Part shown: in pieces, positions 1 through 64,000 of the stretch | Numbering within the stretch: the first letter of the stretch is position 1 | How the letters are laid out: each line of letters starts with the position of its first letter | From: Halobacterium rubrum | Lineage (GTDB): Archaea > Halobacteriota > Halobacteria > Halobacteriales > Halobacteriaceae | Length of the DNA stretch: 64,000 nucleotides | Direction: 5' to 3' | Assembly: GCF_021729015.1 (NCBI RefSeq) | Contig: NZ_JAJQQZ010000003.1 | Location: 434,001 to 498,000, forward strand | Notes under the pieces: generated by a model | Seen by the model: the letters and a program-made list of their open reading frames with translations, nothing else | The model's database searches: none | What the model was told of the DNA's origin: nothing | Translations under genes and position numbers: made by a program

Positions 1-623
1 TGGACGACGAACGGCGCCGCGAACAGGACCGCCGTGTACGGGCGAGCGAAGAACGCCAGCCCGACGGCGGCGCCTGCGACTGCGGCCCAGCCCGTGCTGG
101 CAGTGCGTTCCGCGCGGAAGTACGCCAGCGCGAACGCGAGGTTCAGCATCGTCGTCGGCGCGTACGGGAGGAAGACACCGGCCTGCACGAGGAACAGCGG
201 CGACGCCAGCAGCGCGACCGCAGCCGTGACCGCCGTCCGACGGTCCCAGGCCTCGCGCACCACGCCGTACAGCAGGGCGACGTTCGCGCCCGCCACAGCG
301 GGGAGCGCATAGCGGTACGAGCCGGCGACGAGTTCGCCGAGCGCGTAGACGGCGGCGGTCGGCGGCGAGTACTTGGAGTAGAGGCCGCGAGCGGACTCGA
401 CGAAAAACCACGGCCGGAACGCGCCCTCGACGGGCGGCTGGAGGAACAGCCGGCCCTCGAGGAGCATCGCAGCCTGCTGGAGGTAGACCGCTTCGTCGTG
501 GTTCGTGGAATGATACGGGAAGACGAGGACGGAGACGGCGTACGCCAGCACGGCGGCGACGCCCGCCAGCGCGGCCGGCGCGAGCGGTGCGCGAGCGAGC
601 GCGCGGCGGAGCCGGGCCCGCAT
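1..623 (-). CDS. GT-C type membrane glycosyltransferase, C-terminus beyond window
   Basis: The frame is open from an ATG at 623 to the left edge, giving about 207 residues, so the gene is cut by the window. The N-terminus has a hydrophobic helix (about residues 10-35), then YHSTNHDEAVYLQQ. An acidic DE in the first external loop is characteristic of GT-C enzymes of the ArnT/PMT kind, which use polyprenyl-phosphate sugars. Several alternating hydrophobic stretches follow. It starts one base after the stop of the ABC ATPase gene, so it may be read through from the iron-uptake operon, although a role in sugar transfer has no obvious link to iron. The family call is by motif and topology only; the acceptor and sugar are unknown. 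Confidence 0.7.
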   Translation of the reverse strand, partial: MRARLRRALARAPLAPAALAGVAAVLAYAVSVLVFPYHSTNHDEAVYLQQAAMLLEGRLFLQPPVEGAFRPWFFVESARGLYSKYSPPTAAVYALGELVAGSYRYALPAVAGANVALLYGVVREAWDRRTAVTAAVALLASPLFLVQAGVFLPYAPTTMLNLAFALAYFRAERTASTGWAAVAGAAVGLAFFARPYTAVLFAAPFVV

Positions 624-624
624 A

Positions 625-1749
625 CTACTCGGTGGGGTACCACGCCAGCGAGTGGTCGCTGACGAGGTCGACTGTCACCGGCTCGCCGACGCCCATGTCC
701 TCGGCGTGGTTGTGGAGGCAACGCACCACGTCGCCGTTGTCGAGTTCGACGTGGTAGATGAACGACGGGCCGGTGTACTGTCGTTTGACGATGGTGCCGT
801 TTCCGCTGTCGCTGGTGGCGGGGACGGCGCGCAGGTCGTCCGGTCTGACGAGCACGTCGACCATCGCCCCCTGATAGCCGTCAGTGAGGCCTTTGAGCAG
901 CGTCCGGTCGTACGAGCCGATGGCGGTGTCGACCGTGTCCGACCCCACGCGCGCCGAGAGGAACGCCGCCTGCCCGAGGAAGGAAGCCACGAACCGCGAC
1001 TCGGGGTGCTCGAAGACGCCCTCGGGGTCGCCGACCTGCTCGATGCGGCCGTCGTTCAGGACGGCGACGCGGTCGGAGATCGAGAGCGCCTCCTCCTGGT
1101 CGTGCGTGACGGAGACGGCGGTCACGCCGGCCTCCTTGAGGATGCGCCGGACCTCCTCGCGCATCTCCACGCGTAGCCGCACGTCCAGATTCGAGAACGG
1201 CTCGTCGAGCAGGAGGATGTCCGGCTCGGGCGCGAGGCTGCGCGCGACGGCGACGCGCTGTTGCTGGCCGCCCGAGAGCTGGTCGACCGACCGGTCGCCC
1301 ATGTCGGGCATGTCCACGAGGTCGAGCATCTCCGCGACGCGTTCGCTGGTGGCGTCGTCGTCCCAGTCCGAGAGCCCGAACGCGACGTTCTCCTCGACGG
1401 AGAGGTGCGGGAACAGCGCGAAGTCCTGGAAGATGATGCCGACGCCGCGGTCCTCGGCGGCGACGAACGTCTCCGGACCGGCGACGGTCTTCCCGCCGAG
1501 TTCGATGCTGCCCTCGGTCGGCCGCTCGAGTCCGGCGAGCATCCGGAGTGTCGTCGTCTTCCCGCAGCCCGACGGCCCCAGCAGGGTGAGGAGTTCGCCG
1601 TCCTGGACGTCCAGGGACACGTCGGTGACGGCGGTTTCCGTGCCGTAGGCCTTCGTGACGCCGTCCAGTTCGAGGACGGTGTCGGCGTCCGCGAAGTCGT
1701 CGGTGGCGGTGTCGTCGTGGTCCTGCCGTTGGGAAGCGGGTTCAGCCAT
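625..1749 (-). CDS. ABC transporter ATP-binding protein, iron(III)/FbpC-like
   Basis: This is a 374-residue ATPase of the spermidine/iron/sulfate importer class and powers uptake through the permease encoded just upstream. Visible motifs are Walker A (LGPSGCGKTTTL), the signature LSGGQQQRVAVARS, Walker B (ILLLDEPFSNLD) and the switch His (VTHDQEEA). A C-terminal TOBE-like part of about 110 residues follows. I chose the ATG at 1749 because the family N-terminus begins there; the frame runs on upstream to 1881, but that extension has no haloarchaeal character and lies inside the permease gene. The true start overlaps the permease stop by 8 bases, which suggests translational coupling. Iron as substrate is inferred from the partner proteins and the operator. 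Confidence 0.9.
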   Translation of the reverse strand: MAEPASQRQDHDDTATDDFADADTVLELDGVTKAYGTETAVTDVSLDVQDGELLTLLGPSGCGKTTTLRMLAGLERPTEGSIELGGKTVAGPETFVAAEDRGVGIIFQDFALFPHLSVEENVAFGLSDWDDDATSERVAEMLDLVDMPDMGDRSVDQLSGGQQQRVAVARSLAPEPDILLLDEPFSNLDVRLRVEMREEVRRILKEAGVTAVSVTHDQEEALSISDRVAVLNDGRIEQVGDPEGVFEHPESRFVASFLGQAAFLSARVGSDTVDTAIGSYDRTLLKGLTDGYQGAMVDVLVRPDDLRAVPATSDSGNGTIVKRQYTGPSFIYHVELDNGDVVRCLHNHAEDMGVGEPVTVDLVSDHSLAWYPTE

Positions 1750-3406
1750 TGTATCGTTCCTGTGCGAGGATGACGACCATCGAGAGCGCCGAAACGCCCA
1801 CGAGCACGAGGGCGGGAATCGCGGCGGCGCCGTACGAGCCGGCTCCTCTGACCAGCCAGATGTACGACACCAGGGTTTCAAAGCCTATCGGACTCAGCAT
1901 GAGCGTCGCCGGCAGCTCTTTCATCGTCGTGAGGAAGACGAGCGCGGCGCCGGCGGCGACGCCGGGTGCGATGAGCGGCAGCGTCACCTCCCGGAATGCG
2001 CCCGTCGAGGAGCGGCCCAGCGAGCGCGCGGCCTCTGTGAGCTTCGGGTCGACCTGCAGGACTGACGACCGGACGGTGCCGACCGCTTGCGGGAGGAATC
2101 TGACGACGTACGCGAACACGAGCAGCGGCACCGTCTTGTAGACTGACTGGACGACGCCGGTGACCGCGTCAGCGCCGACGGGCAGCCACCACGTCAGGAG
2201 GTCGACGCTCGTCGTGAGGTAGATGAGCGCGACGCCGATGACGACGCCGGGGACCGCGTAGCCGACGTACGTGAGGCGGTCGACGACCGTCGAGGTCACC
2301 GACGTCGAGCGGGCGCTGTAGCCGGCGACCGGCAGCGCCAGCAGCGTCGCGACGACGGCGGCGCCGACGGCCACCCGCAGGGAGTTCCACGCGGCCGTCG
2401 GGTCGAACTCGAAGACGGCTTCGCCGCCCCGGACCAGCCACCAGACGAGCACGCCCAGCGGGACGCCCAGACAGAGGACGGCGACCAGCGAACAGAACGC
2501 GAGCGCGGGCCACTTCCAGACACCGAGTTCGACGCGATTGGCCCGGCTGGCGCCCCGGGAGATGTACGCGCTCGTCGACCCGCCGACGCGGGATTCGAGC
2601 GCGAGCACCACGGCGACGATGGCGAGCAGCTGCAGGGACAGCATCGCCGGGTAGCCCTCGGGGACGCCGAGGCTGCGCTGGGCGACGTATATCTGCTGGG
2701 TGAACACCTCGTAGCGCATCAGCGACGGGGTCCCGAAGTCCGAGAGCGCGTACAGCGAGGACAGCAGCGTGCCGGCGGCGACGCCGGGCAGAATCTGGGG
2801 GACGGTGACCCGCTTGAACGCCTCCCAGCGGGAGTGGTTCAGCGTGCGCGCCGCCTCGACGAGCGTGCCGTCGAACGAGAGCAGCGCCGCGCGCGTCGTG
2901 AGGAACACGTAGGGGTACGTGAACAACACGAGGGTGAGTGCTGCGCCGTGGAGGCCGTAGATGGCGGGAATCCGTTCGACGCCGAGGGGCGCCAGCAGGT
3001 CCGCGAGCTCGCCGCGCGGCCCGAAGGCGGCGATGAACGTGAACGCCCCGATGTAGCTCGGGACGACCAGTGGCAGCGCGCCGACGACCGTCCAGAACCG
3101 GCGGAACGGCAAGTCGGTCTGGACGGTGAGCACAGCGAGCGGGACGCCGACGGCGACGCAGCCGACGGTGACGATGCCGGTGAGAACGACGCTGTTGACG
3201 GCGACCTGCACGCTGCTGGGCTGGGTGACGAGCCCGAGCAGGTGGCCGAGGCCGTAGTCGGTGGCCTGCACCACGAGGACGATAATCGGCAGGGAGACGA
3301 CCGCCGCGACAGCGCCCGCAGTGACGGCCAGAGAGAAGCCGGCGGCTCCGTCGTCGTCGCCGGTGCCGTCGTTCCGGAGGCGGTCGAGTCGGTCGCTGGT
3401 TGCCAT
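1742..3406 (-). CDS. Fused ABC permease, iron(III)/FbpB-like
   Basis: A 554-residue integral membrane protein made of two homologous halves, each with about six membrane helices. Each half has an EAA-type cytoplasmic loop that docks on the ATPase: EAARTLNHSRWEAFKRVTVP in the first and EAARSLGRSSTGAFREVTLP in the second. Such fused permeases are typical of the FbpB/AfuB/ThiP group. The ATG at 3406 directly abuts the stop of the binding-protein gene (3407), and the 3' end overlaps the ATPase gene, so the three genes form a tight operon. Thiamine is an alternative substrate in this family; the DtxR-type operator upstream favours iron. Confidence 0.9.
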   Translation of the reverse strand: MATSDRLDRLRNDGTGDDDGAAGFSLAVTAGAVAAVVSLPIIVLVVQATDYGLGHLLGLVTQPSSVQVAVNSVVLTGIVTVGCVAVGVPLAVLTVQTDLPFRRFWTVVGALPLVVPSYIGAFTFIAAFGPRGELADLLAPLGVERIPAIYGLHGAALTLVLFTYPYVFLTTRAALLSFDGTLVEAARTLNHSRWEAFKRVTVPQILPGVAAGTLLSSLYALSDFGTPSLMRYEVFTQQIYVAQRSLGVPEGYPAMLSLQLLAIVAVVLALESRVGGSTSAYISRGASRANRVELGVWKWPALAFCSLVAVLCLGVPLGVLVWWLVRGGEAVFEFDPTAAWNSLRVAVGAAVVATLLALPVAGYSARSTSVTSTVVDRLTYVGYAVPGVVIGVALIYLTTSVDLLTWWLPVGADAVTGVVQSVYKTVPLLVFAYVVRFLPQAVGTVRSSVLQVDPKLTEAARSLGRSSTGAFREVTLPLIAPGVAAGAALVFLTTMKELPATLMLSPIGFETLVSYIWLVRGAGSYGAAAIPALVLVGVSALSMVVILAQERYNG

Positions 3407-4564
3407 CTACGAGAGGATGCCGACGTCGCGCAGGAGCTCCAGCGTCGGCTGGATGTCCGAGAGCTTCTGGAAGTCGAGCTCCGGCGGTTCGAGTTCGCCG
3501 AGGCTCGGCAGCGGCCCGACCGGTTCGACGTCGGGAATCATCGGGTAGCCGAAGCCGCGGGTCGCGAAGAACTCCTGGGCTTCCGCGGAGAGGAGGTGGC
3601 GGATGAAGTTCTCGCCGAGTTCGGCCTTGTCGGTGCCCTCGAGGACGGACGCGCCGGCGGCGTTCACGAGCGACCCGGCGTCGTTTTTCGTGAACGTGAC
3701 GTCGATGGGGGCGTCCGAGCGGCCGGCGAGCACGAGCATCGTGTAGTAGTGGTTCGCGAAGCCCGTGGCGAGTTCGCCGTTGGCCGTCGACTGCGCGACG
3801 AGGTACTCGTTGTTGTAGCGGTTGACGTTCTGGGCGAGCATCCCGTTGAGCCACTCGCGGGTGGCGTCCTCGCCGCGGATGTGGCGCATCGCGGTGACGA
3901 AGCCGTGGAACGCGCCGTAGGTCGGTGCCCAGCCGACGTTGCCCGCGAACCGGGATTCGGTCGCGAAGGCGTCGATGCTGTCGGGCATCTCGGACTCGCT
4001 GAACTGGTTGGTGTTGTAGGGGATGGCGCGCGAGCGACCGGCGACGCCGACCCACGTGTCGTCGGGGTGGTACCGGTCGAAGGCGGGAGAGACCGTGTCA
4101 CTGGAGAGCGTGGTGGACGCGCCGTTCTCGCTGACGTACGCGAGTGACCCGATGTCGACCGACCAGAAGACGTCCGCCTGCGTGGTGGCGCTCTCGTGCT
4201 CTTGGACGATGGTGTTCGCGAGCTGGGACGACGGCTGGGTGTCCCAGGTGACCTCGAAGTCGTCGTAGTACTGATTGAACAGCTCCAGCAGGTTGGTGTA
4301 GCGGCCACCTTCGCCGCCACCGAGGTAGACCGCGAGCTCGCCCTCGAGGTCGTCGAGTTCTTCGATGGAGGTGCCGCCCGGGGCGCCGCGCCCGGAGACG
4401 TACTCGCCGGAGCCACGGAAGTCGCCGATGCCGGGCGCGTCGTCGCTGCTCCCGTTTTCGCCGCCGCCGCCGAGAACGCCGTTACAGCCTGCGAGACCGC
4501 TTATCGTCGCTGCGCCGGTTGCCGCGAGGAACTTCCGACGGTTGAGTCCAGCTCGGTCGGACAT
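3407..4564 (-). CDS. Iron ABC transporter substrate-binding lipoprotein
   Basis: A 385-residue extracellular binding protein. The N-terminus has a twin-arginine motif (NRRKFLAATG), a short hydrophobic segment and a lipobox-like LAGC, so it is probably exported folded by Tat and anchored by a lipid-modified Cys. A Gly/Ser/Asp-rich linker follows, then a type 2 periplasmic-binding fold with family-like segments (AVYLGGGEGGRYTNLL near residue 80; FWSVDIGSLA; NTNQFSESEMPDSIDA; TKNDAGSLVNAAG). This is the first gene of the operon. The predicted TATA (TATAAG at 4593-4598 on the minus strand) places transcription start near 4569, almost at the ATG. A DtxR-type palindrome lies between TATA and start, so repression by an iron-loaded regulator is likely. 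Confidence 0.9.
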   Translation of the reverse strand: MSDRAGLNRRKFLAATGAATISGLAGCNGVLGGGGENGSSDDAPGIGDFRGSGEYVSGRGAPGGTSIEELDDLEGELAVYLGGGEGGRYTNLLELFNQYYDDFEVTWDTQPSSQLANTIVQEHESATTQADVFWSVDIGSLAYVSENGASTTLSSDTVSPAFDRYHPDDTWVGVAGRSRAIPYNTNQFSESEMPDSIDAFATESRFAGNVGWAPTYGAFHGFVTAMRHIRGEDATREWLNGMLAQNVNRYNNEYLVAQSTANGELATGFANHYYTMLVLAGRSDAPIDVTFTKNDAGSLVNAAGASVLEGTDKAELGENFIRHLLSAEAQEFFATRGFGYPMIPDVEPVGPLPSLGELEPPELDFQKLSDIQPTLELLRDVGILS

Positions 4565-4572
4565 ACTCGGAA

Positions 4573-4586
4573 TTAGGCTCGCCTAA
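4573..4586. promoter_or_regulatory. DtxR-type operator upstream of the iron ABC operon
   Basis: TTAGGCTCGCCTAA is an inverted repeat with arms TTAGG/CCTAA and a 4-base spacer. It lies between the TATA-like box (4593-4598) and the binding-protein ATG at 4564, where a bound repressor would block initiation. The sequence fits the operator type described for haloarchaeal DtxR-family iron regulators (Idr/SirR). Confidence 0.8.
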
Positions 4587-4767
4587 AACCCTTATACCTG
4601 CCGGTTCGGTCCCAGCCACTGGGACGAGACTGTGCGAGTGTCGACACGACGACGGCGCCGCTGTCCCGGAGCGCCAGTCGGTTAGAACGTCCGTCGTCTG
4701 AGCGGCGGTCAGTGAGAGCGGGCGGCGGTCGGGCACGCAGCCAGTCAGTGTGCCGGCAGCCAGACAG

Positions 4768-5922
4768 TCAGTCGTCGCTGGCGGTCGCTGCGACCTCGCG
4801 GTCGGCGAGCGCGTCCAGACACGCCACCCAGTCCAGCAGGTACTCGCCGCACTCGTTGAGGAACGCGCCGTTGTTGTACTCCTCGTAGTCGCCGGCTGCG
4901 AGCCGCCGGCCGACGGCTTCGGCGACGGCCGTGTACGTGTCGTCGGCGGGGTCGACGGCGGCGACCTCCTTCCAGAAGTGCTCGTTCAGTTCGAGGCCCG
5001 CGACCTCGTTGGCGAGGTCGTCGAACGTCGACCGCGGGGCCTTGTTGTGCTCGCACAGCGGCGCGCCGTTGTAGATCTCGCCGCCGACCACGTCGGCCGC
5101 GCGCTTCAGCAGGACGCCGCTCCAGATGTCGTCGAAGCGGCCGACGTCCCAGGCGTTGTCGTCCATCGGGAACTGGTAGAACGCCGGAATCACCTCCCGG
5201 CGGAACGCGAGGTTCATCGAGCAGACGGTGAGGTAGTCGCCCTCGCCGGCGACGAAGTCGCGGTCGAAGTCCTCGAAGCCGGTACGGGTCTGGGCCTGCC
5301 CCTGCAGGTCTCCGTCCATCAGGATGCGAACGGCGTCGAGGTCCGGGACGTTCGTCCAGAGGCCCTGCGAGGCGACGACGTGGTCCGTCTCGGTCGTCGT
5401 CGTCTCGACGGCCTCGTCCATCGCCGAGTAGGGGTAGCCCCGGGGGTAGAGGTCGGCGTCGGACTGGTAGAGGACGTTCACCCAGTCCTCGTCGCTGGAG
5501 GCCTCCTCCACCTCGCCGTCGTGGTGGAGGTTCTCGAGGTGGGTGCCGAAGAAGTCCCACTCGTCGTGGGGGAGCGTGTCGTCGTCGATGAACACGCCGT
5601 AGTCGAAGTCGTCGTGTGCCCACATGTACAGCAGCCCGAACGAGGTCTGGGCGTGGCTGGCTGCGGGCACGAGGTGGTCGTACTCGGCGACGCCCTGCTC
5701 GGCGTACCACTGCTCGCGCGCCTCGCCGTCGAAGACGGCGCCGGCGACGCCCTCCTCGTCGAGCATCTCGCGCATGCCCTCGGTGTCACAGAAGTCCTCG
5801 GTGACGAGGACGACGAACAGGCGGTCGAGGTCGAAGCCGTGCTGGCGGGCGTTCTCGAAGTACGACCGCATACACTCGTACTCCCGGATGGTCGGAACGA
5901 CGACGCAGACGTCTCGGGTCAT
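4768..5922 (-). CDS. Reversibly glycosylated polypeptide (RGP)-like protein
   Basis: A 384-residue soluble protein beginning TRDVCVVVPTIREYECM, a glycosyltransferase-A style start. It carries an acidic DDDT (VFIDDDTLPHDEW, near residue 112) like the DXD site of RGP/UDP-arabinopyranose mutase proteins, often labelled alpha-1,4-glucan-protein synthase in haloarchaea. Later GEGDYLTVCSMNLAFRREVI and a DVGRFDDIWSG segment fit the same fold. Whether it is a mutase or a self-glycosylating enzyme cannot be told. It is monocistronic and preceded by two TTAGG-N4-CCTAA operators, so it appears metal regulated. About 200 bases between it and the ABC operon hold no convincing gene. Confidence 0.65.
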   Translation of the reverse strand: MTRDVCVVVPTIREYECMRSYFENARQHGFDLDRLFVVLVTEDFCDTEGMREMLDEEGVAGAVFDGEAREQWYAEQGVAEYDHLVPAASHAQTSFGLLYMWAHDDFDYGVFIDDDTLPHDEWDFFGTHLENLHHDGEVEEASSDEDWVNVLYQSDADLYPRGYPYSAMDEAVETTTTETDHVVASQGLWTNVPDLDAVRILMDGDLQGQAQTRTGFEDFDRDFVAGEGDYLTVCSMNLAFRREVIPAFYQFPMDDNAWDVGRFDDIWSGVLLKRAADVVGGEIYNGAPLCEHNKAPRSTFDDLANEVAGLELNEHFWKEVAAVDPADDTYTAVAEAVGRRLAAGDYEEYNNGAFLNECGEYLLDWVACLDALADREVAATASDD

Positions 5923-5939
5923 CTGTTGCTCGCCTCTAT

Positions 5940-5953
5940 TTAGGCCGCCCTAA
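5940..5953. promoter_or_regulatory. DtxR-type operator, proximal copy
   Basis: TTAGGCCGCCCTAA, arms TTAGG/CCTAA with a 4-base spacer, 17 bases before the RGP-like ATG at 5922. It overlaps the AT-rich promoter sequence on the minus strand. Confidence 0.75.
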
Positions 5954-5968
5954 AGTGTGTGTCGATGT

Positions 5969-5982
5969 TTAGGCGCCCCTAA
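5969..5982. promoter_or_regulatory. DtxR-type operator, distal copy
   Basis: TTAGGCGCCCCTAA, same arms and spacer as the proximal copy and exactly 29 bases from it, close to three helical turns. Two dimers could therefore bind on nearly the same face of the DNA upstream of the RGP-like gene. Confidence 0.7.
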
Positions 5983-6007
5983 CGAATCGGGTGGCGGGCG
6001 CGAACGG

Positions 6008-6724
6008 TCACGTGAGGCCCGCGACCGACTGCTGGAGGCGAATCGTCGGCGGCACCAGCAGTCCACCCAGCAGCACCACGAAGACGTACCGGGTGCTCTC
6101 GGCAGCCGCCCCCGGCAACAGCAGCCCCAGCAGGCCGGCGACGGCCACACCGGTGGCAGCCACCAGCACGAACACCAGGTGGCGACGCAGCGTGTCCATC
6201 GTCGTCCCGTGCGCCAGCGCCTCCAGTCGCTCGCTGAACACGACGCCGTACGTGGCGAACGCCAGCGCGCCGAGCCCGCGCAGCAACACTGTCACCGTCG
6301 TCTCCCCGAGCAAGACGACGACGACCCACTCGACGGCGACCACGACCACGAACCCGAACTCGACGAGCCGCAGCGTCGACAGCGGGATCTCGCGGTCTTC
6401 CGGCGCCGGAGCGAGCGCGCTCGCGTAGTACACCTCCCGCATCGAGAACGCCACGAAGGCGATGGTGAACAGCAACGACAGGTCCGCGAACGCCCACACA
6501 AACTGGCCGCCGCCGGCCACCGTGCCGGCCAGCCCGAACGCACCGAACAGCGACACGGCCAGCCCCACGTACGTCAGGTACCCCCAGAAGTCGCGGTGCC
6601 CCTCGAGGCGGTCCAGCGAGTAGTTCTGCGTCGCGTAGTAGGTGAACCCGAGACCGGCGACCACGAGGATGCCGTACCCGGTGAACGCCACCGCGTCCAG
6701 CACCGCAGCCGGGCTGGCTGTCAC
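6008..6724 (-). CDS. Seven-helix membrane protein, function unknown
   Basis: A 238-residue protein with about seven hydrophobic helices spread along its length and short loops; it has no signal peptide, cofactor motif or transporter signature that I recognise. TYYATQNYSLDRLEGHRDFWGY in the first loop and REVYYASA in the third are the most distinctive polar parts. Its ATG overlaps the stop of the HEAT/pseudokinase gene by 4 bases (6721-6724), which implies coupled translation and a shared role, perhaps with this protein as the membrane anchor or sensor for the kinase-like partner. That role is inference from operon structure only. Confidence 0.75.
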   Translation of the reverse strand: MTASPAAVLDAVAFTGYGILVVAGLGFTYYATQNYSLDRLEGHRDFWGYLTYVGLAVSLFGAFGLAGTVAGGGQFVWAFADLSLLFTIAFVAFSMREVYYASALAPAPEDREIPLSTLRLVEFGFVVVVAVEWVVVVLLGETTVTVLLRGLGALAFATYGVVFSERLEALAHGTTMDTLRRHLVFVLVAATGVAVAGLLGLLLPGAAAESTRYVFVVLLGGLLVPPTIRLQQSVAGLT

Positions 6725-8226
6725 GGCGCCACCTCCCCGGCCAGGTCACCGGCGAGCCGGTCGAACGCCGTCTGGAAGCCCAGTACCGTCTCGAACCGCG
6801 CCTGCTTGTCCGTCGCCAGCGACCGGTCGAAGAGGCTGTCGACGGCCGCCGGCAGCGCCGGGTTCCGGTGGGACGCCGGCACCACCGACTCGCCCGTGAC
6901 CGGCGGCTCCCCAGTCAGCAGGTAGTACGCCAGCGCGCCCAGCCCGAAGACATCCGTCGACTGGTCGAACCGGCCGTACGTCCCCGGGTTGCGGTGCTCC
7001 GGCGCCGCGAACTGTCGCGGAATCGGCGGCGTTCGCAGGCCGCTCGTGGCGTGCGCGAACCCCCAGTCGGCCACCAGCGGCGCGTCCCACGCCCCCACCG
7101 GCGTCTCGAGGTACCGAATCACGCCCGGGTGGAGGCCACCGTGGACGACGCCGCGAGCGTGCGCGTAGCTCACCGCCCGCGTAATCCGGTCGACGAGCCA
7201 CGTGGCCTCCGCGATGGTGTTCGGTGCGCCCCGCTGCGCGAGCGTGTCACCGTCGTCGTATCTGGTCGCCGCCCAGTCCTCGCCCGCGCCGAGCACGCTC
7301 TCCACGTGGTCGTGGTCGTCGACGGCCGCCCACTGCCCTAGCGCGTTCTGGAAGGCCTCGCGGACGGCCTCGTCGGTCGCGTCCAGCCGCCGGAACGTCA
7401 CCAGCCCGTGTTCGAGCGTGTCGTCGACGATCGACGCCCGGAAGTCCGTCGTCAGCGGCGTGCTCCCGATTTTGAGGTCGGGCTCGAGGTCCGCCCGCGT
7501 CACCGTCACGGACGGCGGGTCCGGGATTTCCGCCGGTGGGTGCTCCTGTGGCGCGTCGTCGGCCGCCCCCGCGTCCACCGGCGCGTCCTTCCCGAACGAG
7601 ACGTACACCGGGTGTGCGGGGTCCTCGTCGTCGCCGACGGTGATCACCTCGACGTCGTCCGGGAGGAGGTCGGCGTACGCCTCCGCAGCGCGCACGAGCA
7701 TCGGGTAGCCGGCGTCGTCGGCGCGCGCAGCGATAGCCTCGGTCACGTCCCGGAACGCCTCCTCGGCGTACCGCGCCAGCAGCTGGTCCTCGTCCGCGGT
7801 AAGTTCCGCCAGTTTCGACAGGCCAGTCGTCGCCCGGCCCGGGTAGCGCTTCGTCACGCCCGCTACCGCGACGGCGCCGTTCTGTCGGACCAGCTGGTCG
7901 TCGGCGTCCGTCAGCTCGACCAGCTCGGAGAACTTCACGGAGAGCGCGTCCGGCTGGCGCTCCGCGAGCTCCGCCACCACCCACGTGGCGCCGCGACGCA
8001 CCCAGCGGTCGTCGTCGTCGACGCACGCGACCACGTCGTCGAGGTGTGCGCGGACCGCCGTCGGGCGCCGCGACGCGGCCTCGACGAGCCGCCACGCTGC
8101 GCCCGCGCGTTCGTCGGAGTCCTCGCTGTGCAGTCGCTCGGCGAGCTCGGCGACATCGTCCGTGTCGACGGACGACTGGAGCTCGGCGACAGCCTCGGAG
8201 TCGACGCCTCGGCGCTGTGTATCCAT
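6721..8226 (-). CDS. HEAT-repeat protein with degenerate Ser/Thr kinase domain
   Basis: A 501-residue cytoplasmic protein. Residues about 15-190 are helical HEAT-like repeats (ERAGAAWRLVEAA, WVRRGATWVVAELAE, LVRQNGAVAVAGV). Residues about 250-490 follow the eukaryotic-type kinase plan: HGGLHPGVI (from residue 362) replaces HRDLKPEN, DWG (387-389) replaces DFG, APE is kept (408-410), and DVFGLGALAYYLLTG matches the F-helix. The catalytic Asp of HRD is Gly and I see no VAIK-type Lys, so it is probably a pseudokinase or a very atypical kinase. I chose the ATG at 8226 because the frame further upstream, to 8946, lies over the glycerate kinase gene and reads as non-coding Arg/Ser-rich sequence. 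Confidence 0.8.
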   Translation of the reverse strand: MDTQRRGVDSEAVAELQSSVDTDDVAELAERLHSEDSDERAGAAWRLVEAASRRPTAVRAHLDDVVACVDDDDRWVRRGATWVVAELAERQPDALSVKFSELVELTDADDQLVRQNGAVAVAGVTKRYPGRATTGLSKLAELTADEDQLLARYAEEAFRDVTEAIAARADDAGYPMLVRAAEAYADLLPDDVEVITVGDDEDPAHPVYVSFGKDAPVDAGAADDAPQEHPPAEIPDPPSVTVTRADLEPDLKIGSTPLTTDFRASIVDDTLEHGLVTFRRLDATDEAVREAFQNALGQWAAVDDHDHVESVLGAGEDWAATRYDDGDTLAQRGAPNTIAEATWLVDRITRAVSYAHARGVVHGGLHPGVIRYLETPVGAWDAPLVADWGFAHATSGLRTPPIPRQFAAPEHRNPGTYGRFDQSTDVFGLGALAYYLLTGEPPVTGESVVPASHRNPALPAAVDSLFDRSLATDKQARFETVLGFQTAFDRLAGDLAGEVAP

Positions 8227-8241
8227 CGACCGTATCGGTCG
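8227..8241. promoter_or_regulatory. Palindrome at the start of the pseudokinase gene
   Basis: CGACCG-TAT-CGGTCG, a perfect 6-base inverted repeat directly before the ATG at 8226, where transcription of a leaderless message would begin. It could be an operator. The regulator is unknown. Confidence 0.45.
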
Positions 8242-8306
8242 TACCCTCTCGCCGCCCCCAATTGAACGTTTGGCTTCGCGGTCTGCAACTGGCCCGCCAG
8301 CCCGGG

Positions 8307-8313
8307 TAATTTT
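8307..8313 (+). promoter_or_regulatory. TATA-like box of the glycerate kinase gene
   Basis: TAATTTT centred about 29 bases before the ATG at 8339, giving an essentially leaderless transcript. This supports the chosen start over upstream in-frame codons. Confidence 0.5.
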
Positions 8314-8338
8314 GCCGCGCGCACCCGTCGGGGCGGGT

Positions 8339-9673
8339 ATGGTGACGATTCGTGACCGCACGGCGCTCGCGGACACGCCGGCCAGAGACACGGCGCTGGC
8401 GTGTCTCGAGGCCGGCGTCGAGGCGGCGCAGCCACGACGGGTCGTCCCCGAGACGGTCGCAGTCGACGGCGAAACCCTGCGCGTGCAGGACGCGACCCAC
8501 GACCTCGCCGCCTGCGACGCGGTCGTGGTGCTGGGCGGCGGGAACGCGGCGGCGCAGGTCGCTCGCGCGCTCCACGACGTCCTCGGGGACCGGCTCGACG
8601 GTGGCGTCGTGGTGACCGACGACCCCGTCGACGTGCCCGGGGTCGACGTGCTGGCGAGCGACCACCCCGTCCCGTCCGAGCGCGGCGTCGCCGCGACGGA
8701 GCGCCTGCTCGCCGCGGCACGAGATTGCGGTCCGGAGACGCTCGCGCTCGCAGTCCTCACGGGCGGCGGGAGCGCCGTGCTGCCCGCGCCCGCCGGCGAC
8801 CTCGATCTCGCCGACCTCCGGGCGACCACGGACGCGCTGCTGGACTCGGGGGCCCCAATCCACGACGTGAACGCCGTGCGGAAGCACTGCTCGGCGGTCA
8901 AGGGCGGCCGGCTCGCGCGGGCGCTCGCCCCGGCGACGGTCGTCACGCTGGCGTTCAGCGACGTGGTCGGCGACGACCTCGACGTCGTCGCCAGCGGCCC
9001 GACGGTCCCGGACCCGTCGACCTACGGGGACGCGCTGGCAGTCCTCGACGAGCACGACGTCGACGTGCCGTCGCGCGTCCGCGAGCACCTGCAGGCCGGC
9101 GCTGCCGGCGACCGCCCGGAGACGCCGAAGCCCGGCGACGAGCTCTTCGAGGAGACGACCGCGCACGTGCTCGCGAACGGCCGGACGGCCCTCGACGCCG
9201 CCCGCGAGACCGCACGTGAGCGGGGGTACGAGCCCCTCGTGCTGTCGGCGGAGATCGAGGGTGAGGCGCGCGAGGTCGGCGGCGTCCACGCCGCGATAGC
9301 GCGCGAAGTGAGGGCGACCGGCGACCCGGTCGAGCCGCCGGCCGTCGTGCTCTCCGGCGGCGAGCTCACGGTGACCGTCGCGGGCGACGGTGACGGCGGT
9401 CCGAACCAGGAGTGCGCGCTCGCCGCGGCGGCGTCCGGAGTACCCGAGGGGGCCGCGTTCGCCTGCGTCGACACCGACGGCATCGACGGCGCCAGCGAGA
9501 ACGCCGGCGCCGTCGTGGACCGAGAGAGCGTCGAGGACCCGGCAGCGGCGCGCGCGGCGCTCGACGACAACGACGCCGGCGGCTTCCTCGCAGACCGGAA
9601 CGCCCTGCTCCGGACCGGGCCGACAGGGACGAACGTCAACGACCTCCGGGTGCTCGTGGTCGAATCGGTGTGA
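8339..9673 (+). CDS. Glycerate 2-kinase, GckA/MOFRL family
   Basis: A 444-residue enzyme that phosphorylates glycerate, mostly to 2-phosphoglycerate, feeding lower glycolysis from serine, glyoxylate or semi-phosphorylative sugar routes. The N-terminal DUF4147 part has VVVLGGGNAA, SDHPVPSERG, LTGGGSAVLPAP and VNAVRKHCSAVKGGRLA. The C-terminal MOFRL part has VVLSGGELTVTV, GGPNQECALAAA, CVDTDGIDGASENAGA and TGPTGTNVNDLRVL. Length and motif order match the family. The ATG at 8339 starts the conserved region and sits about 26 bases after a TATA-like box. The long frame upstream (to 7985) is antisense to the pseudokinase and was discarded. It is divergent from the pseudokinase gene. Confidence 0.93.
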   Translation: MVTIRDRTALADTPARDTALACLEAGVEAAQPRRVVPETVAVDGETLRVQDATHDLAACDAVVVLGGGNAAAQVARALHDVLGDRLDGGVVVTDDPVDVPGVDVLASDHPVPSERGVAATERLLAAARDCGPETLALAVLTGGGSAVLPAPAGDLDLADLRATTDALLDSGAPIHDVNAVRKHCSAVKGGRLARALAPATVVTLAFSDVVGDDLDVVASGPTVPDPSTYGDALAVLDEHDVDVPSRVREHLQAGAAGDRPETPKPGDELFEETTAHVLANGRTALDAARETARERGYEPLVLSAEIEGEAREVGGVHAAIAREVRATGDPVEPPAVVLSGGELTVTVAGDGDGGPNQECALAAAASGVPEGAAFACVDTDGIDGASENAGAVVDRESVEDPAAARAALDDNDAGGFLADRNALLRTGPTGTNVNDLRVLVVESV

Positions 9674-9756
9674 CGCGAGCAGCGGGGCGCGCCCGGAGAC
9701 GCCGGGAGCGCTGCTGGTAGCCGAATCGTTTTCTCCCGCAGCGCCCGAGGACCCCC

Positions 9757-10785
9757 GTGGACCTCTCTATCGTCGACCTCTCTCCGGTCCCCGACGGCGG
9801 CACGGCCACCGACGCCTACGCGAACACCGTCGACGCCGCCCGGCAGGCCGAACGCCTCGGCTACGAGCGGTTCTGGGTCGCCGAACACCACGGCATGGGC
9901 GACACGCTCGCGGGGACGACCCCCGAAGTACTGCTCGGGCACCTCGCCGCCGAGACCGACGAGATTCGGCTCGGCTCCGGCGCGGTGTTGCTGAACCACT
10001 ACAGCCCGCTGAAGGTCGCCGAGCAGTTCGGCGCGCTGGACGGCCTCGCGCCCGGCCGAGTGGACGCCGGGCTCGGGCGGGCGAACGGCTCGCCGGCGGT
10101 CGACAGCGCGCTCGGGACGGAGCGCCACGTCAGCGACCCCGACGGCGACCACCGCGAGAAGGTCGAGTCCGTCCTCTCCCACCTCTACGACGACTTCCCG
10201 GAGGGACACGCCTACGCCGACATCGAGATTCCGCGCTCGGGCGAGCGTCCGCCGGTGCCGTGGTTGCTCGGGTCCAGCCCGTCCAGCGCCGCCATCGCGG
10301 GCGAACTCGGGCTGCGGTACTGCTTCGCGGCGTTCATCCGGCCGCAGTTCGCCACCCACGCCTTCGACGAGTATCGCGACACGTTCGAGTCGTCGCGGCT
10401 CCCCGGCGGCGTCGACGAGCCCGAGGGCGTCGTGGCGGTGAACGCGGTGTGCGCGGAGACCGACGAGGAGGCCGCCCGGCTGCGGGCGTCCGCCGAGGCG
10501 TCGTTCCTGCGCATGAAGCGCGGCGAGGTCGGCACGACGCCCGGCGTGACGGAAGCCATCGAGGAACTCGGCGGCGTCCCGGAGCCGACGCCCGAGACCC
10601 TCGACGAGGACGAGTGGCCGCGCGCCATCTCCGGCAGCCCGGAGACGCTGGCGGGTCTCCTCGAGCAGCTCGCCGACCGGGTCGGCGTCGACGAGGTGAT
10701 GGTCCAGCACGTCGTCCCCGACCACGAGGCGGCCCTCCAGTCGCACGAACTGCTCGCGGACGGCGTCGGTATCGACGCCCACTGA
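9757..10785 (+). CDS. LLM-class flavin-dependent oxidoreductase
   Basis: A 342-residue luciferase-like monooxygenase/oxidoreductase binding FMN or F420. Hallmarks are the start DLSIVDLSPVPDGGTATDAY, RFWVAEHHGM (about residue 45), GSGAVLLNHYSPLKVAEQF, and LGRANGSPAVDSALG. The variant resembles the MsnO8/YhbW group, whose substrates are not defined. The frame starts with GTG at 9757, which leads directly into the conserved first strand; no ATG lies further upstream in the frame. It stands alone, 83 bases after glycerate kinase and 70 before the thiolase gene. Confidence 0.88.
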   Translation: MDLSIVDLSPVPDGGTATDAYANTVDAARQAERLGYERFWVAEHHGMGDTLAGTTPEVLLGHLAAETDEIRLGSGAVLLNHYSPLKVAEQFGALDGLAPGRVDAGLGRANGSPAVDSALGTERHVSDPDGDHREKVESVLSHLYDDFPEGHAYADIEIPRSGERPPVPWLLGSSPSSAAIAGELGLRYCFAAFIRPQFATHAFDEYRDTFESSRLPGGVDEPEGVVAVNAVCAETDEEAARLRASAEASFLRMKRGEVGTTPGVTEAIEELGGVPEPTPETLDEDEWPRAISGSPETLAGLLEQLADRVGVDEVMVQHVVPDHEAALQSHELLADGVGIDAH

Positions 10786-10855
10786 GCAGGCGGGACCGAT
10801 ACGTGGCCTGGGCGCGCGTGGAAAGCTAAATGACGCCCCTGTACGAGGGAGGTGT

Positions 10856-12007
10856 ATGGACCGCGTAGCAATCGTCGGCGCGTCGATGACGCAGTTCGGC
10901 GACCGCGACGCGTGGCTGCTGGACCTCCTCGCGGAGGCCGGCGACGCCGCGCTCGACGACGCCGGCGTGGACGGCGACGACGTCGACCACCTCTACGTCT
11001 CGAACATGGCAAGCGGCGAGTTCGAGGGCCAGACGGGCGTCCCGAACGCGCTCGCCCACGACCTCGCCGCGATGCCGGCGCACACCGCCCGCATCGACCA
11101 GACCAGTTCATCGGGCGGCGCCGGCATCTACGCCGCCTGGCAGTCCGTGGCGTCTGGCGCCAGCGAGACGACGCTGCTGGTCGGCGGCGAGAAGATGACC
11201 CACCGGACGACCGGCGAGGCCACGGACGTCATCGCGAGCCTCACGCACCCCGTCGAGTACAAGCACGGCGTCACGCTCCCGAGCTTCGCGGGGCTGACCG
11301 CTCGCAAGTACCTCGACCAGTACGACGCGCCCCGGGAGAGTCTGGGCAAGGTCGCCGTGAAGAACCACGAGAACGGGCTGGACAACCCTCACGCGCAGTT
11401 CCGGAAGGAAGTCGACCTCGAGACCGTCCTGGAGTCACCCATCGTCGCGGACCCGCTGCGGCTGTACGACTTCTGCCCCATCACGGACGGCAGCGCCGCG
11501 CTCGTGTTCTGCCCGGAGTCCGTCGCCGCGGAGTACACCGACGACTACGTCGTGGTGTCGGGCGTCGCGGGCGCGACGGACACCCACGTCGTCCACGAGC
11601 GCGACGACCCGACGACGATGCGCGGGGTCGTCGAGTCCTCGAATCAGGCCTACGAGATGGCGGGCCTCGGGCCCGACGACGTCGACGTGGCGGAGCTCCA
11701 CGACATGTTCACGATTCTGGAGTTCCTGCAGAGTGAGGACCTCGGCTTCTTCGAGAAGGGCGAGGGCTGGAAGGCCGTCAGGGACGGCGTCACAGACCGA
11801 GACGGCGACCTCCCCATCAACACCTCGGGCGGCCTCAAGTCGAAGGGCCACCCGCTCGGCGCCAGCGGCGTCGCACAGGCCTACGAACTCTACCAGCAGC
11901 TGCTCGGGAACGCCGGCGACCGGCAGGTCGACGCCGAGGTCGGCCTGGCCTGCAACGTCGGCGGGTTCGGCAACTGCGTGACCACCACCATCCTCGAACA
12001 GCCATGA
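10856..12007 (+). CDS. Thiolase-family protein (SCP2-type), catalytic Cys replaced by Ser
   Basis: A 383-residue protein of the thiolase superfamily, normally forming or cleaving acyl-CoA C-C bonds. The start MDRVAIVGASMTQFG and the C-terminal GGLKSKGHPLGASG and ACNVGGFGNC segments are typical. At the nucleophile position, where homologues read ACASGG, this one reads TSSSGG (residues 83-88), so the acylated Cys appears to be Ser84. It may be a scaffold or use different chemistry. The last 4 bases overlap the start of a zinc-ribbon OB-fold gene, the usual partner of archaeal thiolases, which can channel acyl-CoA. A TATA-like GCTAAATG near 10829 predicts transcription start at the ATG. Confidence 0.88.
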   Translation: MDRVAIVGASMTQFGDRDAWLLDLLAEAGDAALDDAGVDGDDVDHLYVSNMASGEFEGQTGVPNALAHDLAAMPAHTARIDQTSSSGGAGIYAAWQSVASGASETTLLVGGEKMTHRTTGEATDVIASLTHPVEYKHGVTLPSFAGLTARKYLDQYDAPRESLGKVAVKNHENGLDNPHAQFRKEVDLETVLESPIVADPLRLYDFCPITDGSAALVFCPESVAAEYTDDYVVVSGVAGATDTHVVHERDDPTTMRGVVESSNQAYEMAGLGPDDVDVAELHDMFTILEFLQSEDLGFFEKGEGWKAVRDGVTDRDGDLPINTSGGLKSKGHPLGASGVAQAYELYQQLLGNAGDRQVDAEVGLACNVGGFGNCVTTTILEQP

Positions 12008-12390
12008 GTGACGACGACACCGAACGACGCCTCGACGCACACCGCTGCGAGAACGGCCACCTCAGCTACCCCGGACACACCCGGTGTCCGGACTGTGGCG
12101 CCGAACAGACCGAGACCGTCGACCTCTCCGAGCGCACGGGCGAGGTCGTGACGTGGACGACGTCGACGGCGACGCCGCCGGGCGTCCGCGAGCCGAACCA
12201 CCTCGCAATCGTCGAGTTCGAGGTCGAGGGCGGGGCAGTCCGGGCGCTCGGCCAGCTGACGACCGCCGACGGCGTCGACATCGGCGCCGCCGTCGAGCCG
12301 GTGTACTGCGAGGAGCTGCGCGAGCCCGGCGCGGGCATCCGGGAGCCCGACAGCCAGGCGTGGGACGGCTACCGGTTCGAGCCGGTCTGA
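12004..12390 (+). CDS. DUF35-type zinc-ribbon OB-fold protein
   Basis: A 128-residue partner of the thiolase. The N-terminal zinc ribbon is visible as RCENGHLSYPGHTRCPDCG, and the rest is an OB-fold-like beta domain (GEVVTWTTST, NHLAIVEFEVEGGAVRALGQLTT). In archaea DUF35 proteins bridge thiolase and HMG-CoA synthase and hold CoA. Here no HMG-CoA synthase gene is adjacent, so the pair probably serves another acyl-CoA reaction. Its ATG overlaps the thiolase stop by 4 bases (ATGA). Confidence 0.9.
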   Translation: MSDDDTERRLDAHRCENGHLSYPGHTRCPDCGAEQTETVDLSERTGEVVTWTTSTATPPGVREPNHLAIVEFEVEGGAVRALGQLTTADGVDIGAAVEPVYCEELREPGAGIREPDSQAWDGYRFEPV

Positions 12391-12422
12391 CCGCCTCCCG
12401 AATCTGTTTCCTGCGGGCCTGC

Positions 12423-12647
12423 TCAGAGGCCGGCGGGCGTCAGGTCGCTGACCGTCTTCCCGAGTTTCTCCGCGGACCCGTCGACGAACGACCGCACGGA
12501 GCCGAGGACGTCACCGACGAACTCCGGCACCGGGTCCGGGAGGTCGACGGGCGGTCCGCCGCCGCCGCTGGCGGCTCCGGCGGCTTCTGCCGCAGCGGTT
12601 CCGACGTCGACGCCGACAGTCGCGAACAGGTCGAGTAGTTCGATCAT
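12423..12647 (-). CDS. Small hypothetical protein (74 residues)
   Basis: An ATG at 12647 opens a 74-codon frame, IELLDLFATVGVDVGTAAAE at the start, then a Gly-rich linker, a Pro/Asp-rich stretch and an amphipathic end (GDVLGSVRSFVDGSAEKLGK). Composition is acidic and codon choice is haloarchaeal, unlike the Arg/Ser-rich shadow frame upstream. No family is recognised. It converges with the zinc-ribbon gene 32 bases away and lies downstream of the acetyltransferase gene. The amphipathic C-terminus could associate with membranes, but this is a guess. Confidence 0.5.
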   Translation of the reverse strand: MIELLDLFATVGVDVGTAAAEAAGAASGGGGPPVDLPDPVPEFVGDVLGSVRSFVDGSAEKLGKTVSDLTPAGL

Positions 12648-12756
12648 TGCACTCGGCCCGAGGAGCCCGGGCCATAAGGGAAGGCGAGTCCGTGGCGCCG
12701 GGTTTCGGACAGTTAACGCCAGTTTCGGTGGGTTCGACCGCGCTCCCCCGAACGAG

Positions 12757-13968
12757 TCAGAATCCCTCCCGGAGGAACGTCGGCCGCTCGGGGAAGCAGT
12801 CGGCGAGCGCGTCGAGGGCGCGCTCGCCGGCGGCGTCCACGTCGCCGACCGCCGCGAGGTCGCTGGCGCTCCGGTAGCCGACGTACAGCTGGGAGAGCGC
12901 GCCGACGTCGAGTTCGACGTCGGCCGCCGCCGGGTCCGCCCCCCGCTCGACCGTGGCGGCGCCGCCAGCGACGGACAGCCGGTAGGTGTCGTCGTTCCAG
13001 TCCGCAAACGAGTCGCTGACGGCAACCACGAGCTCGCAGTCGGCGCCGTCGGGGTACGAGAGCGCCCCGAGGGCGGCCCCGACGTCCACGAGGCGCGCCA
13101 TCGGACAGAGCCGGACTGTCGCCTCCACGTCGTCCGTGTTCGGGAGGTGGTCGAGCAGGTCGGCGTCGGCCGGCGTCCAGACGTGCACCCGGTCGACCTG
13201 CGAGTCGTGGTCGGCGAGGAATCGGAGGACTGCGAGGCGGGCGTCGTGGTCGACGGCCGCCCAGTCCCGCACCTGCAGCGTCTTCTCGTCGCCGTCGCCC
13301 TCGACACTGTACGTGAGGTACGCCGCGAGGTCGCCGTCCTCGCGTTCGAAGCCGTAGGCGTAGGGGTCGTCTTCCCAGCCGGCGAAGACGCGCTTGCGCC
13401 ACCACTCCTCGGAGCGCTCCATCGTGAGTTCGTAGCCCGCGCCGTGGGCGTCGTGGACGGCGGCCGTGCGCTCCCAGTCGTCGTCGACATCGAGGGGCAC
13501 GAACTCCCCGTGGTCGTGGTCGGGCGCGAACGACAGCGCGTCCGGGTCGAGGTCGTGTTCGACGGCGCGGGTCGCCGTCGCCCAGCCGTACTGGCCGTAG
13601 AATGACCGCTTGAACGGCCAGAGCGCGGAGAGGTAGACACCCTCGCTGCGGGACTGGACGAGGCTCTCGTGGAGCATCTGGCCGACCAGCCCCCGGCGCC
13701 GGCGCTCGGGCGGGCTGGCGACCGCCGAGAGGCCGTGGAGGTCGTGGACGTCTCCCCGCAGGCGGGTGCGGAAGTCGATGTGCTTGCAGGCAGCCAGGAG
13801 GTCGTCGTCGCCGTCGTACAGGCCGTATCGGGTGCCGACTGTCGCGCCGGCCGGGAGGTCCTCGGGGTCGAAGTCGTCGAAGGGGCCGTCCTCCGGTCGG
13901 AAGGCGTACGAGACGAGCGAGTGGAAGGCCTCGCGGTCCTCGTCGGGGACGTGGCGGAACTCGGGCAT
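12757..13968 (-). CDS. Eis-like GNAT N-acetyltransferase
   Basis: A 403-residue protein with the Eis plan: an N-terminal GNAT domain (HGLSAVASPPERRRRGLVGQ is the acetyl-CoA pyrophosphate loop, near residue 85, followed by LWPFKRSFYGQYGW), a second degenerate GNAT region (LEVR-like RDWAAVDHDARLAVLRFLADHD), and a C-terminal SCP2-like domain (VELDVGALSQLYVGYRSASDLAAVG). Eis enzymes acetylate amines such as aminoglycosides or polyamines; the substrate here is unknown. The gene stands alone, and its ATG follows a short spacer after the convergent end of the oxidoreductase gene. Confidence 0.87.
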   Translation of the reverse strand: MPEFRHVPDEDREAFHSLVSYAFRPEDGPFDDFDPEDLPAGATVGTRYGLYDGDDDLLAACKHIDFRTRLRGDVHDLHGLSAVASPPERRRRGLVGQMLHESLVQSRSEGVYLSALWPFKRSFYGQYGWATATRAVEHDLDPDALSFAPDHDHGEFVPLDVDDDWERTAAVHDAHGAGYELTMERSEEWWRKRVFAGWEDDPYAYGFEREDGDLAAYLTYSVEGDGDEKTLQVRDWAAVDHDARLAVLRFLADHDSQVDRVHVWTPADADLLDHLPNTDDVEATVRLCPMARLVDVGAALGALSYPDGADCELVVAVSDSFADWNDDTYRLSVAGGAATVERGADPAAADVELDVGALSQLYVGYRSASDLAAVGDVDAAGERALDALADCFPERPTFLREGF

Positions 13969-14013
13969 AGGAGCATCCCGGACGGACGAGCGCTTGAAGC
14001 TACCGGGAGCGTG

Positions 14014-15114
14014 TCACTGGAACCCGCGGCGGTACTGCGCGGGGACGTCGATTGCGTCCTCGCGGCCGAGTTCGCTGGCGGCGTGCAGCGGGAAGTAGGG
14101 GTCGCGGAGGAACTTCCGGCCGACGATGGCGAGGTCCGCGCGGCCGTTTCGGACGAGCGCGTCGGCCTGTTCGGCGGTCTGGATGCCGCCGACCGCGCCG
14201 ACGGCGATGTCCGAGTCCGTCTCGGTCTTGATGCGTTCGGCGAACCGGACCTGGTAGTTTGGGCCGACCCAGTCGATGTCCTGGTCGGGGTGGATGCCGC
14301 CCGTGGAGACGTCGACGAGGTCGGCGCCCGACTCGGCGAGGTCGTCGGCGAGCCGGACCGACTGCTCGACGTCCCAGGAGTCGCGGTCGTCGAGCCAGTC
14401 CGTCGCGGAGATGCGCACGAACACGGGCTTGCCGTCGGGCCACTCGTCCCGGACGGCCTCGGTGACCTCCCGGACGAGCCGGGTGCGGTTCTCGAAGCTG
14501 CCGCCGTACTCGTCGTCGCGGTGGTTCGCGACCGGGGAGAGGAACTCGTGGAGGAGGTAGCCGTGGGCAGCGTGCACCTCGGCGACCTCGAAGCCGGCCT
14601 CGCGGGCGCGACGGGCGCCCTGCCGGAACGAGTCCACGACGTCCCGGATGCCCTCCCGGTCGAGCTTTCGGGTCTCGCGCGGGTCGTCCTCGAAGGGGTA
14701 GGGGTCGGCACTCGGCGCGACCGGATCCCAGCCGCCCTCGGCTTCCGCGAGCGGGCCGCGCTCCTCCTCCCACGGGCGCGCGGTGCCGGCTTTCCGACCG
14801 GCGTGCGCGAGCTGGATGCCCGGGGTGGCGCCCTGCTGTTTCACGAACTCGGCGACCGGTTCGAGGGCGTCGCGGTGGTCGTCGCTCCAGATGCCGAGGT
14901 CCTCGGGGGAGATGCGACCGCGGGCCTCGACGGCGGTCGCCTCGGAGATGACGACGCCGGCGCCGCCGACCGCACGCGACCCGAGGTGGACGCGGTGCCA
15001 GTCGGTCGCGAGGCCGTCGCGGTCCTCGCAGGAGTACTGGCACATCGGCGACACCGCGATTCGGTTCCGTATCGTCGTCTCACGCAACTGCAGTGGCGAG
15101 AAAGCGTCTGGCAT
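14014..15114 (-). CDS. Old yellow enzyme family NADH:flavin oxidoreductase (YqjM-like)
   Basis: A 366-residue FMN barrel enzyme that reduces activated C=C bonds with NAD(P)H. Signature parts are the start FSPLQLRETTIRNRIAVSPM, CQYSCEDRDGLATDWHRVHLG, GIQLAHAGRKAG with the substrate His pair region, EVHAAHGYLLHEFLSP, and the C-terminal phosphate-binding VGAVGGIQTAEQAD...VGRKFLRDPYFPLHAA. The Cys of SPMCQYS (about residue 24) matches the redox-tuning Cys of the YqjM subclass. It is monocistronic. The physiological substrate is not deducible. Confidence 0.93.
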   Translation of the reverse strand: MPDAFSPLQLRETTIRNRIAVSPMCQYSCEDRDGLATDWHRVHLGSRAVGGAGVVISEATAVEARGRISPEDLGIWSDDHRDALEPVAEFVKQQGATPGIQLAHAGRKAGTARPWEEERGPLAEAEGGWDPVAPSADPYPFEDDPRETRKLDREGIRDVVDSFRQGARRAREAGFEVAEVHAAHGYLLHEFLSPVANHRDDEYGGSFENRTRLVREVTEAVRDEWPDGKPVFVRISATDWLDDRDSWDVEQSVRLADDLAESGADLVDVSTGGIHPDQDIDWVGPNYQVRFAERIKTETDSDIAVGAVGGIQTAEQADALVRNGRADLAIVGRKFLRDPYFPLHAASELGREDAIDVPAQYRRGFQ

Positions 15115-15210
15115 CGTCGCTGGCTACCCGCCCCCGGGGTTTAGCGGTGGTGGACGCCGGGGCGTTTGCCGACACACCGGTGGGTTTCGTTCGACCCCGA
15201 GATGCCAAAT

Positions 15211-15216
15211 TTTATA
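15211..15216 (+). promoter_or_regulatory. TATA box of the DUF7504-like gene
   Basis: TTTATA centred about 30 bases before the ATG at 15244, predicting a leader of only a few bases. Confidence 0.6.
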
Positions 15217-15243
15217 CTGGACGGCGCCATCTGAACTAGTAGG

Positions 15244-15954
15244 ATGAGTTACCCTTCCGCCGGGGACGGGTGGTCGTCGTCACCCGAGACGTTCGCCGAC
15301 GCCCTCCAGGAGCTCAAGACGGCCGGCTGCATGGTGCTGGTCGTCGAGAACGACGACTGTGCCACCCACGACGGCTGCGACCGGCTGCTCGGCGCCGACC
15401 ACTCCGAGGACCGCCGCCGGCTGTTCGTACAGACCGACGCTGCCTCGTCTTCCCGACTCTCGGCCGCGGGGAGACGGGACCGCACCACGGAGCGAGTCGC
15501 CCGACTCGAGACAGCGACCCGGAGCACCGCAGCCGGAGCGTCGACCTCCAGCCAAGGGGACGCCGACGGTCCGAGCCCCCGCACGAGCGACACAACTGTC
15601 GCTTCGGACCTCGACACGCTGGCGGCGGACGCCCGGGACGCCGTCGACGCGCTCGCGCCGCCGGACGGCTTCGAGCCCGGGCAGCTCCGCATCTGCATGG
15701 ACGCCCTCGGCGACGTCGTCGCGGCCGTCGACACTGCCGGCGCGACCGGGCTCGTCGCGGACCTCCGAGCGCTCGTCGAGACACACGGTGGCCTCGGGCA
15801 CGTCCACGTGACGCAAGCCGCGCCCGGCGCGGCCGCCGAAGCGCTCCTCCCGCAGATGGACGCCGTCGTGGAGATCGCGGGCGCCGACGGCAGCCCCCGC
15901 CACCGCTGGCACCTCCCCGACGAGTCGCTGACGAGCAGCTGGCTGTCGCTGTAG
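15244..15954 (+). CDS. Haloarchaeal DUF7504-like protein
   Basis: A 236-residue acidic protein. The start, with ETFADALQELKTAGCMVLVV followed by DGCDRLLG and RLFVQTD, has the form of the haloarchaea-specific DUF7504 group, in which a degenerate P-loop-like fold is common and a signalling role has been supposed. A variable Ser/Thr-rich linker separates it from a second part, RICMDALGDVVAAVDTAGATGL...HVHVTQAAPGAAAEALLPQM, that looks like the C-terminal half of a RecA/KaiC-like fold. No Walker A is present. The function is unknown. Its stop is 3 bases from the stop of the convergent small acidic gene. Confidence 0.72.
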   Translation: MSYPSAGDGWSSSPETFADALQELKTAGCMVLVVENDDCATHDGCDRLLGADHSEDRRRLFVQTDAASSSRLSAAGRRDRTTERVARLETATRSTAAGASTSSQGDADGPSPRTSDTTVASDLDTLAADARDAVDALAPPDGFEPGQLRICMDALGDVVAAVDTAGATGLVADLRALVETHGGLGHVHVTQAAPGAAAEALLPQMDAVVEIAGADGSPRHRWHLPDESLTSSWLSL

Positions 15955-15957
15955 CCC

Positions 15958-16206
15958 TTACTCGTCGTTCTCGGGGGCAGCGTGTTCCTCGCCGTCCTCC
16001 GAGTCGCGGGACTGTTCGTCGCTGGGTTCGCTGTCCTCGGCCGAGTAGTCGGGTTCCCCCGCGACCTGTATCTCGGCTTCGACCTCGATCTCGAGGCCCG
16101 GCGCCGTCAGTTCGGCCTCGAAAGACTCCTCGTCGCCCGCTTCGACTTCCAGTTCGGTTGAGTCGACCTCGACCTCGACCTCAGCGTCGACGTACGTGTC
16201 CGGCAT
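15958..16206 (-). CDS. Small acidic hypothetical protein
   Basis: An 82-residue very acidic protein starting PDTYVDAEVEVEVDSTELEV. Alternating Val/Glu suggests beta strands for the first 50 residues, followed by a disordered Glu/Asp/Ser tail. I prefer the ATG at 16206; an upstream in-frame ATG at 16218 would add four residues. The reading frame is plausibly real because its composition is haloarchaeal and the space is otherwise empty, but I recognise no family. Confidence 0.55.
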   Translation of the reverse strand: MPDTYVDAEVEVEVDSTELEVEAGDEESFEAELTAPGLEIEVEAEIQVAGEPDYSAEDSEPSDEQSRDSEDGEEHAAPENDE

Positions 16207-16310
16207 ACGCGACACCACGGCCGCGACGCCGGTAAGCGATGTGGCTGTTCGCAGCCCGTGAAGCAGTGAACTGGAGACCCCGTGCGCCCGAGGTGCGTCG
16301 GGCAGTCAGC

Positions 16311-16952
16311 CTAGAAGGATTCGCGGTGGAGCACTTCGTCGACGCTGCGGCGGGGCAGGCGCTCGGGCTCGTCGCCGCCGCTCGGACCGACGGCCAGCAG
16401 CACGACCGGAATCGTGTCCTCGGGCAGGTCGGCGAACTCGGCGGCGGCCTCGAAGTCGAAGCCGGTCATCGGCGTCGCAGTGAGGCCGCGGGCGTGCGCC
16501 GACAGCAGGAGGTTCTGCGCCGCGAGGCTGGCGTTCCGGACGGCGTAGTCGCGGCCGGCGCGGTCGCTCTCGTAGCCCGCGACGGTCTGCTCTTTCATGC
16601 CCTGAGCGGTCTCCTCGTCGACGCGGCCGGCCTCGACCCACTCCTCGAAGACGCGGTCGGCGGTCTTCGGGTCGGTGTGGCCGGCGACGAGAATCGCCGT
16701 GCCCGCCTCGGCGATGTGTTCCTGGCCGAACGCGATGTCGACGAGTTCGTCCAGTCGGTCGTCGTCCTGCACAGTCACGAACTCCCAGGGCTGGAGGTTG
16801 TACGAGGACGGCGCGAGCGTCGCGTCCCGGACGAGTTCCTCCAGCGTCTCCTCGTCGAGGTCGGCGTCCGCGTCGAAGTTGTGGCCCGAGCGGCGGCTCC
16901 GCAGCCCGTCGATGAGGGCGTCCGTCTCCGGCAGCAGCTGTGTCTCTGACAT
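16311..16952 (-). CDS. Nitroreductase family protein
   Basis: A 213-residue FMN-dependent NAD(P)H oxidoreductase. Family hallmarks are RSRRSGHNFDADADLDEETL near the start, DATLAPSSYNLQPWEFVTV (flavin contact), GYESDRAGRDYAVRNASLAAQNLLLSAHARGL, and a closing RLPRRSVDEVLH. Typical substrates are quinones or nitro compounds, and the physiological one is unknown. The ATG at 16952 is preferred over 16976 because it fits a TATA-like ACTAAGTG near 16976 with a leaderless start. A 13-base palindrome sits between that box and the ATG, suggesting a regulated promoter. Confidence 0.9.
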   Translation of the reverse strand: MSETQLLPETDALIDGLRSRRSGHNFDADADLDEETLEELVRDATLAPSSYNLQPWEFVTVQDDDRLDELVDIAFGQEHIAEAGTAILVAGHTDPKTADRVFEEWVEAGRVDEETAQGMKEQTVAGYESDRAGRDYAVRNASLAAQNLLLSAHARGLTATPMTGFDFEAAAEFADLPEDTIPVVLLAVGPSGGDEPERLPRRSVDEVLHRESF

Positions 16953-16954
16953 CG

Positions 16955-16967
16955 ACCTACGGTAGGT
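16955..16967. promoter_or_regulatory. Palindromic operator candidate of the nitroreductase gene
   Basis: ACCTAC-G-GTAGGT is a perfect inverted repeat placed 3 bases before the nitroreductase ATG and after its TATA-like box, the location of archaeal repressor sites. The cognate regulator is unknown; the divergent DtxR-family gene begins about 200 bases away. Confidence 0.5.
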
Positions 16968-17160
16968 AACCCGCACTTAGTTGCGTGGCGTCCGGGGAGA
17001 GCCCCGCCGATTGGCGTGTGCGGCCGTTTCACGGACGTATTCGGGTGACTCCTGGGACCACAGGTGACAGCGGTGATACCGACAGAGCGTAACCCAGCGG
17101 GGCGAGCCACGCGAGCGAACGGATTCGGGGGGACACACTCCCGGCTGGCCGTGGTACAGC

Positions 17161-17664
17161 GTGTCGATGGCAGCTAGCGCCCACGCGAGTGCCCGATGCG
17201 GGTGCACCGACCCAGCGGACTGTGTCGACCGACGTACCGGCCGGTACCTGACCGCAGTTTACTGGCTCGAGGCCGCCGCCGACGACGGCCAGCGCGAGTA
17301 CGTCAGGACGGGCGCCGTCGGCGAGCGCCTCGGCGTCACCCCCGCGACGGTCACGGAGATGTTCGACCGGCTCGCCGCCGACGGCCTCGTCACCTACGAG
17401 AAACACGTCGGCGTCGCGCTCACCGACCGCGGCGAGACCGTCGGCAGCGAACTCGCGTGGCGGCAGTGCGTCGTCCGGACGTTCTTCGCGTCCGAACTCG
17501 GCGTCGAGTTCGACGCCGGCGACGGCTACCAGTTCGGCTACGTGCTCCCGGACCACGGCGTCGAGGAACTCTGCGCGCTCGTCGACCACCCCGGTGGAGA
17601 CTGCTGTGGGGGCGGTGACGAGATGGAGGCGACGGACTGCCGGTGTGTCACTCGGGCGGACTGA
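17161..17664 (+). CDS. DtxR-family transcriptional regulator with Cys clusters
   Basis: A 167-residue regulator. A Cys-bearing tail (C13, C15, C21) precedes a DtxR-type winged helix: TGRYLTAVYWLEAA, VRTGAVGERLGVTPATVTEM (recognition helix near residues 60-70) and DGLVTYEKHVGVALTDRGET. In the dimerisation part, where DtxR has ACRWEHVMSDEVERRL, it reads GYQFGYVLPDHGVEEL, so the usual Cys, Glu and His metal ligands are absent. C103, C138, C148, C149, C160 and C162 are additional. It may sense thiols, an Fe-S cluster or a different metal. A GTG at 17161 and an ATG at 17167 are both possible starts. The 208 bases upstream hold no other gene. Confidence 0.85.
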   Translation: MSMAASAHASARCGCTDPADCVDRRTGRYLTAVYWLEAAADDGQREYVRTGAVGERLGVTPATVTEMFDRLAADGLVTYEKHVGVALTDRGETVGSELAWRQCVVRTFFASELGVEFDAGDGYQFGYVLPDHGVEELCALVDHPGGDCCGGGDEMEATDCRCVTRAD

Positions 17665-17729
17665 CACCGCCGAGGCGAACACCTCCGGGTGCGAGCACAA
17701 GGGCGTCCGGGAGCTACCACCGGGTAGCG

Positions 17730-18611
17730 ATGGGTCAGGAGACCGCCGAGACGACAGTCGCCGTCGAGTGGGCGCGGGCGACCGACCAGCCGCCGGACCC
17801 CGTCGTCGCGGCGGCGCCCTACCTCGAACTCGCGCTCGAACACCCGGAGCTGGACGCGACACACGCCGACGGCCAGTTCTTCCCCGACGCCGTCCCCTAC
17901 CGCACAGGCGACGAGGCGAGAGTGTTCTACTGGCGGTCCGTGCTGGCCGACGACGCCGCCGGGTCCGGTACGCCGGGCGCGTTCTGGGCGACCACGCACG
18001 AGCTCCGCGCGCTCGGCGCCGGGACGGGTGGGCTCGCGGGTCCACAGCTCCTCGTCCGCGACGGTGACGTCCACGAAGTCGTGGTCGACGGCACCGTCGC
18101 TGGCGACTCCACGATTGCCCGGGTCCGGGGATACTCCTCGCCCAGCGTGGCTGTCCACTCGTTGGACGCCGACTCGGCGACTGTCGCTGCCGGCGACGAG
18201 ACGGTGCCCGTGGCGGCCGGCGAGACGACCACGGTGACGCTGCCGAGTCAGTCGGTCCGGCCGGCCGACGGCAGTGAGCCGGTCGCGGTCACTCCCGTGC
18301 TCCGAATCCGGTTCCCGGGCGTCCGAACCGTCTACCACCCGCCAGCGGGCAGCGGGAGCGCGGTGTTCCCGTCGTTCGGACTGGACCTCGCCGGGCTCCC
18401 CGACCCCGTTTCTGTGCCGACCGAGCACGGCGAACTGAACCACGGCGCGCTCGCGGACGCCCTCGGCGTCGACCTCGACGACCGCCCGTACGCCGAGCGC
18501 ACGCTCTGGCAGGCGTTCGCGTACGCCGCCTTCGACCCGCACCGCGACGACCCGCCGCGGCTCCGCCAGACCGACGAGGGCCTGCTGGTCGTCGCCAACC
18601 CCGTGACGTAG
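17730..18611 (+). CDS. Hypothetical protein, beta-rich
   Basis: A 293-residue acidic protein with no family that I recognise. It has no signal peptide or membrane helix. Strand-rich middle (VAAGDETVPVAAGETTTVTL) and ARVFYWRSVLADDAAGSGTPGAFWATTHELRA are its main recognisable textures, and HPEL/HADGQFFPDAVPYRTGDEAR near the start resembles a substrate-binding loop. I chose the ATG at 17730, which avoids overlap with the regulator gene and follows a clean spacer; the frame is open back to 17643 but that part is Pro/Arg-rich and unlike the rest. Confidence 0.6.
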   Translation: MGQETAETTVAVEWARATDQPPDPVVAAAPYLELALEHPELDATHADGQFFPDAVPYRTGDEARVFYWRSVLADDAAGSGTPGAFWATTHELRALGAGTGGLAGPQLLVRDGDVHEVVVDGTVAGDSTIARVRGYSSPSVAVHSLDADSATVAAGDETVPVAAGETTTVTLPSQSVRPADGSEPVAVTPVLRIRFPGVRTVYHPPAGSGSAVFPSFGLDLAGLPDPVSVPTEHGELNHGALADALGVDLDDRPYAERTLWQAFAYAAFDPHRDDPPRLRQTDEGLLVVANPVT

Positions 18612-18669
18612 CGCAACCCGAATCGATTCGGCCGAGGCCCTACTCGCGTGGGGCGTCTCCTCCCGAGTG

Positions 18670-19725
18670 ATGCAGACCGCCATCGACGTCACCGAGACCG
18701 ACCGGTCGGAGCGCCGCCAGCGCGTCTTCGAGGAGCTCGACGCCGTCGACGACGGCGAGTCGCTCGTCGTCGTCGCCGACGAGGACCCACACCCGACGCT
18801 CCGCCAGTACGGCGTACTCCGGGCCCCCGAGGTGGACGTGACCTACGAGCAGGACGGCCCCGACGAGTGGAAGCTCCGCGCGACCAGGCGGGCCCCGGAT
18901 GACGAGCGGGCCGACGACGAGCTCCCGGCGTTCGACGTCCGCGAGATGCCGCCGCGGCGCCGACACACCGTGCTGACGGAGACCTTCGAGCTGCTCGAAC
19001 CCGGCGAGGGGTTCGTGCTCGTCAACGACCACGACCCCGAGCCGCTGTACCACGAGCTCCAGTCCGTCCACGGGGACGTCGTCGGCTGGTCCTACGAGCG
19101 GGAGGACCCCGGCGAGTGGCGGGTCGAGATTTCGCGCACGGGCGCCTCCGAGAGCGACGACGAAGACGACGGAGCGACCGCGACGTTCGACGTCCGGGAG
19201 ATTCCGAAGCCGGACCGCCACCCGACCATCCACCACCGCTACGGCGGCCTGGCGGCGGGCGACAGCCTCGACGTCGTCGCACCCCACGAACCGAAGCCGC
19301 TGCGCCGCGAGTTCGAAGAACAGTACGGCGAGGACGCCTTCGGCTGGGAGATTCGCGAGCGCGAACCCGGGGAGGTCCGCGTGCGCGTTACGAAGCAGCC
19401 CGACGCTGCCGACGTCGACGACGATTCGGGCGACGAAGGTGACGGTGAACTGACCGTCGCTCACGAGCTCGACGTCCGGGACCGCCCGCCCGCACAGCGC
19501 CACGACGCCATCTTCGAGGCCTACGAGGACCTCGACGCCGGCGAGGGGTTCGTACTCGTCAACGACCACGACCCGAAGCCGCTGTACCACCAGTTCGAGG
19601 CCGAGGCCGGCCCCGAGTTCCACTGGTCCTACCGCGCGAAAGACCCCGGCGAGTTCCGGGTGCTCGTCGGGAAGGAGGCGGGAGCTGGCACAGCGCCCGA
19701 CGAGACCGTCGACGCGCCGTTCTGA
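18670..19725 (+). CDS. Tandem DUF2249 protein, four repeats
   Basis: A 351-residue protein built from four related units of about 75-85 residues. Repeats two to four each begin with a FDVREMP/FDVREIP/LDVRDRP block, continue with RHxxI...EGFVLVNDHDPxPLYHxF, and end with WxYRxxDPGExRV. The first unit (from about residue 8) keeps the same plan but is more diverged. DUF2249 domains share the TusA-like fold and occur near nitrite/NO-handling and low-oxygen genes. Variable acidic linkers separate the units. A GTG three bases before the ATG is an alternative start. No operon partner is close. Confidence 0.85.
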   Translation: MQTAIDVTETDRSERRQRVFEELDAVDDGESLVVVADEDPHPTLRQYGVLRAPEVDVTYEQDGPDEWKLRATRRAPDDERADDELPAFDVREMPPRRRHTVLTETFELLEPGEGFVLVNDHDPEPLYHELQSVHGDVVGWSYEREDPGEWRVEISRTGASESDDEDDGATATFDVREIPKPDRHPTIHHRYGGLAAGDSLDVVAPHEPKPLRREFEEQYGEDAFGWEIREREPGEVRVRVTKQPDAADVDDDSGDEGDGELTVAHELDVRDRPPAQRHDAIFEAYEDLDAGEGFVLVNDHDPKPLYHQFEAEAGPEFHWSYRAKDPGEFRVLVGKEAGAGTAPDETVDAPF

Positions 19726-19731
19726 GCGCGG

Positions 19732-19839
19732 CTACGTCACGTCGAGCGCGCGCCCGCAATCCGGGCACTCCTCGGTGACGACGGTCACCTGCGCGTCACA
19801 GTCCGGGCAGTGCTCGCGGTAGCAGGCGCGATCTCCCAT
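19732..19839 (-). CDS. 35-residue zinc-ribbon microprotein
   Basis: ATG at 19839 to TAG at 19732. The peptide has two CPDC knuckles (HCPDCDAQ and ECPDCGRA) separated by 10 residues, a complete zinc-ribbon arrangement, with an additional Cys at position 6. Tiny zinc-finger proteins of this kind are widespread in haloarchaea and have been linked to biofilm and stress regulation in some cases. It converges with the DUF2249 gene, whose stop is only 6 bases away. The cysteine spacing is what makes the frame credible. Confidence 0.65.
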   Translation of the reverse strand: MGDRACYREHCPDCDAQVTVVTEECPDCGRALDVT

Positions 19840-19904
19840 GCCCGCGACTATCGGCAGCCGACGACAAAGTCGTTGCTCCGACCGGGGCTGGGACGGACAC
19901 CGGG

Positions 19905-20354
19905 TCACTTCACTGTCGACTCGTCCGCCCCCGACCCGGCCGCCTGTTGCTGGAGCCAGTCGAACTGGCTCTCGAGTTCCTTGCGGCGCTGGCGCTTGAT
20001 GACCGTCGCGTCGAGTACGTCGCCCAGCACGGGGACGTCCAGCGAGAAGTCCGTCGTCGCGGTCACGACCGAGGCGTCGCCGCCCATGGCCGGGTCGACG
20101 GTGTAGGTGGTCGACATCTCGTCGAACAGCCCCTCCGTCTGGACGTACGCCAGGTCGGCGTCCGGGTCGTCGACGACCTCGAGGGTGAGTTCGAGGGTCA
20201 TGATGCCGACCTGGTTGCCGACCTCGACGGTGTCGCCGTCGACGGCGACCTCGTCGAACCCCGAGGCTTCCACGAACGGTTCGAGCCGGCCGAGGGCGTC
20301 CCGGACGCTAGCCGGCTGGGCGTCCACGGTCCGCTCGACGGTGACTGTCTGCAT
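19905..20354 (-). CDS. SRPBCC (START-like) family protein
   Basis: A 149-residue protein with the polyketide-cyclase/START-like pattern: MQTVTVERTVDAQPASVRDA at the start (first strand and helix), alternating strands through the middle (VGIMTLELTLEVV, ADLAYVQTEG), and a long C-terminal helix (IKRQRRKELESQFDWLQQQA). Such proteins bind hydrophobic ligands. Ligand unknown. ATG at 20354 begins the domain; the upstream frame to 20414 is not domain-like. Confidence 0.82.
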   Translation of the reverse strand: MQTVTVERTVDAQPASVRDALGRLEPFVEASGFDEVAVDGDTVEVGNQVGIMTLELTLEVVDDPDADLAYVQTEGLFDEMSTTYTVDPAMGGDASVVTATTDFSLDVPVLGDVLDATVIKRQRRKELESQFDWLQQQAAGSGADESTVK

Positions 20355-20460
20355 CGTGTCCGGTTGTTCGCGGCCACCCCCTAACCAGTGTCGGGCGAAT
20401 ATGTGCGCGAGCACCCCTTTGTTTCGGTCGCCCTAATCCTCGGGCGGGTGAGGACTCCAG

Positions 20461-21468
20461 ATGGCACAACAGGGACAGCGGACGTCCACGGCGCTCGCCG
20501 ACGACCTCTTCGACAAGTACGTGCTCCCGAAGGCGGCGCTCGCCATCATCCTGGCCGCGTCGCTGGCCGGCACCGCTGTCTCCCTGCGCCTGTCGGGAGA
20601 CTGGTCGCTGCTGGCCGCGGGCGCGACGTGGCTGTACCTCGTCGCGCTCGGCGTGCTCACCGGCGGCTTGCTGTGGAAGCACGGCTTCGTCCGGCCGGCA
20701 GACCTCGAGACCGGCGCCGACGAGTACTGCGCCCAGATGTACGGTCGCTACGACCGGTTCGCCGCGGCGTCGCTGGCCGTCGTGCTCGCCGCCGGCGTGG
20801 CCGTACTCTGGCGGTACCGCTCGGCTGGGATCGACCCCCTGCTCGTCGGGAGTCTCGGCGCGTCGCTGCTCGTGCTGGGTGCGGCGGGGAGCGCGCAGGT
20901 CGCGCGCTCGCAGCCAGTCGACCGCCAGTTCCGGCACCCGCTGGGGGTGCTCGCGCTCGCCGCCGCCGTCGCCGCCGTCGCGCTCACGGCGGCAGCCGAG
21001 GTAGCGCTGCGGTCTGGCAGCCTCGCCGCCGTCGCCGTGCGCGCGCTGCACCTGCTGTCGTTCTCGGTCTGGGTCGGCGGCGCCGTCTGGAACATCTTCG
21101 CCGCCGTCCCCACCGGCCAGGAGTACCCGACGCCCGAGGTCGTGCGGGCCGCCGGCGAACAGCTCGAGCGGTTCCGGTGGGCGGTCCGGTTCGTCATCCC
21201 GACGATTCTGTTCACCGGCCTCTACCAGGCCGTCGACGGGCTCGGCGTCGCTGCGGCGACGTACGTGGGGTCGCTACTCGGTCTCGCCGTGCTGTCGAAA
21301 CTCGGGCTGATCGGCGTGCTCTTCGCCATCTTCAAGCTCTGCCCGATGTGGCGGGCGTGCTCGCCCATCGACGGAGTGTGTGACCTCGCGCACGCCGACG
21401 ACGGTGCGGACACCGCCGACAGCGAAACGACGGCCACCACGACGACGACAGGCGAGGCAGATGACTAG
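20461..21468 (+). CDS. CopD-like membrane protein
   Basis: A 335-residue protein with about eight hydrophobic helices. The helix with LHLLSFSVWVGGAVWNIFAA near residue 200 has the His/Trp/Gly pattern of CopD/cytochrome-b-like membrane proteins. After the last helix is a Cys-bearing motif, KLCPMWRACSPIDGVCDLAH, then an acidic Thr-rich tail. It could carry heme or copper; this is not proven. Its last 8 bases overlap the start of a TusA-like gene that in turn overlaps an FmdE-like gene, so the three are translated together. Confidence 0.75.
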   Translation: MAQQGQRTSTALADDLFDKYVLPKAALAIILAASLAGTAVSLRLSGDWSLLAAGATWLYLVALGVLTGGLLWKHGFVRPADLETGADEYCAQMYGRYDRFAAASLAVVLAAGVAVLWRYRSAGIDPLLVGSLGASLLVLGAAGSAQVARSQPVDRQFRHPLGVLALAAAVAAVALTAAAEVALRSGSLAAVAVRALHLLSFSVWVGGAVWNIFAAVPTGQEYPTPEVVRAAGEQLERFRWAVRFVIPTILFTGLYQAVDGLGVAAATYVGSLLGLAVLSKLGLIGVLFAIFKLCPMWRACSPIDGVCDLAHADDGADTADSETTATTTTTGEADD

Positions 21469-21772
21469 CCACCAGCCACCGGAGTCCCTGCCGGACGTCG
21501 AGCCGGACCGGACCGTCGACAACCGCGGCCGGGGCTGTGCGAACGGCATCGTACGCGTGCAGCGCGCGCTCGAAGACCTGCCCGACGGGGCGGTCCTCGA
21601 GATCGTGAGCACGGACCGGCGCGCGAAACAGGAGTACCCGAAGCTCGCCGCCCAGACCGCCCACGACCTGCTGGGCGTCGAGAGCGAGCGCAGCGGCATC
21701 GTCAGCAAACAGTACACGACCTACCTGCGGATTCACGACGACGACGCGGCCGACGACATCCACCATGAGTGA
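21461..21772 (+). CDS. TusA-like protein with altered CPxP motif
   Basis: A 103-residue protein with the TusA/SirA fold: VDNRGRGCANGIVRVQRALE, GAVLEIVSTDRRAKQEYPKL, then a final strand ending KQYTTYLRI. TusA proteins carry a persulfide on the Cys of a CPxP motif. Here the Cys is kept but followed by ANG, so the neighbouring prolines are lost. It may still relay sulfur or may act only in binding. The ATG overlaps the CopD-like stop by 8 bases and its own stop overlaps the FmdE-like start by 8 bases. Confidence 0.75.
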   Translation: MTSHQPPESLPDVEPDRTVDNRGRGCANGIVRVQRALEDLPDGAVLEIVSTDRRAKQEYPKLAAQTAHDLLGVESERSGIVSKQYTTYLRIHDDDAADDIHHE

Positions 21773-22484
21773 CAGCGCTCCGACGACAGCGTCGACGCAC
21801 AGCGACACGAACGAGACCGGGCGAGCGGCCACAGACGCCGACACCACGCCGTGGCAGCGGCTGGCCGACGCGGACCCGATTCGCGTCCGCGACCCGCTGG
21901 CGGAAGTCCTCGGGATGGTACCGGAGGGCGAGCCGCTGGTCGTGACGTTCCCCGAGGTCGCGAAGGCCGCCGGGCACGCGTGTCCGGCGGTCGCGGGCGC
22001 ATACCGCGCGACCCAGCTCGCGCTGGACGAACTGTATCCGGAGTCCACGCCGGTCCGGTCGGAGGTATCGGTGCGGGTCGGCGGCGAGCCCGAGCAGCCG
22101 GGCCTCGGGCCGATGGCGAACGTGATTCGGCACGTCACGGGCGCCGCCGACGAGACGGGGTTCGCCGGCTTCGGCGGGTACGGCGGCCGCGACGACCTGC
22201 TCTCGTTCGGCGAGGTGCCGGGGCCGGGGCGGTCGTTCGCATTCACGCGCGAGGACACCGACGAGACCGTCCGGGTGTCGTTCGACCCGTCGGCGACCGG
22301 CGTCGACCCCGAGGACGGCGGCGGGAGCCCGATGCAGGCCGTCGGGAAGCTCGTGGCGGGCGAGGCGTCCGACGCGGAGCGCGAGCAGTTCTACGACCAG
22401 TGGCACGGTCGCGTACAGCGCGTGCTCGAGGCACCGGCCGGTGACGGCAGCCCGTTCACGCTGGAGCGCGCCAGCGAGAGCTGA
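21765..22484 (+). CDS. FmdE-like domain protein
   Basis: A 239-residue protein. After a variable 40-residue leader, FPEVAKAAGHACPAVAGAYR matches the signature GHxCP of the FmdE family (formylmethanofuran dehydrogenase subunit E, whose fold binds metal through such His/Cys). RDDLLSFGEVPGPGRSFAF is a further conserved-looking stretch. Halobacterium does not make methane, so an unrelated metal- or sulfur-linked function is expected. It is the last gene of the CopD/TusA/FmdE-like operon. Confidence 0.7.
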   Translation: MSDSAPTTASTHSDTNETGRAATDADTTPWQRLADADPIRVRDPLAEVLGMVPEGEPLVVTFPEVAKAAGHACPAVAGAYRATQLALDELYPESTPVRSEVSVRVGGEPEQPGLGPMANVIRHVTGAADETGFAGFGGYGGRDDLLSFGEVPGPGRSFAFTREDTDETVRVSFDPSATGVDPEDGGGSPMQAVGKLVAGEASDAEREQFYDQWHGRVQRVLEAPAGDGSPFTLERASES

Positions 22485-22611
22485 CCGACTGCGCCGACGC
22501 GATTTCTGCGCCGCTGGTGAGACAGTCGACAGCTGTGGGTCCAGCGGACCGTCGTCGTTTATCCGACGCGAACCGAAGGCGTTCGGCGTCAGGTACTCCC
22601 CCCGCAGCGTT

Positions 22612-22625
22612 TTGGGTTAACCTAA
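22612..22625. promoter_or_regulatory. DtxR-type operator abutting the Bat-like regulator gene
   Basis: TTGGGTTAACCTAA differs by one base from TTAGG-N4-CCTAA and belongs to a wider near-palindrome (TTTTGGGTTAACCTAAAA, 22610-22627) that runs into the ATG at 22627. A protein bound here would cover the transcription start. Confidence 0.6.
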
Positions 22626-22626
22626 A

Positions 22627-23286
22627 ATGGTCCAGGCGTCGCTGACGCTGACGGTCCCCGAACAGACGTGGATTGGCACGGTCTCCCGGCAGTACCCCGA
22701 CGCGCGCTTCCAGGTGCGGTCCGCGCAGTCCTGTGACGGCCTCGGCGTCGGCTTCGTCGAGCTGTACGCCGACGACCCCACTCGCATCTGCGAGGACATC
22801 ACAGGCTACGAGGACGTCCACGCGGTAGAGGTGTTCCACGAGGACGACGACCGCGCAGTCGTCCAGATCGAGGCCGACGCCCCCATCCTCCTCCGGGTGC
22901 TCGACCGCACCGGTGTCCCCGTGGAGATGCCCTTCGAAATCGCCGACGGCGAGGTCGACTGGGAGGTCACCACGACGCGGAACCGGCTGTCGGATCTCGC
23001 GGCCGAACTGGACCGCTCGGAGGTCGGGTACATGGTCGAGCACATCCGCGACGAGACGAGTTTCGACGCCGTGCTCACGGACCGCCAGCAGGAGGTCCTG
23101 AACGCCGCCATCGACGCCGGCTACTACGACTCGCCGCGAGAGTGCACACAGGAGGAGCTGGCCGCCGAGCTCGAGATGGCGAAGTCGACGTGCAGCGAGA
23201 TTCTGCACCGCGCCGAGGAGCGCGTCGTCAAGCAGTTCACCGACGGCGACCAGCCCGCGTTCACCGACCGCGTGCTGTCGGCCTGA
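22627..23286 (+). CDS. Bat-type HTH transcriptional regulator
   Basis: A 219-residue haloarchaeal regulator of the bacterio-opsin-activator group. The first 150 residues are the family's ligand-like N-terminal part, and residues 155-215 are the HTH_10 domain: LTDRQQEVLNAAIDAGYYDS, CTQEELAAELEMAKSTCSEI (recognition helix) and LHRAEERVVKQF. Targets are unknown. A near-perfect DtxR-type operator touches the start codon, so this gene is likely part of an iron or manganese regulatory cascade. It lies 142 bases after the FmdE-like gene; that gap contains only promoter sequence. Confidence 0.88.
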   Translation: MVQASLTLTVPEQTWIGTVSRQYPDARFQVRSAQSCDGLGVGFVELYADDPTRICEDITGYEDVHAVEVFHEDDDRAVVQIEADAPILLRVLDRTGVPVEMPFEIADGEVDWEVTTTRNRLSDLAAELDRSEVGYMVEHIRDETSFDAVLTDRQQEVLNAAIDAGYYDSPRECTQEELAAELEMAKSTCSEILHRAEERVVKQFTDGDQPAFTDRVLSA

Positions 23287-23336
23287 GAATCGGTTCGCGA
23301 CCGGACTTATGGTTCGTGACGCCGTACTGACAGGCG

Positions 23337-23810
23337 ATGCTCTCGACAGGCGACACCGCCCCGACGTTCGACGCGACGCTCGGCACGACCGACCACGAGG
23401 ACTTCTCGCTGTCCGAACGCCTCGGCGACGGCCCGGTCGTCCTCGCCTTCTTCCCGGGCGCGTTCACGCCGCCGTGCACGAACGAGATGGTCGCGCTCCA
23501 GGACCACCTCGACGAGTTCGAGGCCGCCGGCGCGACCGTCCTCGGCGTGAGCGCCGACTCCCCGTTCTGTCAGGGCGCCTTCCGGGACGAACACGAACTG
23601 GCGTTCGACCTCGTCAGCGACACCGCCGGCGACGCCATCCGCGCGTACGACCTCGAGATGGACCTCCCGGACCTCGGGCTGTACGGCGTCGCGAACCGCG
23701 CGGTGTTCGTGCTCGACGACGACGGCGAGGTCACCCACTCGTGGGTCGCCGACGACCCGACGAACGAGCCGGACTACGAGGAACTGCTGGACGCGGTCCG
23801 GGCGGCCTGA
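23337..23810 (+). CDS. Peroxiredoxin (AhpC/TSA-Bcp type)
   Basis: A 157-residue thiol peroxidase. FFPGAFTPPCTNEM places the peroxidatic Cys at residue 47 with the usual Thr/Pro environment, and SPFCQGAF places a second Cys at residue 78 that could resolve the sulfenic acid within the subunit. It reduces hydrogen peroxide or organic peroxides in the cytoplasm. The gene follows the Bat-like regulator after 50 bases, and linkage to metal stress is plausible. Its stop converges on the NlpC/P60 gene. Confidence 0.92.
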   Translation: MLSTGDTAPTFDATLGTTDHEDFSLSERLGDGPVVLAFFPGAFTPPCTNEMVALQDHLDEFEAAGATVLGVSADSPFCQGAFRDEHELAFDLVSDTAGDAIRAYDLEMDLPDLGLYGVANRAVFVLDDDGEVTHSWVADDPTNEPDYEELLDAVRAA

Positions 23811-23828
23811 CGCGAGCCCACGCTGTGC

Positions 23829-24761
23829 TCACAGCAGTCGTTTCGCGCACGCGAACGACTCGTCGAGGTCGGCGACGTAGCCGTCGTCAGCCGGGTCGAG
23901 GCTGTTCTCCGTGACTGCGTCTGCCGGTCCGTAGGCGTGGACGAACGACGAGCCGCCGGTGGCGACGGCGACGTGGCCCGGGAAGAACAAGAGGTCGCCC
24001 GCCGCCAGCGAGTCCCGGTCGACCGGGTCGCCCAGTGCGCGCTGCTGGTCGGCGTCCCGCGGCAGCGCGAGCCCGTGCCGGCGGTAGGCCTGCCAGACGA
24101 GCCCAGAGCAGTCGATGCCGTCGGTCGTGGTGCCGCCCCAGCGGTACGGCGTCCCGAGGTACTCGCGGGCGGCCGCGACGACCGACACACCGGTCGGCTC
24201 GCGGGGCGCCGCTGCGGCGTCCGAGTCGGCTTCCCCGCCAGTTCCGAACCTGAGTCGGCCGTCTCCGAGACGCTCGCAGTCTGTGCCCCGAGGGACGGTC
24301 ACGCCGTCGACGGACAGCTCGGCCGTCGTCAGGGCGTCGGTGGTCACGTCGACGGGGGTGGCGAGCACACCGTCTCGGACCCACCCGAGGTAGCCGTCGG
24401 GTGCGCGGACCCGGCGCCAGCCACCAGTCGCGTCGAACGCCGTCACCTCACAGCCGTACCGGAGCTCCGTCACGCGCTCGCCGTCGTGGGCGGGTGCATC
24501 CCGGACGGCGGCCACGCGCTCGCTGCACGTGGCCGGCTCGGCGTGCCGGGAGAGCACTGTCACCTCGCACTCGACGTGCGCCCCGGCCGCCTCCCGGGCC
24601 GCGCGGAGCGCGCGCTGGCGGAGTTCGGGCGTCGAGACTGCGCCGGTGAGCGCGGGCGGGTCGCCAGCGACCTCGAGGTCGAAGACGGCGACTCGGTCGT
24701 CCGGGGCGTGCCGGGTTCGGCAGCGCTGGACGGCGAGCCGGGCTCGTCGAGCGGCGTCCAT
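23829..24761 (-). CDS. NlpC/P60 family cysteine hydrolase with SH3-like region
   Basis: A 310-residue protein. The middle ([23 protein letters not shown]...GYLGWV) looks like a bacterial SH3 domain, and the C-terminal 120 residues are NlpC/P60: [20 protein letters not shown] with catalytic Cys218, PGHVAVATG with His263, and FVHAYG with His275. In bacteria these cut peptidoglycan-type gamma-glutamyl peptides; haloarchaea lack peptidoglycan, so the substrate may be an external peptide or a poly-gamma-glutamate-like material. I see no signal peptide at the ATG (24761), which suggests action in the cytoplasm, as in YkfC. Confidence 0.88.
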
Positions 24762-24783
24762 GACGGGGTGTGGACGGCGCGCG

Positions 24784-25590
24784 CTAAGAATCCTCGCCCA
24801 GCACGGGGATGAACTCGCGTTGCTCGGTCAGAATCTCGGGGTCGAGGTCGGCGACGAGCGTGCGTTCGTCGCGGTTGAGCGCGCGGCCGACGGCGCCGTC
24901 GGGTCGCACGACGGCTGACCGACCGGCGTAGTCGACGGTGGGTGCGTCCGGGAGGTCGCGGCGGCCGGTGCGACCGCAGCCGACGACCCAGCGCACGCCG
25001 TCGAGCGCGCGAGCCCTCAGGAGCAGCCGCCAGTTCTCGCTGTAGGTGCCCGGCCACGCGCCGACGACGAGCAGGGCGTCGACGTGCTCACGGGCGAACG
25101 CGGCACTCACCTCGACGAAGTTCAGGTCGTAGCAGGTGACGAGGCCCGCCTCGCCGACCGGCGTGTCCACGGTGACGGCGTCGTCGCCGGTCGCGAGCAC
25201 CTCGCTCTCGGCCGCCCAGAGGTGGCGCTTCCGGTAGAACGTCCGGTCGCCGTCCGGGGTCACGTAGGCGACGGTGTTGTAGTACTGGCCGTCGGCGGCG
25301 TCCTCGACGAACCCCGCGAGCAAAGCGAGGTCGTGGTCGCTGGCGTACGCTGCGAGGCGGTCGAGTTCAGTTCCGTCCCGGGTCAGGGCGGCGTCGTAGA
25401 CGCGTTCGTCGGCGACGAAGCCGGTCAGGCCGTACTCGGGGAAGAGCGCGAGGTCGACGCCGTCCTCGAGGGCGGCGAGGCGTTCGCCCACGGTGGCGAG
25501 GTTCGCGGCCGGGTCGAGGTCGGCGACGTCGGTCTGGCAGGCGGCGACGGTCGGTGCTGGCACGCGCGGACCGAGGCCGCCGACCCCCAT
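24784..25590 (-). CDS. Nitrilase-superfamily carbon-nitrogen hydrolase
   Basis: A 268-residue amidase-type enzyme. The Glu-Lys-Cys triad is visible, numbered from an alternative ATG one codon upstream: E53 in [11 protein letters not shown]122 in FYRKRHLW, and C154 in [10 protein letters not shown] further [16 protein letters not shown] and [12 protein letters not shown] match the rest of the fold. Substrates of this branch include omega-amides and N-carbamoyl compounds; none can be fixed here. It lies 22 bases upstream of the NlpC/P60 gene on the same strand, so the two may be co-transcribed and both act on amide bonds. Confidence 0.9.
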
Positions 25591-25659
25591 CAAGCCCCCG
25601 GAGCAATCTTTCTTCGATTTTGAGTAAACTCTTTACCGGCCGGCTGCCAAGGGTCGCAC

Positions 25660-27102
25660 ATGGAGCAAAACGCAATCCACCGCCGCGAGCGACCCTTCGT
25701 GGCCGGTGAGTGGGTGTCCGACGGGGACCCGATGCCCGTCTCGGACCTCGCAGACGGCGGCACGTTCGCGTCCGTCGCCGCCGCCAGCGCGGGCGACGCC
25801 AAGCGCGCGCTCGCCGCGGCAGACGACGTCCAGTCGCTCCTCCGGGAGACGACGGTGCCCGAGCGCGTCGAGTGGCTCGAAGCCATCGCCGACGGCATCC
25901 GCGCCCGCGAGGACGAACTCGCGGAGGTCATCGTGCGGGAGGCGGGCAAACCCATCTCCAGCGCGCGCGGCGAAGTCCAGAGTGCCGCCGAGCGCTTCGA
26001 GCGCGCAGTCGGCGAGATTCGCCACCTCAAGGGAGAGTACCGCGAGGGCACGACGGCCGGCCACGAGGACTGGCGCGCCGTCGTCAAGCACGAGCCGATG
26101 GGGACCGTGCTGTGCATCTCCCCGTACAACTACCCTCTCGCGACTACGGCGCTGCAGGTCGCGCCGGCGCTGGCCGCCGGCAACGCCGTCGTCGTGAAGC
26201 CCGCGAGCAAGACGCCCGTCAGCGCCGCCATCCTCGCGGAAATCGTCGCCGAGGCCGGCCTCCCGGCCGGCGCGTTCAACTTCGTGCCCGGTGAGTCCAG
26301 CGTCGTCGGCGACCCGCTGGCGTCGGACAGCCGCGTGGACGCTATCGCGATGACGGGGTCGTCGGGCGCCGGCGAGCACGTCGCCCGGCAGTCCGGCATC
26401 ACCCGGCTCCACATGGAGCTCGGCGGGAACGCGCCGGCCATCGTCTTCGAGGACGCCGACCTCGACGACGCCGCCAGCGCCGCAGCGAAGGGGTCGCTGA
26501 AGTACGCGGGCCAGCGGTGTTCGGCCGTCTCCCGCGTGCTCGCTCACGAGTCAGTCCACGACGACCTCGTGGCGCGCGTCGACGACGCGATGGACGACTG
26601 GACGGTCGGCGACCTCTTCGAGGAAGACACCGACCTCGGGCCGCTCGTCAGCGGCGACCAGGTCGACTGGGTCGCCGAACTGGTCGACGACGCCGTCGAC
26701 CGCGGCGCGACCGTCGTCCGCGGCGGCCAGCAGTACGAGGACAACGGCGTCCACTACTACGAGCCGACGCTGCTCGCCGACGTTCCCCGGGACGCCCGCA
26801 TCGTCGACGAGGAGCAGTTCGGTCCGGTCTGCGCGGTCACGACCATCGAGGATGAGGACGACGCTCTCGACCTGGCGAACCGCTCGGACCTCGCGCTGGA
26901 CGCCGCCGTCTTCACCAGCGACCACGACCGCGCGATGCGGGTCGCCGAGCGCGTGAACGCCGGCGCCGTCCGCATCAACGGCGCACCGAGCCACGGCCTC
27001 GGCGACGTGCCGTTCGGCGGCAACGACGCCTCCGGCATCGGCCGCGAGGGCCTCGACTCGACCATCCACGAGTTCGTCCGGAAGAAGTCCATCGTCCTCT
27101 GA
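25660..27102 (+). CDS. Aldehyde dehydrogenase (GAPN/lactaldehyde dehydrogenase-like)
   Basis: A 480-residue NAD(P)-dependent dehydrogenase. General base E253 is in LHMELGGNAPAIVF, nucleophile C287 in AGQRCSAVSR, and the cofactor site in VVVKPASKTPVSA and MTGSSGAGEH. The C-terminal DVPFGGNDASGIGREGL is the usual oligomer segment. The pattern resembles archaeal non-phosphorylating glyceraldehyde-3-phosphate or lactaldehyde dehydrogenases, but the substrate cannot be settled from sequence. A TAAACT box near 25628 predicts a short leader. It converges with the ZIP gene. Confidence 0.92.
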   Translation: MEQNAIHRRERPFVAGEWVSDGDPMPVSDLADGGTFASVAAASAGDAKRALAAADDVQSLLRETTVPERVEWLEAIADGIRAREDELAEVIVREAGKPISSARGEVQSAAERFERAVGEIRHLKGEYREGTTAGHEDWRAVVKHEPMGTVLCISPYNYPLATTALQVAPALAAGNAVVVKPASKTPVSAAILAEIVAEAGLPAGAFNFVPGESSVVGDPLASDSRVDAIAMTGSSGAGEHVARQSGITRLHMELGGNAPAIVFEDADLDDAASAAAKGSLKYAGQRCSAVSRVLAHESVHDDLVARVDDAMDDWTVGDLFEEDTDLGPLVSGDQVDWVAELVDDAVDRGATVVRGGQQYEDNGVHYYEPTLLADVPRDARIVDEEQFGPVCAVTTIEDEDDALDLANRSDLALDAAVFTSDHDRAMRVAERVNAGAVRINGAPSHGLGDVPFGGNDASGIGREGLDSTIHEFVRKKSIVL

Positions 27103-27134
27103 GGCGGCCACTCCGACCGCCGCCTTCGCCGTTT
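27103..27134. terminator. Possible bidirectional terminator
   Basis: GGCGG (27103-27107) and CCGCC (27117-27121) can pair, followed by TTTT at 27131-27134 in the 34-base gap between convergent aldehyde dehydrogenase and ZIP genes. Archaeal termination depends mainly on T-tracts, so this is weak. Confidence 0.3.
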
Positions 27135-27136
27135 TG

Positions 27137-27937
27137 CTACGCGAACAGCAGCATCGGGACCATCCCGAGGATGCCGACGACGAGGCCGACAGCGAGTTCG
27201 CGGGTGCCGCCGTTCGGGAGGCGACGCCCGACCTCGCGGGCTTCCGGCAGGAACTCGCTGACCACGAGGAACACCATCGCGCCGCCGGCGAAGCCGTAGC
27301 CGAACGGCAGCGCGGCCCGGGCAATCTGGACGAAGATGTAGGAGATGGCGGCGCCGATCGGCTGCGGAACGCTGGTGAAGACGGCGACGGCGACGAGCGT
27401 CCAGCGGCGCGCGCCGTGTTCGTGCAGCGGGATGGACACCGCCAGCCCCTCCGGAACGTTGTGGATGGAGATGGCGATGGTCATGAACACTGCGAGGACG
27501 GGGACCGTGAACCCCGCAATCGGGATGCCACCCTCGAGGCCCATGTCGGCGAAGGAGACGCCGACGGCGACGCCCTCTGGGAACGAGTGGACGGTGAGCA
27601 CGCCGGCGATGAGCACGAGCTTCTTGAAGTCGGCGGCCGCGATCTCCCGGGGTTCGAACTCGTGGTCGTCGATGATGCGTCCCGCCACGAGCACGAGCGC
27701 GACGCCGACGAGCGCGCCGAGCCCGATTTGAACCGGGCCGCCGTAGTTCAGGGCCTCCCGGAACAGGCCGAAGCCGGACGCGGAGAGCATGATGCCGGAC
27801 GCGAGTCCCCAGAGGCCGACGCGCCACCGGTCGTCGACGTCGTCGACGAAGAAGAACGGGAGCGCCCCGAGGCCCGTCGCCAGGTCCGTCAGGAGGCCGG
27901 CGACGAAGACGAACGCGAGCTCCCCGGTCAGTACCAT
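27137..27937 (-). CDS. ZIP family metal transporter
   Basis: A 266-residue membrane protein with eight hydrophobic helices that imports divalent metals such as zinc, iron or manganese. The metal-binding helix pair is visible as LIAGVLTVHSFPEGVAVGVS and TIAISIHNVPEGLAVSIPL; the HSFPEG and HNVPEG motifs are diagnostic. A cytosolic DDHEFEP loop precedes them. The gene is divergent from mazG, and the shared 105-base intergenic region holds a 21-base palindrome and a second DtxR-like half-spaced site, so metal-dependent control is likely. Confidence 0.92.
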   Translation of the reverse strand: MVLTGELAFVFVAGLLTDLATGLGALPFFFVDDVDDRWRVGLWGLASGIMLSASGFGLFREALNYGGPVQIGLGALVGVALVLVAGRIIDDHEFEPREIAAADFKKLVLIAGVLTVHSFPEGVAVGVSFADMGLEGGIPIAGFTVPVLAVFMTIAISIHNVPEGLAVSIPLHEHGARRWTLVAVAVFTSVPQPIGAAISYIFVQIARAALPFGYGFAGGAMVFLVVSEFLPEAREVGRRLPNGGTRELAVGLVVGILGMVPMLLFA

Positions 27938-27965
27938 GCCAGAGGGTTATCGAGCACACCCAAAA

Positions 27966-27986
27966 CAGTTTCCGAATCGGAAACTG
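27966..27986. promoter_or_regulatory. 21-base palindrome between ZIP and mazG genes
   Basis: Perfect inverted repeat: arms CAGTTTCCGA and TCGGAAACTG around a single central A. It lies 29 bases before the ZIP ATG (27937), overlapping where its TATA box should be. Next to it, 27991-28003 reads TTGGG-AAG-CCTAA, a DtxR-like site with a 3-base instead of 4-base spacer. Confidence 0.65.
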
Positions 27987-28042
27987 AACTTTGGGAAGCC
28001 TAAACCACGTGGTTGAAGTCGCAGTCCGTCGACGCCACCGGC

Positions 28043-28345
28043 ATGGACGAACAAGCGCGCGTCGCGGCGTTCCTCGCCGACCACGACCTCCACGCACCAC
28101 CGGAGCACCGCGTCCTCGACCTCACCAGCGAGGTCGGTGAGCTCGCGAAGAACGTCAACGAGACCACCGACTACGGCGCCACGGCCGGTGCCGACGTCGA
28201 CCGCGACGAGCTCGGCGACGCCCTGTTCTGTCTGCTCGCGCTCGCCGACGAACTCGACTACGACGCCGGCGACGCCCTCGACGAGGCCCTCGAGAAGTAC
28301 GAGGACCGGCTCCACCAGTCGGGGACGGCCGGCTCCGGCGAGTGA
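28043..28345 (+). CDS. MazG-like nucleotide pyrophosphohydrolase
   Basis: A 100-residue helical protein with the MazG/dUTPase-like metal motif: DLTSEVGELAKNVNE (EExxE-like) and RDELGDALFCLLALADEL (ExxD). It would hydrolyse NTPs or dNTPs to the monophosphate and pyrophosphate, for housecleaning. ATG at 28043 begins the conserved part; the upstream ATG at 28013 would add ten unrelated residues. Confidence 0.85.
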   Translation: MDEQARVAAFLADHDLHAPPEHRVLDLTSEVGELAKNVNETTDYGATAGADVDRDELGDALFCLLALADELDYDAGDALDEALEKYEDRLHQSGTAGSGE

Positions 28346-28450
28346 CTGGCGAGACCGCTGGTGACCCGGTCCCAGACCACCACGAGAGCCCCGGACTGTC
28401 ACGAATCATCGTGGGAGAGCGGTTCTCCCGCCACGGGAACGTCGCCCAGA

Positions 28451-28456
28451 TTTAAG
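28451..28456 (+). promoter_or_regulatory. TATA box of the acd operon
   Basis: TTTAAG centred 27 bases before the GTG at 28481. It fixes GTG 28481 as a leaderless start, in preference to the upstream ATG at 28361, which would lie before the transcript. Confidence 0.6.
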
Positions 28457-28480
28457 CCGGCGTCTGCCCTCGGTCCACGT

Positions 28481-30583
28481 GTGAAGACACAAGAAGACGC
28501 AGGCGGGCTGTTCGCCCCCGAGCGGGTCGCGGTGGTCGGTGCGACCGACCGCGAGGGGTCGATCGGTCGCGCCATCGTGGACAACCTCGGGGACTTCGAC
28601 GGCGAGGTCGTCGCAGTCAACCCCGGCCGCGACGAGGTACTCGGGTACACCTGCTACCCGGACCTCGGCGAGGCACCAGCGGTAGACCTCGCGGTCGTCG
28701 TCGTGCCGCCCAGCATCGTCGTGGACGCCGTCCGCGACGCCGGCGAGGCGGGCGTCCGGAACGTCGTCGTCATCACCGCCGGGTTCAGCGAGACCGGCGG
28801 CGAGGGCGCCGACCGCGAGCGCGAGCTCGTCGAGGCGGCCGAGGAGTACGACCTCAACCTCGTCGGCCCCAACAGCCTCGGCGTGCTGTCGACGCCGACC
28901 GGACTGAACGCCACGTTCGGCCCGTCGAACGCGCTGGACGGCAATCTCTCGTTCATGAGTCAGTCCGGGGCGTTCATCACGGCCGTCCTCGACTGGGCGA
29001 ACGACCAGGGTATCGGCTTCAAGGACGTCGCCAGCCTCGGCAACAAGGCAGTCCTCGGCGAGACGGACTTCATGCGAGCCTGGGGCGACGATCCCGAGAC
29101 CAACGTCATCCTCGGCTACCTCGAGGGTATCGACGACGGCCGCGAGTTCATCGACGCGGCCCGCGAAGTCACGACGGAGACGCCGGCGGTCGTCGTGAAG
29201 TCCGGCCGCACGGAGGCGGGCGCGCAGGCGGCGTCCTCCCACACGGGGACCATCGCCGGCAGTGAGGCCGCCTACGAGGCGGGCTTCCAGCAGGCCGGCG
29301 TCGTCCGCGCGGAGAACGTCCAGGAGCTGTTCGACTTCGCGCGAGCGCTGGACGGCCTCCCGATGCCGGACTCCGAGAACGTCGCCGTCGTCACGAACGC
29401 CGGCGGCCCGGGCGTGATGGCGACCGACGCCGTCGGCGACTCCCGGCTGTCGATGGCGTCGTTCCAGGACGAGACACTCGACGCCCTCGACGAGTCGCTG
29501 CCCGACGAGGCGAACGTCTACAACCCCGTGGACGTCATCGGCGACGCCGAACTCGACCGCTTCCGGTCGGCAATCGACACCGTGCTCGCCGACGACAACG
29601 TCGGCTGCGCGCTCGTGCTGTCGGCGCCCACGGCGGTCATCGACTACGCCGAACTCGGCGAAGCCGTCGTCGACCTCCAGGCGGAACACGACAAGCCCGT
29701 CGTGACCTGCCTGATGGGCGGCGAACGCACCGACCGAGCCGCGGGCGTGCTCCGGGAGGCCGGCATCCCGAACTACTTCGACCCGGCGCGCGCCATCGGC
29801 AGCCTCGACGCGCTCGCCGTCCAGCGCGAGGTCCAGGCCCGCGACTACCAGGCACCCACCGAGTTCGACGTCGACCGCGAGGCTGCCCGGGAGATTCTCG
29901 AGGACGCCGCCGACCGCGGCGCCACCCGGCTCGGCGTCGAGGCGATGGACCTCCTGGACGCCTACGGCATCCCGACGCCGGAGGGCGACGTCGTCGACGA
30001 CCCCGCGGACGCCCGCTGGGTCGCCAACGACATCGAGGGCGACGTCGTCATGAAGATCGTCAGCCCCGACATCCTCCACAAGTCCGACATCGGTGGCGTC
30101 AAGGTCGGCGTCTCCGACGAGGACGTCGCCGACGCCTACGAGGACCTCGTCACGCGCGCCAAGAACTACCAGCCCGACGCCACCATCCTCGGCGTGCAGG
30201 TCCAGGAGATGGTCGACGTCGACGCGGGCACGGAGACCATCCTCGGCATGAACCGCGACCCCCAGTTCGGACCGCTGCTACTGTTCGGTCTGGGCGGCAT
30301 CTTCGTCGAGATTCTCGAAGACACCAGCGTCCGCGTCGCTCCCGTCTCGGACCGCGAGGCCGGCGAGATGATCGACGACCTGGACTCCGCGCCGCTGCTG
30401 CGGGGCGCCCGCGGCCGCGACCCGGCCGACGAGGCCGCCATCACGGAGAGCATCCAGCGGCTCAGCCAGCTGGTCACCGACTTCCCGGCCATCCTCGAAC
30501 TGGACGTCAACCCGCTGCTCGCCACGGGCGACGGCGCGACGGCACTGGACGTGCGACTCACCATCGACCCTGAGGAACTATGA
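28481..30583 (+). CDS. acd: Acetate--CoA ligase (ADP-forming)
   Basis: A 700-residue fused enzyme that converts acetyl-CoA, ADP and Pi to acetate, CoA and ATP, the archaeal route of acetate formation. The order is CoA-binding domain (RVAVVGATDREGSIG; PNSLGVLSTPTGLNATF), succinyl-CoA-ligase-like domain with phosphohistidine region (SSHTGTIAGSEAAYEAGFQQ; TNAGGPGVMATDA), and C-terminal ATP-grasp domain (VVMKIVSPDILHKSDIGGVK; GLGGIFVEILEDTSVRVAPV; LDVNPLLATGDG). Length equals the haloarchaeal alpha-beta fusion. Start is GTG 28481, placed by the TATA box. It overlaps the next gene by 4 bases. Confidence 0.95.
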   Translation: MKTQEDAGGLFAPERVAVVGATDREGSIGRAIVDNLGDFDGEVVAVNPGRDEVLGYTCYPDLGEAPAVDLAVVVVPPSIVVDAVRDAGEAGVRNVVVITAGFSETGGEGADRERELVEAAEEYDLNLVGPNSLGVLSTPTGLNATFGPSNALDGNLSFMSQSGAFITAVLDWANDQGIGFKDVASLGNKAVLGETDFMRAWGDDPETNVILGYLEGIDDGREFIDAAREVTTETPAVVVKSGRTEAGAQAASSHTGTIAGSEAAYEAGFQQAGVVRAENVQELFDFARALDGLPMPDSENVAVVTNAGGPGVMATDAVGDSRLSMASFQDETLDALDESLPDEANVYNPVDVIGDAELDRFRSAIDTVLADDNVGCALVLSAPTAVIDYAELGEAVVDLQAEHDKPVVTCLMGGERTDRAAGVLREAGIPNYFDPARAIGSLDALAVQREVQARDYQAPTEFDVDREAAREILEDAADRGATRLGVEAMDLLDAYGIPTPEGDVVDDPADARWVANDIEGDVVMKIVSPDILHKSDIGGVKVGVSDEDVADAYEDLVTRAKNYQPDATILGVQVQEMVDVDAGTETILGMNRDPQFGPLLLFGLGGIFVEILEDTSVRVAPVSDREAGEMIDDLDSAPLLRGARGRDPADEAAITESIQRLSQLVTDFPAILELDVNPLLATGDGATALDVRLTIDPEEL

Positions 30584-31647
30584 CAGACACCAACACGCTA
30601 CTCGTCACGTCGACCGACGCAGGCACCGGCAAGACCGCCGTCTCGCTCGCACTCGCGCGACTCGCCGCCGAGCGCGACCAGACGGTCGGCTACATGAAAC
30701 CGAAGGGCACCCGGCTCCAGAGCAACGTCGGGAAGACCCTCGACGCGGACCCGATGCTCGCCCGCGACCTCCTCGACCTCGACGCCGAGATGCACGACCT
30801 CGAACCGGTCGTGTACTCGCCGACGTTCGTCCAGGGCGCCATCCGCGGCCGCGAGGACAACGAGGAACTCGCCGACCGCGTCCGCGAGGCGTTCGACGGC
30901 CTCGCCGAGGACCGCGACTTCATGGTCGTGGAGGGCGCCGACGACCCCGCGACGGGCGGCATCGTCGACCTGACCGACGCCGACATCGCCGAACTGCTGG
31001 ACGCGCGCGCCATCGTCCTCGCCCACTACGAGGAGCCCGGCGACGTCGACGACGTGCTCGCCGCCGCCGAATCGCTGGGTGATCGCTGTGCGGGCGTCGT
31101 GTTCAACGCCGTCGAGGACGCCGCCTACGACGACGTCGAGAGCGAGGTCGCGCCGTTCCTCGAGGCCCGCGGCATCCCCGTGCTCGGCGTGCTCCCCGTC
31201 GAGCGCGAACTCGCGGGCGTCAGCGTCGCGGACCTCGCGTCCGACCTCGGCGCGACCCTGCTGACCGAGGACAGCGGCGAAGAAGACGTCGTCGAGCGGT
31301 TCCTCGTCGGCGCGATGAGCGGCGAAGCCGCGCTCAGCCACTTCCGGCGCACGAAGGACGCCGCCGTCATCACGGGCGGCGACCGCGCGGACGTCCAGAC
31401 GGCCGCCCTCGACGCGCCCGGCATCCGGTGTCTCGTGCTCACGGGCGGCCACCGCCCGCCGGGCGCCGTGCTCGGGAAAGCCGCGGACGCTGGCGTACCG
31501 GTGCTGTCGGTGCAGTCGGACACGCTCACGACGCTCGAACGTGCCGAAGGCCTCGTGCGGGGCGGTCGCGTCCGCGACGAACACACCGTCGACGTGATGC
31601 AGCGGCTCCTCCACGACCACGCCGACGTCGACCGGCTCATCGACTGA
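30580..31647 (+). CDS. Pta-N/BioD-like P-loop protein with DRTGG domain
   Basis: A 355-residue protein with an N-terminal dethiobiotin-synthetase-like P-loop (LLVTSTDAGTGKTAVSLALA), a MVVEGADDPATGG segment, and a C-terminal DRTGG domain (AALSHFRRTKDAAVITGGDRAD...LVLTGGHRPPGAV). This is the regulatory half of phosphotransacetylase without the catalytic domain. Since it is translationally coupled (ATGA overlap) to ADP-forming acetyl-CoA synthetase, it may sense energy or nucleotides and adjust acetate metabolism. The regulatory role is inference. Confidence 0.9.
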   Translation: MTDTNTLLVTSTDAGTGKTAVSLALARLAAERDQTVGYMKPKGTRLQSNVGKTLDADPMLARDLLDLDAEMHDLEPVVYSPTFVQGAIRGREDNEELADRVREAFDGLAEDRDFMVVEGADDPATGGIVDLTDADIAELLDARAIVLAHYEEPGDVDDVLAAAESLGDRCAGVVFNAVEDAAYDDVESEVAPFLEARGIPVLGVLPVERELAGVSVADLASDLGATLLTEDSGEEDVVERFLVGAMSGEAALSHFRRTKDAAVITGGDRADVQTAALDAPGIRCLVLTGGHRPPGAVLGKAADAGVPVLSVQSDTLTTLERAEGLVRGGRVRDEHTVDVMQRLLHDHADVDRLID

Positions 31648-31667
31648 ATCGGGATTCCCGGAGGCTG

Positions 31668-32066
31668 CTACACCAGCGCGTCCGGCTCCACCCAGACGAC
31701 GAACCGGTCGTCACGGCGAATGACGCCTCGCGTCGTCTCGGACGCCGCGGACTCGTCGAGGTCGGCTTCCGCGACCGCCTCGACCTCGTGGACGTCGTCG
31801 ACCAGCAAGCCCGTGGCGTCGTGGTCGGACAGCACCACGATGCGGGTGCCGTCCGGCTCGCCGGACTCGTCGAGGTGTACCCGGGGGTCGACGACCGTCG
31901 TCGTCTCTCCGCGGAGGTCGACCACGCCGACCACGTGCGCCTCGGAGTTGGGAATCGAGGTCACTTCCTCGTCCGCGTCCACGATCTCGTCGACGTGTGC
32001 GATGTCGATGCAGTACCGGCCCTCGCCCAGGGAGAACTCCAGCACGTCCGTCTCGTCGTCGGCCAT
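31668..32066 (-). CDS. cheW2: Chemotaxis coupling protein CheW (second copy)
   Basis: A 132-residue single CheW domain linking Htr transducers to CheA. VLEFSLGEGRYCIDIAHVDEIV, VVGVVDLRGETTTVVDPRVHL and TRGVIRRDDRFVVWVEPDALV are the conserved strands. ATG at 32066 starts the domain; the frame upstream to 32276 runs through the divergent promoter and is discarded. A second, longer CheW is encoded at 55352-55888. It is at the outer edge of the motility island, separated from arlJ-F by the HTH gene and minD. Confidence 0.93.
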   Translation of the reverse strand: MADDETDVLEFSLGEGRYCIDIAHVDEIVDADEEVTSIPNSEAHVVGVVDLRGETTTVVDPRVHLDESGEPDGTRIVVLSDHDATGLLVDDVHEVEAVAEADLDESAASETTRGVIRRDDRFVVWVEPDALV

Positions 32067-32154
32067 AGGCCCGAATCGGCGGCCGGCCGAATTAAGCGTT
32101 TGGTTGACGCCAACCCCGACACTCTTTTTTCGGGCGGGTCCCATTTCCTTCTCG

Positions 32155-32502
32155 ATGGACCCGGTGGACGTGTTGCGGGTACTCGGCAACAAGTACAACG
32201 CCGAGATACTCGAAGCGACGCACGCGCCGAAGTCCGCCCAGGAACTCAGCGAGGAACTGGACATCCCGATCGCCACCAGTTACCGGCGCATCGAGGAGCT
32301 CAGCGAACACGACCTGCTCAAACTCGAGGGCAAGGAGCTCTCCGACGAGGGCCGCCGCACGAAGGTCTACCGGCGGCAGGTCGACGAGATCAGCGTCCAG
32401 TTCGGCGTCGACGAGACGACCATCGACACCAAAGAGCGCACCGAAGCGAAGAACGCGCTGGTCGACGTCTGGAGTGACCTCGGGGCAGACGGCGGCGATT
32501 GA
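32155..32502 (+). CDS. ArsR-like winged-helix regulator
   Basis: A 115-residue DNA-binding protein: MDPVDVLRVLGNKYNAEILE, THAPKSAQELSEELDIPIAT with recognition helix SYRRIEELSEHDL, then a wing (GKELSDEGRRTKVYRR) and a dimerisation helix. It is followed by a small three-helix membrane protein (32571), a pairing common in haloarchaea. It is divergent from cheW2 at the edge of the taxis island and could regulate it, but targets are unknown. Confidence 0.87.
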   Translation: MDPVDVLRVLGNKYNAEILEATHAPKSAQELSEELDIPIATSYRRIEELSEHDLLKLEGKELSDEGRRTKVYRRQVDEISVQFGVDETTIDTKERTEAKNALVDVWSDLGADGGD

Positions 32503-32570
32503 TTCTCGCGGCTAATAATCACGCCCCTACATTTTTAGGCAACCTCGGGGTGATTTAGGGTAAGACCCGC

Positions 32571-32852
32571 ATGCGTCTCATCGAAGCACTCTACCTGTTG
32601 TTCAGCGGGACCCTCGCGGTCGCCGGCCTCAGCATGGTCGCGTTCGCGGTACGCGCCTACAGGGACACGGGCCGGTCGTCCATGATGCACCTCTCGGCCG
32701 GCTTCGGGCTCGTGGTCGCGGCCGCGGTCGGCACGACCGTCCTGGCGTTCCTCACTGGATTCGAACGGACTCGAACGCTCCTCACGGCGAACTACTTCAT
32801 CACGACCGCTGGCTACGTGTTCCTGATGTACAGCATCGTCCGGTCGAGCTAG
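32571..32852 (+). CDS. Small membrane protein, DUF7521-like
   Basis: A 93-residue protein with three hydrophobic helices (about 5-25, 38-60, 70-90) and a short basic loop, AYRDTGRSSMMHLSAGFGLV. This size and topology, downstream of an ArsR-like HTH gene, match the haloarchaeal DUF7521 group of unknown role. It may tether or sense for the regulator. AT-rich promoter elements precede it (TTTTTAGG near 32535). Confidence 0.75.
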   Translation: MRLIEALYLLFSGTLAVAGLSMVAFAVRAYRDTGRSSMMHLSAGFGLVVAAAVGTTVLAFLTGFERTRTLLTANYFITTAGYVFLMYSIVRSS

Positions 32853-32866
32853 CGCCCTAGGCCGGA

Positions 32867-33844
32867 CTACGAGAACTTCGACTTCACGCGGTCGAACAGC
32901 TTCACGCGACGTTCGGCGGCCTCGTCGTCGCTGTCCACGCCCGCCTCGGCCATCAGCTCCTCGATAGAGATCTCGTACACCGGCCCGTCTGCTGCCGGCT
33001 CCTCGTCCGCCGTCTCGGGCTCCGCGGGTTCGTCGGCCTCCCCCGTGTCGGGGTCGACCCACTCGAAGGCGTCTTCCTCCGTCTCCTCCTCGCCGGCCGC
33101 GGGCGTCGACGGCTCCATCCCGACGCTATCTGCGAGGCTCGCGGCCAGCCTGCCGTACGCGCGGGCAGCCGGGCTCTCCGGTTTGAGGTCCACGACGGGG
33201 CGGCTCTTCCGCACTGCGAGCTTCACGGCGTCGTCGTGGGGGACGCTCACGGTCACGGCGTCCGTCGTCCCGAGCGCCGCCGCGATGCCCTCCACGTCGT
33301 CGAAGCCGCCGTCACCCGTCCGCGTGAACACCGCGCCCACCACGGGCTTCTCCAGTTTCGAGACGAGCTTCCCCGTCTTCGTCGCGTCCGTCAGCGAGTT
33401 CAACTCCGCCGTCGTCACCAGCAGGACGCCGTCCGCGACGCTCATCGCCATCGCGATGTCGTAACTCAGGCCCGCGCCCGCGTCCAGCAGGACGACGTCG
33501 TGGTCCGCCCGCAGGTGGGTGACCACGCGGTGCAGGGCCTTCGCGTCCGCCTCCGCGAACTGTTCGAGGTCGGTCGAACCCGGAACGAGAGTGACGCCGT
33601 GGGCGTCGTACGTCGCCTCGCTCGGCGACGCGTCGCCCGCGAGCACGTCGTGGAGCGTGACGTCCTCGTCGACGCCCAGCAGCCCCGCGAGGTTCGCCAT
33701 CCCCAGGTCGACGTCCACGACCGCCACGTCGAACCCGTCGTCGGCCAGTGCGACGCCGAGATTCGCCGTCGTCGTCGACTTGCCGACGCCGCCCTTGCCA
33801 CTGGCGACGGCGAACACGAACCCCTCGCCTCCGGCCTCGGTCAT
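32867..33844 (-). CDS. MinD/ParA-family ATPase of the archaellum cluster
   Basis: A 325-residue deviant-Walker ATPase: VASGKGGVGKSTTTANLG holds the P-loop with signature Lys, VAVVDVDLGMANLAGLLG is switch I, and DVVLLDAGAGLSYDIAMAMS is Walker B/switch II. The last 90 residues are an acidic linker plus a short end, VYEISIEELMAEAGVDSDDE...VKLFDRVKSKFS, reminiscent of the C-terminal extension of haloarchaeal MinD4, which places archaella and chemosensory arrays at the cell pole. ATG at 33844 is 28 bases after a TATA-like TTATG, so probably leaderless. The longer frame to 34399 is a shadow of arlJ. Confidence 0.87.
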   Translation of the reverse strand: MTEAGGEGFVFAVASGKGGVGKSTTTANLGVALADDGFDVAVVDVDLGMANLAGLLGVDEDVTLHDVLAGDASPSEATYDAHGVTLVPGSTDLEQFAEADAKALHRVVTHLRADHDVVLLDAGAGLSYDIAMAMSVADGVLLVTTAELNSLTDATKTGKLVSKLEKPVVGAVFTRTGDGGFDDVEGIAAALGTTDAVTVSVPHDDAVKLAVRKSRPVVDLKPESPAARAYGRLAASLADSVGMEPSTPAAGEEETEEDAFEWVDPDTGEADEPAEPETADEEPAADGPVYEISIEELMAEAGVDSDDEAAERRVKLFDRVKSKFS

Positions 33845-33888
33845 CGTGGTCGTCCTTGCGGAGGCCCGCACATAAGTGTGGCCCCCCG

Positions 33889-35634
33889 TCAGACGGCGAG
33901 CAGCGACTCCACGAGCCCCAGTGTCAGCGATCCGATGGTACACGAGACCCAGGTCAGGACGACGAAGTGGATGTACGAGTTCACCTTGTGGCCGCCGTCG
34001 ACGACGCGGACCATCAGCGACGACAGCGTCGCGTTGATGACGAGGGTCAACACCAGCAGGTACTCGATGAGCTCGATGTCGTACACTCCGGTGTTGATGA
34101 TGGTACCGACGTCGAACGCCGGATTCGAGAAGTCCAGCCCCAGCCCGGAGATGACGTCGACGATGCCCAGCCCGATGAAGAACGCGAACGTCGCCGCCGC
34201 CGAGATGCCGTACAGGACGCCGACGAGCGTCGACGCCGACTGGCTGCGCTTCTGGCGGAGCTGCAGCACCTCGCTCATGTTCTTCGAGATGAGCTCCCCG
34301 AGGTGCTTGGGAGCGCCACCCATCTGGCGGCCGATGAGGTACATCTCCGAGAACTTCTGGATGAGGTAGGAGTGAGAGTCCGCCGTGAAGTGCCGCCACG
34401 CACGCGCCGCGTCCAGCCGGAGGTTCAGGCGCTTGTAGAGGTCGTCCACGAGCGCCGTCAGCGGCCCGAAGTTCTTGTCACGGAGCGACTGCAGGACGCG
34501 CGTCGTCGTGGTCTGGCGTGCCGTCTCACTGGACCCCAGCGCTCGAATGAAGCTCGTGAACGCGTCGTCTCTGTCTTTCACGCGCTCCTCCTCGGCGCGC
34601 GCCACCAGGCCCGGAATCAACAGCGGCGTCGTCGGGATTGCGGCGTACATCGGCAGCGGCAACACGTCTTCGGCCAGCGGCGTCCACCCCAGCTGGATGG
34701 CAGCGACGACCAGCGCCAGCACCACCGCCAGCCCCCCGCCGACGGCCGTGGCGCCCCGCAGCCGCCACTCCGCACTCGTCGTCTTGTCCTCCGGGAAGTA
34801 CCACAGGGGGTCGCTCGGGGCGAGCGTGTACATCGTGTACAGGAACCCGATCTGGATGAACGTGTACAGCACGACGACCGCCGACACCGTCATTGTCGGG
34901 TTGGTTCCCGAGAGAATCGGCAGGACTGTCGCGAACACCAGCGCGAACGTCACTGACAGCACCATCGACAGGTAGAGGTCTTTCATGACCTCGATGTTCT
35001 CCAGCTGGCCTTCGTAGGTCGTCGCGTAGTTCCGGATGATGGCTTCCTGCTCGGTCACCAGGTAGGACTCCAGGCTCTCCCCGGAGTTGATGGTGTACGC
35101 GAGCCGGTCGAGGAAGTCCGCCAGGAGGTCGCTGGGGACCTTGTTCGCGCGCATCCGGCAGGCGTCGTCGAGGCTCTGGTTCCACGCGTCGATGAGCTGG
35201 ACGATGCGCCGCGACTCCTCCGCCAGCGGCCCGTACTCCTCCTCGGAACCGATGCGACGGAACACCTCCACTCGATCGATGTTCGTCGTCGACAGCACCG
35301 TCATGTGCGTGACGAAGAGGTGAAACCGGTTCTCCATCCGGACGCGGCGCTGGTCCAGCCGGATCTTCGGGTAGAAGACGGCCGCCGTCAGCCCCAGCAG
35401 CCCGAGCATCGGGATCGGCACCAGGAGGAACGTCGGCAGGTCGAAGACGAACGCCGTGACGACCGTCACGAGGAAGAACAGCACCGACGGCACGACGACC
35501 AACACGACGTAGTTGAACGTCGGCATCGGCATCGCGCGGTACGACTCCAGCACCGAATCCACGAACTCGCCGAGGTCGATGTCGTCCAGCGACCCCTCGA
35601 CCTCGACGTTCTCGCTCTCGGCTTCTGCAGCCAT
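33889..35634 (-). CDS. arlJ: Archaellum membrane platform protein ArlJ (FlaJ)
   Basis: A 581-residue polytopic membrane protein homologous to the type IV pilus platform protein (PilC/TadB type). Two T2SSF-like regions are flanked by helix groups near residues 45-95, 215-265, 285-345 and 460-575. It anchors the archaellum in the membrane and couples to ArlI for assembly and rotation. GESLESYLVTEQEAIIRNYA and DLLADFLDRLAYTINSGESL are the cytoplasmic ArlI-facing parts. It follows arlI by 4 bases. Confidence 0.95.
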   Translation of the reverse strand: MAAEAESENVEVEGSLDDIDLGEFVDSVLESYRAMPMPTFNYVVLVVVPSVLFFLVTVVTAFVFDLPTFLLVPIPMLGLLGLTAAVFYPKIRLDQRRVRMENRFHLFVTHMTVLSTTNIDRVEVFRRIGSEEEYGPLAEESRRIVQLIDAWNQSLDDACRMRANKVPSDLLADFLDRLAYTINSGESLESYLVTEQEAIIRNYATTYEGQLENIEVMKDLYLSMVLSVTFALVFATVLPILSGTNPTMTVSAVVVLYTFIQIGFLYTMYTLAPSDPLWYFPEDKTTSAEWRLRGATAVGGGLAVVLALVVAAIQLGWTPLAEDVLPLPMYAAIPTTPLLIPGLVARAEEERVKDRDDAFTSFIRALGSSETARQTTTTRVLQSLRDKNFGPLTALVDDLYKRLNLRLDAARAWRHFTADSHSYLIQKFSEMYLIGRQMGGAPKHLGELISKNMSEVLQLRQKRSQSASTLVGVLYGISAAATFAFFIGLGIVDVISGLGLDFSNPAFDVGTIINTGVYDIELIEYLLVLTLVINATLSSLMVRVVDGGHKVNSYIHFVVLTWVSCTIGSLTLGLVESLLAV

Positions 35635-35638
35635 GATG

Positions 35639-37528
35639 CTAGAACCCGCGCGAGATGGTGAACGGGAGGCCCTCGACGCCGTCCCGCTGGAACGCCGCGA
35701 TGGTTTCGTTGAAGTCGTGGTACCCGATCAGGTCCTCCTGGATGATGCGCTCGATGATCTCCGCGCGGAAGTCCATCTCGTCGTAGATCTCCCGCGTGTC
35801 GGCGTACCCCAGCAGCGTCGCGATCTGCTCCTCGAGGACGTAGGAGTTGTTCCGGCCCTGGAAGACGATCTCGTCCTCCACGGGGTCCCAGTAGAACGCC
35901 TGCCGGGTGACCACACCACCCATCTCTTTGGAGTACCCCTCGATCTCCTGGACGGACGTGACCCGGCGCAGCACGTCGTCGCCCTGCTTCACGCGGTTCT
36001 GGAACAGCGCCACGTCGGCGTTGTCCATGAACGTCTCCGGGACGTTGATCGGCTCCCCGGTGAAGCGCTGAATCATCGAGACGATGTCGCTGGCGTGGAA
36101 CGTCAGCATCACGGGGTGGCCGGTCTGTGCCGCCTGGAACGCCATGCGGCCCTCCTCGCCACGCACCTCACCGACGATGATGTAGTCGGGACGGGAACGC
36201 AGCGCCGCCGCGACCAGGTCGAACATGTCCACGTCCGCGGAGTTCTCGCCCTGCCCCTCCCTGGTCAGCAGCTGCTGCCACGTGTCGTGGGGCGGGATGA
36301 CCTCCGCGGTGTCCTCCGCGGTGTAGATCTTCGAGTCCCGGGGGATGAACGCCATGATGGAGTTCAGCGTCGTCGTCTTCCCGGACGCCGTCTCCCCGAC
36401 CACGAACACCGTCTGCTCGTTCTCCAGACACAGCCAGAGGTACGCCGCCAGCTCCGGCGACAGCGTCCCCCACTTCGTAATCTGGCCGACCGACAGCGGC
36501 ACGTCGTCGCCCTGACGGATGGTGAGCGACGGCCCCTTCAGGGAGACGTCGTCGCTGTAGATGATGTTGATACGCGAGCCGTCCGGCAGCGTCGAGTCCA
36601 CGATGGGGTCGCTGTCCGAGACCGGGTCGCCCATCCGCTCGCCCATGTTGCGCAGCCAGCCGTCGAACTCCTCGGGCGTCCCGAAGTCCACGGTCGTCTC
36701 CAGCATCCCGTACGTCCCGTGGTCGACGTAGCAGCCGCTCGGGCCGATGACGTGAATGTCCTCGTTGTAGGGGTCACGCATCACCGGCTCCAGCGGCCCG
36801 AACCCGACGATGTCCCGGTTCAGCTGGTAGCGGATGTTCTCGTAGGTCCCCTCCGAGACCGGAATGCGGCCGAACCCGAACGCCTCCTCGAGTGCCTTCC
36901 GCATCATCGGCATCGCCGCTCGGAACTGGTTCGCGACGTTCCGCGGCGTCGACGCCACCTTCCGAGCGCCCGCGGCCACCTGCTGCGTGGAGAGGTCGCC
37001 CGAATCGAGGGACATCTGCCCGCGGTCGTCCCCGACCATCTGGTCTGCGACGCTCGACGCGTCGAAGTTCTTCACGAGCGACCCGAGGTTGTTCGGGAGC
37101 TGCTTGACGCGGTGGAACACGTCCTCGGACTTGTCGTCCGAGACCCGCACCGTCTCCTCGAGGAGCTCCTCGATGCGGTCGTCGTACTCGGCCTCGGCCT
37201 CCGGCGCGGGCTTGTTGACGGACTTCTCCAGGATGCGCTCCTGAACGTTCTTGAACACCGCCGCCTCCGGTCCCGAGAGCTCCGGCTCGATGGTGTAGTA
37301 CTTCGTGTCCTTGCCCAGGTCGCCGTACACGTGACAGAAGATGGGGCCACCCACGGGATAGAGGACGTTCGGCTTGTCGGCCTCCCAGTCGTCGGTCGGC
37401 TCGTCGATCAGCTCCGGGAACTCGCCCGTGAACTGCTTGAACCGCTGGAGGTACTCCCGGAGATGGGTGTAGCGGGTCGCTGTCTCCCGGAGCTCGTGGC
37501 CGATCTGTCGACTCCCGTGGTCTGCCAT
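35639..37528 (-). CDS. arlI: Archaellum motor ATPase ArlI (FlaI)
   Basis: A 629-residue secretion-type hexameric ATPase, somewhat longer than in methanogens because of an acidic N-terminal part. Walker A is VVGETASGKTTTLNSIMAF, the Asp box is IYTAEDTAEV, Walker B is PDYIIVGEVRGEEGRM, and the His box is GHPVMLTFHASD. It powers filament assembly and rotation. It lies between arlH (12-base gap) and arlJ. The start ATG at 37528 gives HGSRQIGHELRETATRYTHL. Confidence 0.96.
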   Translation of the reverse strand: MADHGSRQIGHELRETATRYTHLREYLQRFKQFTGEFPELIDEPTDDWEADKPNVLYPVGGPIFCHVYGDLGKDTKYYTIEPELSGPEAAVFKNVQERILEKSVNKPAPEAEAEYDDRIEELLEETVRVSDDKSEDVFHRVKQLPNNLGSLVKNFDASSVADQMVGDDRGQMSLDSGDLSTQQVAAGARKVASTPRNVANQFRAAMPMMRKALEEAFGFGRIPVSEGTYENIRYQLNRDIVGFGPLEPVMRDPYNEDIHVIGPSGCYVDHGTYGMLETTVDFGTPEEFDGWLRNMGERMGDPVSDSDPIVDSTLPDGSRINIIYSDDVSLKGPSLTIRQGDDVPLSVGQITKWGTLSPELAAYLWLCLENEQTVFVVGETASGKTTTLNSIMAFIPRDSKIYTAEDTAEVIPPHDTWQQLLTREGQGENSADVDMFDLVAAALRSRPDYIIVGEVRGEEGRMAFQAAQTGHPVMLTFHASDIVSMIQRFTGEPINVPETFMDNADVALFQNRVKQGDDVLRRVTSVQEIEGYSKEMGGVVTRQAFYWDPVEDEIVFQGRNNSYVLEEQIATLLGYADTREIYDEMDFRAEIIERIIQEDLIGYHDFNETIAAFQRDGVEGLPFTISRGF

Positions 37529-37540
37529 GGTTGGTCCCCC

Positions 37541-38311
37541 TTACGCCACACTGCGGCTCTCGATGACGATACCTGTGCCGGACCGCACCGAGTACCCGAT
37601 CGTGTCCCCGACCTGCTCGCCCATCCCGGCGAACCGCCGCACCGCGATGGAGCGACGGACGTCGTTGCCGACTTCCACCATCTGTAACTCGAGGTAGACG
37701 TCGGCAATCGACCGGAACGGTCCAATCGCCTCCTCGTCAACAGTACTGGGGTCCACAGTCAAAACGATGACCTTTCCTTGCGAGACCAGATCCCTAAAGA
37801 AGGAAATGATTTCGAGGGCGGCCTGACGCTCCTCGTTCTGCCGCACCAGCGCCTCGAAGTTCGGGTCGTTCCGGAGGATGGCGTCGAACGTGTCCACCAC
37901 GACGACGTCGGCGTCCCACATCTTTTCGGCCTCCATCAGGCGTTTCAATAGCTGCCGACGACTCCCGTCCTCGTCCGTGCTTCCGCCCCCGCCGCGCAGC
38001 GCGCTCTTCCCCGTGTCGACGTCCGCCTCCAGGAACAGCAAGTCCTCGTTCAGGAGGTGTTCCTCCACGTCGTAGCTCAGCGAGTGCATCTGGTCGATGA
38101 ACCCCCTGACTGTCAGCTCCGTCGATACCAGGGTCACCGAGTTGTTCTCCTCGCAGAGCCCGTAGGAGAGCCGCTGGCTCATCGCGGACTTCCCGGCACC
38201 GTAGTCGCCCTCGATGAGGACGATGCTGCCCCCGGGAATTCCGCCACCGAGCTCGTTGTTCAACCGGTCGTGCTCGTCGAGACCGAGCGAGTAGAGTGTG
38301 CGCGTGCTCAT
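37541..38311 (-). CDS. arlH: Archaellum regulator ArlH (FlaH)
   Basis: A 256-residue KaiC/RecA-like ATP-binding protein that docks on ArlI and regulates motor assembly. Walker A is [15 protein letters not shown], Walker B is [11 protein letters not shown] (degenerate for hydrolysis in the family), followed by [13 protein letters not shown]. Start overlaps the arlG stop by 4 bases (38308-38311). Confidence 0.95.
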
Positions 38312-38763
38312 GACGTTCTCAGCTCTAGCACTTCTCTGTCGCCGTTCACGATCACGACGATTCGATGGTCGCCAGAGTTCAGATTCACGCTCGTCGCGTT
38401 CACCCGAACCACGTTCCCCGGCCCCCAGCTACTCCCATCGACCACCTCGACGGACAGCTCCGTCGCGTACTGGCCGTCCACGATGACGTCGAACGTACTC
38501 GGTTGCGCCGCCAACGACTCGGAGCCAGTGTTCTTCACGAGCAACGTCAGATTGTTGTTCGCGCCGTCGTACACCGCTTCTGGGCTGCCCGGGTCGCTGA
38601 TGATCTCGACGTCCGTCTCGATCTGCCGACTGACGTCGACACTCCGGTCGCCGAGCGCGCCGCTCAGCCGCTGGACGCCGTTCGTCATCGTCCCCGCGAC
38701 CGACGCCGCCACGAGAATCGACGCGATGAAGATTATCAGCGTCGACGAGGACACGCCCGCCAC
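38308..38763 (-). CDS. arlG: Archaellum stator protein ArlG (FlaG)
   Basis: A 151-residue protein with an N-terminal pilin-like helix ([20 protein letters not shown]) and an external beta domain ([20 protein letters not shown]). With ArlF it forms the stator bound to the S-layer. GTG at 38763 directly abuts the arlF stop. Confidence 0.92.
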
Positions 38764-39201
38764 TCAGACCACCTCCGTAGCGGCGACGCCGTTCTCGGTC
38801 ACGATCTTCACACGGTCCGGCTTCGGAGACTGCGTCACCGTCAGCGAGTACGTCTCTCCGGGCAGCCAGAGGTCGGTCTCGGTGTTACTGTCGACCGACG
38901 TCGACACGTATGCGTCACGCGTGACGTACGAACCATTCGAAATCAGGTCCGTCTCGTTGATAGACAGCGCCGTCGACCCGTTGTTCGTCACGTTTACGGT
39001 CATGTTCTCCTCGGTCGAGTCGTAGGTGACATTCGAAATCTCGATGGCGGTGTTCTTCGCTTCCAGCACGCGGTCGTCCTGAACCTCCTCCGCGTCCTGT
39101 ACGCGCTCGTAGCCGTTGAACGCAGCCGAATAGAGGATGCCCACACTCACGAACGCGGCGATGAACAGGATCGCCGCAGAGCCACTAACGCTGAATCCCA
39201 T
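38764..39201 (-). CDS. arlF: Archaellum stator protein ArlF (FlaF)
   Basis: A 145-residue protein with an N-terminal helix (SGSAAILFIAAFVSVGILYS) and an external beta sandwich of the kind that binds the S-layer (EENMTVNVTNNGSTALSINE). It has several N-glycosylation sequons (NVT, NMT, NGS). The start overlaps the arlCE stop by 17 bases. Confidence 0.92.
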   Translation of the reverse strand: MGFSVSGSAAILFIAAFVSVGILYSAAFNGYERVQDAEEVQDDRVLEAKNTAIEISNVTYDSTEENMTVNVTNNGSTALSINETDLISNGSYVTRDAYVSTSVDSNTETDLWLPGETYSLTVTQSPKPDRVKIVTENGVAATEVV

Positions 39202-40711
39202 GCCTGTTGAGGTCCTCGCAGCGGTCGACGATGACTCGCTCTATGTCCTCGCTCGACAGCTCCTCGATGTAATCGAGGCTCTTCAGGTGGTCGTCCATCG
39301 TCAACTCGGTGCTCCCGAACTCCTCGCGGTAGAGGTAGTCCGAGTCGGTCAACCCCTCCAGGAAGTCGAACAGCTGATCCCGCACCGGCTCACCGATCCA
39401 GCCGATGCGCTCGTAGTAGTTGATGGTGCGAACCGTGTTCTTCGGCCCGAACTCGGTCAGGAGGTGGTCGAGCCACTCCAGACAGACGACGTCCGCGAGG
39501 TAGCCCTTCGGGGGCTCCGCCAGATGCGGTCCGTCGTCGCCACCGAGCGCCAGGCCGGGCGCCGCGCCCGACGCCTCGTTGACGCTCGACCCGCTCGCGG
39601 GCTCCGGCTCCGGCTCGGGTTCCGGCTCGGGTTCCGGCTCTGGGTCCGCCTCGAGGTCGTCCTCCTCGAACTCGAAGTCGTCGGTGGTTTCCTCGGGCTC
39701 GTCCTCGCCGGCTTCCGCCTCGAGGTCTGAATCGTCGAACCCGATGTCGGGCTTGTCCTCGGCTTCGATGCCCTCCTCGTCGACAGGTTCGCCGTCCTCG
39801 CCCTCGGCCCAGTCCGCGTCTCCCGACTCGTACTCTTCTTTGAGCTCCTCGAAGGAGGTGCCGCCGCCGTCGCCAGCGGCCTCCTCGCCGTTCGGACCGC
39901 CGAACTCGTCGTCCATCATGCCACCCTCTCCCTCCTCCTCCTCGTCTTCTTCGCCGAATTCGCCGAACTCGTCGTCCATCATCTCGCCGTCGTCCTCCTC
40001 AAACTCTCCGTCCGCGTCGAACTCGTCGCCTCCGTCGTCTTCGGCTTCCTCGCCGAACTCGCCGAACTCGTCGTCCATCTCGTCGTCCTCGCCCTCTTCG
40101 AAGTCGTCGTCGAAGGCGTCGTCCTCGAAGAACTCGTCGGCTTCGGCTTCCGCGACGTCCTCGTCGAGGTCGCCGCCGCCGTCGTCCTCTTCTTCCTCTT
40201 CGTCGAACAACCCGAAGCTCTGGCCGCCGGCAGCGCCACCGCCGCCGGCAGCGTTCGGGTCGACGTCGTCCACGAACGGGTTCACGCCCCGCGTCACCAT
40301 CTCGTAGATCTCGAGGAGCTTCCGGACGTTCTCCTCGACGTCCTCGACGCTCTCGCTTATCTGTTCGTTCTCACTCCGGACGGTGTTGGCCTTCGACGCG
40401 ACGTTCGACACTTCGGTCTCCAGTTCCTCGATGCGGTTCTCGAGCTCGTTGACGGACGAGTCCGCGCCACCCGCGCCGTCCCCGCCGCCACCGCCGTCCA
40501 TGTCGTCGAACGACCCGAAGTCGTCGTCGAAGTCGTCGTCGAAGTCGTCGTCCATGTCGTCGTCCATGTCGAAGTCGTCGCCGTCGCCACCACCACCGCC
40601 GCCGCCGGAGTCCCCTGACCCCTCGTCGTCGAGCCAACTGGCCATTCCGACGGCCAGTGCCCCGAACTGCAAGAAGGCCACGGCAGCCGGGGTGAGGTCG
40701 ATAATCGTCAT
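39185..40711 (-). CDS. arlCE: Archaellum switch-complex protein ArlCE (FlaC/E fusion)
   Basis: A 508-residue switch component. A hydrophobic N-terminal stretch (about residues 1-24) is followed by a Gly/Asp low-complexity segment, a coiled-coil ArlC part (ELENRIEELETEVSNVASKA, around residues 100-160), a 200-residue acidic linker with EPEPEP repeats, and a C-terminal ArlD/E domain (GYLADVVCLEWLDHLLTEFG). In Halobacterium, ArlCDE connect to chemotaxis via CheF. I chose ATG 40711 because the TATA box (40737-40743) predicts transcription there; ATG 40735 lies at the promoter. A Met at residue 24 is a possible alternative that would remove the hydrophobic stretch. Confidence 0.9.
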   Translation of the reverse strand: MTIIDLTPAAVAFLQFGALAVGMASWLDDEGSGDSGGGGGGGDGDDFDMDDDMDDDFDDDFDDDFGSFDDMDGGGGGDGAGGADSSVNELENRIEELETEVSNVASKANTVRSENEQISESVEDVEENVRKLLEIYEMVTRGVNPFVDDVDPNAAGGGGAAGGQSFGLFDEEEEEDDGGGDLDEDVAEAEADEFFEDDAFDDDFEEGEDDEMDDEFGEFGEEAEDDGGDEFDADGEFEEDDGEMMDDEFGEFGEEDEEEEGEGGMMDDEFGGPNGEEAAGDGGGTSFEELKEEYESGDADWAEGEDGEPVDEEGIEAEDKPDIGFDDSDLEAEAGEDEPEETTDDFEFEEDDLEADPEPEPEPEPEPEPEPASGSSVNEASGAAPGLALGGDDGPHLAEPPKGYLADVVCLEWLDHLLTEFGPKNTVRTINYYERIGWIGEPVRDQLFDFLEGLTDSDYLYREEFGSTELTMDDHLKSLDYIEELSSEDIERVIVDRCEDLNRHGIQR

Positions 40712-40736
40712 CGGGATAGATAACGGGAGCCCCACG

Positions 40737-40743
40737 TAATTAA
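40737..40743 (-). promoter_or_regulatory. TATA box of the arlCE-F-G-H-I-J operon
   Basis: TTAATTA on the minus strand, centred 29 bases before the ATG at 40711, the best TATA-like match in the archaellum cluster. It indicates a leaderless transcript for the main archaellum operon, separate from htr-arlD. Confidence 0.65.
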
Positions 40744-40816
40744 TGTTCTCCCCCAGTTCTCAATCAGATAAATCGGGTTTGACACTCGTAAACCCCCCGG
40801 AAGCCACGCCCTACCG

Positions 40817-41287
40817 TCACTCCATCGACGACAGGCGCGCGATGTACACCAGACTCAACACGTGGTCGGCCATCTCGAGGTCGCTGTGCGACTCCTCGTC
40901 GGCCGGACCGGAGAACCCACGAACGTGGCTCTGCAGCCGCTCCGCCGCGCCCTCGCTGACCCAGCCGATGGTCTGGTAGTACTCGAGGGCCTTCAGCGCG
41001 CGCTTCACACCGCCGCGCTCCAGCAGGAAGTCCAGCCACTCGAACAGCGTGATCTCCGCCGCGTACTTTCCGGGCATCGACTCGAGGTACGGCCGCTCGA
41101 GGTTCTCCGGGGACGCACTCGAGTGCATGAACAGCAGCTGCTTGAGCTGGTCGGACCGTACCGTCTCCTCGGCCGTCTGTTCGTGCTCCTTCAGGCGCTC
41201 CTTGAGCTCTCGGATGTTCTCGTCCCCGCCCGCGCGGGCCGCACTGCGCAGTTCCTCTGGGTCGTACTCGCGTGGGTTCAAGGTCAT
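40817..41287 (-). CDS. arlD: Archaellum switch-complex protein ArlD (FlaD)
   Basis: A 156-residue protein with an N-terminal helical part ([15 protein letters not shown]) and a C-terminal ArlD/E domain, [40 protein letters not shown] and [14 protein letters not shown]. The same domain ends ArlCE (GYLADVVCLEWLDHLLTEFG), so both belong to the switch ring. ATG at 41287 overlaps the transducer stop by 4 bases, coupling arlD to htr. Confidence 0.93.
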
Positions 41288-43188
41288 TGGCTGTCAGTAG
41301 TGAGCTGGTCGACGCGCTCGCTCAACTCCGAGACGGCCTGGGACTGATCCCGGGTCGCGGACACGATGCGTTCCGAGGCGTCGGCGGCCTCCTGGGCCTG
41401 CCCCTGGACCTCCTCGATGGTCACGATGACGTCCTCGACCGTCGACGCCTGCTCGTCGTTCGCCCGCGCGACCTCGGTGATGCCCGTCGCAGCCTCGTCG
41501 ACTGCCTCCGCAATCTCTTCCAGCGCCGTCAGGGCGTCGTCGATCTCTTCGCCCGCACGGTGAATCTGTTCGTGGGATTCCTCGACGGCGACGACCGTCT
41601 CGTTCGCCTGCTGCTGGACGTCGTCGATGCTGCCCGCGATCCGCTCCGTGTGTTCACGAGTCTCGTTCGCCAGCTCCTTGACCTCGTCGGCGACGACGGC
41701 GAACCCACTGCCCGCCTCTCCCGCGCGTGCGGCCTCGATGTTCGCGTTGAGCGCGAGGAGATTCGTCTGGTCCGCGACCTCCGCAATGACCTCGACGACG
41801 CCCTCGATTTCGTCCATCTTCGACTCCAGCTCCGAGACGCTGTCCACGAGGTCGTCGCTGATGTCGATGACCTCGTCCGTCGCCTGACTCGCCCCCTCGC
41901 TGGCCTCGAGCCCGCTCTCGGCAGCCGCCTGCGCCTGCTCGGCGGCCGACGCGACCTGGTCGGAGCTCGCCGCGACCTCCTGCATGCTCGCGGAGAAGTT
42001 CTGCATCTCGCTGGCAGCACCCGAGAGCATATCGTTTTGCTCGCTGACCGTCTCCGCGATCTCGTTCGCGTCCTCGGTCGCGCGCTTGATGGACTCCGCC
42101 AGCTCCTGGGTCTGCCCGTCGACCTGACCGACGAGGCGTTCGAACTGGTCGGCCATCCCGTTCAGGTCGTCCACGACCGTCACGAGCCGCTCGTCGATGA
42201 TGCCCTCGTGCTCGAAGGACGCCCGCGTCTCGAGGTGGCCGTTCGACAGCGCGTCGATGGTCGAGCTCAGCTCCGTCACGAGGTTCTCGACCGCCTGCGT
42301 CCGCCTGACGTCCTCCGTCCGGTCCTCGACAGTCTCCACGACCGCGAGCAGCTCCCCGTCGTCACCGAAGATCGGGCTGGCCTTGAACCGGATGTCCCGC
42401 TCGTCGCCGTCCGGTGTCACCATCGTACTCGTGTCGATGTACATCGCGTTCTTCGCGTCCGCGCGCTGGACGTCGAACTCGGAGTCAGCCGACTCCGGGG
42501 CCTCGATGACCTTGTCGGCGAGCGTCTTCACGCGACGCCCGTCCGGGTAGAACGCCTCGCTGGCGTGTTCGAGGCCGAGCGCGTCCGCCTCGGAGCACTG
42601 TGTGAGCTCCGCGAGCGCCTCGTTCCACGCCACGACCTCCCCCTCGGCGTCGAGCATGAACACGGGCATGCCGACGCCGTCGAGCAGCTCGTCGTCCTCG
42701 ACGTTCAGCTCTTCCTCTTCGTCTTCCTCGTCTCCTGCCCCTGCTGCCCCGGCGCCGTACGCGTCGACCCCTGCTGCCGCGTCTTCGACGACCGCGTGCA
42801 TGCCAGAGCGAACCTGGCGCTCCGCACGGTCTATCGCCGCGTCGTCGACACCCTCCTCGCGGAGCTGCTGGAACGCAGCGTCCACGACGGCGTCGACCGA
42901 CGCCTCGTGGGCGTCCACGAACTCGGCCGCAGACACGTCGGCTGCCTGGTACGCCGGCACGTACGACGCGGTGTTCGGCGCAGTCTCGTCCAGCAGCGAC
43001 CCGAGGTGTTCGGTCGCCTCCGCCGGAAGTCCGGGGTCGACGGCAGCCGAATCGACCTCGTAACGCTCCCGGAGCGTCGCCTCGGCGTGGCCGGACTCGT
43101 CGAACGAGACGGCACCCACCTCGGTGCCACCGTCCGTCGCCGCCGACCCGGACCCCCGACGCAGCAGTTTGCGGAAGATACTCAACAT
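41284..43188 (-). CDS. Soluble Htr signal transducer with PAS domain
   Basis: A 634-residue methyl-accepting transducer without a membrane helix, resembling Htr15 of H. salinarum in size and locus. Residues about 30-140 form a globin-like/helical domain of unknown ligand; a PAS domain follows ([20 protein letters not shown]). The C-terminal 300 residues are HAMP-less methylation and signalling coiled coils with the hairpin [20 protein letters not shown] and [22 protein letters not shown] at 43188 is 28 bases from TTTATA (43214-43219, minus strand). MYRR starting at 43200 is an alternative. It feeds into CheW/CheA; ligand and methylation sites unproven. Confidence 0.92.
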
Positions 43189-43213
43189 TCGTCGGTACAT
43201 CGGTGCAACCACG

Positions 43214-43219
43214 TATAAA
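43214..43219 (-). promoter_or_regulatory. TATA box of the htr-arlD transcript
   Basis: TTTATA on the minus strand, centre about 28 bases before the ATG at 43188; supports that start. Confidence 0.55.
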
Positions 43220-43243
43220 ACGTTTCCCCGTCGCGTATCAGTT

Positions 43244-43483
43244 CTAAGAATCGCCCGCGTGCGTGAACAGGACCACCCTGTCCGCCTCGTTGAGGAGACA
43301 CAGCGACAGCCCGTCCCTGGGTGAGAGCTGTTCCGAATCTCGCTGTGACGCCAGGGCCTCCGCGAACGGCTCGCCGCAGACCGGACACTCGACGCCGTCC
43401 CGGTTCTCGAACACCCGTGAGTCGCCGGTGTCCTCGAGGAGCTTCACCCGGTGACGGACCGCCTCGAAATCCACGCTGGCCAT
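43244..43483 (-). CDS. Small flagella-cluster protein with CxxC motif (DUF7385-like)
   Basis: A 79-residue protein: [20 protein letters not shown], then a zinc-knuckle-like [14 protein letters not shown], and a final [17 protein letters not shown]. Proteins of this kind sit inside haloarchaeal archaellum clusters and are annotated as flagella-cluster proteins; function unknown. Only one CxxC pair and a lone later Cys are visible, so metal binding would need dimerisation or the His residues. ATG at 43483 is 31 bases from a TTAAG box. Confidence 0.75.
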
Positions 43484-43535
43484 ACACACCGGGAACACGA
43501 ACAGGTGCTTAACGGTTCGGTACTCCCCGATTTAT

Positions 43536-43557
43536 CGGTTTTCACTGGTGATAACCG
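43536..43557. promoter_or_regulatory. Imperfect palindrome upstream of the archaellin operon
   Basis: CGGTT-T-TCAC / GTGA-T-AACCG, a 22-base inverted repeat matching at 9 of 11 paired positions. It ends 11 bases before the TATA-like box of flgB1 and about 50 bases upstream of the small flagella-cluster gene start on the other strand, so it could control both. Confidence 0.55.
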
Positions 43558-43568
43558 CACCCCCACCT

Positions 43569-43575
43569 TTTTGTA
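43569..43575 (+). promoter_or_regulatory. TATA-like box of the archaellin operon
   Basis: TTTTGTA preceded by CCCCACC (B-recognition-like). Centre 43572 predicts transcription from about 43598 and a leader of about 46 bases. The HEAT gene at 45494 has the same TTTTGTAG element. Confidence 0.5.
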
Positions 43576-43599
43576 GGGAAGACGGATTTGTGCAGGTGA

Positions 43600-43627
43600 G
43601 CCCCAGAAACCCGGACCGGGTGGGGGC
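43600..43627 (+). other. Hairpin in the archaellin 5' leader
   Basis: Outer stem GCCCC (43600-43604)/GGGGC (43623-43627); inner stem ACCCG (43609-43613)/CGGGT (43617-43621) with loop GAC. It occupies most of the predicted leader before the flgB1 ATG (43645) and ends 17 bases before it. Confidence 0.5.
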
Positions 43628-43644
43628 AGAGAAACACCGAAACA

Positions 43645-44226
43645 ATGTTCGAGTTCATCAACGACGAGGACGAGCGCGGGCAGGTCGGGATCGGCACGCT
43701 CATCGTGTTCATCGCGATGGTGCTGGTCGCGGCGATCGCCGCTGGCGTCCTCATCAATACGGCCGGCTTCCTCCAGTCCAAAGGCAGCGCGACTGGCGAG
43801 GAAGCCAGCGCACAGGTCTCTAACCGCATCAACGTCGTCTCCGCCTACGGCAACGTCACCGGGAGTGAAAAGGTCGATTACACGAACCTGACGGTCCGGC
43901 AGGCTGCGGGTGCGGACAACATCAACCTCAGCAAATCCACCATCCAGTGGATCGGCCCGGACACCGCCACGACGCTCACGTACGATCAATCGACCGCGAA
44001 TGATACCGAGTTCACCACTGAGTCTATCAAGGGCGACAACACCGACGTGCTGGTCCAGCAGTCCGACCGCATCAAAGTCGTGCTGGACTCGAAGGCCATC
44101 ACGACTGACGGCCTGAAGGCGGGTGAAGAGGTCCAGCTCACGCTGACCACGCAGTACGGTTCGAAGACGACGTACTGGGCGAACGTCCCCGAGTCGCTCA
44201 AGGACAAGAACGCGGTGAACCTCTAA
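43645..44226 (+). CDS. flgB1: Archaellin FlgB1
   Basis: A 193-residue filament subunit. Class III signal peptide [11 protein letters not shown] is cut by the prearchaellin peptidase before [19 protein letters not shown], the filament-core helix. Sequons NVT, NLT, NLS and NDT could be N-glycosylated, as in Halobacterium archaellins. The C-terminus ends [18 protein letters not shown]. First of three tandem paralogues whose DNA is nearly identical over the first 170 bases. Only 4 bases separate it from flgB2; numbering assumes the H. salinarum order. Confidence 0.96.
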
Positions 44227-44230
44227 ACCA

Positions 44231-44845
44231 ATGTTCGAGTTCATCAACGACGAGGACGAGCGCGGTCAGGTCGGGATCGGCACACTCATCGTGTTCATCG
44301 CGATGGTGCTGGTCGCGGCGATCGCCGCCGGCGTCCTCATCAACACGGCCGGCTTCCTCCAGTCCAAAGGCAGCGCGACTGGGGAAGAAGCCAGCGCACA
44401 GGTCTCTAATCGCATCGACGTCGTCTCCGCCTACGGCAACGTCAACACCACTTCGGAGATAGTCGATTACGCGAATCTGACGGTGCGGCAGGCTGCGGGT
44501 GCGGACAACATCAACCTCAGCAAGTCGACCATCCAGTGGATCGGTCCGGATAAGGCGCTGACGCTGACTCACAACGACACGGCAGCGAACGACACGGAGT
44601 TCGCCACCGAATCCATCAAGGGCGACAACACCGACGTGTTGGTCGACCAGTCCGACCGCATCAAAATCGTGATGTACGCAGGCGGGTCCAATGAATCGGG
44701 GACTGGCCTCAACGACGGTATCACTGCGGGCCTCTCCGCTGGTGACGAGGTCCAACTCACGCTGACCACGCAGTACGGTTCGAAGACAACCTACTGGGCA
44801 ACCGTCCCCGAATCCCTCAAAGACAAGAACGCGGTGACCCTGTAA
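44231..44845 (+). CDS. flgB2: Archaellin FlgB2
   Basis: A 204-residue archaellin with the same signal and core helix as its neighbours. It is longer because of a loop insertion near residues 155-175 ([17 protein letters not shown]), which brings an additional NES sequon; in all, six sequons are visible (NTT, NLT, NLS, two NDT, NES). Only 2 bases separate it from flgB3. It is probably a minor or surface-varied subunit co-expressed from the flgB1 promoter. Confidence 0.96.
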
Positions 44846-44847
44846 CG

Positions 44848-45423
44848 ATGTTCGAGTTCATCAACGACGAGGACGAGCGCGGTCAGGTCGGGATCGGCAC
44901 GCTCATCGTGTTCATCGCGATGGTGCTGGTCGCGGCGATCGCCGCCGGCGTCCTCATCAACACGGCCGGCTTCCTCCAGTCCAAGGGCGCAGCGACTGGC
45001 GAGGAAGCCTCTGCACAGGTCTCTAACCGTATCGATGTCGTCTCTGCCTACGGCAATGTCACGGGTGAAGCGGTCGACTTCGCGAACCTGACGGTGCGGC
45101 AGGCTGCAGGCGCGGACAACATCAACCTCAGCAAGTCCACCATCCAGTGGATCGGCCCGGACGAGGCCATCACGCTGACGCACAACCCTTCGGCAGCGAA
45201 CGACACCGAGTTCGCCACCGAATCCATCAAGGGCGACAACACCGACGTGTTGGTCGACCAGTCCGACCGCATCAAGATTGTCATGGACGCGGGACAGATC
45301 ACGGGCAATCTGGGTGCCGGTGACGAAGTCCAGCTCACGCTGACCACGCAGTACGGTTCGAAGACGACGTACTGGGCGAACGTTCCCGAGTCGCTGAAGG
45401 ACAAGAACGCCGTCACGCTGTAA
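44848..45423 (+). CDS. flgB3: Archaellin FlgB3
   Basis: A 191-residue archaellin, third of the tandem set. The first 60 residues equal FlgB1 and FlgB2 except for one Ala for Ser (SKGAATGEE). Sequons NVT, NLT, NLS and NDT are present; NPS is not usable because of Pro. C-terminus [18 protein letters not shown] is as in FlgB2 apart from one residue. Confidence 0.96.
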
Positions 45424-45464
45424 GACGGTCGTTCCCCACCCGTACCGCTCTTTGAACGCCATCA

Positions 45465-45471
45465 TTTTGTA
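45465..45471 (+). promoter_or_regulatory. TATA-like box of the taxis HEAT-repeat gene
   Basis: TTTTGTA, centre 26 bases before the GTG at 45494, giving a leaderless GTG-start message. Same element as at 43569-43575. Confidence 0.5.
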
Positions 45472-45493
45472 GTCGCGTCTCGTCCCACTAGTC

Positions 45494-46714
45494 GTGCCAT
45501 CGCTGTACGGGCTGGAGCGCTCCGGCGACGTCGAGAAGCTCGTGGAGTTGCTCCAGGAGAGCGAGAAGGAGACGGTGCGTCGGCGCGCCGCCGAGATCCT
45601 CGGGAATCTGGACGAGCCGGAATCCGAGGGGGTTCAGGCGCTCGTCGACGCGATGAGCGACGACGACGAGACGGTGCGTGCGGCGGCGATCGACGCGCTG
45701 ACCCAGCAGGAGGCGGTCGACGCGCTGATGCGTGGACTCGGACAGGAAGTGCCCGAGTCCGGGGCGACGTGGGCGCAGGCGGAGGCGTTCGTGGAGAGCC
45801 TGCACGCTGGGACGCCCGAGTTGCGGATGGCGTCCGCGAACGTGCTCGGGCTGCTCGGTGTGGAGGATACGGCGAAGCCGCTCGCGCAGCGGATGCAGGA
45901 CGAGGAGCACGTCGGAGTGCGGGCGCGGATTGCCCGCGCGCTCGGCCGCGTGGAGCAGCCGGCGGCGACGGGCGTGCTCGTGAACTGTCTGCACGGCGAG
46001 CCGCTGAAGGTTCGCCGGGAGGCGGCCGAGTCGCTGGGCCGACTGACGACCGAGGAGTCCCTCGACGGACTGCTGTCCGTGGTGGAGGACGACAGCGAGG
46101 CGATGCGCCGGACCGCAGTGAGTTCGCTGGGGCAGTTCGGGACGCCAGAGCCGGTGGACGCGCTCGTCGAGCGGCTCGGCGACGACAGCGACCTCGTGCG
46201 GCGTGCGGCCGTGTTCTCGTTGATCGAGATTCTGTCGAACGTCCCGCCGGACCAGAGCCACCAGCTCCGGGAGACGATCGTGGACCGGATGGCGACGCGG
46301 TCGGACCCGAGCATCGTGAAGTCCCTCATCGAGATCATCGAGGAGGGGACGCAGCTCCACCAGCGGCGGAACGCGACGTGGATGCTGGGCAGGGTGGCCG
46401 GAGACCAGCGGACGAAGATGGACGCAATCGAGGCGTTGCGAGACCTCCTCGGTGAGGACGACGACCTGATCGCGCAGTTCGCGGCGACGGGCCTCGCCGA
46501 AATCGGTGGGGCGTCGGTGGAGACGTCGCTGCTGGAGGTCATCGAGACCGACGACTACGGCGAGGACGCCGTGGCGATGGCGGCGTTCGCCCTCGGGAAG
46601 GTGGGCGGTGACCGCTCGCGCCAGCGTCTGGAGCGGCTGGTCGACGAGACGGAGAACGAGGAGGTGCGTCGGCGTGCGTTCTCCGCCATCTCGAAGCTGG
46701 GCGGACACACGTAG
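45494..46714 (+). CDS. HEAT-repeat taxis protein (OE2401F-like)
   Basis: A 406-residue alpha solenoid of PBS-lyase-type HEAT repeats, for example RRRAAEILGNLDEPESEGVQ, DETVRAAAIDALTQQEAVDA and RRTAVSSLGQFGTPEPVDAL, about ten in all. In H. salinarum a HEAT-repeat protein at the same place, next to the cheF genes, binds Che and archaellum switch proteins. It is therefore a likely adaptor between CheY/CheF and ArlCDE. GTG at 45494 is chosen because a TATA-like box predicts transcription from exactly that base. Confidence 0.88.
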   Translation: MPSLYGLERSGDVEKLVELLQESEKETVRRRAAEILGNLDEPESEGVQALVDAMSDDDETVRAAAIDALTQQEAVDALMRGLGQEVPESGATWAQAEAFVESLHAGTPELRMASANVLGLLGVEDTAKPLAQRMQDEEHVGVRARIARALGRVEQPAATGVLVNCLHGEPLKVRREAAESLGRLTTEESLDGLLSVVEDDSEAMRRTAVSSLGQFGTPEPVDALVERLGDDSDLVRRAAVFSLIEILSNVPPDQSHQLRETIVDRMATRSDPSIVKSLIEIIEEGTQLHQRRNATWMLGRVAGDQRTKMDAIEALRDLLGEDDDLIAQFAATGLAEIGGASVETSLLEVIETDDYGEDAVAMAAFALGKVGGDRSRQRLERLVDETENEEVRRRAFSAISKLGGHT

Positions 46715-46753
46715 CCGGTCGCGGTTTCAGTCGCGAGAATCGCACGCAAAGCA

Positions 46754-46760
46754 TTAAATA
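46754..46760 (+). promoter_or_regulatory. TATA box of the leader-ORF/cheF1 transcript
   Basis: TTAAATA, centre 46757, predicts transcription at about 46783, two bases before the leader-ORF ATG at 46785 and about 76 bases before cheF1. Confidence 0.6.
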
Positions 46761-46784
46761 CGCTTGCAGAAAAGAGACGTGTGA

Positions 46785-46862
46785 ATGAGTTCGGGCGCGT
46801 GGTGGTGTCGAGGGGTGACCGGCTGGAGCGCGTCCGCAGGGACGATCGCAGGTGAGGAATGA
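46785..46862 (+). CDS. 25-codon leader ORF overlapping the cheF1 start
   Basis: ATG at 46785 opens a frame of 25 sense codons (SSGAWWCRGVTGWSASAG near its start) and ends with TGA at 46860-46862, which shares ATGA with the cheF1 start (46859). The predicted transcript begins at the leader ATG, so ribosomes would translate it as a leaderless message and could re-initiate on cheF1. Three Trp codons and a Cys lie in a 25-residue peptide. Whether the peptide itself matters is unknown; this could be a chance frame. Confidence 0.5.
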   Translation: MSSGAWWCRGVTGWSASAGTIAGEE

Positions 46863-47731
46863 GCGAGTCAGAGTACAAGATAGCGGACGGGTCGGGGAAG
46901 TTCCTGCAGGCCGTCAAGGACGGCCGGCGGATGAAAGACGCGCAGTGGTCGAACGGCCGCATCCTCCTGTCGAACAAGCGCATCGTTCTGGCGGGCAACG
47001 ACGGGAAGCGGAACCTCCCGCTGTCAGAAGTGCAGGGGCTGAGCGGTCGCTACGACGTGAACCAGACGGTCGCGGAAGTCGGGGACTACGTGAGCATCCG
47101 GATGAGCAACGAGAGCGTGGTCCTCGTCTCGCTGGGCGACAACACGGAGAGCTTCGAGAGCAAGCTCTACGGCGCGCTCCTCGACCAGACGGAGCTACAG
47201 GTGAAACACCCGGCGGTGAAGGGCGGGGTGGTGACCGACGAGGAGTTCGAGCGCGCGCGCATCAAGGTCGACGAGTCGGAGTTGAGCGTCGCGATGTCGA
47301 ACGGGTCGTTCGTGTCCGTCGAGCTGGACGACGTCGGGTCGGCGGAGGCGGCGTCGCTCGACGTGAACGGCGAGAAGAAGCCGGTCCTAAAGGTCGAGCA
47401 CACGATCGACCAGGACACGAGCGTGCAGACGTACTTCGCGACCGACTCGCACACGGCGTCGATTCTGGAGTCGCTGCTGACGAAGGAGGCCCAGAAGAGC
47501 CAGGGGTCAGTCGAACTCTCCGAGACCGAGAAGCGCGTGCTGATGGCGCTGTACTCGGGCGTGTCGTCGTTCGAGATTCCGGACTTCCTCGGGATGGACG
47601 TCGACGAGGTCGAGGAGATCTTCGAGCGGCTCGTCGAGGTCGACGTCCTCGAGGAGGTCCGGAAGCGCCGCGAGGTGACGATGAAGACCCGCGGCCGGAA
47701 CATCGCCAGCGAAGCCATCAACGAGGAGTAG
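46859..47731 (+). CDS. cheF1: Archaeal taxis adaptor CheF (first copy)
   Basis: A 290-residue DUF439 protein that couples phosphorylated CheY to the archaellum switch in H. salinarum. The N-terminal PH-like part has SNGRILLSNKRIVLAGNDGK; the middle has LQVKHPAVKGGVVTDEEFER; the C-terminus is a winged-helix-like end, SETEKRVLMALYSGVSSFEI, with MKTRGRNIASEAINEE last. ATG is fused to the stop of a 25-codon leader ORF. cheF2 converges from the opposite strand. Confidence 0.93.
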   Translation: MSESEYKIADGSGKFLQAVKDGRRMKDAQWSNGRILLSNKRIVLAGNDGKRNLPLSEVQGLSGRYDVNQTVAEVGDYVSIRMSNESVVLVSLGDNTESFESKLYGALLDQTELQVKHPAVKGGVVTDEEFERARIKVDESELSVAMSNGSFVSVELDDVGSAEAASLDVNGEKKPVLKVEHTIDQDTSVQTYFATDSHTASILESLLTKEAQKSQGSVELSETEKRVLMALYSGVSSFEIPDFLGMDVDEVEEIFERLVEVDVLEEVRKRREVTMKTRGRNIASEAINEE

Positions 47732-47788
47732 CTGTGCTGCGTGGTCGCCTCCGCCAGTAGCGGCGTTCCAGCGGGTGCCGGGAGCCGG

Positions 47789-48652
47789 TCAGATGTTGAC
47801 GTCTTCGATGTGTTCGCTGACGGCGGCTCGCCCCAGTGACGTGAGTTTGATGCCGTCGTCGTCCGTGACGAGTTCCTTCTCGATGAGGTCGTTGAGCAGC
47901 ATCGTGATGCGGGAGGCGTCGACGCCGAGGACTGCAGCGAGGCTGGCGTCGGGGCCACTGGAGTAGATGGCGACGAGTGCCTCGATCTCCTCGTCGGTGA
48001 GGTCGACGTCCTTGAGCTCCTGCTTGAGGTGCGTGTACTGGAGCCGGATGTAGCGGCCGAGGAGGTTCATCTTCCGGCCGGAGTTCAGCGCGAGTTCGGT
48101 CGTAATTGGACCGGTGGCGCCCATGTGACGGACCGAGAGGAGCTGTCGGCTCGAGCCGTCGACGTCGCGGTCGACGCGCTCGAAGTGCGAGACCGTCGAG
48201 AGGTCGACGGACGCGTCGGCGCCACCTTTGACGACGAGTTCGCCTGGGGCGAGGCCGAGCTTGCCGCCCTCGAAGGGCTGGTCGGTGACGCGGCCGCCGC
48301 GGCGTGCCGGGTGTTTGACGTAGACGGCGGTGCCGTGCAGCAGCGCTTTGAACACGAGCGTGACGAACCGGTCGACGGTGTCGCCGCCGCCCTCGACGAC
48401 GGCGACGTGGCGGTCGCCGCCGCGCTCGTAGGCGATGGTGACGGTGTCCTCGAAGAACCGGGCGAGGTCGCCAGGCGCGGTCTCGTGCTGGACGTCGAAG
48501 ACGCCGTCCAGAGGAACCGTCGTCTTCTCGTCGTCAGTAGCGAGTACGATGCGGCGCTTGCTCATGACGACGCGGCCACGCACCGGTTCGACGTGCGTGG
48601 CCGTGTCGGGGATGAACGACGAGACGAAGTCCGCGATTGCTGATTCCGACAT
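47789..48652 (-). CDS. cheF2: Archaeal taxis adaptor CheF (second copy)
   Basis: A 287-residue DUF439 paralogue of CheF1: VRGRVVMSKRRIVLATDDEK matches the N-terminal module, YVKHPARRGGRVTDQPFEG the middle, and DLTDEEIEALVAIYSSGPDA the winged-helix end. H. salinarum also has two CheF proteins, the OE2402F/OE2404R pair, at this place. AATAAGCG near 48697 on the plus strand, read from the minus strand, gives a TTATT box and a leader of under 20 bases. It can be transcribed apart from the cheR-to-cheW operon. Confidence 0.92.
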   Translation of the reverse strand: MSESAIADFVSSFIPDTATHVEPVRGRVVMSKRRIVLATDDEKTTVPLDGVFDVQHETAPGDLARFFEDTVTIAYERGGDRHVAVVEGGGDTVDRFVTLVFKALLHGTAVYVKHPARRGGRVTDQPFEGGKLGLAPGELVVKGGADASVDLSTVSHFERVDRDVDGSSRQLLSVRHMGATGPITTELALNSGRKMNLLGRYIRLQYTHLKQELKDVDLTDEEIEALVAIYSSGPDASLAAVLGVDASRITMLLNDLIEKELVTDDDGIKLTSLGRAAVSEHIEDVNI

Positions 48653-48757
48653 GTCCCCCGTGTGGTGTTCGGATGTGAATCGGGTGGGCGGGCGAATAAG
48701 CGTTACTCCTCTGTCCTGTCTGGGGCACCGAGCGGCGACGCGCTCGAAGGACGGCCG

Positions 48758-49564
48758 TCAGTCGTCGCTGACACGCCGGTAGATGCGAATCCGGGGGTCG
48801 GCGGCCTCGAAGCGCTCCTTGACGTCGCCCGGGAGCGTCTCGGTCTGCCCGAGGACGAGGTGGCCGCCCTCGCGCAGTGACTGGCTGACGGTGTCGAGTA
48901 TCGGGAGCTTGTACTGTTTGTCGATGTAGATGCAGACGTTCCGGCACGCGACGAGGTCGAAGCCCGACTTGGGGTCGTCCGTGATGAGGTCGTGGCGTTC
49001 GAACGTCACGAGGTCCTTGACGTGGTCGGCGACGACGAAGCCGCCGTCGCCGTCGTGGTCGACGTACTGACTGGGGTCGTCGAGGAAGTCCAGCTGTTCG
49101 CTGATGTCGGCCGTGCGCGTGCTCTCGTAGCGGCCGGCACGGGCTCTCGACAGGGCGTCCTCGTCGATGTCCGTCGCGAGGATGTCGACGTTCCGGGGGT
49201 CGAGGCCGGCGTCCAGGGCGAGCATCGCGATGGAGTACGGCTCGCGGCCGTCGGCGCAGGCGGCGCTCCAGATGTCGACCGACCGCACCTCGTCGGCGGT
49301 GTCCAGCAGTACGTCTTCGAGGGCGCCCCAGACTTTCTCGTCCCGGAAGAACTGGGTGACGTTCACCGAGAGCGTGTCGAGGAGTTCGCTGCGTTCCTCG
49401 GCGTCGTCCGTCCGGAGCAGTTCGAGGTAGTCGGCGTAGTCGTCGACGCCGCGGCGCCGCATGCGCGCCGACACCCGGCGGTCGAGGTACGACTCGTCGT
49501 AGTAGCTGGTGGCGAATCCCGTCTCGCGTTCGACGAAGTCGAGTACGTCCTGGAACTCTGTCAA
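48758..49564 (-). CDS. cheR: Chemotaxis methyltransferase CheR
   Basis: A 268-residue S-adenosylmethionine enzyme that methylates Htr glutamates. The N-terminal helix bundle is typical, followed by the binding motif [39 protein letters not shown], and [20 protein letters not shown] near the active site. Start overlaps the cheD stop by 4 bases. Confidence 0.95.
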
Positions 49565-50025
49565 ATCACGTGCACCTCGGCGTCAACACGGTCTATGGTC
49601 ACGTCTCCGCTGGTCGGACTAAAGGACACCGACCGGCCGCTCTCGCCGCCGGTCTCGGTGGCGAGCAACTCGATGTCGGCGTCGGCGAGCGCGCGTTCGG
49701 CGGCGGCGACGTTCCGCGCGCCGACGCTGTCGCCGACCGAGAGGTCCAGCATCGTGGAGCCGCCCGCGAGCTTCGCGGAGAGGTTCTCCGGGGCGGCACC
49801 GAGCCGGACCATCGCCGATAGCATCTCGTCGAGCCCCGAGTCGACGTACTTCGCGGGGTTCTCGACGGGGCCGTCAGCTTCCGGAAGCATGGCGTGCAGC
49901 AGGCCTCCGACGTCGACGTCCGGGTCGTAGACGGCGACGGCGACACACGACCCGAGACCGCTGGTGACCAGCAGGGAGTCGTCGTCGGTGACCCGCCAGT
50001 CGGCGACGCCCACGCGAATGGTCAC
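49561..50025 (-). CDS. cheD: Chemotaxis deamidase CheD
   Basis: A 154-residue protein that deamidates receptor Gln to Glu and partners CheC. The catalytic Cys is in [17 protein letters not shown] and the His in [32 protein letters not shown] continues the fold. It overlaps both cheC2 (50022-50025) and cheR (49561-49564) by 4 bases. Confidence 0.94.
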
Positions 50026-51203
50026 GGCTCCTCACCTGCATCGTCGAGGTCGTCGAAGTCGGGGATGTCGTCGCTTGCGTCGTCGGCGAGGCCCGCTGCG
50101 ATGTCGCCGAGCTGGTCGGCGTCGTCGGGGCTGGGGAACGTACACACCCGGCAGGTGACGTCCGGCCCGAGTTCGATGGTGGCGTTCACGACGGCGATGG
50201 TGTCCGCGCGTTCGCCGTAGGCCGCCGCGACCGTGTCGAGGACGGCGGCACCCGCGTCGCGGACGTGCGACGGCGTAGAGATGTCGATGGTGGTCTCCAG
50301 CGCGTTCGCCCACTCGTCGAGGAAGCCGCTGGCGGTGATGTTCCCGAGTTCGGCGACGGCGCTCTCGGCCATCTCGGAGCCCGCGTCCGGGTCGTCGAGG
50401 AGGAGCGCTGCCACCGCGCCGGGGTCGGCTTCGTCGAACAGGATAGCGATGACGCTGTCGACGACGCCCTCGCTCTCGAAGATGGCGCCCTCGTAGGCGG
50501 CGTCGCCGAGCAGGGACGGCACGCGCTCGACCGGCACGAAGTCGACGTGGGATTCGACGAGCGTCGCGTCCACGCCCGTCATCGCTTCGAGGTGCGAGGA
50601 GACGGCGTCGGCGCTCACGGACGCCACCCGGATGTGTGCTGCGAGGTCGGCCAGCGAGAACTCGGTGTCCGCCTCGGTCACGTACGACCCGAACGAGTCC
50701 ACGTCGGGCAGCACCGCGAACCGACACGTGCCACGGGTGCCCGACAGCACTACCCGGCTCTCGAAGACGAACGCGCAGTCGTCGACGATGGCGGCGTCCT
50801 GCACTACCTGCTGTTCGTCGCCGACGCGCTCTGGCGGCTGGATCTCGATCGTGTCCTCGTCGTCGGCCGCCCACGCGTCGACGAACCCGCTCGTGAGGAT
50901 GTTCGCGACCTCCGGGAGCGCCGCCTCGGCGCCGACACCGAGTTCGTCGGCGACGTGGTCGGCGAACGCCTCGTCGAACGACAGCACTGCGCGCCCGGCG
51001 AGCGCGCCGTCGAACGCGACGGTGATCCGCTCGCTGGACGTCCCGAGGAACGAAGCGAGGCCGTCGGCGTCTACGAGCGTCGTGCGGGTCAGTTCGCAGG
51101 TCGCGGGGATACCCGTGAGCGTCTCCAGGGAGTCCGCGGCGCGCTGGCCGCCCTCGTCGCCCGTGCGGCTGAACGACGCGACGGCGTCGAGGTCGACACG
51201 CAT
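50022..51203 (-). CDS. cheC2: CheC-family protein with two CheC domains
   Basis: A 393-residue protein with two CheC units. Each unit shows a phosphatase-type helix: LPEVANILTSGFVDAWA (about residues 100-116) and VAELGNITASGFLDEWA (about 285-300). In both, the E-N pair used for CheY-P dephosphorylation is present. It likely lowers CheY-P or binds CheD. It lies one base after cheC1 and overlaps cheD by 4. Symbol follows the order in H. salinarum and may not correspond exactly. Confidence 0.9.
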   Translation of the reverse strand: MRVDLDAVASFSRTGDEGGQRAADSLETLTGIPATCELTRTTLVDADGLASFLGTSSERITVAFDGALAGRAVLSFDEAFADHVADELGVGAEAALPEVANILTSGFVDAWAADDEDTIEIQPPERVGDEQQVVQDAAIVDDCAFVFESRVVLSGTRGTCRFAVLPDVDSFGSYVTEADTEFSLADLAAHIRVASVSADAVSSHLEAMTGVDATLVESHVDFVPVERVPSLLGDAAYEGAIFESEGVVDSVIAILFDEADPGAVAALLLDDPDAGSEMAESAVAELGNITASGFLDEWANALETTIDISTPSHVRDAGAAVLDTVAAAYGERADTIAVVNATIELGPDVTCRVCTFPSPDDADQLGDIAAGLADDASDDIPDFDDLDDAGEEP

Positions 51204-51204
51204 C

Positions 51205-51792
51205 TTAGATGTTGTTGATCATCGACACGAACGCCTCGATGTCCGGGAACGAGTAGATCTTCGCCTCGACGTCCGCGTCGGGGGCGTGCAGTTCCGCGTC
51301 GAACACCATCGCGATCTCGTGCTCGCCGGGGTCGACGCAGTGGCTCGCGATGTCCTCGCCCGACGCCCGGATGAGCTGTGGCGTGGAGATGTCGATGGTG
51401 CGACCGAGCACGTTCGCCCAGCCGTCGATGAAGCCGCTGGTCATGATGTTGCCGACCTCCCGGATTGCGGACCGCTCCATGTCGCTGTACCCGCCGCCGT
51501 CGCTCTCGATGCCGCCCATCATGGTGTCGGCGACGCTGCGCGCGCTCTCGTCGTCGAACAGCACGAGCACGGAGCCGTAGGGCCGCTCTTTCAGGGGGAC
51601 GTTCACGCCGACCTGCTTGTCGGCGCCGAGGTGGGCACCGAGGTCTTCGACGTCGATGACGTTGATCTTCGTGATCTGCATCTCCGTCTCGACGCCGGTC
51701 AGTTGGCTCATGTTCTCCGCCACCGTCGAGGCGCCCTCCCGGGCGAGCTCGTTCACCGTCTGCAGCCGTCGAATGTCGATCATCGTACTCAT
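51205..51792 (-). CDS. cheC1: Chemotaxis phosphatase CheC
   Basis: A 195-residue single CheC domain. AIREVGNIMTSGFIDGWANV carries the E/N motif for CheY-P dephosphorylation. VDPGEHEIAMVFDAELHAPD is in the C-terminal half. It sits between cheA (3-base gap) and cheC2, as in the known Halobacterium order. Confidence 0.93.
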   Translation of the reverse strand: MSTMIDIRRLQTVNELAREGASTVAENMSQLTGVETEMQITKINVIDVEDLGAHLGADKQVGVNVPLKERPYGSVLVLFDDESARSVADTMMGGIESDGGGYSDMERSAIREVGNIMTSGFIDGWANVLGRTIDISTPQLIRASGEDIASHCVDPGEHEIAMVFDAELHAPDADVEAKIYSFPDIEAFVSMINNI

Positions 51793-51795
51793 AAG

Positions 51796-53904
51796 TTACA
51801 GCGTCGCCACGTCCAGGATGGTCACCACGTCGCCCTCACCGAGGACTGCCGCCCCCGACAGCCCGGGGATGCCCGAGAGGATACCCTCGAAGGGCTTGAC
51901 GACGACCTCCTCCTGGCCGCGGACGTCGTCGCAGTGCACGGCGACCTGGCGCTCGGACTCGCGGATGCGCACGAGCATGCCGTCGCCGTTCTTCGTCTCC
52001 CCGGGGACGTCGAGGGCGTCGCCCAGCCGGACGAGGGGGTAGACCGTCTCGTCGTACGTGATGACCTCCTCGCCGTCGACCGACTTCACCGGCTTCATCC
52101 GCGAGATCTCGTCGACGGTCTTGATCGGGATACCGTACTCCTCGCCGCCGCTCTCCACGAACAGCACCTTCACGATGGCGACCGTCACTGGCAGCGTCAT
52201 CGTGAACGTCGTGCCCTCGCCGGGCGTGCTGTCGACGGAGACGCTGCCGTCCAGCCGCGTCACGGTGTCCCGAACGACGTCCATGCCGACGCCGCGTCCG
52301 GAGACGTCGGTGACCTCGTCGTTCGTGGAGAATCCGGGGTGGAACACGAGGTCCTCGACGGCGTCGTCGGACATGTCCTCGACCTCCTCCCGGGACTTGA
52401 CGCCCTTCTCGACGGCTTTCTCCCGCATCGTGTCGTGGTCGATGCCGGCGCCGTCGTCTTTCACCTGGATGAGCACGTGGTCACGGTCGCGCTCTGCCGA
52501 CAGCGTGATGGTGCCCTCGGGGTCTTTCCCGTTCTCCTCGCGGACCGCCGGCGGCTCGATGCCGTGGTCGACGGCGTTCCGCAGCAGGTGCATCAGCGGG
52601 TCGCTGATCTCCGTGAGGATGGTGCGGTCGAGCTCGACGTCGTCGCCCTCCACGACGAAGTCGATGTCCTTGTCCTGCTCGCGCGCGAGGTCCCGGACGA
52701 GCCGCGGGAACTTCCCGACGATCTTCTTCATCGGGACCAGCCGCATGTCCATCACGGTGTCCTGGAGGCTCCCGGAGATCTTGTCGAGCTCGTCGAGCTC
52801 GTCGAACACCTGCCGGTCGCTGTCCTCGACACCCCGCCGGAGCTTGATGCGGGTCGTGACGAGCTGTTCGACGAGCCCGTGCAGCTCGTCCAGCTGGTCG
52901 ACGTCGACGCGAACCGACTGGATTTCGGTGTCCGTGTTGTCGATGGCAGACGACTCATCGTCGTCGTCGTCGTCGTCCCCGCCGTCTCCGCCACTGCTGT
53001 TGCTGCCGCTCGCGCTCGTACTCGAACTCCCGCTGGCGGACGTGGACTCGCCGGCTCCAGCGTCCTCTGAAGTCCCTTCGGCCGTCTCGTCCGCGTCGTC
53101 GGCCGCTTCGTCGCCGGCGTCGGCTTCCCCGTCGCCGGCAGCCACCGCGTCCCCGTTGGCGCCGATTTCGGTGACGGTGGCGTCCGTCAGCTTCGGGAAG
53201 GCGTGGACGGTCTCCGCGACTTCGGCCTGGTCGGTCGCGACGACGAGGTCGAAGCCGTCCTCGTAGTCGCCGTCGTTGATGGCGTCGGCCGACGGTTCGG
53301 ACCCCAGCAGGTCGAACGTCTCCGTCGCCTCCTCGAGGACGAACATCCCGTCGACGCCCTTCATCTGGGAGTCGCCCATGTCCACGCGGACGTGGTACAC
53401 AGGGCTCTCAGCAGCCTCGATGACGTCGGGACCGACGACGCTCGTCGGGTCGACGCCCGCGCCCGAACCAGACTCGCCGTCGTCGTCGCCACCGTCGCCG
53501 CCTTCCGCTGCTGTGCCGTCTTCGGCCGCAGCGGCCTCGAGGACGCCACGCACGGCGTCGATGGTGCCGGTCACGTCGCGGGTGACCTCGCCGTTCGCCT
53601 CGATGTCGTCGAGGCACGCTTCGATGTCGTCGATGCCGGCGAACACCACGTCCATCCGGTCGCCCGTCACCTCGAGGTCCCCCTGTCGCATCTCGTCGAG
53701 GAGGTCCTCCACCGCGTGCGCGAGGTCGCTCGCGTCCTCGAACCCCATCGCGCCGAAGTTCCCCTTCAGCGTGTGGGCGGTCCGGAATATCTCGTCCATC
53801 GCCTCCTCGTTGCCCGGATCTGACTCCAGCTCCAGCAGGGCGTTGTTGAGGCTAGTTACGTGCTCTTCTCCTTCCCGAACGAACGCTTCGAGGTAGTCGT
53901 CCAT
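51796..53904 (-). CDS. cheA: Chemotaxis histidine kinase CheA
   Basis: A 702-residue kinase. P1 has phosphorylatable His44 in IFRTAHTLKGNFGAMGF. A P2-like domain and a long acidic linker with Ser/Gly and Asp runs (about residues 240-325) follow. P3 dimerisation is LDELHGLVEQLVTTRIKL. P4 ATPase motifs are HLLRNAVDHGIE (N box), VKDDGAGID (G1), GRGVGMDVV (G2) and GEGTTFTMTLP. P5 is a CheW-like end (DVVTILDVATL). It phosphorylates CheY and CheB in response to Htr signals. The start is one base from the cheB stop. Confidence 0.96.
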   Translation of the reverse strand: MDDYLEAFVREGEEHVTSLNNALLELESDPGNEEAMDEIFRTAHTLKGNFGAMGFEDASDLAHAVEDLLDEMRQGDLEVTGDRMDVVFAGIDDIEACLDDIEANGEVTRDVTGTIDAVRGVLEAAAAEDGTAAEGGDGGDDDGESGSGAGVDPTSVVGPDVIEAAESPVYHVRVDMGDSQMKGVDGMFVLEEATETFDLLGSEPSADAINDGDYEDGFDLVVATDQAEVAETVHAFPKLTDATVTEIGANGDAVAAGDGEADAGDEAADDADETAEGTSEDAGAGESTSASGSSSTSASGSNSSGGDGGDDDDDDDESSAIDNTDTEIQSVRVDVDQLDELHGLVEQLVTTRIKLRRGVEDSDRQVFDELDELDKISGSLQDTVMDMRLVPMKKIVGKFPRLVRDLAREQDKDIDFVVEGDDVELDRTILTEISDPLMHLLRNAVDHGIEPPAVREENGKDPEGTITLSAERDRDHVLIQVKDDGAGIDHDTMREKAVEKGVKSREEVEDMSDDAVEDLVFHPGFSTNDEVTDVSGRGVGMDVVRDTVTRLDGSVSVDSTPGEGTTFTMTLPVTVAIVKVLFVESGGEEYGIPIKTVDEISRMKPVKSVDGEEVITYDETVYPLVRLGDALDVPGETKNGDGMLVRIRESERQVAVHCDDVRGQEEVVVKPFEGILSGIPGLSGAAVLGEGDVVTILDVATL

Positions 53905-53905
53905 G

Positions 53906-54946
53906 TCACGTACTCCTCCGTACTGAATCCGCGATGGCTTCCGTCAGCCGGTCGACCGGCAGCACGTCGTCGACACAGCCCGTCTCGATGGCCCGATCCG
54001 GAATGCCGAACACGGCGCTGGTCGCCTCGTCCTGCGCGAGCGTCGTCCCGCCCGCGTCTTTCACCGCGCGAACGCCCGCTGCCCCGTCGCTGCCCATGCC
54101 CGTGAGCACGACCGAGACGAGCGGGTCGGTGACGCGCTTCGCCGCGCTCTCGAACGTCACGTCGATGGCGGGCCGGACGCTGTGCCGGCGTTCACTCTGG
54201 TCCAGGCGCACCCGGAGGCGGCCGTTCGAGTAGCCCGAGACGCGCATGTGGTAGTCGCCGCGCGCGACCAGTCCTTCGCCGCCACCGATGCGGTCACCGT
54301 CCTCCGCCTCGCTGATGTCGTAGTCGCTGGCGGCGTCCAGTCGCTGTGCGAACCGCGAGGTGAACTGGTCGGGCATGTGCTGCACGATCAACACCCGGAA
54401 GTCGGCCTCCCGGGGGAGCGAGGCGAGAATCGACTCGACGACGTTCGGCCCGCCGGTCGACGCGCCGACCAGCAGCGTCGGATTGTCCACGTACTCCGCG
54501 GTCGCCTCCGGCGACGCCGCCGGCTCCATGTCGACGTCGTGGCCCGCAGTCGGGTCGGCGGCCGCGACTCGCTCGACCGCTCCGACCAGCTCCTCGCTGT
54601 GGCCGGACAGCTCCGTGGAGATGGTGCCGCCGGGCTTCGCGAACGTGTCCACGGCGCCCTTCTCCATCGCTTCGAGCGTGGCGTCGGCGTCTTCCGTCGT
54701 CAGGGCAGACACCATCAGCACCGGCGTCGGGTGCCGGTCCATGATCTCCTCGACGGCCTCGATGCCGTTCATCTCCGGCATCTCGACGTCCATCGTGACC
54801 ACGTCGGGCTCTACGTCCTGTACCTGCTCCACGGCACGAGCGCCGTTCTCCGCGGTGGCGACGACCTCGATGCCGCCGTCCTCGAGGATGTCGCTGATGA
54901 CCGTCCGCATGAAGTGCGAGTCGTCGACCACCAGCGCCCGCGTCAT
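53906..54946 (-). CDS. cheB: Chemotaxis methylesterase CheB
   Basis: A 346-residue enzyme with receiver and esterase domains. The receiver has phospho-acceptor D53 (VVTMDVEMPEMN). The catalytic triad is S163 (LLVGASTGGPNVV), H190 (VLIVQHMPDQF) and D287 (TGMGSDGAAG). It removes methyl groups from Htr proteins for adaptation. ATG at 54946 overlaps the cheY stop by 4 bases; the frame upstream to 55069 is a cheY shadow. Confidence 0.96.
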   Translation of the reverse strand: MTRALVVDDSHFMRTVISDILEDGGIEVVATAENGARAVEQVQDVEPDVVTMDVEMPEMNGIEAVEEIMDRHPTPVLMVSALTTEDADATLEAMEKGAVDTFAKPGGTISTELSGHSEELVGAVERVAAADPTAGHDVDMEPAASPEATAEYVDNPTLLVGASTGGPNVVESILASLPREADFRVLIVQHMPDQFTSRFAQRLDAASDYDISEAEDGDRIGGGEGLVARGDYHMRVSGYSNGRLRVRLDQSERRHSVRPAIDVTFESAAKRVTDPLVSVVLTGMGSDGAAGVRAVKDAGGTTLAQDEATSAVFGIPDRAIETGCVDDVLPVDRLTEAIADSVRRST

Positions 54947-55305
54947 GCCGTGAGAACGTCGGAGATGGCGTCCATCACGCTGGGTTTCTGGAAGGGTTTC
55001 GTGATGTAGCCGTCGGCACCGGCCTTCACCGCCTTCTTCATCTTCTCCTCCTGGCCGATGCTCGTGCACATGATGATGTGCGCACTCGAGTCGAACTCCT
55101 TGATCTCGGAGGTCGCCTCGATGCCGTCGCGGATGGGCATCACGATGTCCATCATCACGAGGTCCGGTTCGTACTCCTTGTACATCTCTACTGCTTCGAC
55201 CCCGTTCTCGGCCTCGTCGGCGATCTCGAATTCCTCCTCGAGGATCTCCCGGAGGAGATTCCGCATGAATTCGGAGTCGTCGACCAGTAAGACCTGCTTC
55301 GCCAT
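54943..55305 (-). CDS. cheY: Chemotaxis response regulator CheY
   Basis: A 120-residue stand-alone receiver. Acidic pocket D9/D10 (LLVDDSEFMRN), phospho-acceptor D53 (DLVMMDIVMP), T81 (IIMCTSIGQ) and K103 (YITKPFQ) are all present. CheY-P acts through CheF on the ArlCDE switch. ATG at 55305 is the predicted transcription start from TTTATTAG (55328-55335), so the message is leaderless. Confidence 0.97.
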   Translation of the reverse strand: MAKQVLLVDDSEFMRNLLREILEEEFEIADEAENGVEAVEMYKEYEPDLVMMDIVMPIRDGIEATSEIKEFDSSAHIIMCTSIGQEEKMKKAVKAGADGYITKPFQKPSVMDAISDVLTA

Positions 55306-55327
55306 GCCCAGTCGTAGTGCGAAGGGG

Positions 55328-55335
55328 CTAATAAA
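55328..55335 (-). promoter_or_regulatory. TATA box of cheY
   Basis: TTTATTAG on the minus strand, centre about 27 bases before the cheY ATG. It gives the cheY-B-A-C-D-R genes a promoter of their own downstream of cheW1. Confidence 0.6.
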
Positions 55336-55351
55336 CCCAACTGACCGATTA

Positions 55352-55888
55352 TCAGACCTGATTGTCGACCGTCTCGGCGGCGGACACTGAATCGATGAGT
55401 TTGTCGATGTCCAGCCACAGCACGAGCTCGACCTCCTGCTCTTCGGCGTCTTCCTCGCCCGGTGGCGTCGCCCCCTTGCGGATGACACCCCGCACGAGTT
55501 CGCTCTCGATGGCGGAGGTACCGATGCGGTCGAGGCGGTCGCCGCGGTCGATCTGGTGTTCGGCGTACCCCGAGACCTCCGTGACTTCGGCGACCCGCAG
55601 CCCGATCTTCTGTTTGTCGTCCGCGCGGTCGAGCACGAGGATGTTGTCCGAGGCGAGGTCGCCCTCGATGGCGAGGAACTCCCGCGGGTCGACGATGGCG
55701 GTGGTCTCCCCGCGGAGGTCCATCACGCCCTCGACGGCGTCGGGCGCCCGCGGCACGCGAGTGACCTGCTTGGATTCGACGATGCTGTCGACGGCGCCGA
55801 TGTCGATGGCGCACACCTCGTCGCCGAGCTCGAACTCCACGACGTGCGCGGCGTCCTCGGCCACTCGGTCGGCGTCTTCGAGGTTCAT
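55352..55888 (-). CDS. cheW1: Chemotaxis coupling protein CheW (first copy)
   Basis: A 178-residue CheW domain: VVEFELGDEVCAIDIGAVDS, VMDLRGETTAIVDPREFL, and LVRGVIRKGATPPGEEDAEE followed by a final strand VELVLWLDIDKLID. It joins Htr and CheA. ATG at 55888 is preferred; an upstream ATG (55900) adds four residues. It is followed by cheY after 46 bases. Confidence 0.94.
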   Translation of the reverse strand: MNLEDADRVAEDAAHVVEFELGDEVCAIDIGAVDSIVESKQVTRVPRAPDAVEGVMDLRGETTAIVDPREFLAIEGDLASDNILVLDRADDKQKIGLRVAEVTEVSGYAEHQIDRGDRLDRIGTSAIESELVRGVIRKGATPPGEEDAEEQEVELVLWLDIDKLIDSVSAAETVDNQV

Positions 55889-55990
55889 CACTGGTTGCAC
55901 GAGGGGACAGCAGCCCCAAAACTGTTTCGCGGGTGGCCACCCGTGTGGGGTAGCAGCCGGGCGGGGCGCGAGCCGCTCGGAAGGCTACGG

Positions 55991-56608
55991 CTACCGGGGG
56001 AACTCCATGCCGTCCTGGTCGTCGACGGTCTCCACGAGCTCCCGGATGGAGTCGTCCGGCCCGAGGTCGTTGGCTTCGAGGTACGCGATGAGTCGCTTCG
56101 TCGGGTACTTCACCTGGACGCTGGACTCGCCGAGGAGGATGCCGAGCGCGCGGTCGATGGACGTCGACCCCGCGAGCTGTCGGGCGTACCAGACGAGCAG
56201 CCCGTCGAAGGCGGCGCCGACGTCGTCGGTGGCGAGCTGCTGGTGTGAGATGTCGTCGCCGTACTTCGCGGCGATGTGGTAGGCGTAGTCGCTGTCGTGG
56301 CTCTCCAGCTCCTCGGAGAGCCACTCCTTGACGTCCCGGCCGGTGACCTGTGGCTCCGGGGGCGCTGCGGGCTCCGCCGACTCCTGAGGGGAAGCGGACT
56401 CCTGCTCCGGCTCCTGGTTCGCGTCACCGCCGCCGCCGCTGCCGGCGTCGCCGTCCGCCGCTCCCTCCTCCGGGGCCTCTGGCGGGCCGTCCGGACCGAT
56501 GACGTACCGGTCCTCGCCGATGGCCGCGACCTCGTCCTGCTCCTCGATGTCGAGCTCGTCGGGGGAGAGCACGCGGCCGTCGTCGTCCTGGTCGCCACCG
56601 GATACCAT
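55991..56608 (-). CDS. Acidic protein upstream of cheW1 (DUF7500-like)
   Basis: A 205-residue protein. The first 50 residues contain SPDELDIEEQDEVAAIGEDR, a disordered Gly/Pro/Glu linker covers about residues 45-90, and the last 110 form an all-helical domain (VTGRDVKEWLSEELESHDSD, AYHIAAKYGDDISHQQLATD, GILLGESSVQVKYPTKRLIA). Family name is uncertain. Its place at the head of the che operon suggests a taxis link. TTTAGA (56632-56637, minus strand) predicts a leaderless start at 56608. Confidence 0.7.
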   Translation of the reverse strand: MVSGGDQDDDGRVLSPDELDIEEQDEVAAIGEDRYVIGPDGPPEAPEEGAADGDAGSGGGGDANQEPEQESASPQESAEPAAPPEPQVTGRDVKEWLSEELESHDSDYAYHIAAKYGDDISHQQLATDDVGAAFDGLLVWYARQLAGSTSIDRALGILLGESSVQVKYPTKRLIAYLEANDLGPDDSIRELVETVDDQDGMEFPR

Positions 56609-56631
56609 GCCGTGACGTTGGCCACGTGCCG

Positions 56632-56637
56632 TCTAAA
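56632..56637 (-). promoter_or_regulatory. TATA box at the head of the che region
   Basis: TTTAGA on the minus strand, centre about 27 bases before the ATG at 56608. Confidence 0.5.
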
Positions 56638-56773
56638 GTCTTGCCGCAGGTACCCCCGGGAGGTCCCGAGGTCGCCGGTCGAGGCACTGGCTATCAATTA
56701 GCTACTCAGAGAACAAAAACCAAACAGTACTTGGAAAGTATTTTGTGGCCGACGCCGAACGAGTAACGTAGCC

Positions 56774-58264
56774 ATGGCAGGCTATAACAGGCGGACGTTT
56801 CTGAAGGGCGCAGGCGTAGCACTCGGAAGTCTCGCGTTCGGCGCGGGGAACGTATCCGCGACGGCAGACAGCGAGCGATTCTTCATCAACCTCACGGAGG
56901 TCGACCGGAGCGACGTACCGGACGACGTGGAGATCATCCACGACCTCTCGGCGGCTGACGTGCTGGTCGCTCGTGGCGACCAGTCCCGCGTCGGAAGTGC
57001 GGTAGCGACGGCGCCGGACGTGAAGATTGACCTCAGCGACGACGAGACTGGAGCGGTCGCCGAAGCCGAGGGGCCGACGGTCGCGGGCAACTCGGCAAGC
57101 CACAACCACGACGGTGCGCCGAGCAACACCGAGTATCAGTGGGACAAGCGCGAGCAGGAGGCCAGCGGCGAACTCACCGACAAGCCCGGCGGCGGGAAGT
57201 TCGTCCACGACACGACGACGGGCGAGGGGACCCGCGTCGCCGTCGTCGACACGGGCGTGTACGACGACCACCCAGACCTCGAGGACGTCGTCAACGCGGA
57301 GCTCTCGAAGAACATCACCGGCGACGGACTCGACTTCCGTCCCAACGGTGCGGGCAGTCACGGCACCCACGTCGCGGGCACGATCGCCGCGACGAACGAC
57401 AACGACGGTCCGGCTGGCGGTGTCCTCGGGACGGCGCCGGACACCGAGATCGTCGCAGTCCGAATGTTCTCCGGTCTGCAGGGGTACGCGGGCGATGGCC
57501 TCGCCGGCTGGGAGTACGCCGCACAGATCGGCTGTGACGCGATCAACTACAGCGTTGGCTACACGGTCGCCGACACCGTCGAGTACCCGGGTCTGATCGC
57601 CCTGGAGAAGATCATCAGCCAGGTTGCGAACTACGTCCGCTCGCAGGGGACGGTCGTCGTCAACTCCGCGGGCAACGCGTCGCTGGACATGGACGCCGAG
57701 AACATCCTCAGCCTCCCGACGGAGGCCGACGGCGTCTTCGGCGTGAGCGCGACCGGGCCGATTGGCTACGGCTGGGGTGGCAAACACAGCGACAACGAGG
57801 CAAAGTGGCTCACCGGGAACCGCCTAGACGAGCCGACGACCGAGCCCGCGTTCTACACGAACTACGGCTCTGCCGTCGACGTGAGCGCAGCCGGCGGTAA
57901 CGTCGACCTCGAAGCGATCGCGACCAACCCGGACGCGTACAACGACCTCGTGTACTCCACAATCAACACGACGAACGACGACGGCGATGTCGTCCCGGGC
58001 TACGGCTGGAAGGCCGGCACGTCGATGGCCGCCCCGCAGGTCGCGGGCGCGGTTGCACTCGTCCGGTCCCTGCGGCCCGACGCCAGCGTCGACGAAGTCG
58101 AATCGCTCATCCAGGAGACCGCCAGCCAGCCCGAGGAGGGCGAAACGTACCACGGCGCTGGCCACCTGGACCTCAATGCACTCGTGAAGGCCGCCAGCGA
58201 CGGCGGCGGCGGGAACGCCGGCGGCGGCACCACGGGCAACGGCAAGAAGAAGAAGGGCAAGTAG
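56774..58264 (+). CDS. Tat-exported subtilisin-like serine protease (halolysin type)
   Basis: A 496-residue S8 protease. The Tat signal is YNRRTFLKGAGVALGSLAFG (residues 4-23). A propeptide of about 100 residues follows. Catalytic D159 (VAVVDTGVYDDHPDLE), H196 (GAGSHGTHVAGT), oxyanion N301 (NSAGNASL) and S417 (WKAGTSMAAPQVAG) are all present. The C-terminus lacks the usual halolysin extension and instead has a Gly-rich stretch and a basic end, GNGKKKKGK, odd in an acidic proteome. The 73-base leader region is AT-rich, with AAAGTATTTT near 56740 as promoter. A TTTTT tract after the stop (58287) may terminate it. Confidence 0.94.
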   Translation: MAGYNRRTFLKGAGVALGSLAFGAGNVSATADSERFFINLTEVDRSDVPDDVEIIHDLSAADVLVARGDQSRVGSAVATAPDVKIDLSDDETGAVAEAEGPTVAGNSASHNHDGAPSNTEYQWDKREQEASGELTDKPGGGKFVHDTTTGEGTRVAVVDTGVYDDHPDLEDVVNAELSKNITGDGLDFRPNGAGSHGTHVAGTIAATNDNDGPAGGVLGTAPDTEIVAVRMFSGLQGYAGDGLAGWEYAAQIGCDAINYSVGYTVADTVEYPGLIALEKIISQVANYVRSQGTVVVNSAGNASLDMDAENILSLPTEADGVFGVSATGPIGYGWGGKHSDNEAKWLTGNRLDEPTTEPAFYTNYGSAVDVSAAGGNVDLEAIATNPDAYNDLVYSTINTTNDDGDVVPGYGWKAGTSMAAPQVAGAVALVRSLRPDASVDEVESLIQETASQPEEGETYHGAGHLDLNALVKAASDGGGGNAGGGTTGNGKKKKGK

Positions 58265-58316
58265 CGCGCTCCGAGACCCCTGCATCTTTTTCGCGACTGC
58301 GCGAGATTTCACGCCC

Positions 58317-59222
58317 ATGAGCTGGTACGCCGTCGACGCGCTGGACGAGGCACTCGCGGAGACCCGCGACCTCCTGTTGCCGTTCGACCTCAGGACGTGG
58401 GTTCGGCTCGCGGTCATCACGGCGTTCGCGGGGCTGTCGGCGCCCCAAACGCCGACGTTCTCGGTGGAGGCGCCGCCGGAGGCGGTCTTCGAGGTGACCC
58501 GGGAGGTGTCGGTCTCGGAGGTCCTCGCGGTCGCCGCACTCGTGGGGGTGGCGGTACTGGTGGTCGGGACGGTCGTCGCCGCCATCGGCGCCGTGATGGA
58601 GTTCGTACTGGTCGACGTCGCGCGCTCGCGGGACGTCCGGGTCGCGGAGCCGTTCGGACAGCGCCTCGGGCCGGGCTTGCGCCTGTTCGGGTTCCGGATC
58701 GCGGTCGTGCTCGTCGGCGTGCTCGCGTCGGCGCTCCTGCTCGCGCCCGTCGCCGCGGCACTGCTGCTCGGGCAGCTCGTCTGGCTGCTGGCGCTGGTGG
58801 TGACGCTGCCGCTGGCGCTCGTCGTCGGGGTCGGGACGGCGCTGGCGTCCGAGTTCACGACGGCGTTCGTCGTGCCGCTGATGGCCGAAGACGGCGTGGG
58901 CGTGCTGGAGGGGTGGCGACGGCTCTACCCCGAGGTGCGGGCCGACTGGCGGCAGTTCGGCGTCTACGTGCTCGTGAAAGCCGTCCTGCTGTTCGGTGCG
59001 AGTCTCGCGCTCGGGTTCGGGGTGGCCATCGTCGCCGTGCCGTTCGGCGTCGGGACGCTGTTCGTCGGGCCCGTGTCGGCAACCGGGCTGGCCGCGCTCG
59101 TCGTCGCTGTGGTCGTCGGACTGCTCGTAGTTGGGGCAGTCAGCGTGCCGACGATGACGTTCCTGCGGTACCACTCCCTCTCGGTGCTCGACCGGTCGAC
59201 CGTCGAGTTCTCGCTCAGGTGA
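58317..59222 (+). CDS. Multi-pass membrane protein, DUF7544-like
   Basis: A 301-residue protein with an amphipathic start (SWYAVDALDEALAETRDLLL) and six to seven hydrophobic helices, mostly Ala/Val/Leu. DVARSRDVRVAEPFGQRLGP is a cytosolic loop. The closing SVPTMTFLRYHSLSVLDRST lies after the last helix. This arrangement matches a haloarchaea-specific group of unknown function. Its last 8 bases overlap the end of the convergent helicase gene. Confidence 0.75.
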   Translation: MSWYAVDALDEALAETRDLLLPFDLRTWVRLAVITAFAGLSAPQTPTFSVEAPPEAVFEVTREVSVSEVLAVAALVGVAVLVVGTVVAAIGAVMEFVLVDVARSRDVRVAEPFGQRLGPGLRLFGFRIAVVLVGVLASALLLAPVAAALLLGQLVWLLALVVTLPLALVVGVGTALASEFTTAFVVPLMAEDGVGVLEGWRRLYPEVRADWRQFGVYVLVKAVLLFGASLALGFGVAIVAVPFGVGTLFVGPVSATGLAALVVAVVVGLLVVGAVSVPTMTFLRYHSLSVLDRSTVEFSLR

Positions 59223-61557
59223 GCGCGTCCAGGCACTCGATGGCGAGCGCCTTGTCCAGTGGGTCGTTGGCGTTCCCGCACTGCGGGGACTGCACGCAGG
59301 CCGGACAGCCGTCCTCGCAGTCGCAGGCCCGCAGCATGTCGAGTGTGCTGTCGGCGAGACTTCCCATCGCCTCGAACCCCTCACGGGTCAGCCCGACGCC
59401 GCCCGGGTAGCCGTCGTAGATGAAGATGGTCGGCCGGCCGGTGTGGGGGTGAACGGGCGTCGACAGGCCACCGATGTCCCCGCGGTCGCAGAGGAACTCG
59501 GTGGGGAACATCGAGATGAGCGCGTGCTCGGCGGCGTGAATCCCGCCCGGGAGGTCGCCGCCCGCCAGCAGCTGCTGTTCGACGTCCGGCGGCAGCGCGA
59601 AGTACAGCGCCTTCGTGTCCAGCGTCTGCGGCGGCAGGTCCAGGGACAGCGTGTCCAGCGCTTCGCCGCGCTTGGCGTCGCGGCGCTGGTAGCCGGTGAC
59701 CTCGGTGGTGAGCGTGATGTCCGCGAACCCGACCGGGACGTCGTCGCGGGCGAACGGCGTGCGCTCGTCGAGGTCGGCGTGGACCTCGATGTCTTTCTCG
59801 GTGAGAACGCGCGTGTAGTGGTCGGCCCACGTCGGCGAGAGCGTCGCGACCCCCCGGTCGAGGTCGAGGTCCGAGACCTCGTAGCGCTGGCCCTGGTGGT
59901 GGTAGATGGCGCCCGGGTGGGCGTCACGGACGGCGTCGTCGAGCTCCAGCGTCGCGAGCGTGTCCCCGCCCGGCTCCCGTAGCCGGACCTCGGTGTCGTC
60001 GATGGTGCGCAGGCTCATCTCGTGCTGGGGGCTGCCGTCGCCGTCGTCCACCCACCGCAGGCCGTACTTGGTCGCGCGCTGCTCGAGGTCCCCGCGTTCT
60101 TCGAGGTGCTTCACGCGCTCCTCGAACCGGGGGAAATACTCGCGGTCTTCGGGCTTGAGCCAGTTCTCGCTGGCCGCACACCGCAGGTGGTCGTCCAGCA
60201 GGTGCTCGTTGCCGGGGTCGACGACCGCGCGCTCGGGGTCGCCGTCGAACAGCGCGTCGGGGTTGGCGGCGACGTACTGGTCGAGCTGGTCCTCCCCCGC
60301 GACGAGCACGACGGCGGCGTCGTCGGTCCCGCGGCCCGCGCGGCCCGCGCGCTGGAAGGTGTTCATTCTCGTGCCCGGGTAGCCGTCAAGCAGGACGGCG
60401 TCGAGGCCGCCGACGTCGACGCCGAGTTCGAGCGCGTTCGTGCTCCAGACGCCACGCAGGCTGCCGTCGTGGAGGTCGGTCTCGAGGCTGCGGCGGCGGT
60501 CGTCGGTCAGCGACCCCTGGTAGGCGGCGATGGCGTCCGCGAGGTCGTGTTCGCCCCGGTCGCGGAGGTCGTCGCTCGTGGCGGTGGCGTTGCGCTCGGC
60601 GCCCTGCCGGGAGCGCGTGAACGCCAGCGTCTGGTAGTCCTCGGTGACGAAGTCCGCCATCAGGTTCCGCGTCTCGACGTGGGAGGACCGCCGCCGACCC
60701 TCGCCGCCGTCCTGCTTCGGGGGGTTCCAGACGAGCCAGTCCGTGTCGCCGGTCGCGCTCGTGTCCTCGTCAACGAGCCGGAACCCCTCTTCCTCCTTGC
60801 CGGTGACCCGGCTGGCGTGCTCGACGGGGTTGCCGATGGTCGCCGAACAGCAGACGAACTGGGGCGAGCCCTCGGTCAGGTGGCTCCCCTCGGAGCCACC
60901 ACCGCTGTCGAATCGCTCGCAGACCCGCCGGAGTCGCCGTAACAGCAGCGAGACGTGCCCACCGAAGACGCCGCGATAGACGTGCACTTCGTCGACGACG
61001 ACGGTCTCCAGCCCCGAGAAGAACCACTCCCAGAGCCGGTGGGCGTGGGGGAGCAACGCGTAGTGCAGCATGTCCGGGTTCGAGAGCAGAACCGTCGGCC
61101 TGCGGTCCCGGACGTCCCGCTTCTCGGATTTCGACAGCCGGCCGGTGTAGGTGTCGACCTGCACCCGGCTGCCGAACCCGAGGTCGCGGGCGAGCCCCGA
61201 GAGTGTCTCCGCCTGGTCGGCGACGAGGGCGTTCTGGGGGCCGAGGTAGAGCGTGCGGCCACCGTGGTCCATCGCGCGCTCGAACGCCGGCACGGTGTAC
61301 GCGAGACTCTTCCCGCTGGCTGTCGGAGTCGCAATCACCACGTCGTCGCCGTCCCGAACTGCCTCGATGGCGTCGGCCTGGTGGTCGTAGAGCGCGTCGA
61401 TGTCGCGGTCCGCGAGCGCCGACGCGAGCCGGTCCTCGAGAGCCACGTCCCGGGTCCGCGCGTCGCGCCCCGGGCGCGTGCGCTCGTCGGCTATCTGGTC
61501 CGCGTACCACGGCCGCCCCCGGAGCCAGTCGGCGAGGTCGTCGTCCACGGCGTCCAC
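59215..61557 (-). CDS. DEAD/DEAH helicase, Hrq1/YprA type with C-terminal Cys cluster
   Basis: A 780-residue superfamily 2 helicase. Walker A is VIATPTASGKSLAYTVPAFE (near residue 77), the DEVH box is TVVVDEVHVYRGVFGGHVSL, motif III is FVCCSATIGNP, and the second RecA domain has GVWSTNALELGVDVGGLDAV and FQRAGRAGRGTD. The C-terminal DUF1998 region ends with RACDCEDGCPACVQSPQCGN, a four-Cys zinc or Fe-S site. Related enzymes unwind 3'-5' in repair. It is monocistronic. Confidence 0.94.
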   Translation of the reverse strand: MDAVDDDLADWLRGRPWYADQIADERTRPGRDARTRDVALEDRLASALADRDIDALYDHQADAIEAVRDGDDVVIATPTASGKSLAYTVPAFERAMDHGGRTLYLGPQNALVADQAETLSGLARDLGFGSRVQVDTYTGRLSKSEKRDVRDRRPTVLLSNPDMLHYALLPHAHRLWEWFFSGLETVVVDEVHVYRGVFGGHVSLLLRRLRRVCERFDSGGGSEGSHLTEGSPQFVCCSATIGNPVEHASRVTGKEEEGFRLVDEDTSATGDTDWLVWNPPKQDGGEGRRRSSHVETRNLMADFVTEDYQTLAFTRSRQGAERNATATSDDLRDRGEHDLADAIAAYQGSLTDDRRRSLETDLHDGSLRGVWSTNALELGVDVGGLDAVLLDGYPGTRMNTFQRAGRAGRGTDDAAVVLVAGEDQLDQYVAANPDALFDGDPERAVVDPGNEHLLDDHLRCAASENWLKPEDREYFPRFEERVKHLEERGDLEQRATKYGLRWVDDGDGSPQHEMSLRTIDDTEVRLREPGGDTLATLELDDAVRDAHPGAIYHHQGQRYEVSDLDLDRGVATLSPTWADHYTRVLTEKDIEVHADLDERTPFARDDVPVGFADITLTTEVTGYQRRDAKRGEALDTLSLDLPPQTLDTKALYFALPPDVEQQLLAGGDLPGGIHAAEHALISMFPTEFLCDRGDIGGLSTPVHPHTGRPTIFIYDGYPGGVGLTREGFEAMGSLADSTLDMLRACDCEDGCPACVQSPQCGNANDPLDKALAIECLDALT

Positions 61558-61661
61558 TCCGCACGCCGCCCCCTAACGGTTTCCGGTGACCCCCACGCCG
61601 TGGGGCCGTCCAGCCTGCCGAAGCGGTAACTTCTTTCCCGTCAGCCGCCAGACCCGGAAGC

Positions 61662-62807
61662 ATGTTCCCACGGCTGGACTACCTCGAGTGGATCTCCGGC
61701 CGGCCGGAGGTCGCGCTGTACGACCTCGGGTCGAGTGACCTGCGCGGCGACCGCGACCACGACCCCGTCGTCGTCCCCGAACCCCTGGAGGGACTCTCGG
61801 ACCCGCCGGTCGGTGCGACCCTCGAGACGCAGATTGCCGGCGAGTACGGCGTCCACCCGGAACGCGTGCTGGTGACGCCGGGAGCGTCCACGGCGAACCT
61901 CGTCGCAACCGTCGCGGCGCTGTACCCGGACGCCGGCGCGAACCCGGACAGCGAGGGCGAGGGCGAGGACGGTGACGACGGCGACGGAGTCGCCGAACCG
62001 ACTGCGCTCGTCGAGAAGCCGGGCTACGAGCCCCTCGTCGAGGCACCGCGGGCCGTCGGCGCCGGCACCGACCGGTTCCTGCGGCCGGCCGACGACGACT
62101 ACCGGCTGAACCCCGAGCGCGTCGCGGCCGCGCTCACCGAGAACACGCAGCTGGTCACGGTGACGAACCGCCACAACCCCAGTGGCCGACTGTCGGACCG
62201 CGAGACGCTGGCCACCGCCGCCGCGGAAGCCGGCGAGGCCGGCGCGCGGTTGCTCGTCGACGAGGTGTACGCGCCGTTCACCGAAGACGCGGACGACGGT
62301 CCGTTCGGCGGACCGTCCGCTGCCGGCGTCGACAACGCGGTCGTCACGGGGTCGCTGACGAAGTTCTTCGGCCTCGGCGACCTGTGCGTCGGCTGGATCG
62401 TCGCCGACCGCGAGTTCGTCGACCGCGCGCGCTCGGTGCTCCGCCACCTCCCCGGGAACACCGGCCCCAGTCGCGCGCTCGGGATGCGCGCGTTCCACAA
62501 CCTCGACGAGCTCGCCGAGCGCGCCCGCGGGCTGCTCGCGGAGAACCACGCGCTGCTCGCCTCGTTCCTCGACGCCCACGACGACGTCGACGGCGTCGTC
62601 CCCGACGGCTCGACGTACGCCTTCCTCGACCCGGCGGACGTAGACGGTGACGAACTGACCGCGGCCGCCTGGGACGAGGGCGTGCTCGTCGTCCCCGGGC
62701 GGTTCTTCGACGACACGGAGCGCGTCCGCGTGAGCCTCGGCCGCACGCCCGACCACTCGGCTGCAGCCCTCGACGCGCTCGCCGGCGTGCTCGCCGACCT
62801 CGACTGA
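61662..62807 (+). CDS. PLP-dependent aminotransferase, class I/II
   Basis: A 381-residue aminotransferase. PGASTANLVATVAALYP, EKPGYEPLVEAP, LVTVTNRHNPSGRLSDRETL and LVDEVYAPF are fold type I landmarks; VTGSLTKFFGLGDLCVGWIV holds the Schiff-base Lys. C-terminal ERVRVSLGRTPDHSAAALDA binds the substrate carboxylate. An acidic insertion (SEGEGEDGDDGDG) lies near residue 100. The amino-acid substrate is unknown. Confidence 0.92.
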   Translation: MFPRLDYLEWISGRPEVALYDLGSSDLRGDRDHDPVVVPEPLEGLSDPPVGATLETQIAGEYGVHPERVLVTPGASTANLVATVAALYPDAGANPDSEGEGEDGDDGDGVAEPTALVEKPGYEPLVEAPRAVGAGTDRFLRPADDDYRLNPERVAAALTENTQLVTVTNRHNPSGRLSDRETLATAAAEAGEAGARLLVDEVYAPFTEDADDGPFGGPSAAGVDNAVVTGSLTKFFGLGDLCVGWIVADREFVDRARSVLRHLPGNTGPSRALGMRAFHNLDELAERARGLLAENHALLASFLDAHDDVDGVVPDGSTYAFLDPADVDGDELTAAAWDEGVLVVPGRFFDDTERVRVSLGRTPDHSAAALDALAGVLADLD

Positions 62808-62859
62808 GCCGGGCGACGCGCACAGCGGCGTCTGACGCTGGTCGGCCGCGGCTTCAAGA

Positions 62860-62865
62860 CTTAAG
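62860..62865 (+). promoter_or_regulatory. TATA-like box of the PRC-barrel gene
   Basis: CTTAAG, centre about 27 bases before the ATG at 62890; leaderless start. Confidence 0.55.
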
Positions 62866-62889
62866 GTTCCCCCGCGCAATCCCCGTAGC

Positions 62890-63174
62890 ATGGACGCAGA
62901 CGAGATCACCTCGCTCGTGGGACGCGAGGTCTACTCGAACAACGGCGTGTTCGTGGGGGAAGTCGAGGACATCCAGCTGAACCTCGACGCAGAGACCGTC
63001 ACCGGGCTCGCGCTCTCGGAGCTCAACGGCGACCTGTTCTCCGCCGAGATGACGGGCAAGAAGGGCGTCATCGTGCCCTACCGGTGGGTGCGCGCGGTCG
63101 GCGACGTCGTCCTCATCAACGACGTGGTCGAGCGCTACGACAACGACGAGGTCGACGAGGAAATCGCCGTCTGA
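62890..63174 (+). CDS. PRC-barrel domain protein
   Basis: A 94-residue beta-barrel protein. ITSLVGREVYSNNGVFVGEV, IQLNLDAETVTGLAL and GVIVPYRWVRAVGDVVLIND are the typical strands. In archaea such small PRC proteins include CdpB-type division factors that bind SepF, and others linked to RNA metabolism. Which kind this is cannot be decided from the sequence alone, although the length is near that of the haloarchaeal CdpB proteins. Confidence 0.88.
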   Translation: MDADEITSLVGREVYSNNGVFVGEVEDIQLNLDAETVTGLALSELNGDLFSAEMTGKKGVIVPYRWVRAVGDVVLINDVVERYDNDEVDEEIAV

Positions 63175-63189
63175 ACCCCGCGAGTTTTC

Positions 63190-63660
63190 TCACTCTCTGC
63201 TGCTGGCTGCGACGTACCTGACACCGAGTTCGTGCAGCGCCGGGTGAGGCACCGCGTGCGGCCGGGCGTCCTGCACGTCGTGGAGCGCTGCCACGAACGC
63301 ACAGTTCTCCTCGACGGCGAGCGCGGCGGCTGCGACGGCGCTACTCCGCGAGATGCCGGCCTCGCAGTGGACGAGCAGCGACCCGGTCCGGGCGGAGAGC
63401 CGGCGCGCGGTGTCGACGGCGGCCGCGAACGCCACCCAGTCGTTGGTCGCGTCGTCGCTGAGCGGCCGGTGGTGGGTCGTCGCCGGCCGCGGCTCACGAG
63501 TCAGAGAGAGCACGTGGCCGAACGAGCGGTCACAGGCCGGCGACGCCGCGGCGGCGTTCCCGAGGAAGACGCGGTTCTCGTCGTCGAGTTTGCGGTACAC
63601 TGGCGTCGGTCGGACGGAGCCGTACGGGCGGACGAACGGGGGAGTCGAGTCGTCGCTCAT
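63190..63660 (-). CDS. Dual-specificity protein phosphatase family
   Basis: A 156-residue Cys phosphatase. SLLVHCEAGISRSSAVAAAA contains the HCx5R loop with C99 and R105. RVFLGNAAAASPACDRSFGH and VLSLTREP form the N-terminal strands. Substrates could be phospho-Ser/Thr/Tyr. No partner kinase gene is adjacent. Confidence 0.88.
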   Translation of the reverse strand: MSDDSTPPFVRPYGSVRPTPVYRKLDDENRVFLGNAAAASPACDRSFGHVLSLTREPRPATTHHRPLSDDATNDWVAFAAAVDTARRLSARTGSLLVHCEAGISRSSAVAAAALAVEENCAFVAALHDVQDARPHAVPHPALHELGVRYVAASSRE

Positions 63661-63692
63661 CGAGGGGCTGGCGAGACCGCCAGCGTACCCGT

Positions 63693-64000
63693 TCAGCTCC
63701 CGTTGTTCCCGCTCTCGGACTCCACGCCCATCGCGTCGAAGAGCTTCCGGGTGACGGCCTCCTCGGTGAGCGAGAGCAGCGTCTCGCGGTTCTCCTCGGT
63801 CGTCTCGATGCCGGTGAAGATACCGAGGGGAATCTCCGCGCTGGCCTGCGTCGAGTGGCCCGCCGACTCCCCGATGTCGACGAACGCGTCGGCGAGCACG
63901 CGCCCGATGTTCAGCCGGATGTCCTTCGAGCGCGCGGCGAGGTAGATGGTGTCCTCGACGATACCGAACACCGCGGTCGTCGTGATGCCCTCCAGATTCA
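63693..64000 (-). CDS. DHH-family phosphoesterase, C-terminus only (gene continues to the right)
   Basis: The frame is open through the right edge (NLEGITTTAVFGIVEDTIYL before a possible GTG at 63971), so the gene is cut. The visible 102 residues are the DHHA1-type end of a RecJ-like phosphoesterase: ARSKDIRLNIGRVLADAFVD, then GESAGHSTQASAEIPLGIFT, the GGHxxAxGA-like substrate loop. In haloarchaea such proteins often carry a TrkA-N domain, which would lie outside this window. It ends 32 bases after the phosphatase gene start. Confidence 0.82.
   Translation of the reverse strand, partial: NLEGITTTAVFGIVEDTIYLAARSKDIRLNIGRVLADAFVDIGESAGHSTQASAEIPLGIFTGIETTEENRETLLSLTEEAVTRKLFDAMGVESESGNNGS

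Follow-up and report, generated by a model that had tools for sequence, protein, structure and literature searches.

A short open reading frame that ends on the cheF1 start codon in Halobacteriaceae and probably delivers ribosomes to it

The window analysed here is a stretch of 64,000 nucleotides from Halobacterium rubrum (contig NZ_JAJQQZ010000003.1, positions 434,001 to 498,000), in which Pfam matches give the gene order archaellin, HEAT-repeat gene, cheF1, cheF2 and cheR; all features described below lie on its forward (+) strand. CheF1 is the link from CheY to the archaellum motor. Upstream of cheF1, the HEAT-repeat gene (OE2401F-like; 45494–46714; Pfam), whose stop codon overlaps the cheF1 start in many other haloarchaea, is followed by a TATA-like box, TTAAATA (46754–46760), by an upstream open reading frame (uORF) of 25 codons (46785–46862, TGA included), and by the putatively coupled downstream gene cheF1 itself (46859–47731; CheF-arch, PF04283, E = 8e-73). 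The uORF translates as MSSGAWWCRGVTGWSASAGTIAGEE before its stop codon, with three Trp and one Cys, and its TGA (46860–46862) lies over the cheF1 ATG (46859–46861), the two forming the tetramer ATGA (46859–46862). Within the uORF there is an SD-like AGGTGA (46850–46855), a presumed aid to reinitiation that is present but not stronger than in shuffled sequence. The TATA-like box, the 25-codon ATG frame and the overlap of its TGA with the cheF1 ATG had all been claimed in the original prediction, and this anatomy proved exact to the base. The same cluster order is found in H. salinarum (PMC2666748).

The TATA-like box is conserved as TTAWATR in 13 species, 31–33 nt before the uORF ATG, and the 5′ end of the transcript is predicted to lie at or near that ATG (46785). 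A further element, TTTCA-N4-CGAGAATCGCACGCAAAG (46725–46751), which includes a presumed BRE beside the TATA box, is nearly invariant across the 13 Halobacterium species. Only one site in the genome matches its part CGAGAATYGCACGCAAAR exactly, the other matches carrying three mismatches, and given that single match no regulon was found for the upstream element as a motif; TTTCA-N4-CGAGAATYGCACGCAAAR, with its GCGA-GAA-TCGC symmetry, is possibly a site for a regulator dedicated to cheF1. A separate leaderless promoter directly before cheF1 was considered and rejected: between −45 and −19 of cheF1 none of the 17 genomes has an AT run of more than 3, and hence none has a TATA-like stretch at leaderless distance. 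From this we infer that transcripts of the conserved promoter have to begin close to the uORF ATG.

In 13 of 13 Halobacterium species the uORF ATG is found 71–74 nt before cheF1 (at −74 or −71), the frame that it opens is free of stops and its TGA forms the ATGA overlap; the uORF is also present in all four of the other family genomes with a full cheF1, which belong to two sister genera and have the ATG at −71/−68 and −101; the species compared are phylogenetically related. The frame is therefore kept in 17/17 family members with cheF1, as is the ATGA in which its stop and the start of cheF1 overlap, the rest of the family consisting of eight genomes without a CheF1 match and one incomplete genome with a weak partial match. 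The same arrangement is seen in the records for H. bonnevillei, Halobacterium sp. CBA1126 and Halobacterium sp. KA-4. We found no relative in which the frame is broken while cheF1 is conserved (0 of 17), a result that favours the reinitiation idea of the original prediction; the comparison of upstream regions across Halobacterium that it had proposed showed a conserved frame and stop overlap (13/13), but not conserved Trp codons.

This conservation is set in a leader that has diverged heavily, with a tree length of 3.1–3.4 substitutions per site versus 1.3 for cheF1 in the 13 species. ATGAG at the uORF start has undergone zero changes across these species, and the ten bases just upstream have each undergone 2–7 parsimony steps. 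When neutral evolution was simulated on the 13-species tree, the fraction of runs in which every species retained the ATG was 5e-5, and that in which the frame remained free of stops was 0.014–0.07. Indels in the leader are of 3 nt, with the addition of one compensating +1/−1 pair in genome G011, and they preserve the frame; the distances from TATA box to ATG (31–33) and from HEAT stop to cheF1 (146–198 in Halobacterium) do not vary in threes. The other two frames of the leader contain stops in only 4/17 and 8/17 species, so that the avoidance of stops is by itself modest evidence, and it is the ATG and its spacing that carry the weight. Judged from this comparison of sequences, the uORF frame is more than chance.

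The strongest competing account takes the frame to have arisen as a by-product of a GC-rich 5′UTR, with cheF1 having a leader of about 75 nt and a de novo start and the uORF being untranslated or irrelevant. GC-rich DNA often contains open frames, and the ATGA follows directly from the Met-Ser start of CheF1 (ATGAGC), so that the role of chance must be assessed from where the ATG lies, from the mod-3 spacing and from the openness of the frame; given the ATG, the chance of such a coupled frame is 0.2–0.34 per locus. Leadered transcripts do exist in haloarchaea and can initiate, but haloarchaea preferentially start on an AUG at the 5′ end (PMC4983044), and a by-product would not be expected to keep ATG, frame and mod-3 spacing in 17 of 17 genomes under heavy divergence, nor to show indels that are frame-preserving and compensating. 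We consider this account unlikely, and the same conservation despite divergence speaks against the chance frame with a plain 76-base leader that the original prediction had allowed for.

Among 468 genes called in 464 kb of this genome, 18 have an upstream ATG with a TATA box, and only for cheF1 does this ATG open a leaderless ORF that counts at least 10 codons and ends within 12 nt of the ATG of the gene. The control gives a rough rate, as the gene caller was crude and homemade. A second, weaker candidate of 12 codons with a TATA box, METVSPARWLLP, was noted at about 6600–6650 of locus L138 (G000:C3, about 26600–26650, + strand), where it ends as GTGA on a possible alternative gene start.

Beyond the family, haloarchaea conform to a broader pattern, in which the cheF1 start is either overlapped by the stop of the HEAT gene or reached by a short, unconserved ORF that spans the gap. 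Natrialba and its relatives and several further lineages have a HEAT stop that overlaps the cheF1 start or directly adjoins it. With a HEAT stop 40–172 nt from cheF1, an ORF beginning at that stop ends at −7 to +5 of the cheF1 start in 13 of 17 lineages, with 3.2 expected; such bridge ORFs were defined as starting in an NTGA at the HEAT stop or no more than 2 nt from it, and the expectation was taken from shuffles with a random frame. The corresponding p is about 1e-7, and 5e-5 when one lineage is taken per genus (9/11), values that serve as guides only, because the tests, with the range of end positions used for the bridge ORFs, were designed after the pattern had been seen and the lineages are related. 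In the genus Halorussus, a short ORF follows an htr gene in 18/18 genomes and ends in ATGA in 13, at −6 or −12 in four and at +14 in one. Counter-examples to the rule of an ORF ending at cheF1 exist, namely G261, G214 and G197 as well as lineages in which cheF1 is immediately preceded by its own promoter.

Several observations were made in passing at these loci. L072, L159, L160, L080 and similar loci have bridge ORFs of 19–25 codons that run from the ATGA of the HEAT stop to the cheF1 start or to just before it, and in several of this group a TATA-like box is found near −45. The bridge ORF of L166 (G131), located about 173 nt upstream of cheF1, contains an in-frame tandem repeat (VIDSLATRGAT), reaching 58 codons with the overlap with cheF1 intact. 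The Halorussus loci (L107–L124) have a conserved ATG soon after the htr stop, and the short ORF itself is unconserved and widely variable in length.

A second account would take the uORF ATG and its neighbours as an element for transcription initiation or for binding of a regulator, cheF1 being expressed mainly by read-through from the HEAT gene or otherwise and the open frame being secondary. The bases around the predicted start and those of 46725–46751 are indeed conserved at the base level, as are, more than the remainder of the leader, the bases after the uORF ATG. Such an element leaves unexplained, however, why the distance from ATG to cheF1 is always 2 mod 3 (71, 74, 101) and why a +1/−1 pair should compensate, and it has nothing to say on the bridge ORFs of other lineages; we regard it as improbable.

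The peptide encoded by the uORF shows no sign of constraint. The synonymous fraction is 0.269 against a neutral expectation of 0.266, so that no purifying selection on the amino acids was detected, and base variety is even over the three codon positions (31/33/30). Across the 17 genomes the Trp and Cys codons are not conserved, and Trp is absent from the uORF in most relatives. Nor did the leader show a conserved RNA fold, six leaders folding no better than shuffles, or any Rfam match at E up to 1; an RNA structure or riboswitch was rejected on these grounds. The Trp- or aromatic-sensitive leader suggested in the original prediction is thus not supported, the neutral synonymous fraction and the variable Trp and Cys codons being evidence against it. 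More generally, it is very improbable that the uORF encodes a functional small protein or any other attenuating leader, readings for which the three Trp codons and one Cys codon of H. rubrum might be cited, as most relatives lack Trp, the amino acids change at the neutral rate, a conserved fold and an Rfam match are both missing, and cheF1 is not a biosynthetic gene. With position, frame and stop preserved across the family and the peptide not preserved, the uORF probably only carries ribosomes to cheF1; what appears to be kept is the act of putative translation up to the AUGA, and not its product.

We therefore favour as probable the reading of the 25-codon frame as a feeder (delivery) ORF, with a leaderless start, termination at the AUGA and reinitiation on cheF1. 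Transcription would begin at or a few bases from the uORF ATG, as the spacing of the TATA box suggests, and a start there would mean loading of ribosomes by the leaderless route favoured in haloarchaea; 72% of protein-coding transcripts in H. volcanii are leaderless (PMC4983044). A peptide of arbitrary sequence would be made, translation would terminate at the AUGA, and the same ribosome, or its small subunit, would reinitiate on the overlapping cheF1 AUG, perhaps aided by the AGGTGA just upstream. The synthesis of CheF1 would in this way depend on termination–reinitiation instead of de novo initiation on a 5′UTR. The comparative evidence sides with the leaderless uORF and re-initiation of the original prediction (0/17 broken), and on the basis of sequence we infer the transcript start, the translation and the reinitiation.

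Work in H. volcanii provides the precedent for these steps. Coupling is strict in the four tested ATGA pairs whose SD motifs are strong, although in 5′UTRs such motifs do not bring about de novo initiation, and removal of the SD reduced reinitiation in most pairs and abolished it in none (PMC6728339); coupling requires an overlap or a very short gap and is near zero over 22–23 nt (PMC10666635). By analogy, the form of the cheF1 leader, AGGTGA included, would be that expected for termination–reinitiation. AGGTGA or GGAGG-like strings are found in the leaders of most of the 17 genomes, and duplex energies give no SD enrichment above shuffles of the G-rich leader.

As a tentative generalization, cheF1 may rely on reinitiation in most haloarchaeal lineages, the ribosomes coming from the HEAT gene, from a bridge ORF, from the post-htr ORF of Halorussus or from the self-promoted leaderless feeder ORF of Halobacteriaceae; feeder ORFs, maintained for their frame and not their sequence, might then be a general route by which an internal gene gains a promoter of its own without losing coupled initiation.

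The cheF1 uORF would be of a kind already known, that of the coupled leaderless small ORFs of mycobacteria, in which an RTGA tetramer is found and for which the authors suggest that delivery of ribosomes suffices and the peptide is unimportant (PMC4633059). Both have a short ORF with a TGA over the downstream start, the RTGA overlap being present here, and the 5′-terminal position of the mycobacterial ORFs on their transcripts is predicted for the cheF1 uORF as well; the mycobacterial ORFs are bacterial and ribosome-profiled, whereas the cheF1 uORF is archaeal, its translation is putative, and selection on its peptide was directly tested. With the ATGA pairs of H. volcanii (PMC6728339, PMC10666635) it shares the 4-nt overlap and the archaeal class, and its AGGTGA is an SD-like string, no stronger than in shuffles, inside the upstream ORF, but those are pairs of annotated genes, whereas the partner of cheF1 is a 25-codon frame with its own promoter and an unconserved product. 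The likeness to the trp leader and the cysteine-rich mycobacterial leaders extends to a short ORF that precedes a gene and, in H. rubrum, to its Trp codons; unlike amino-acid attenuators, the cheF1 uORF has neither conserved Trp nor an attenuator-like fold, and it precedes a gene outside biosynthesis. A recent review treats short ORFs by which ribosomes are “delivered” to the next gene (PMC12548453), and uORF candidates are known in Methanosarcina (PMC11456600); the literature searched, which was mostly open-access, yielded no leaderless feeder ORF in archaea that bears such an evolutionary signature.

The cheF1 uORF offers a concrete and testable archaeal case of a short ORF apparently kept for its frame and stop and not for its peptide. 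It joins two traits of haloarchaea, namely transcripts that are mostly leaderless, and SD motifs that serve reinitiation and not de novo initiation. If this reading is true, the annotated 5′UTRs of haloarchaea would be worth searching for further feeder ORFs, and the dose of CheF1 would be set by the efficiency of reinitiation.
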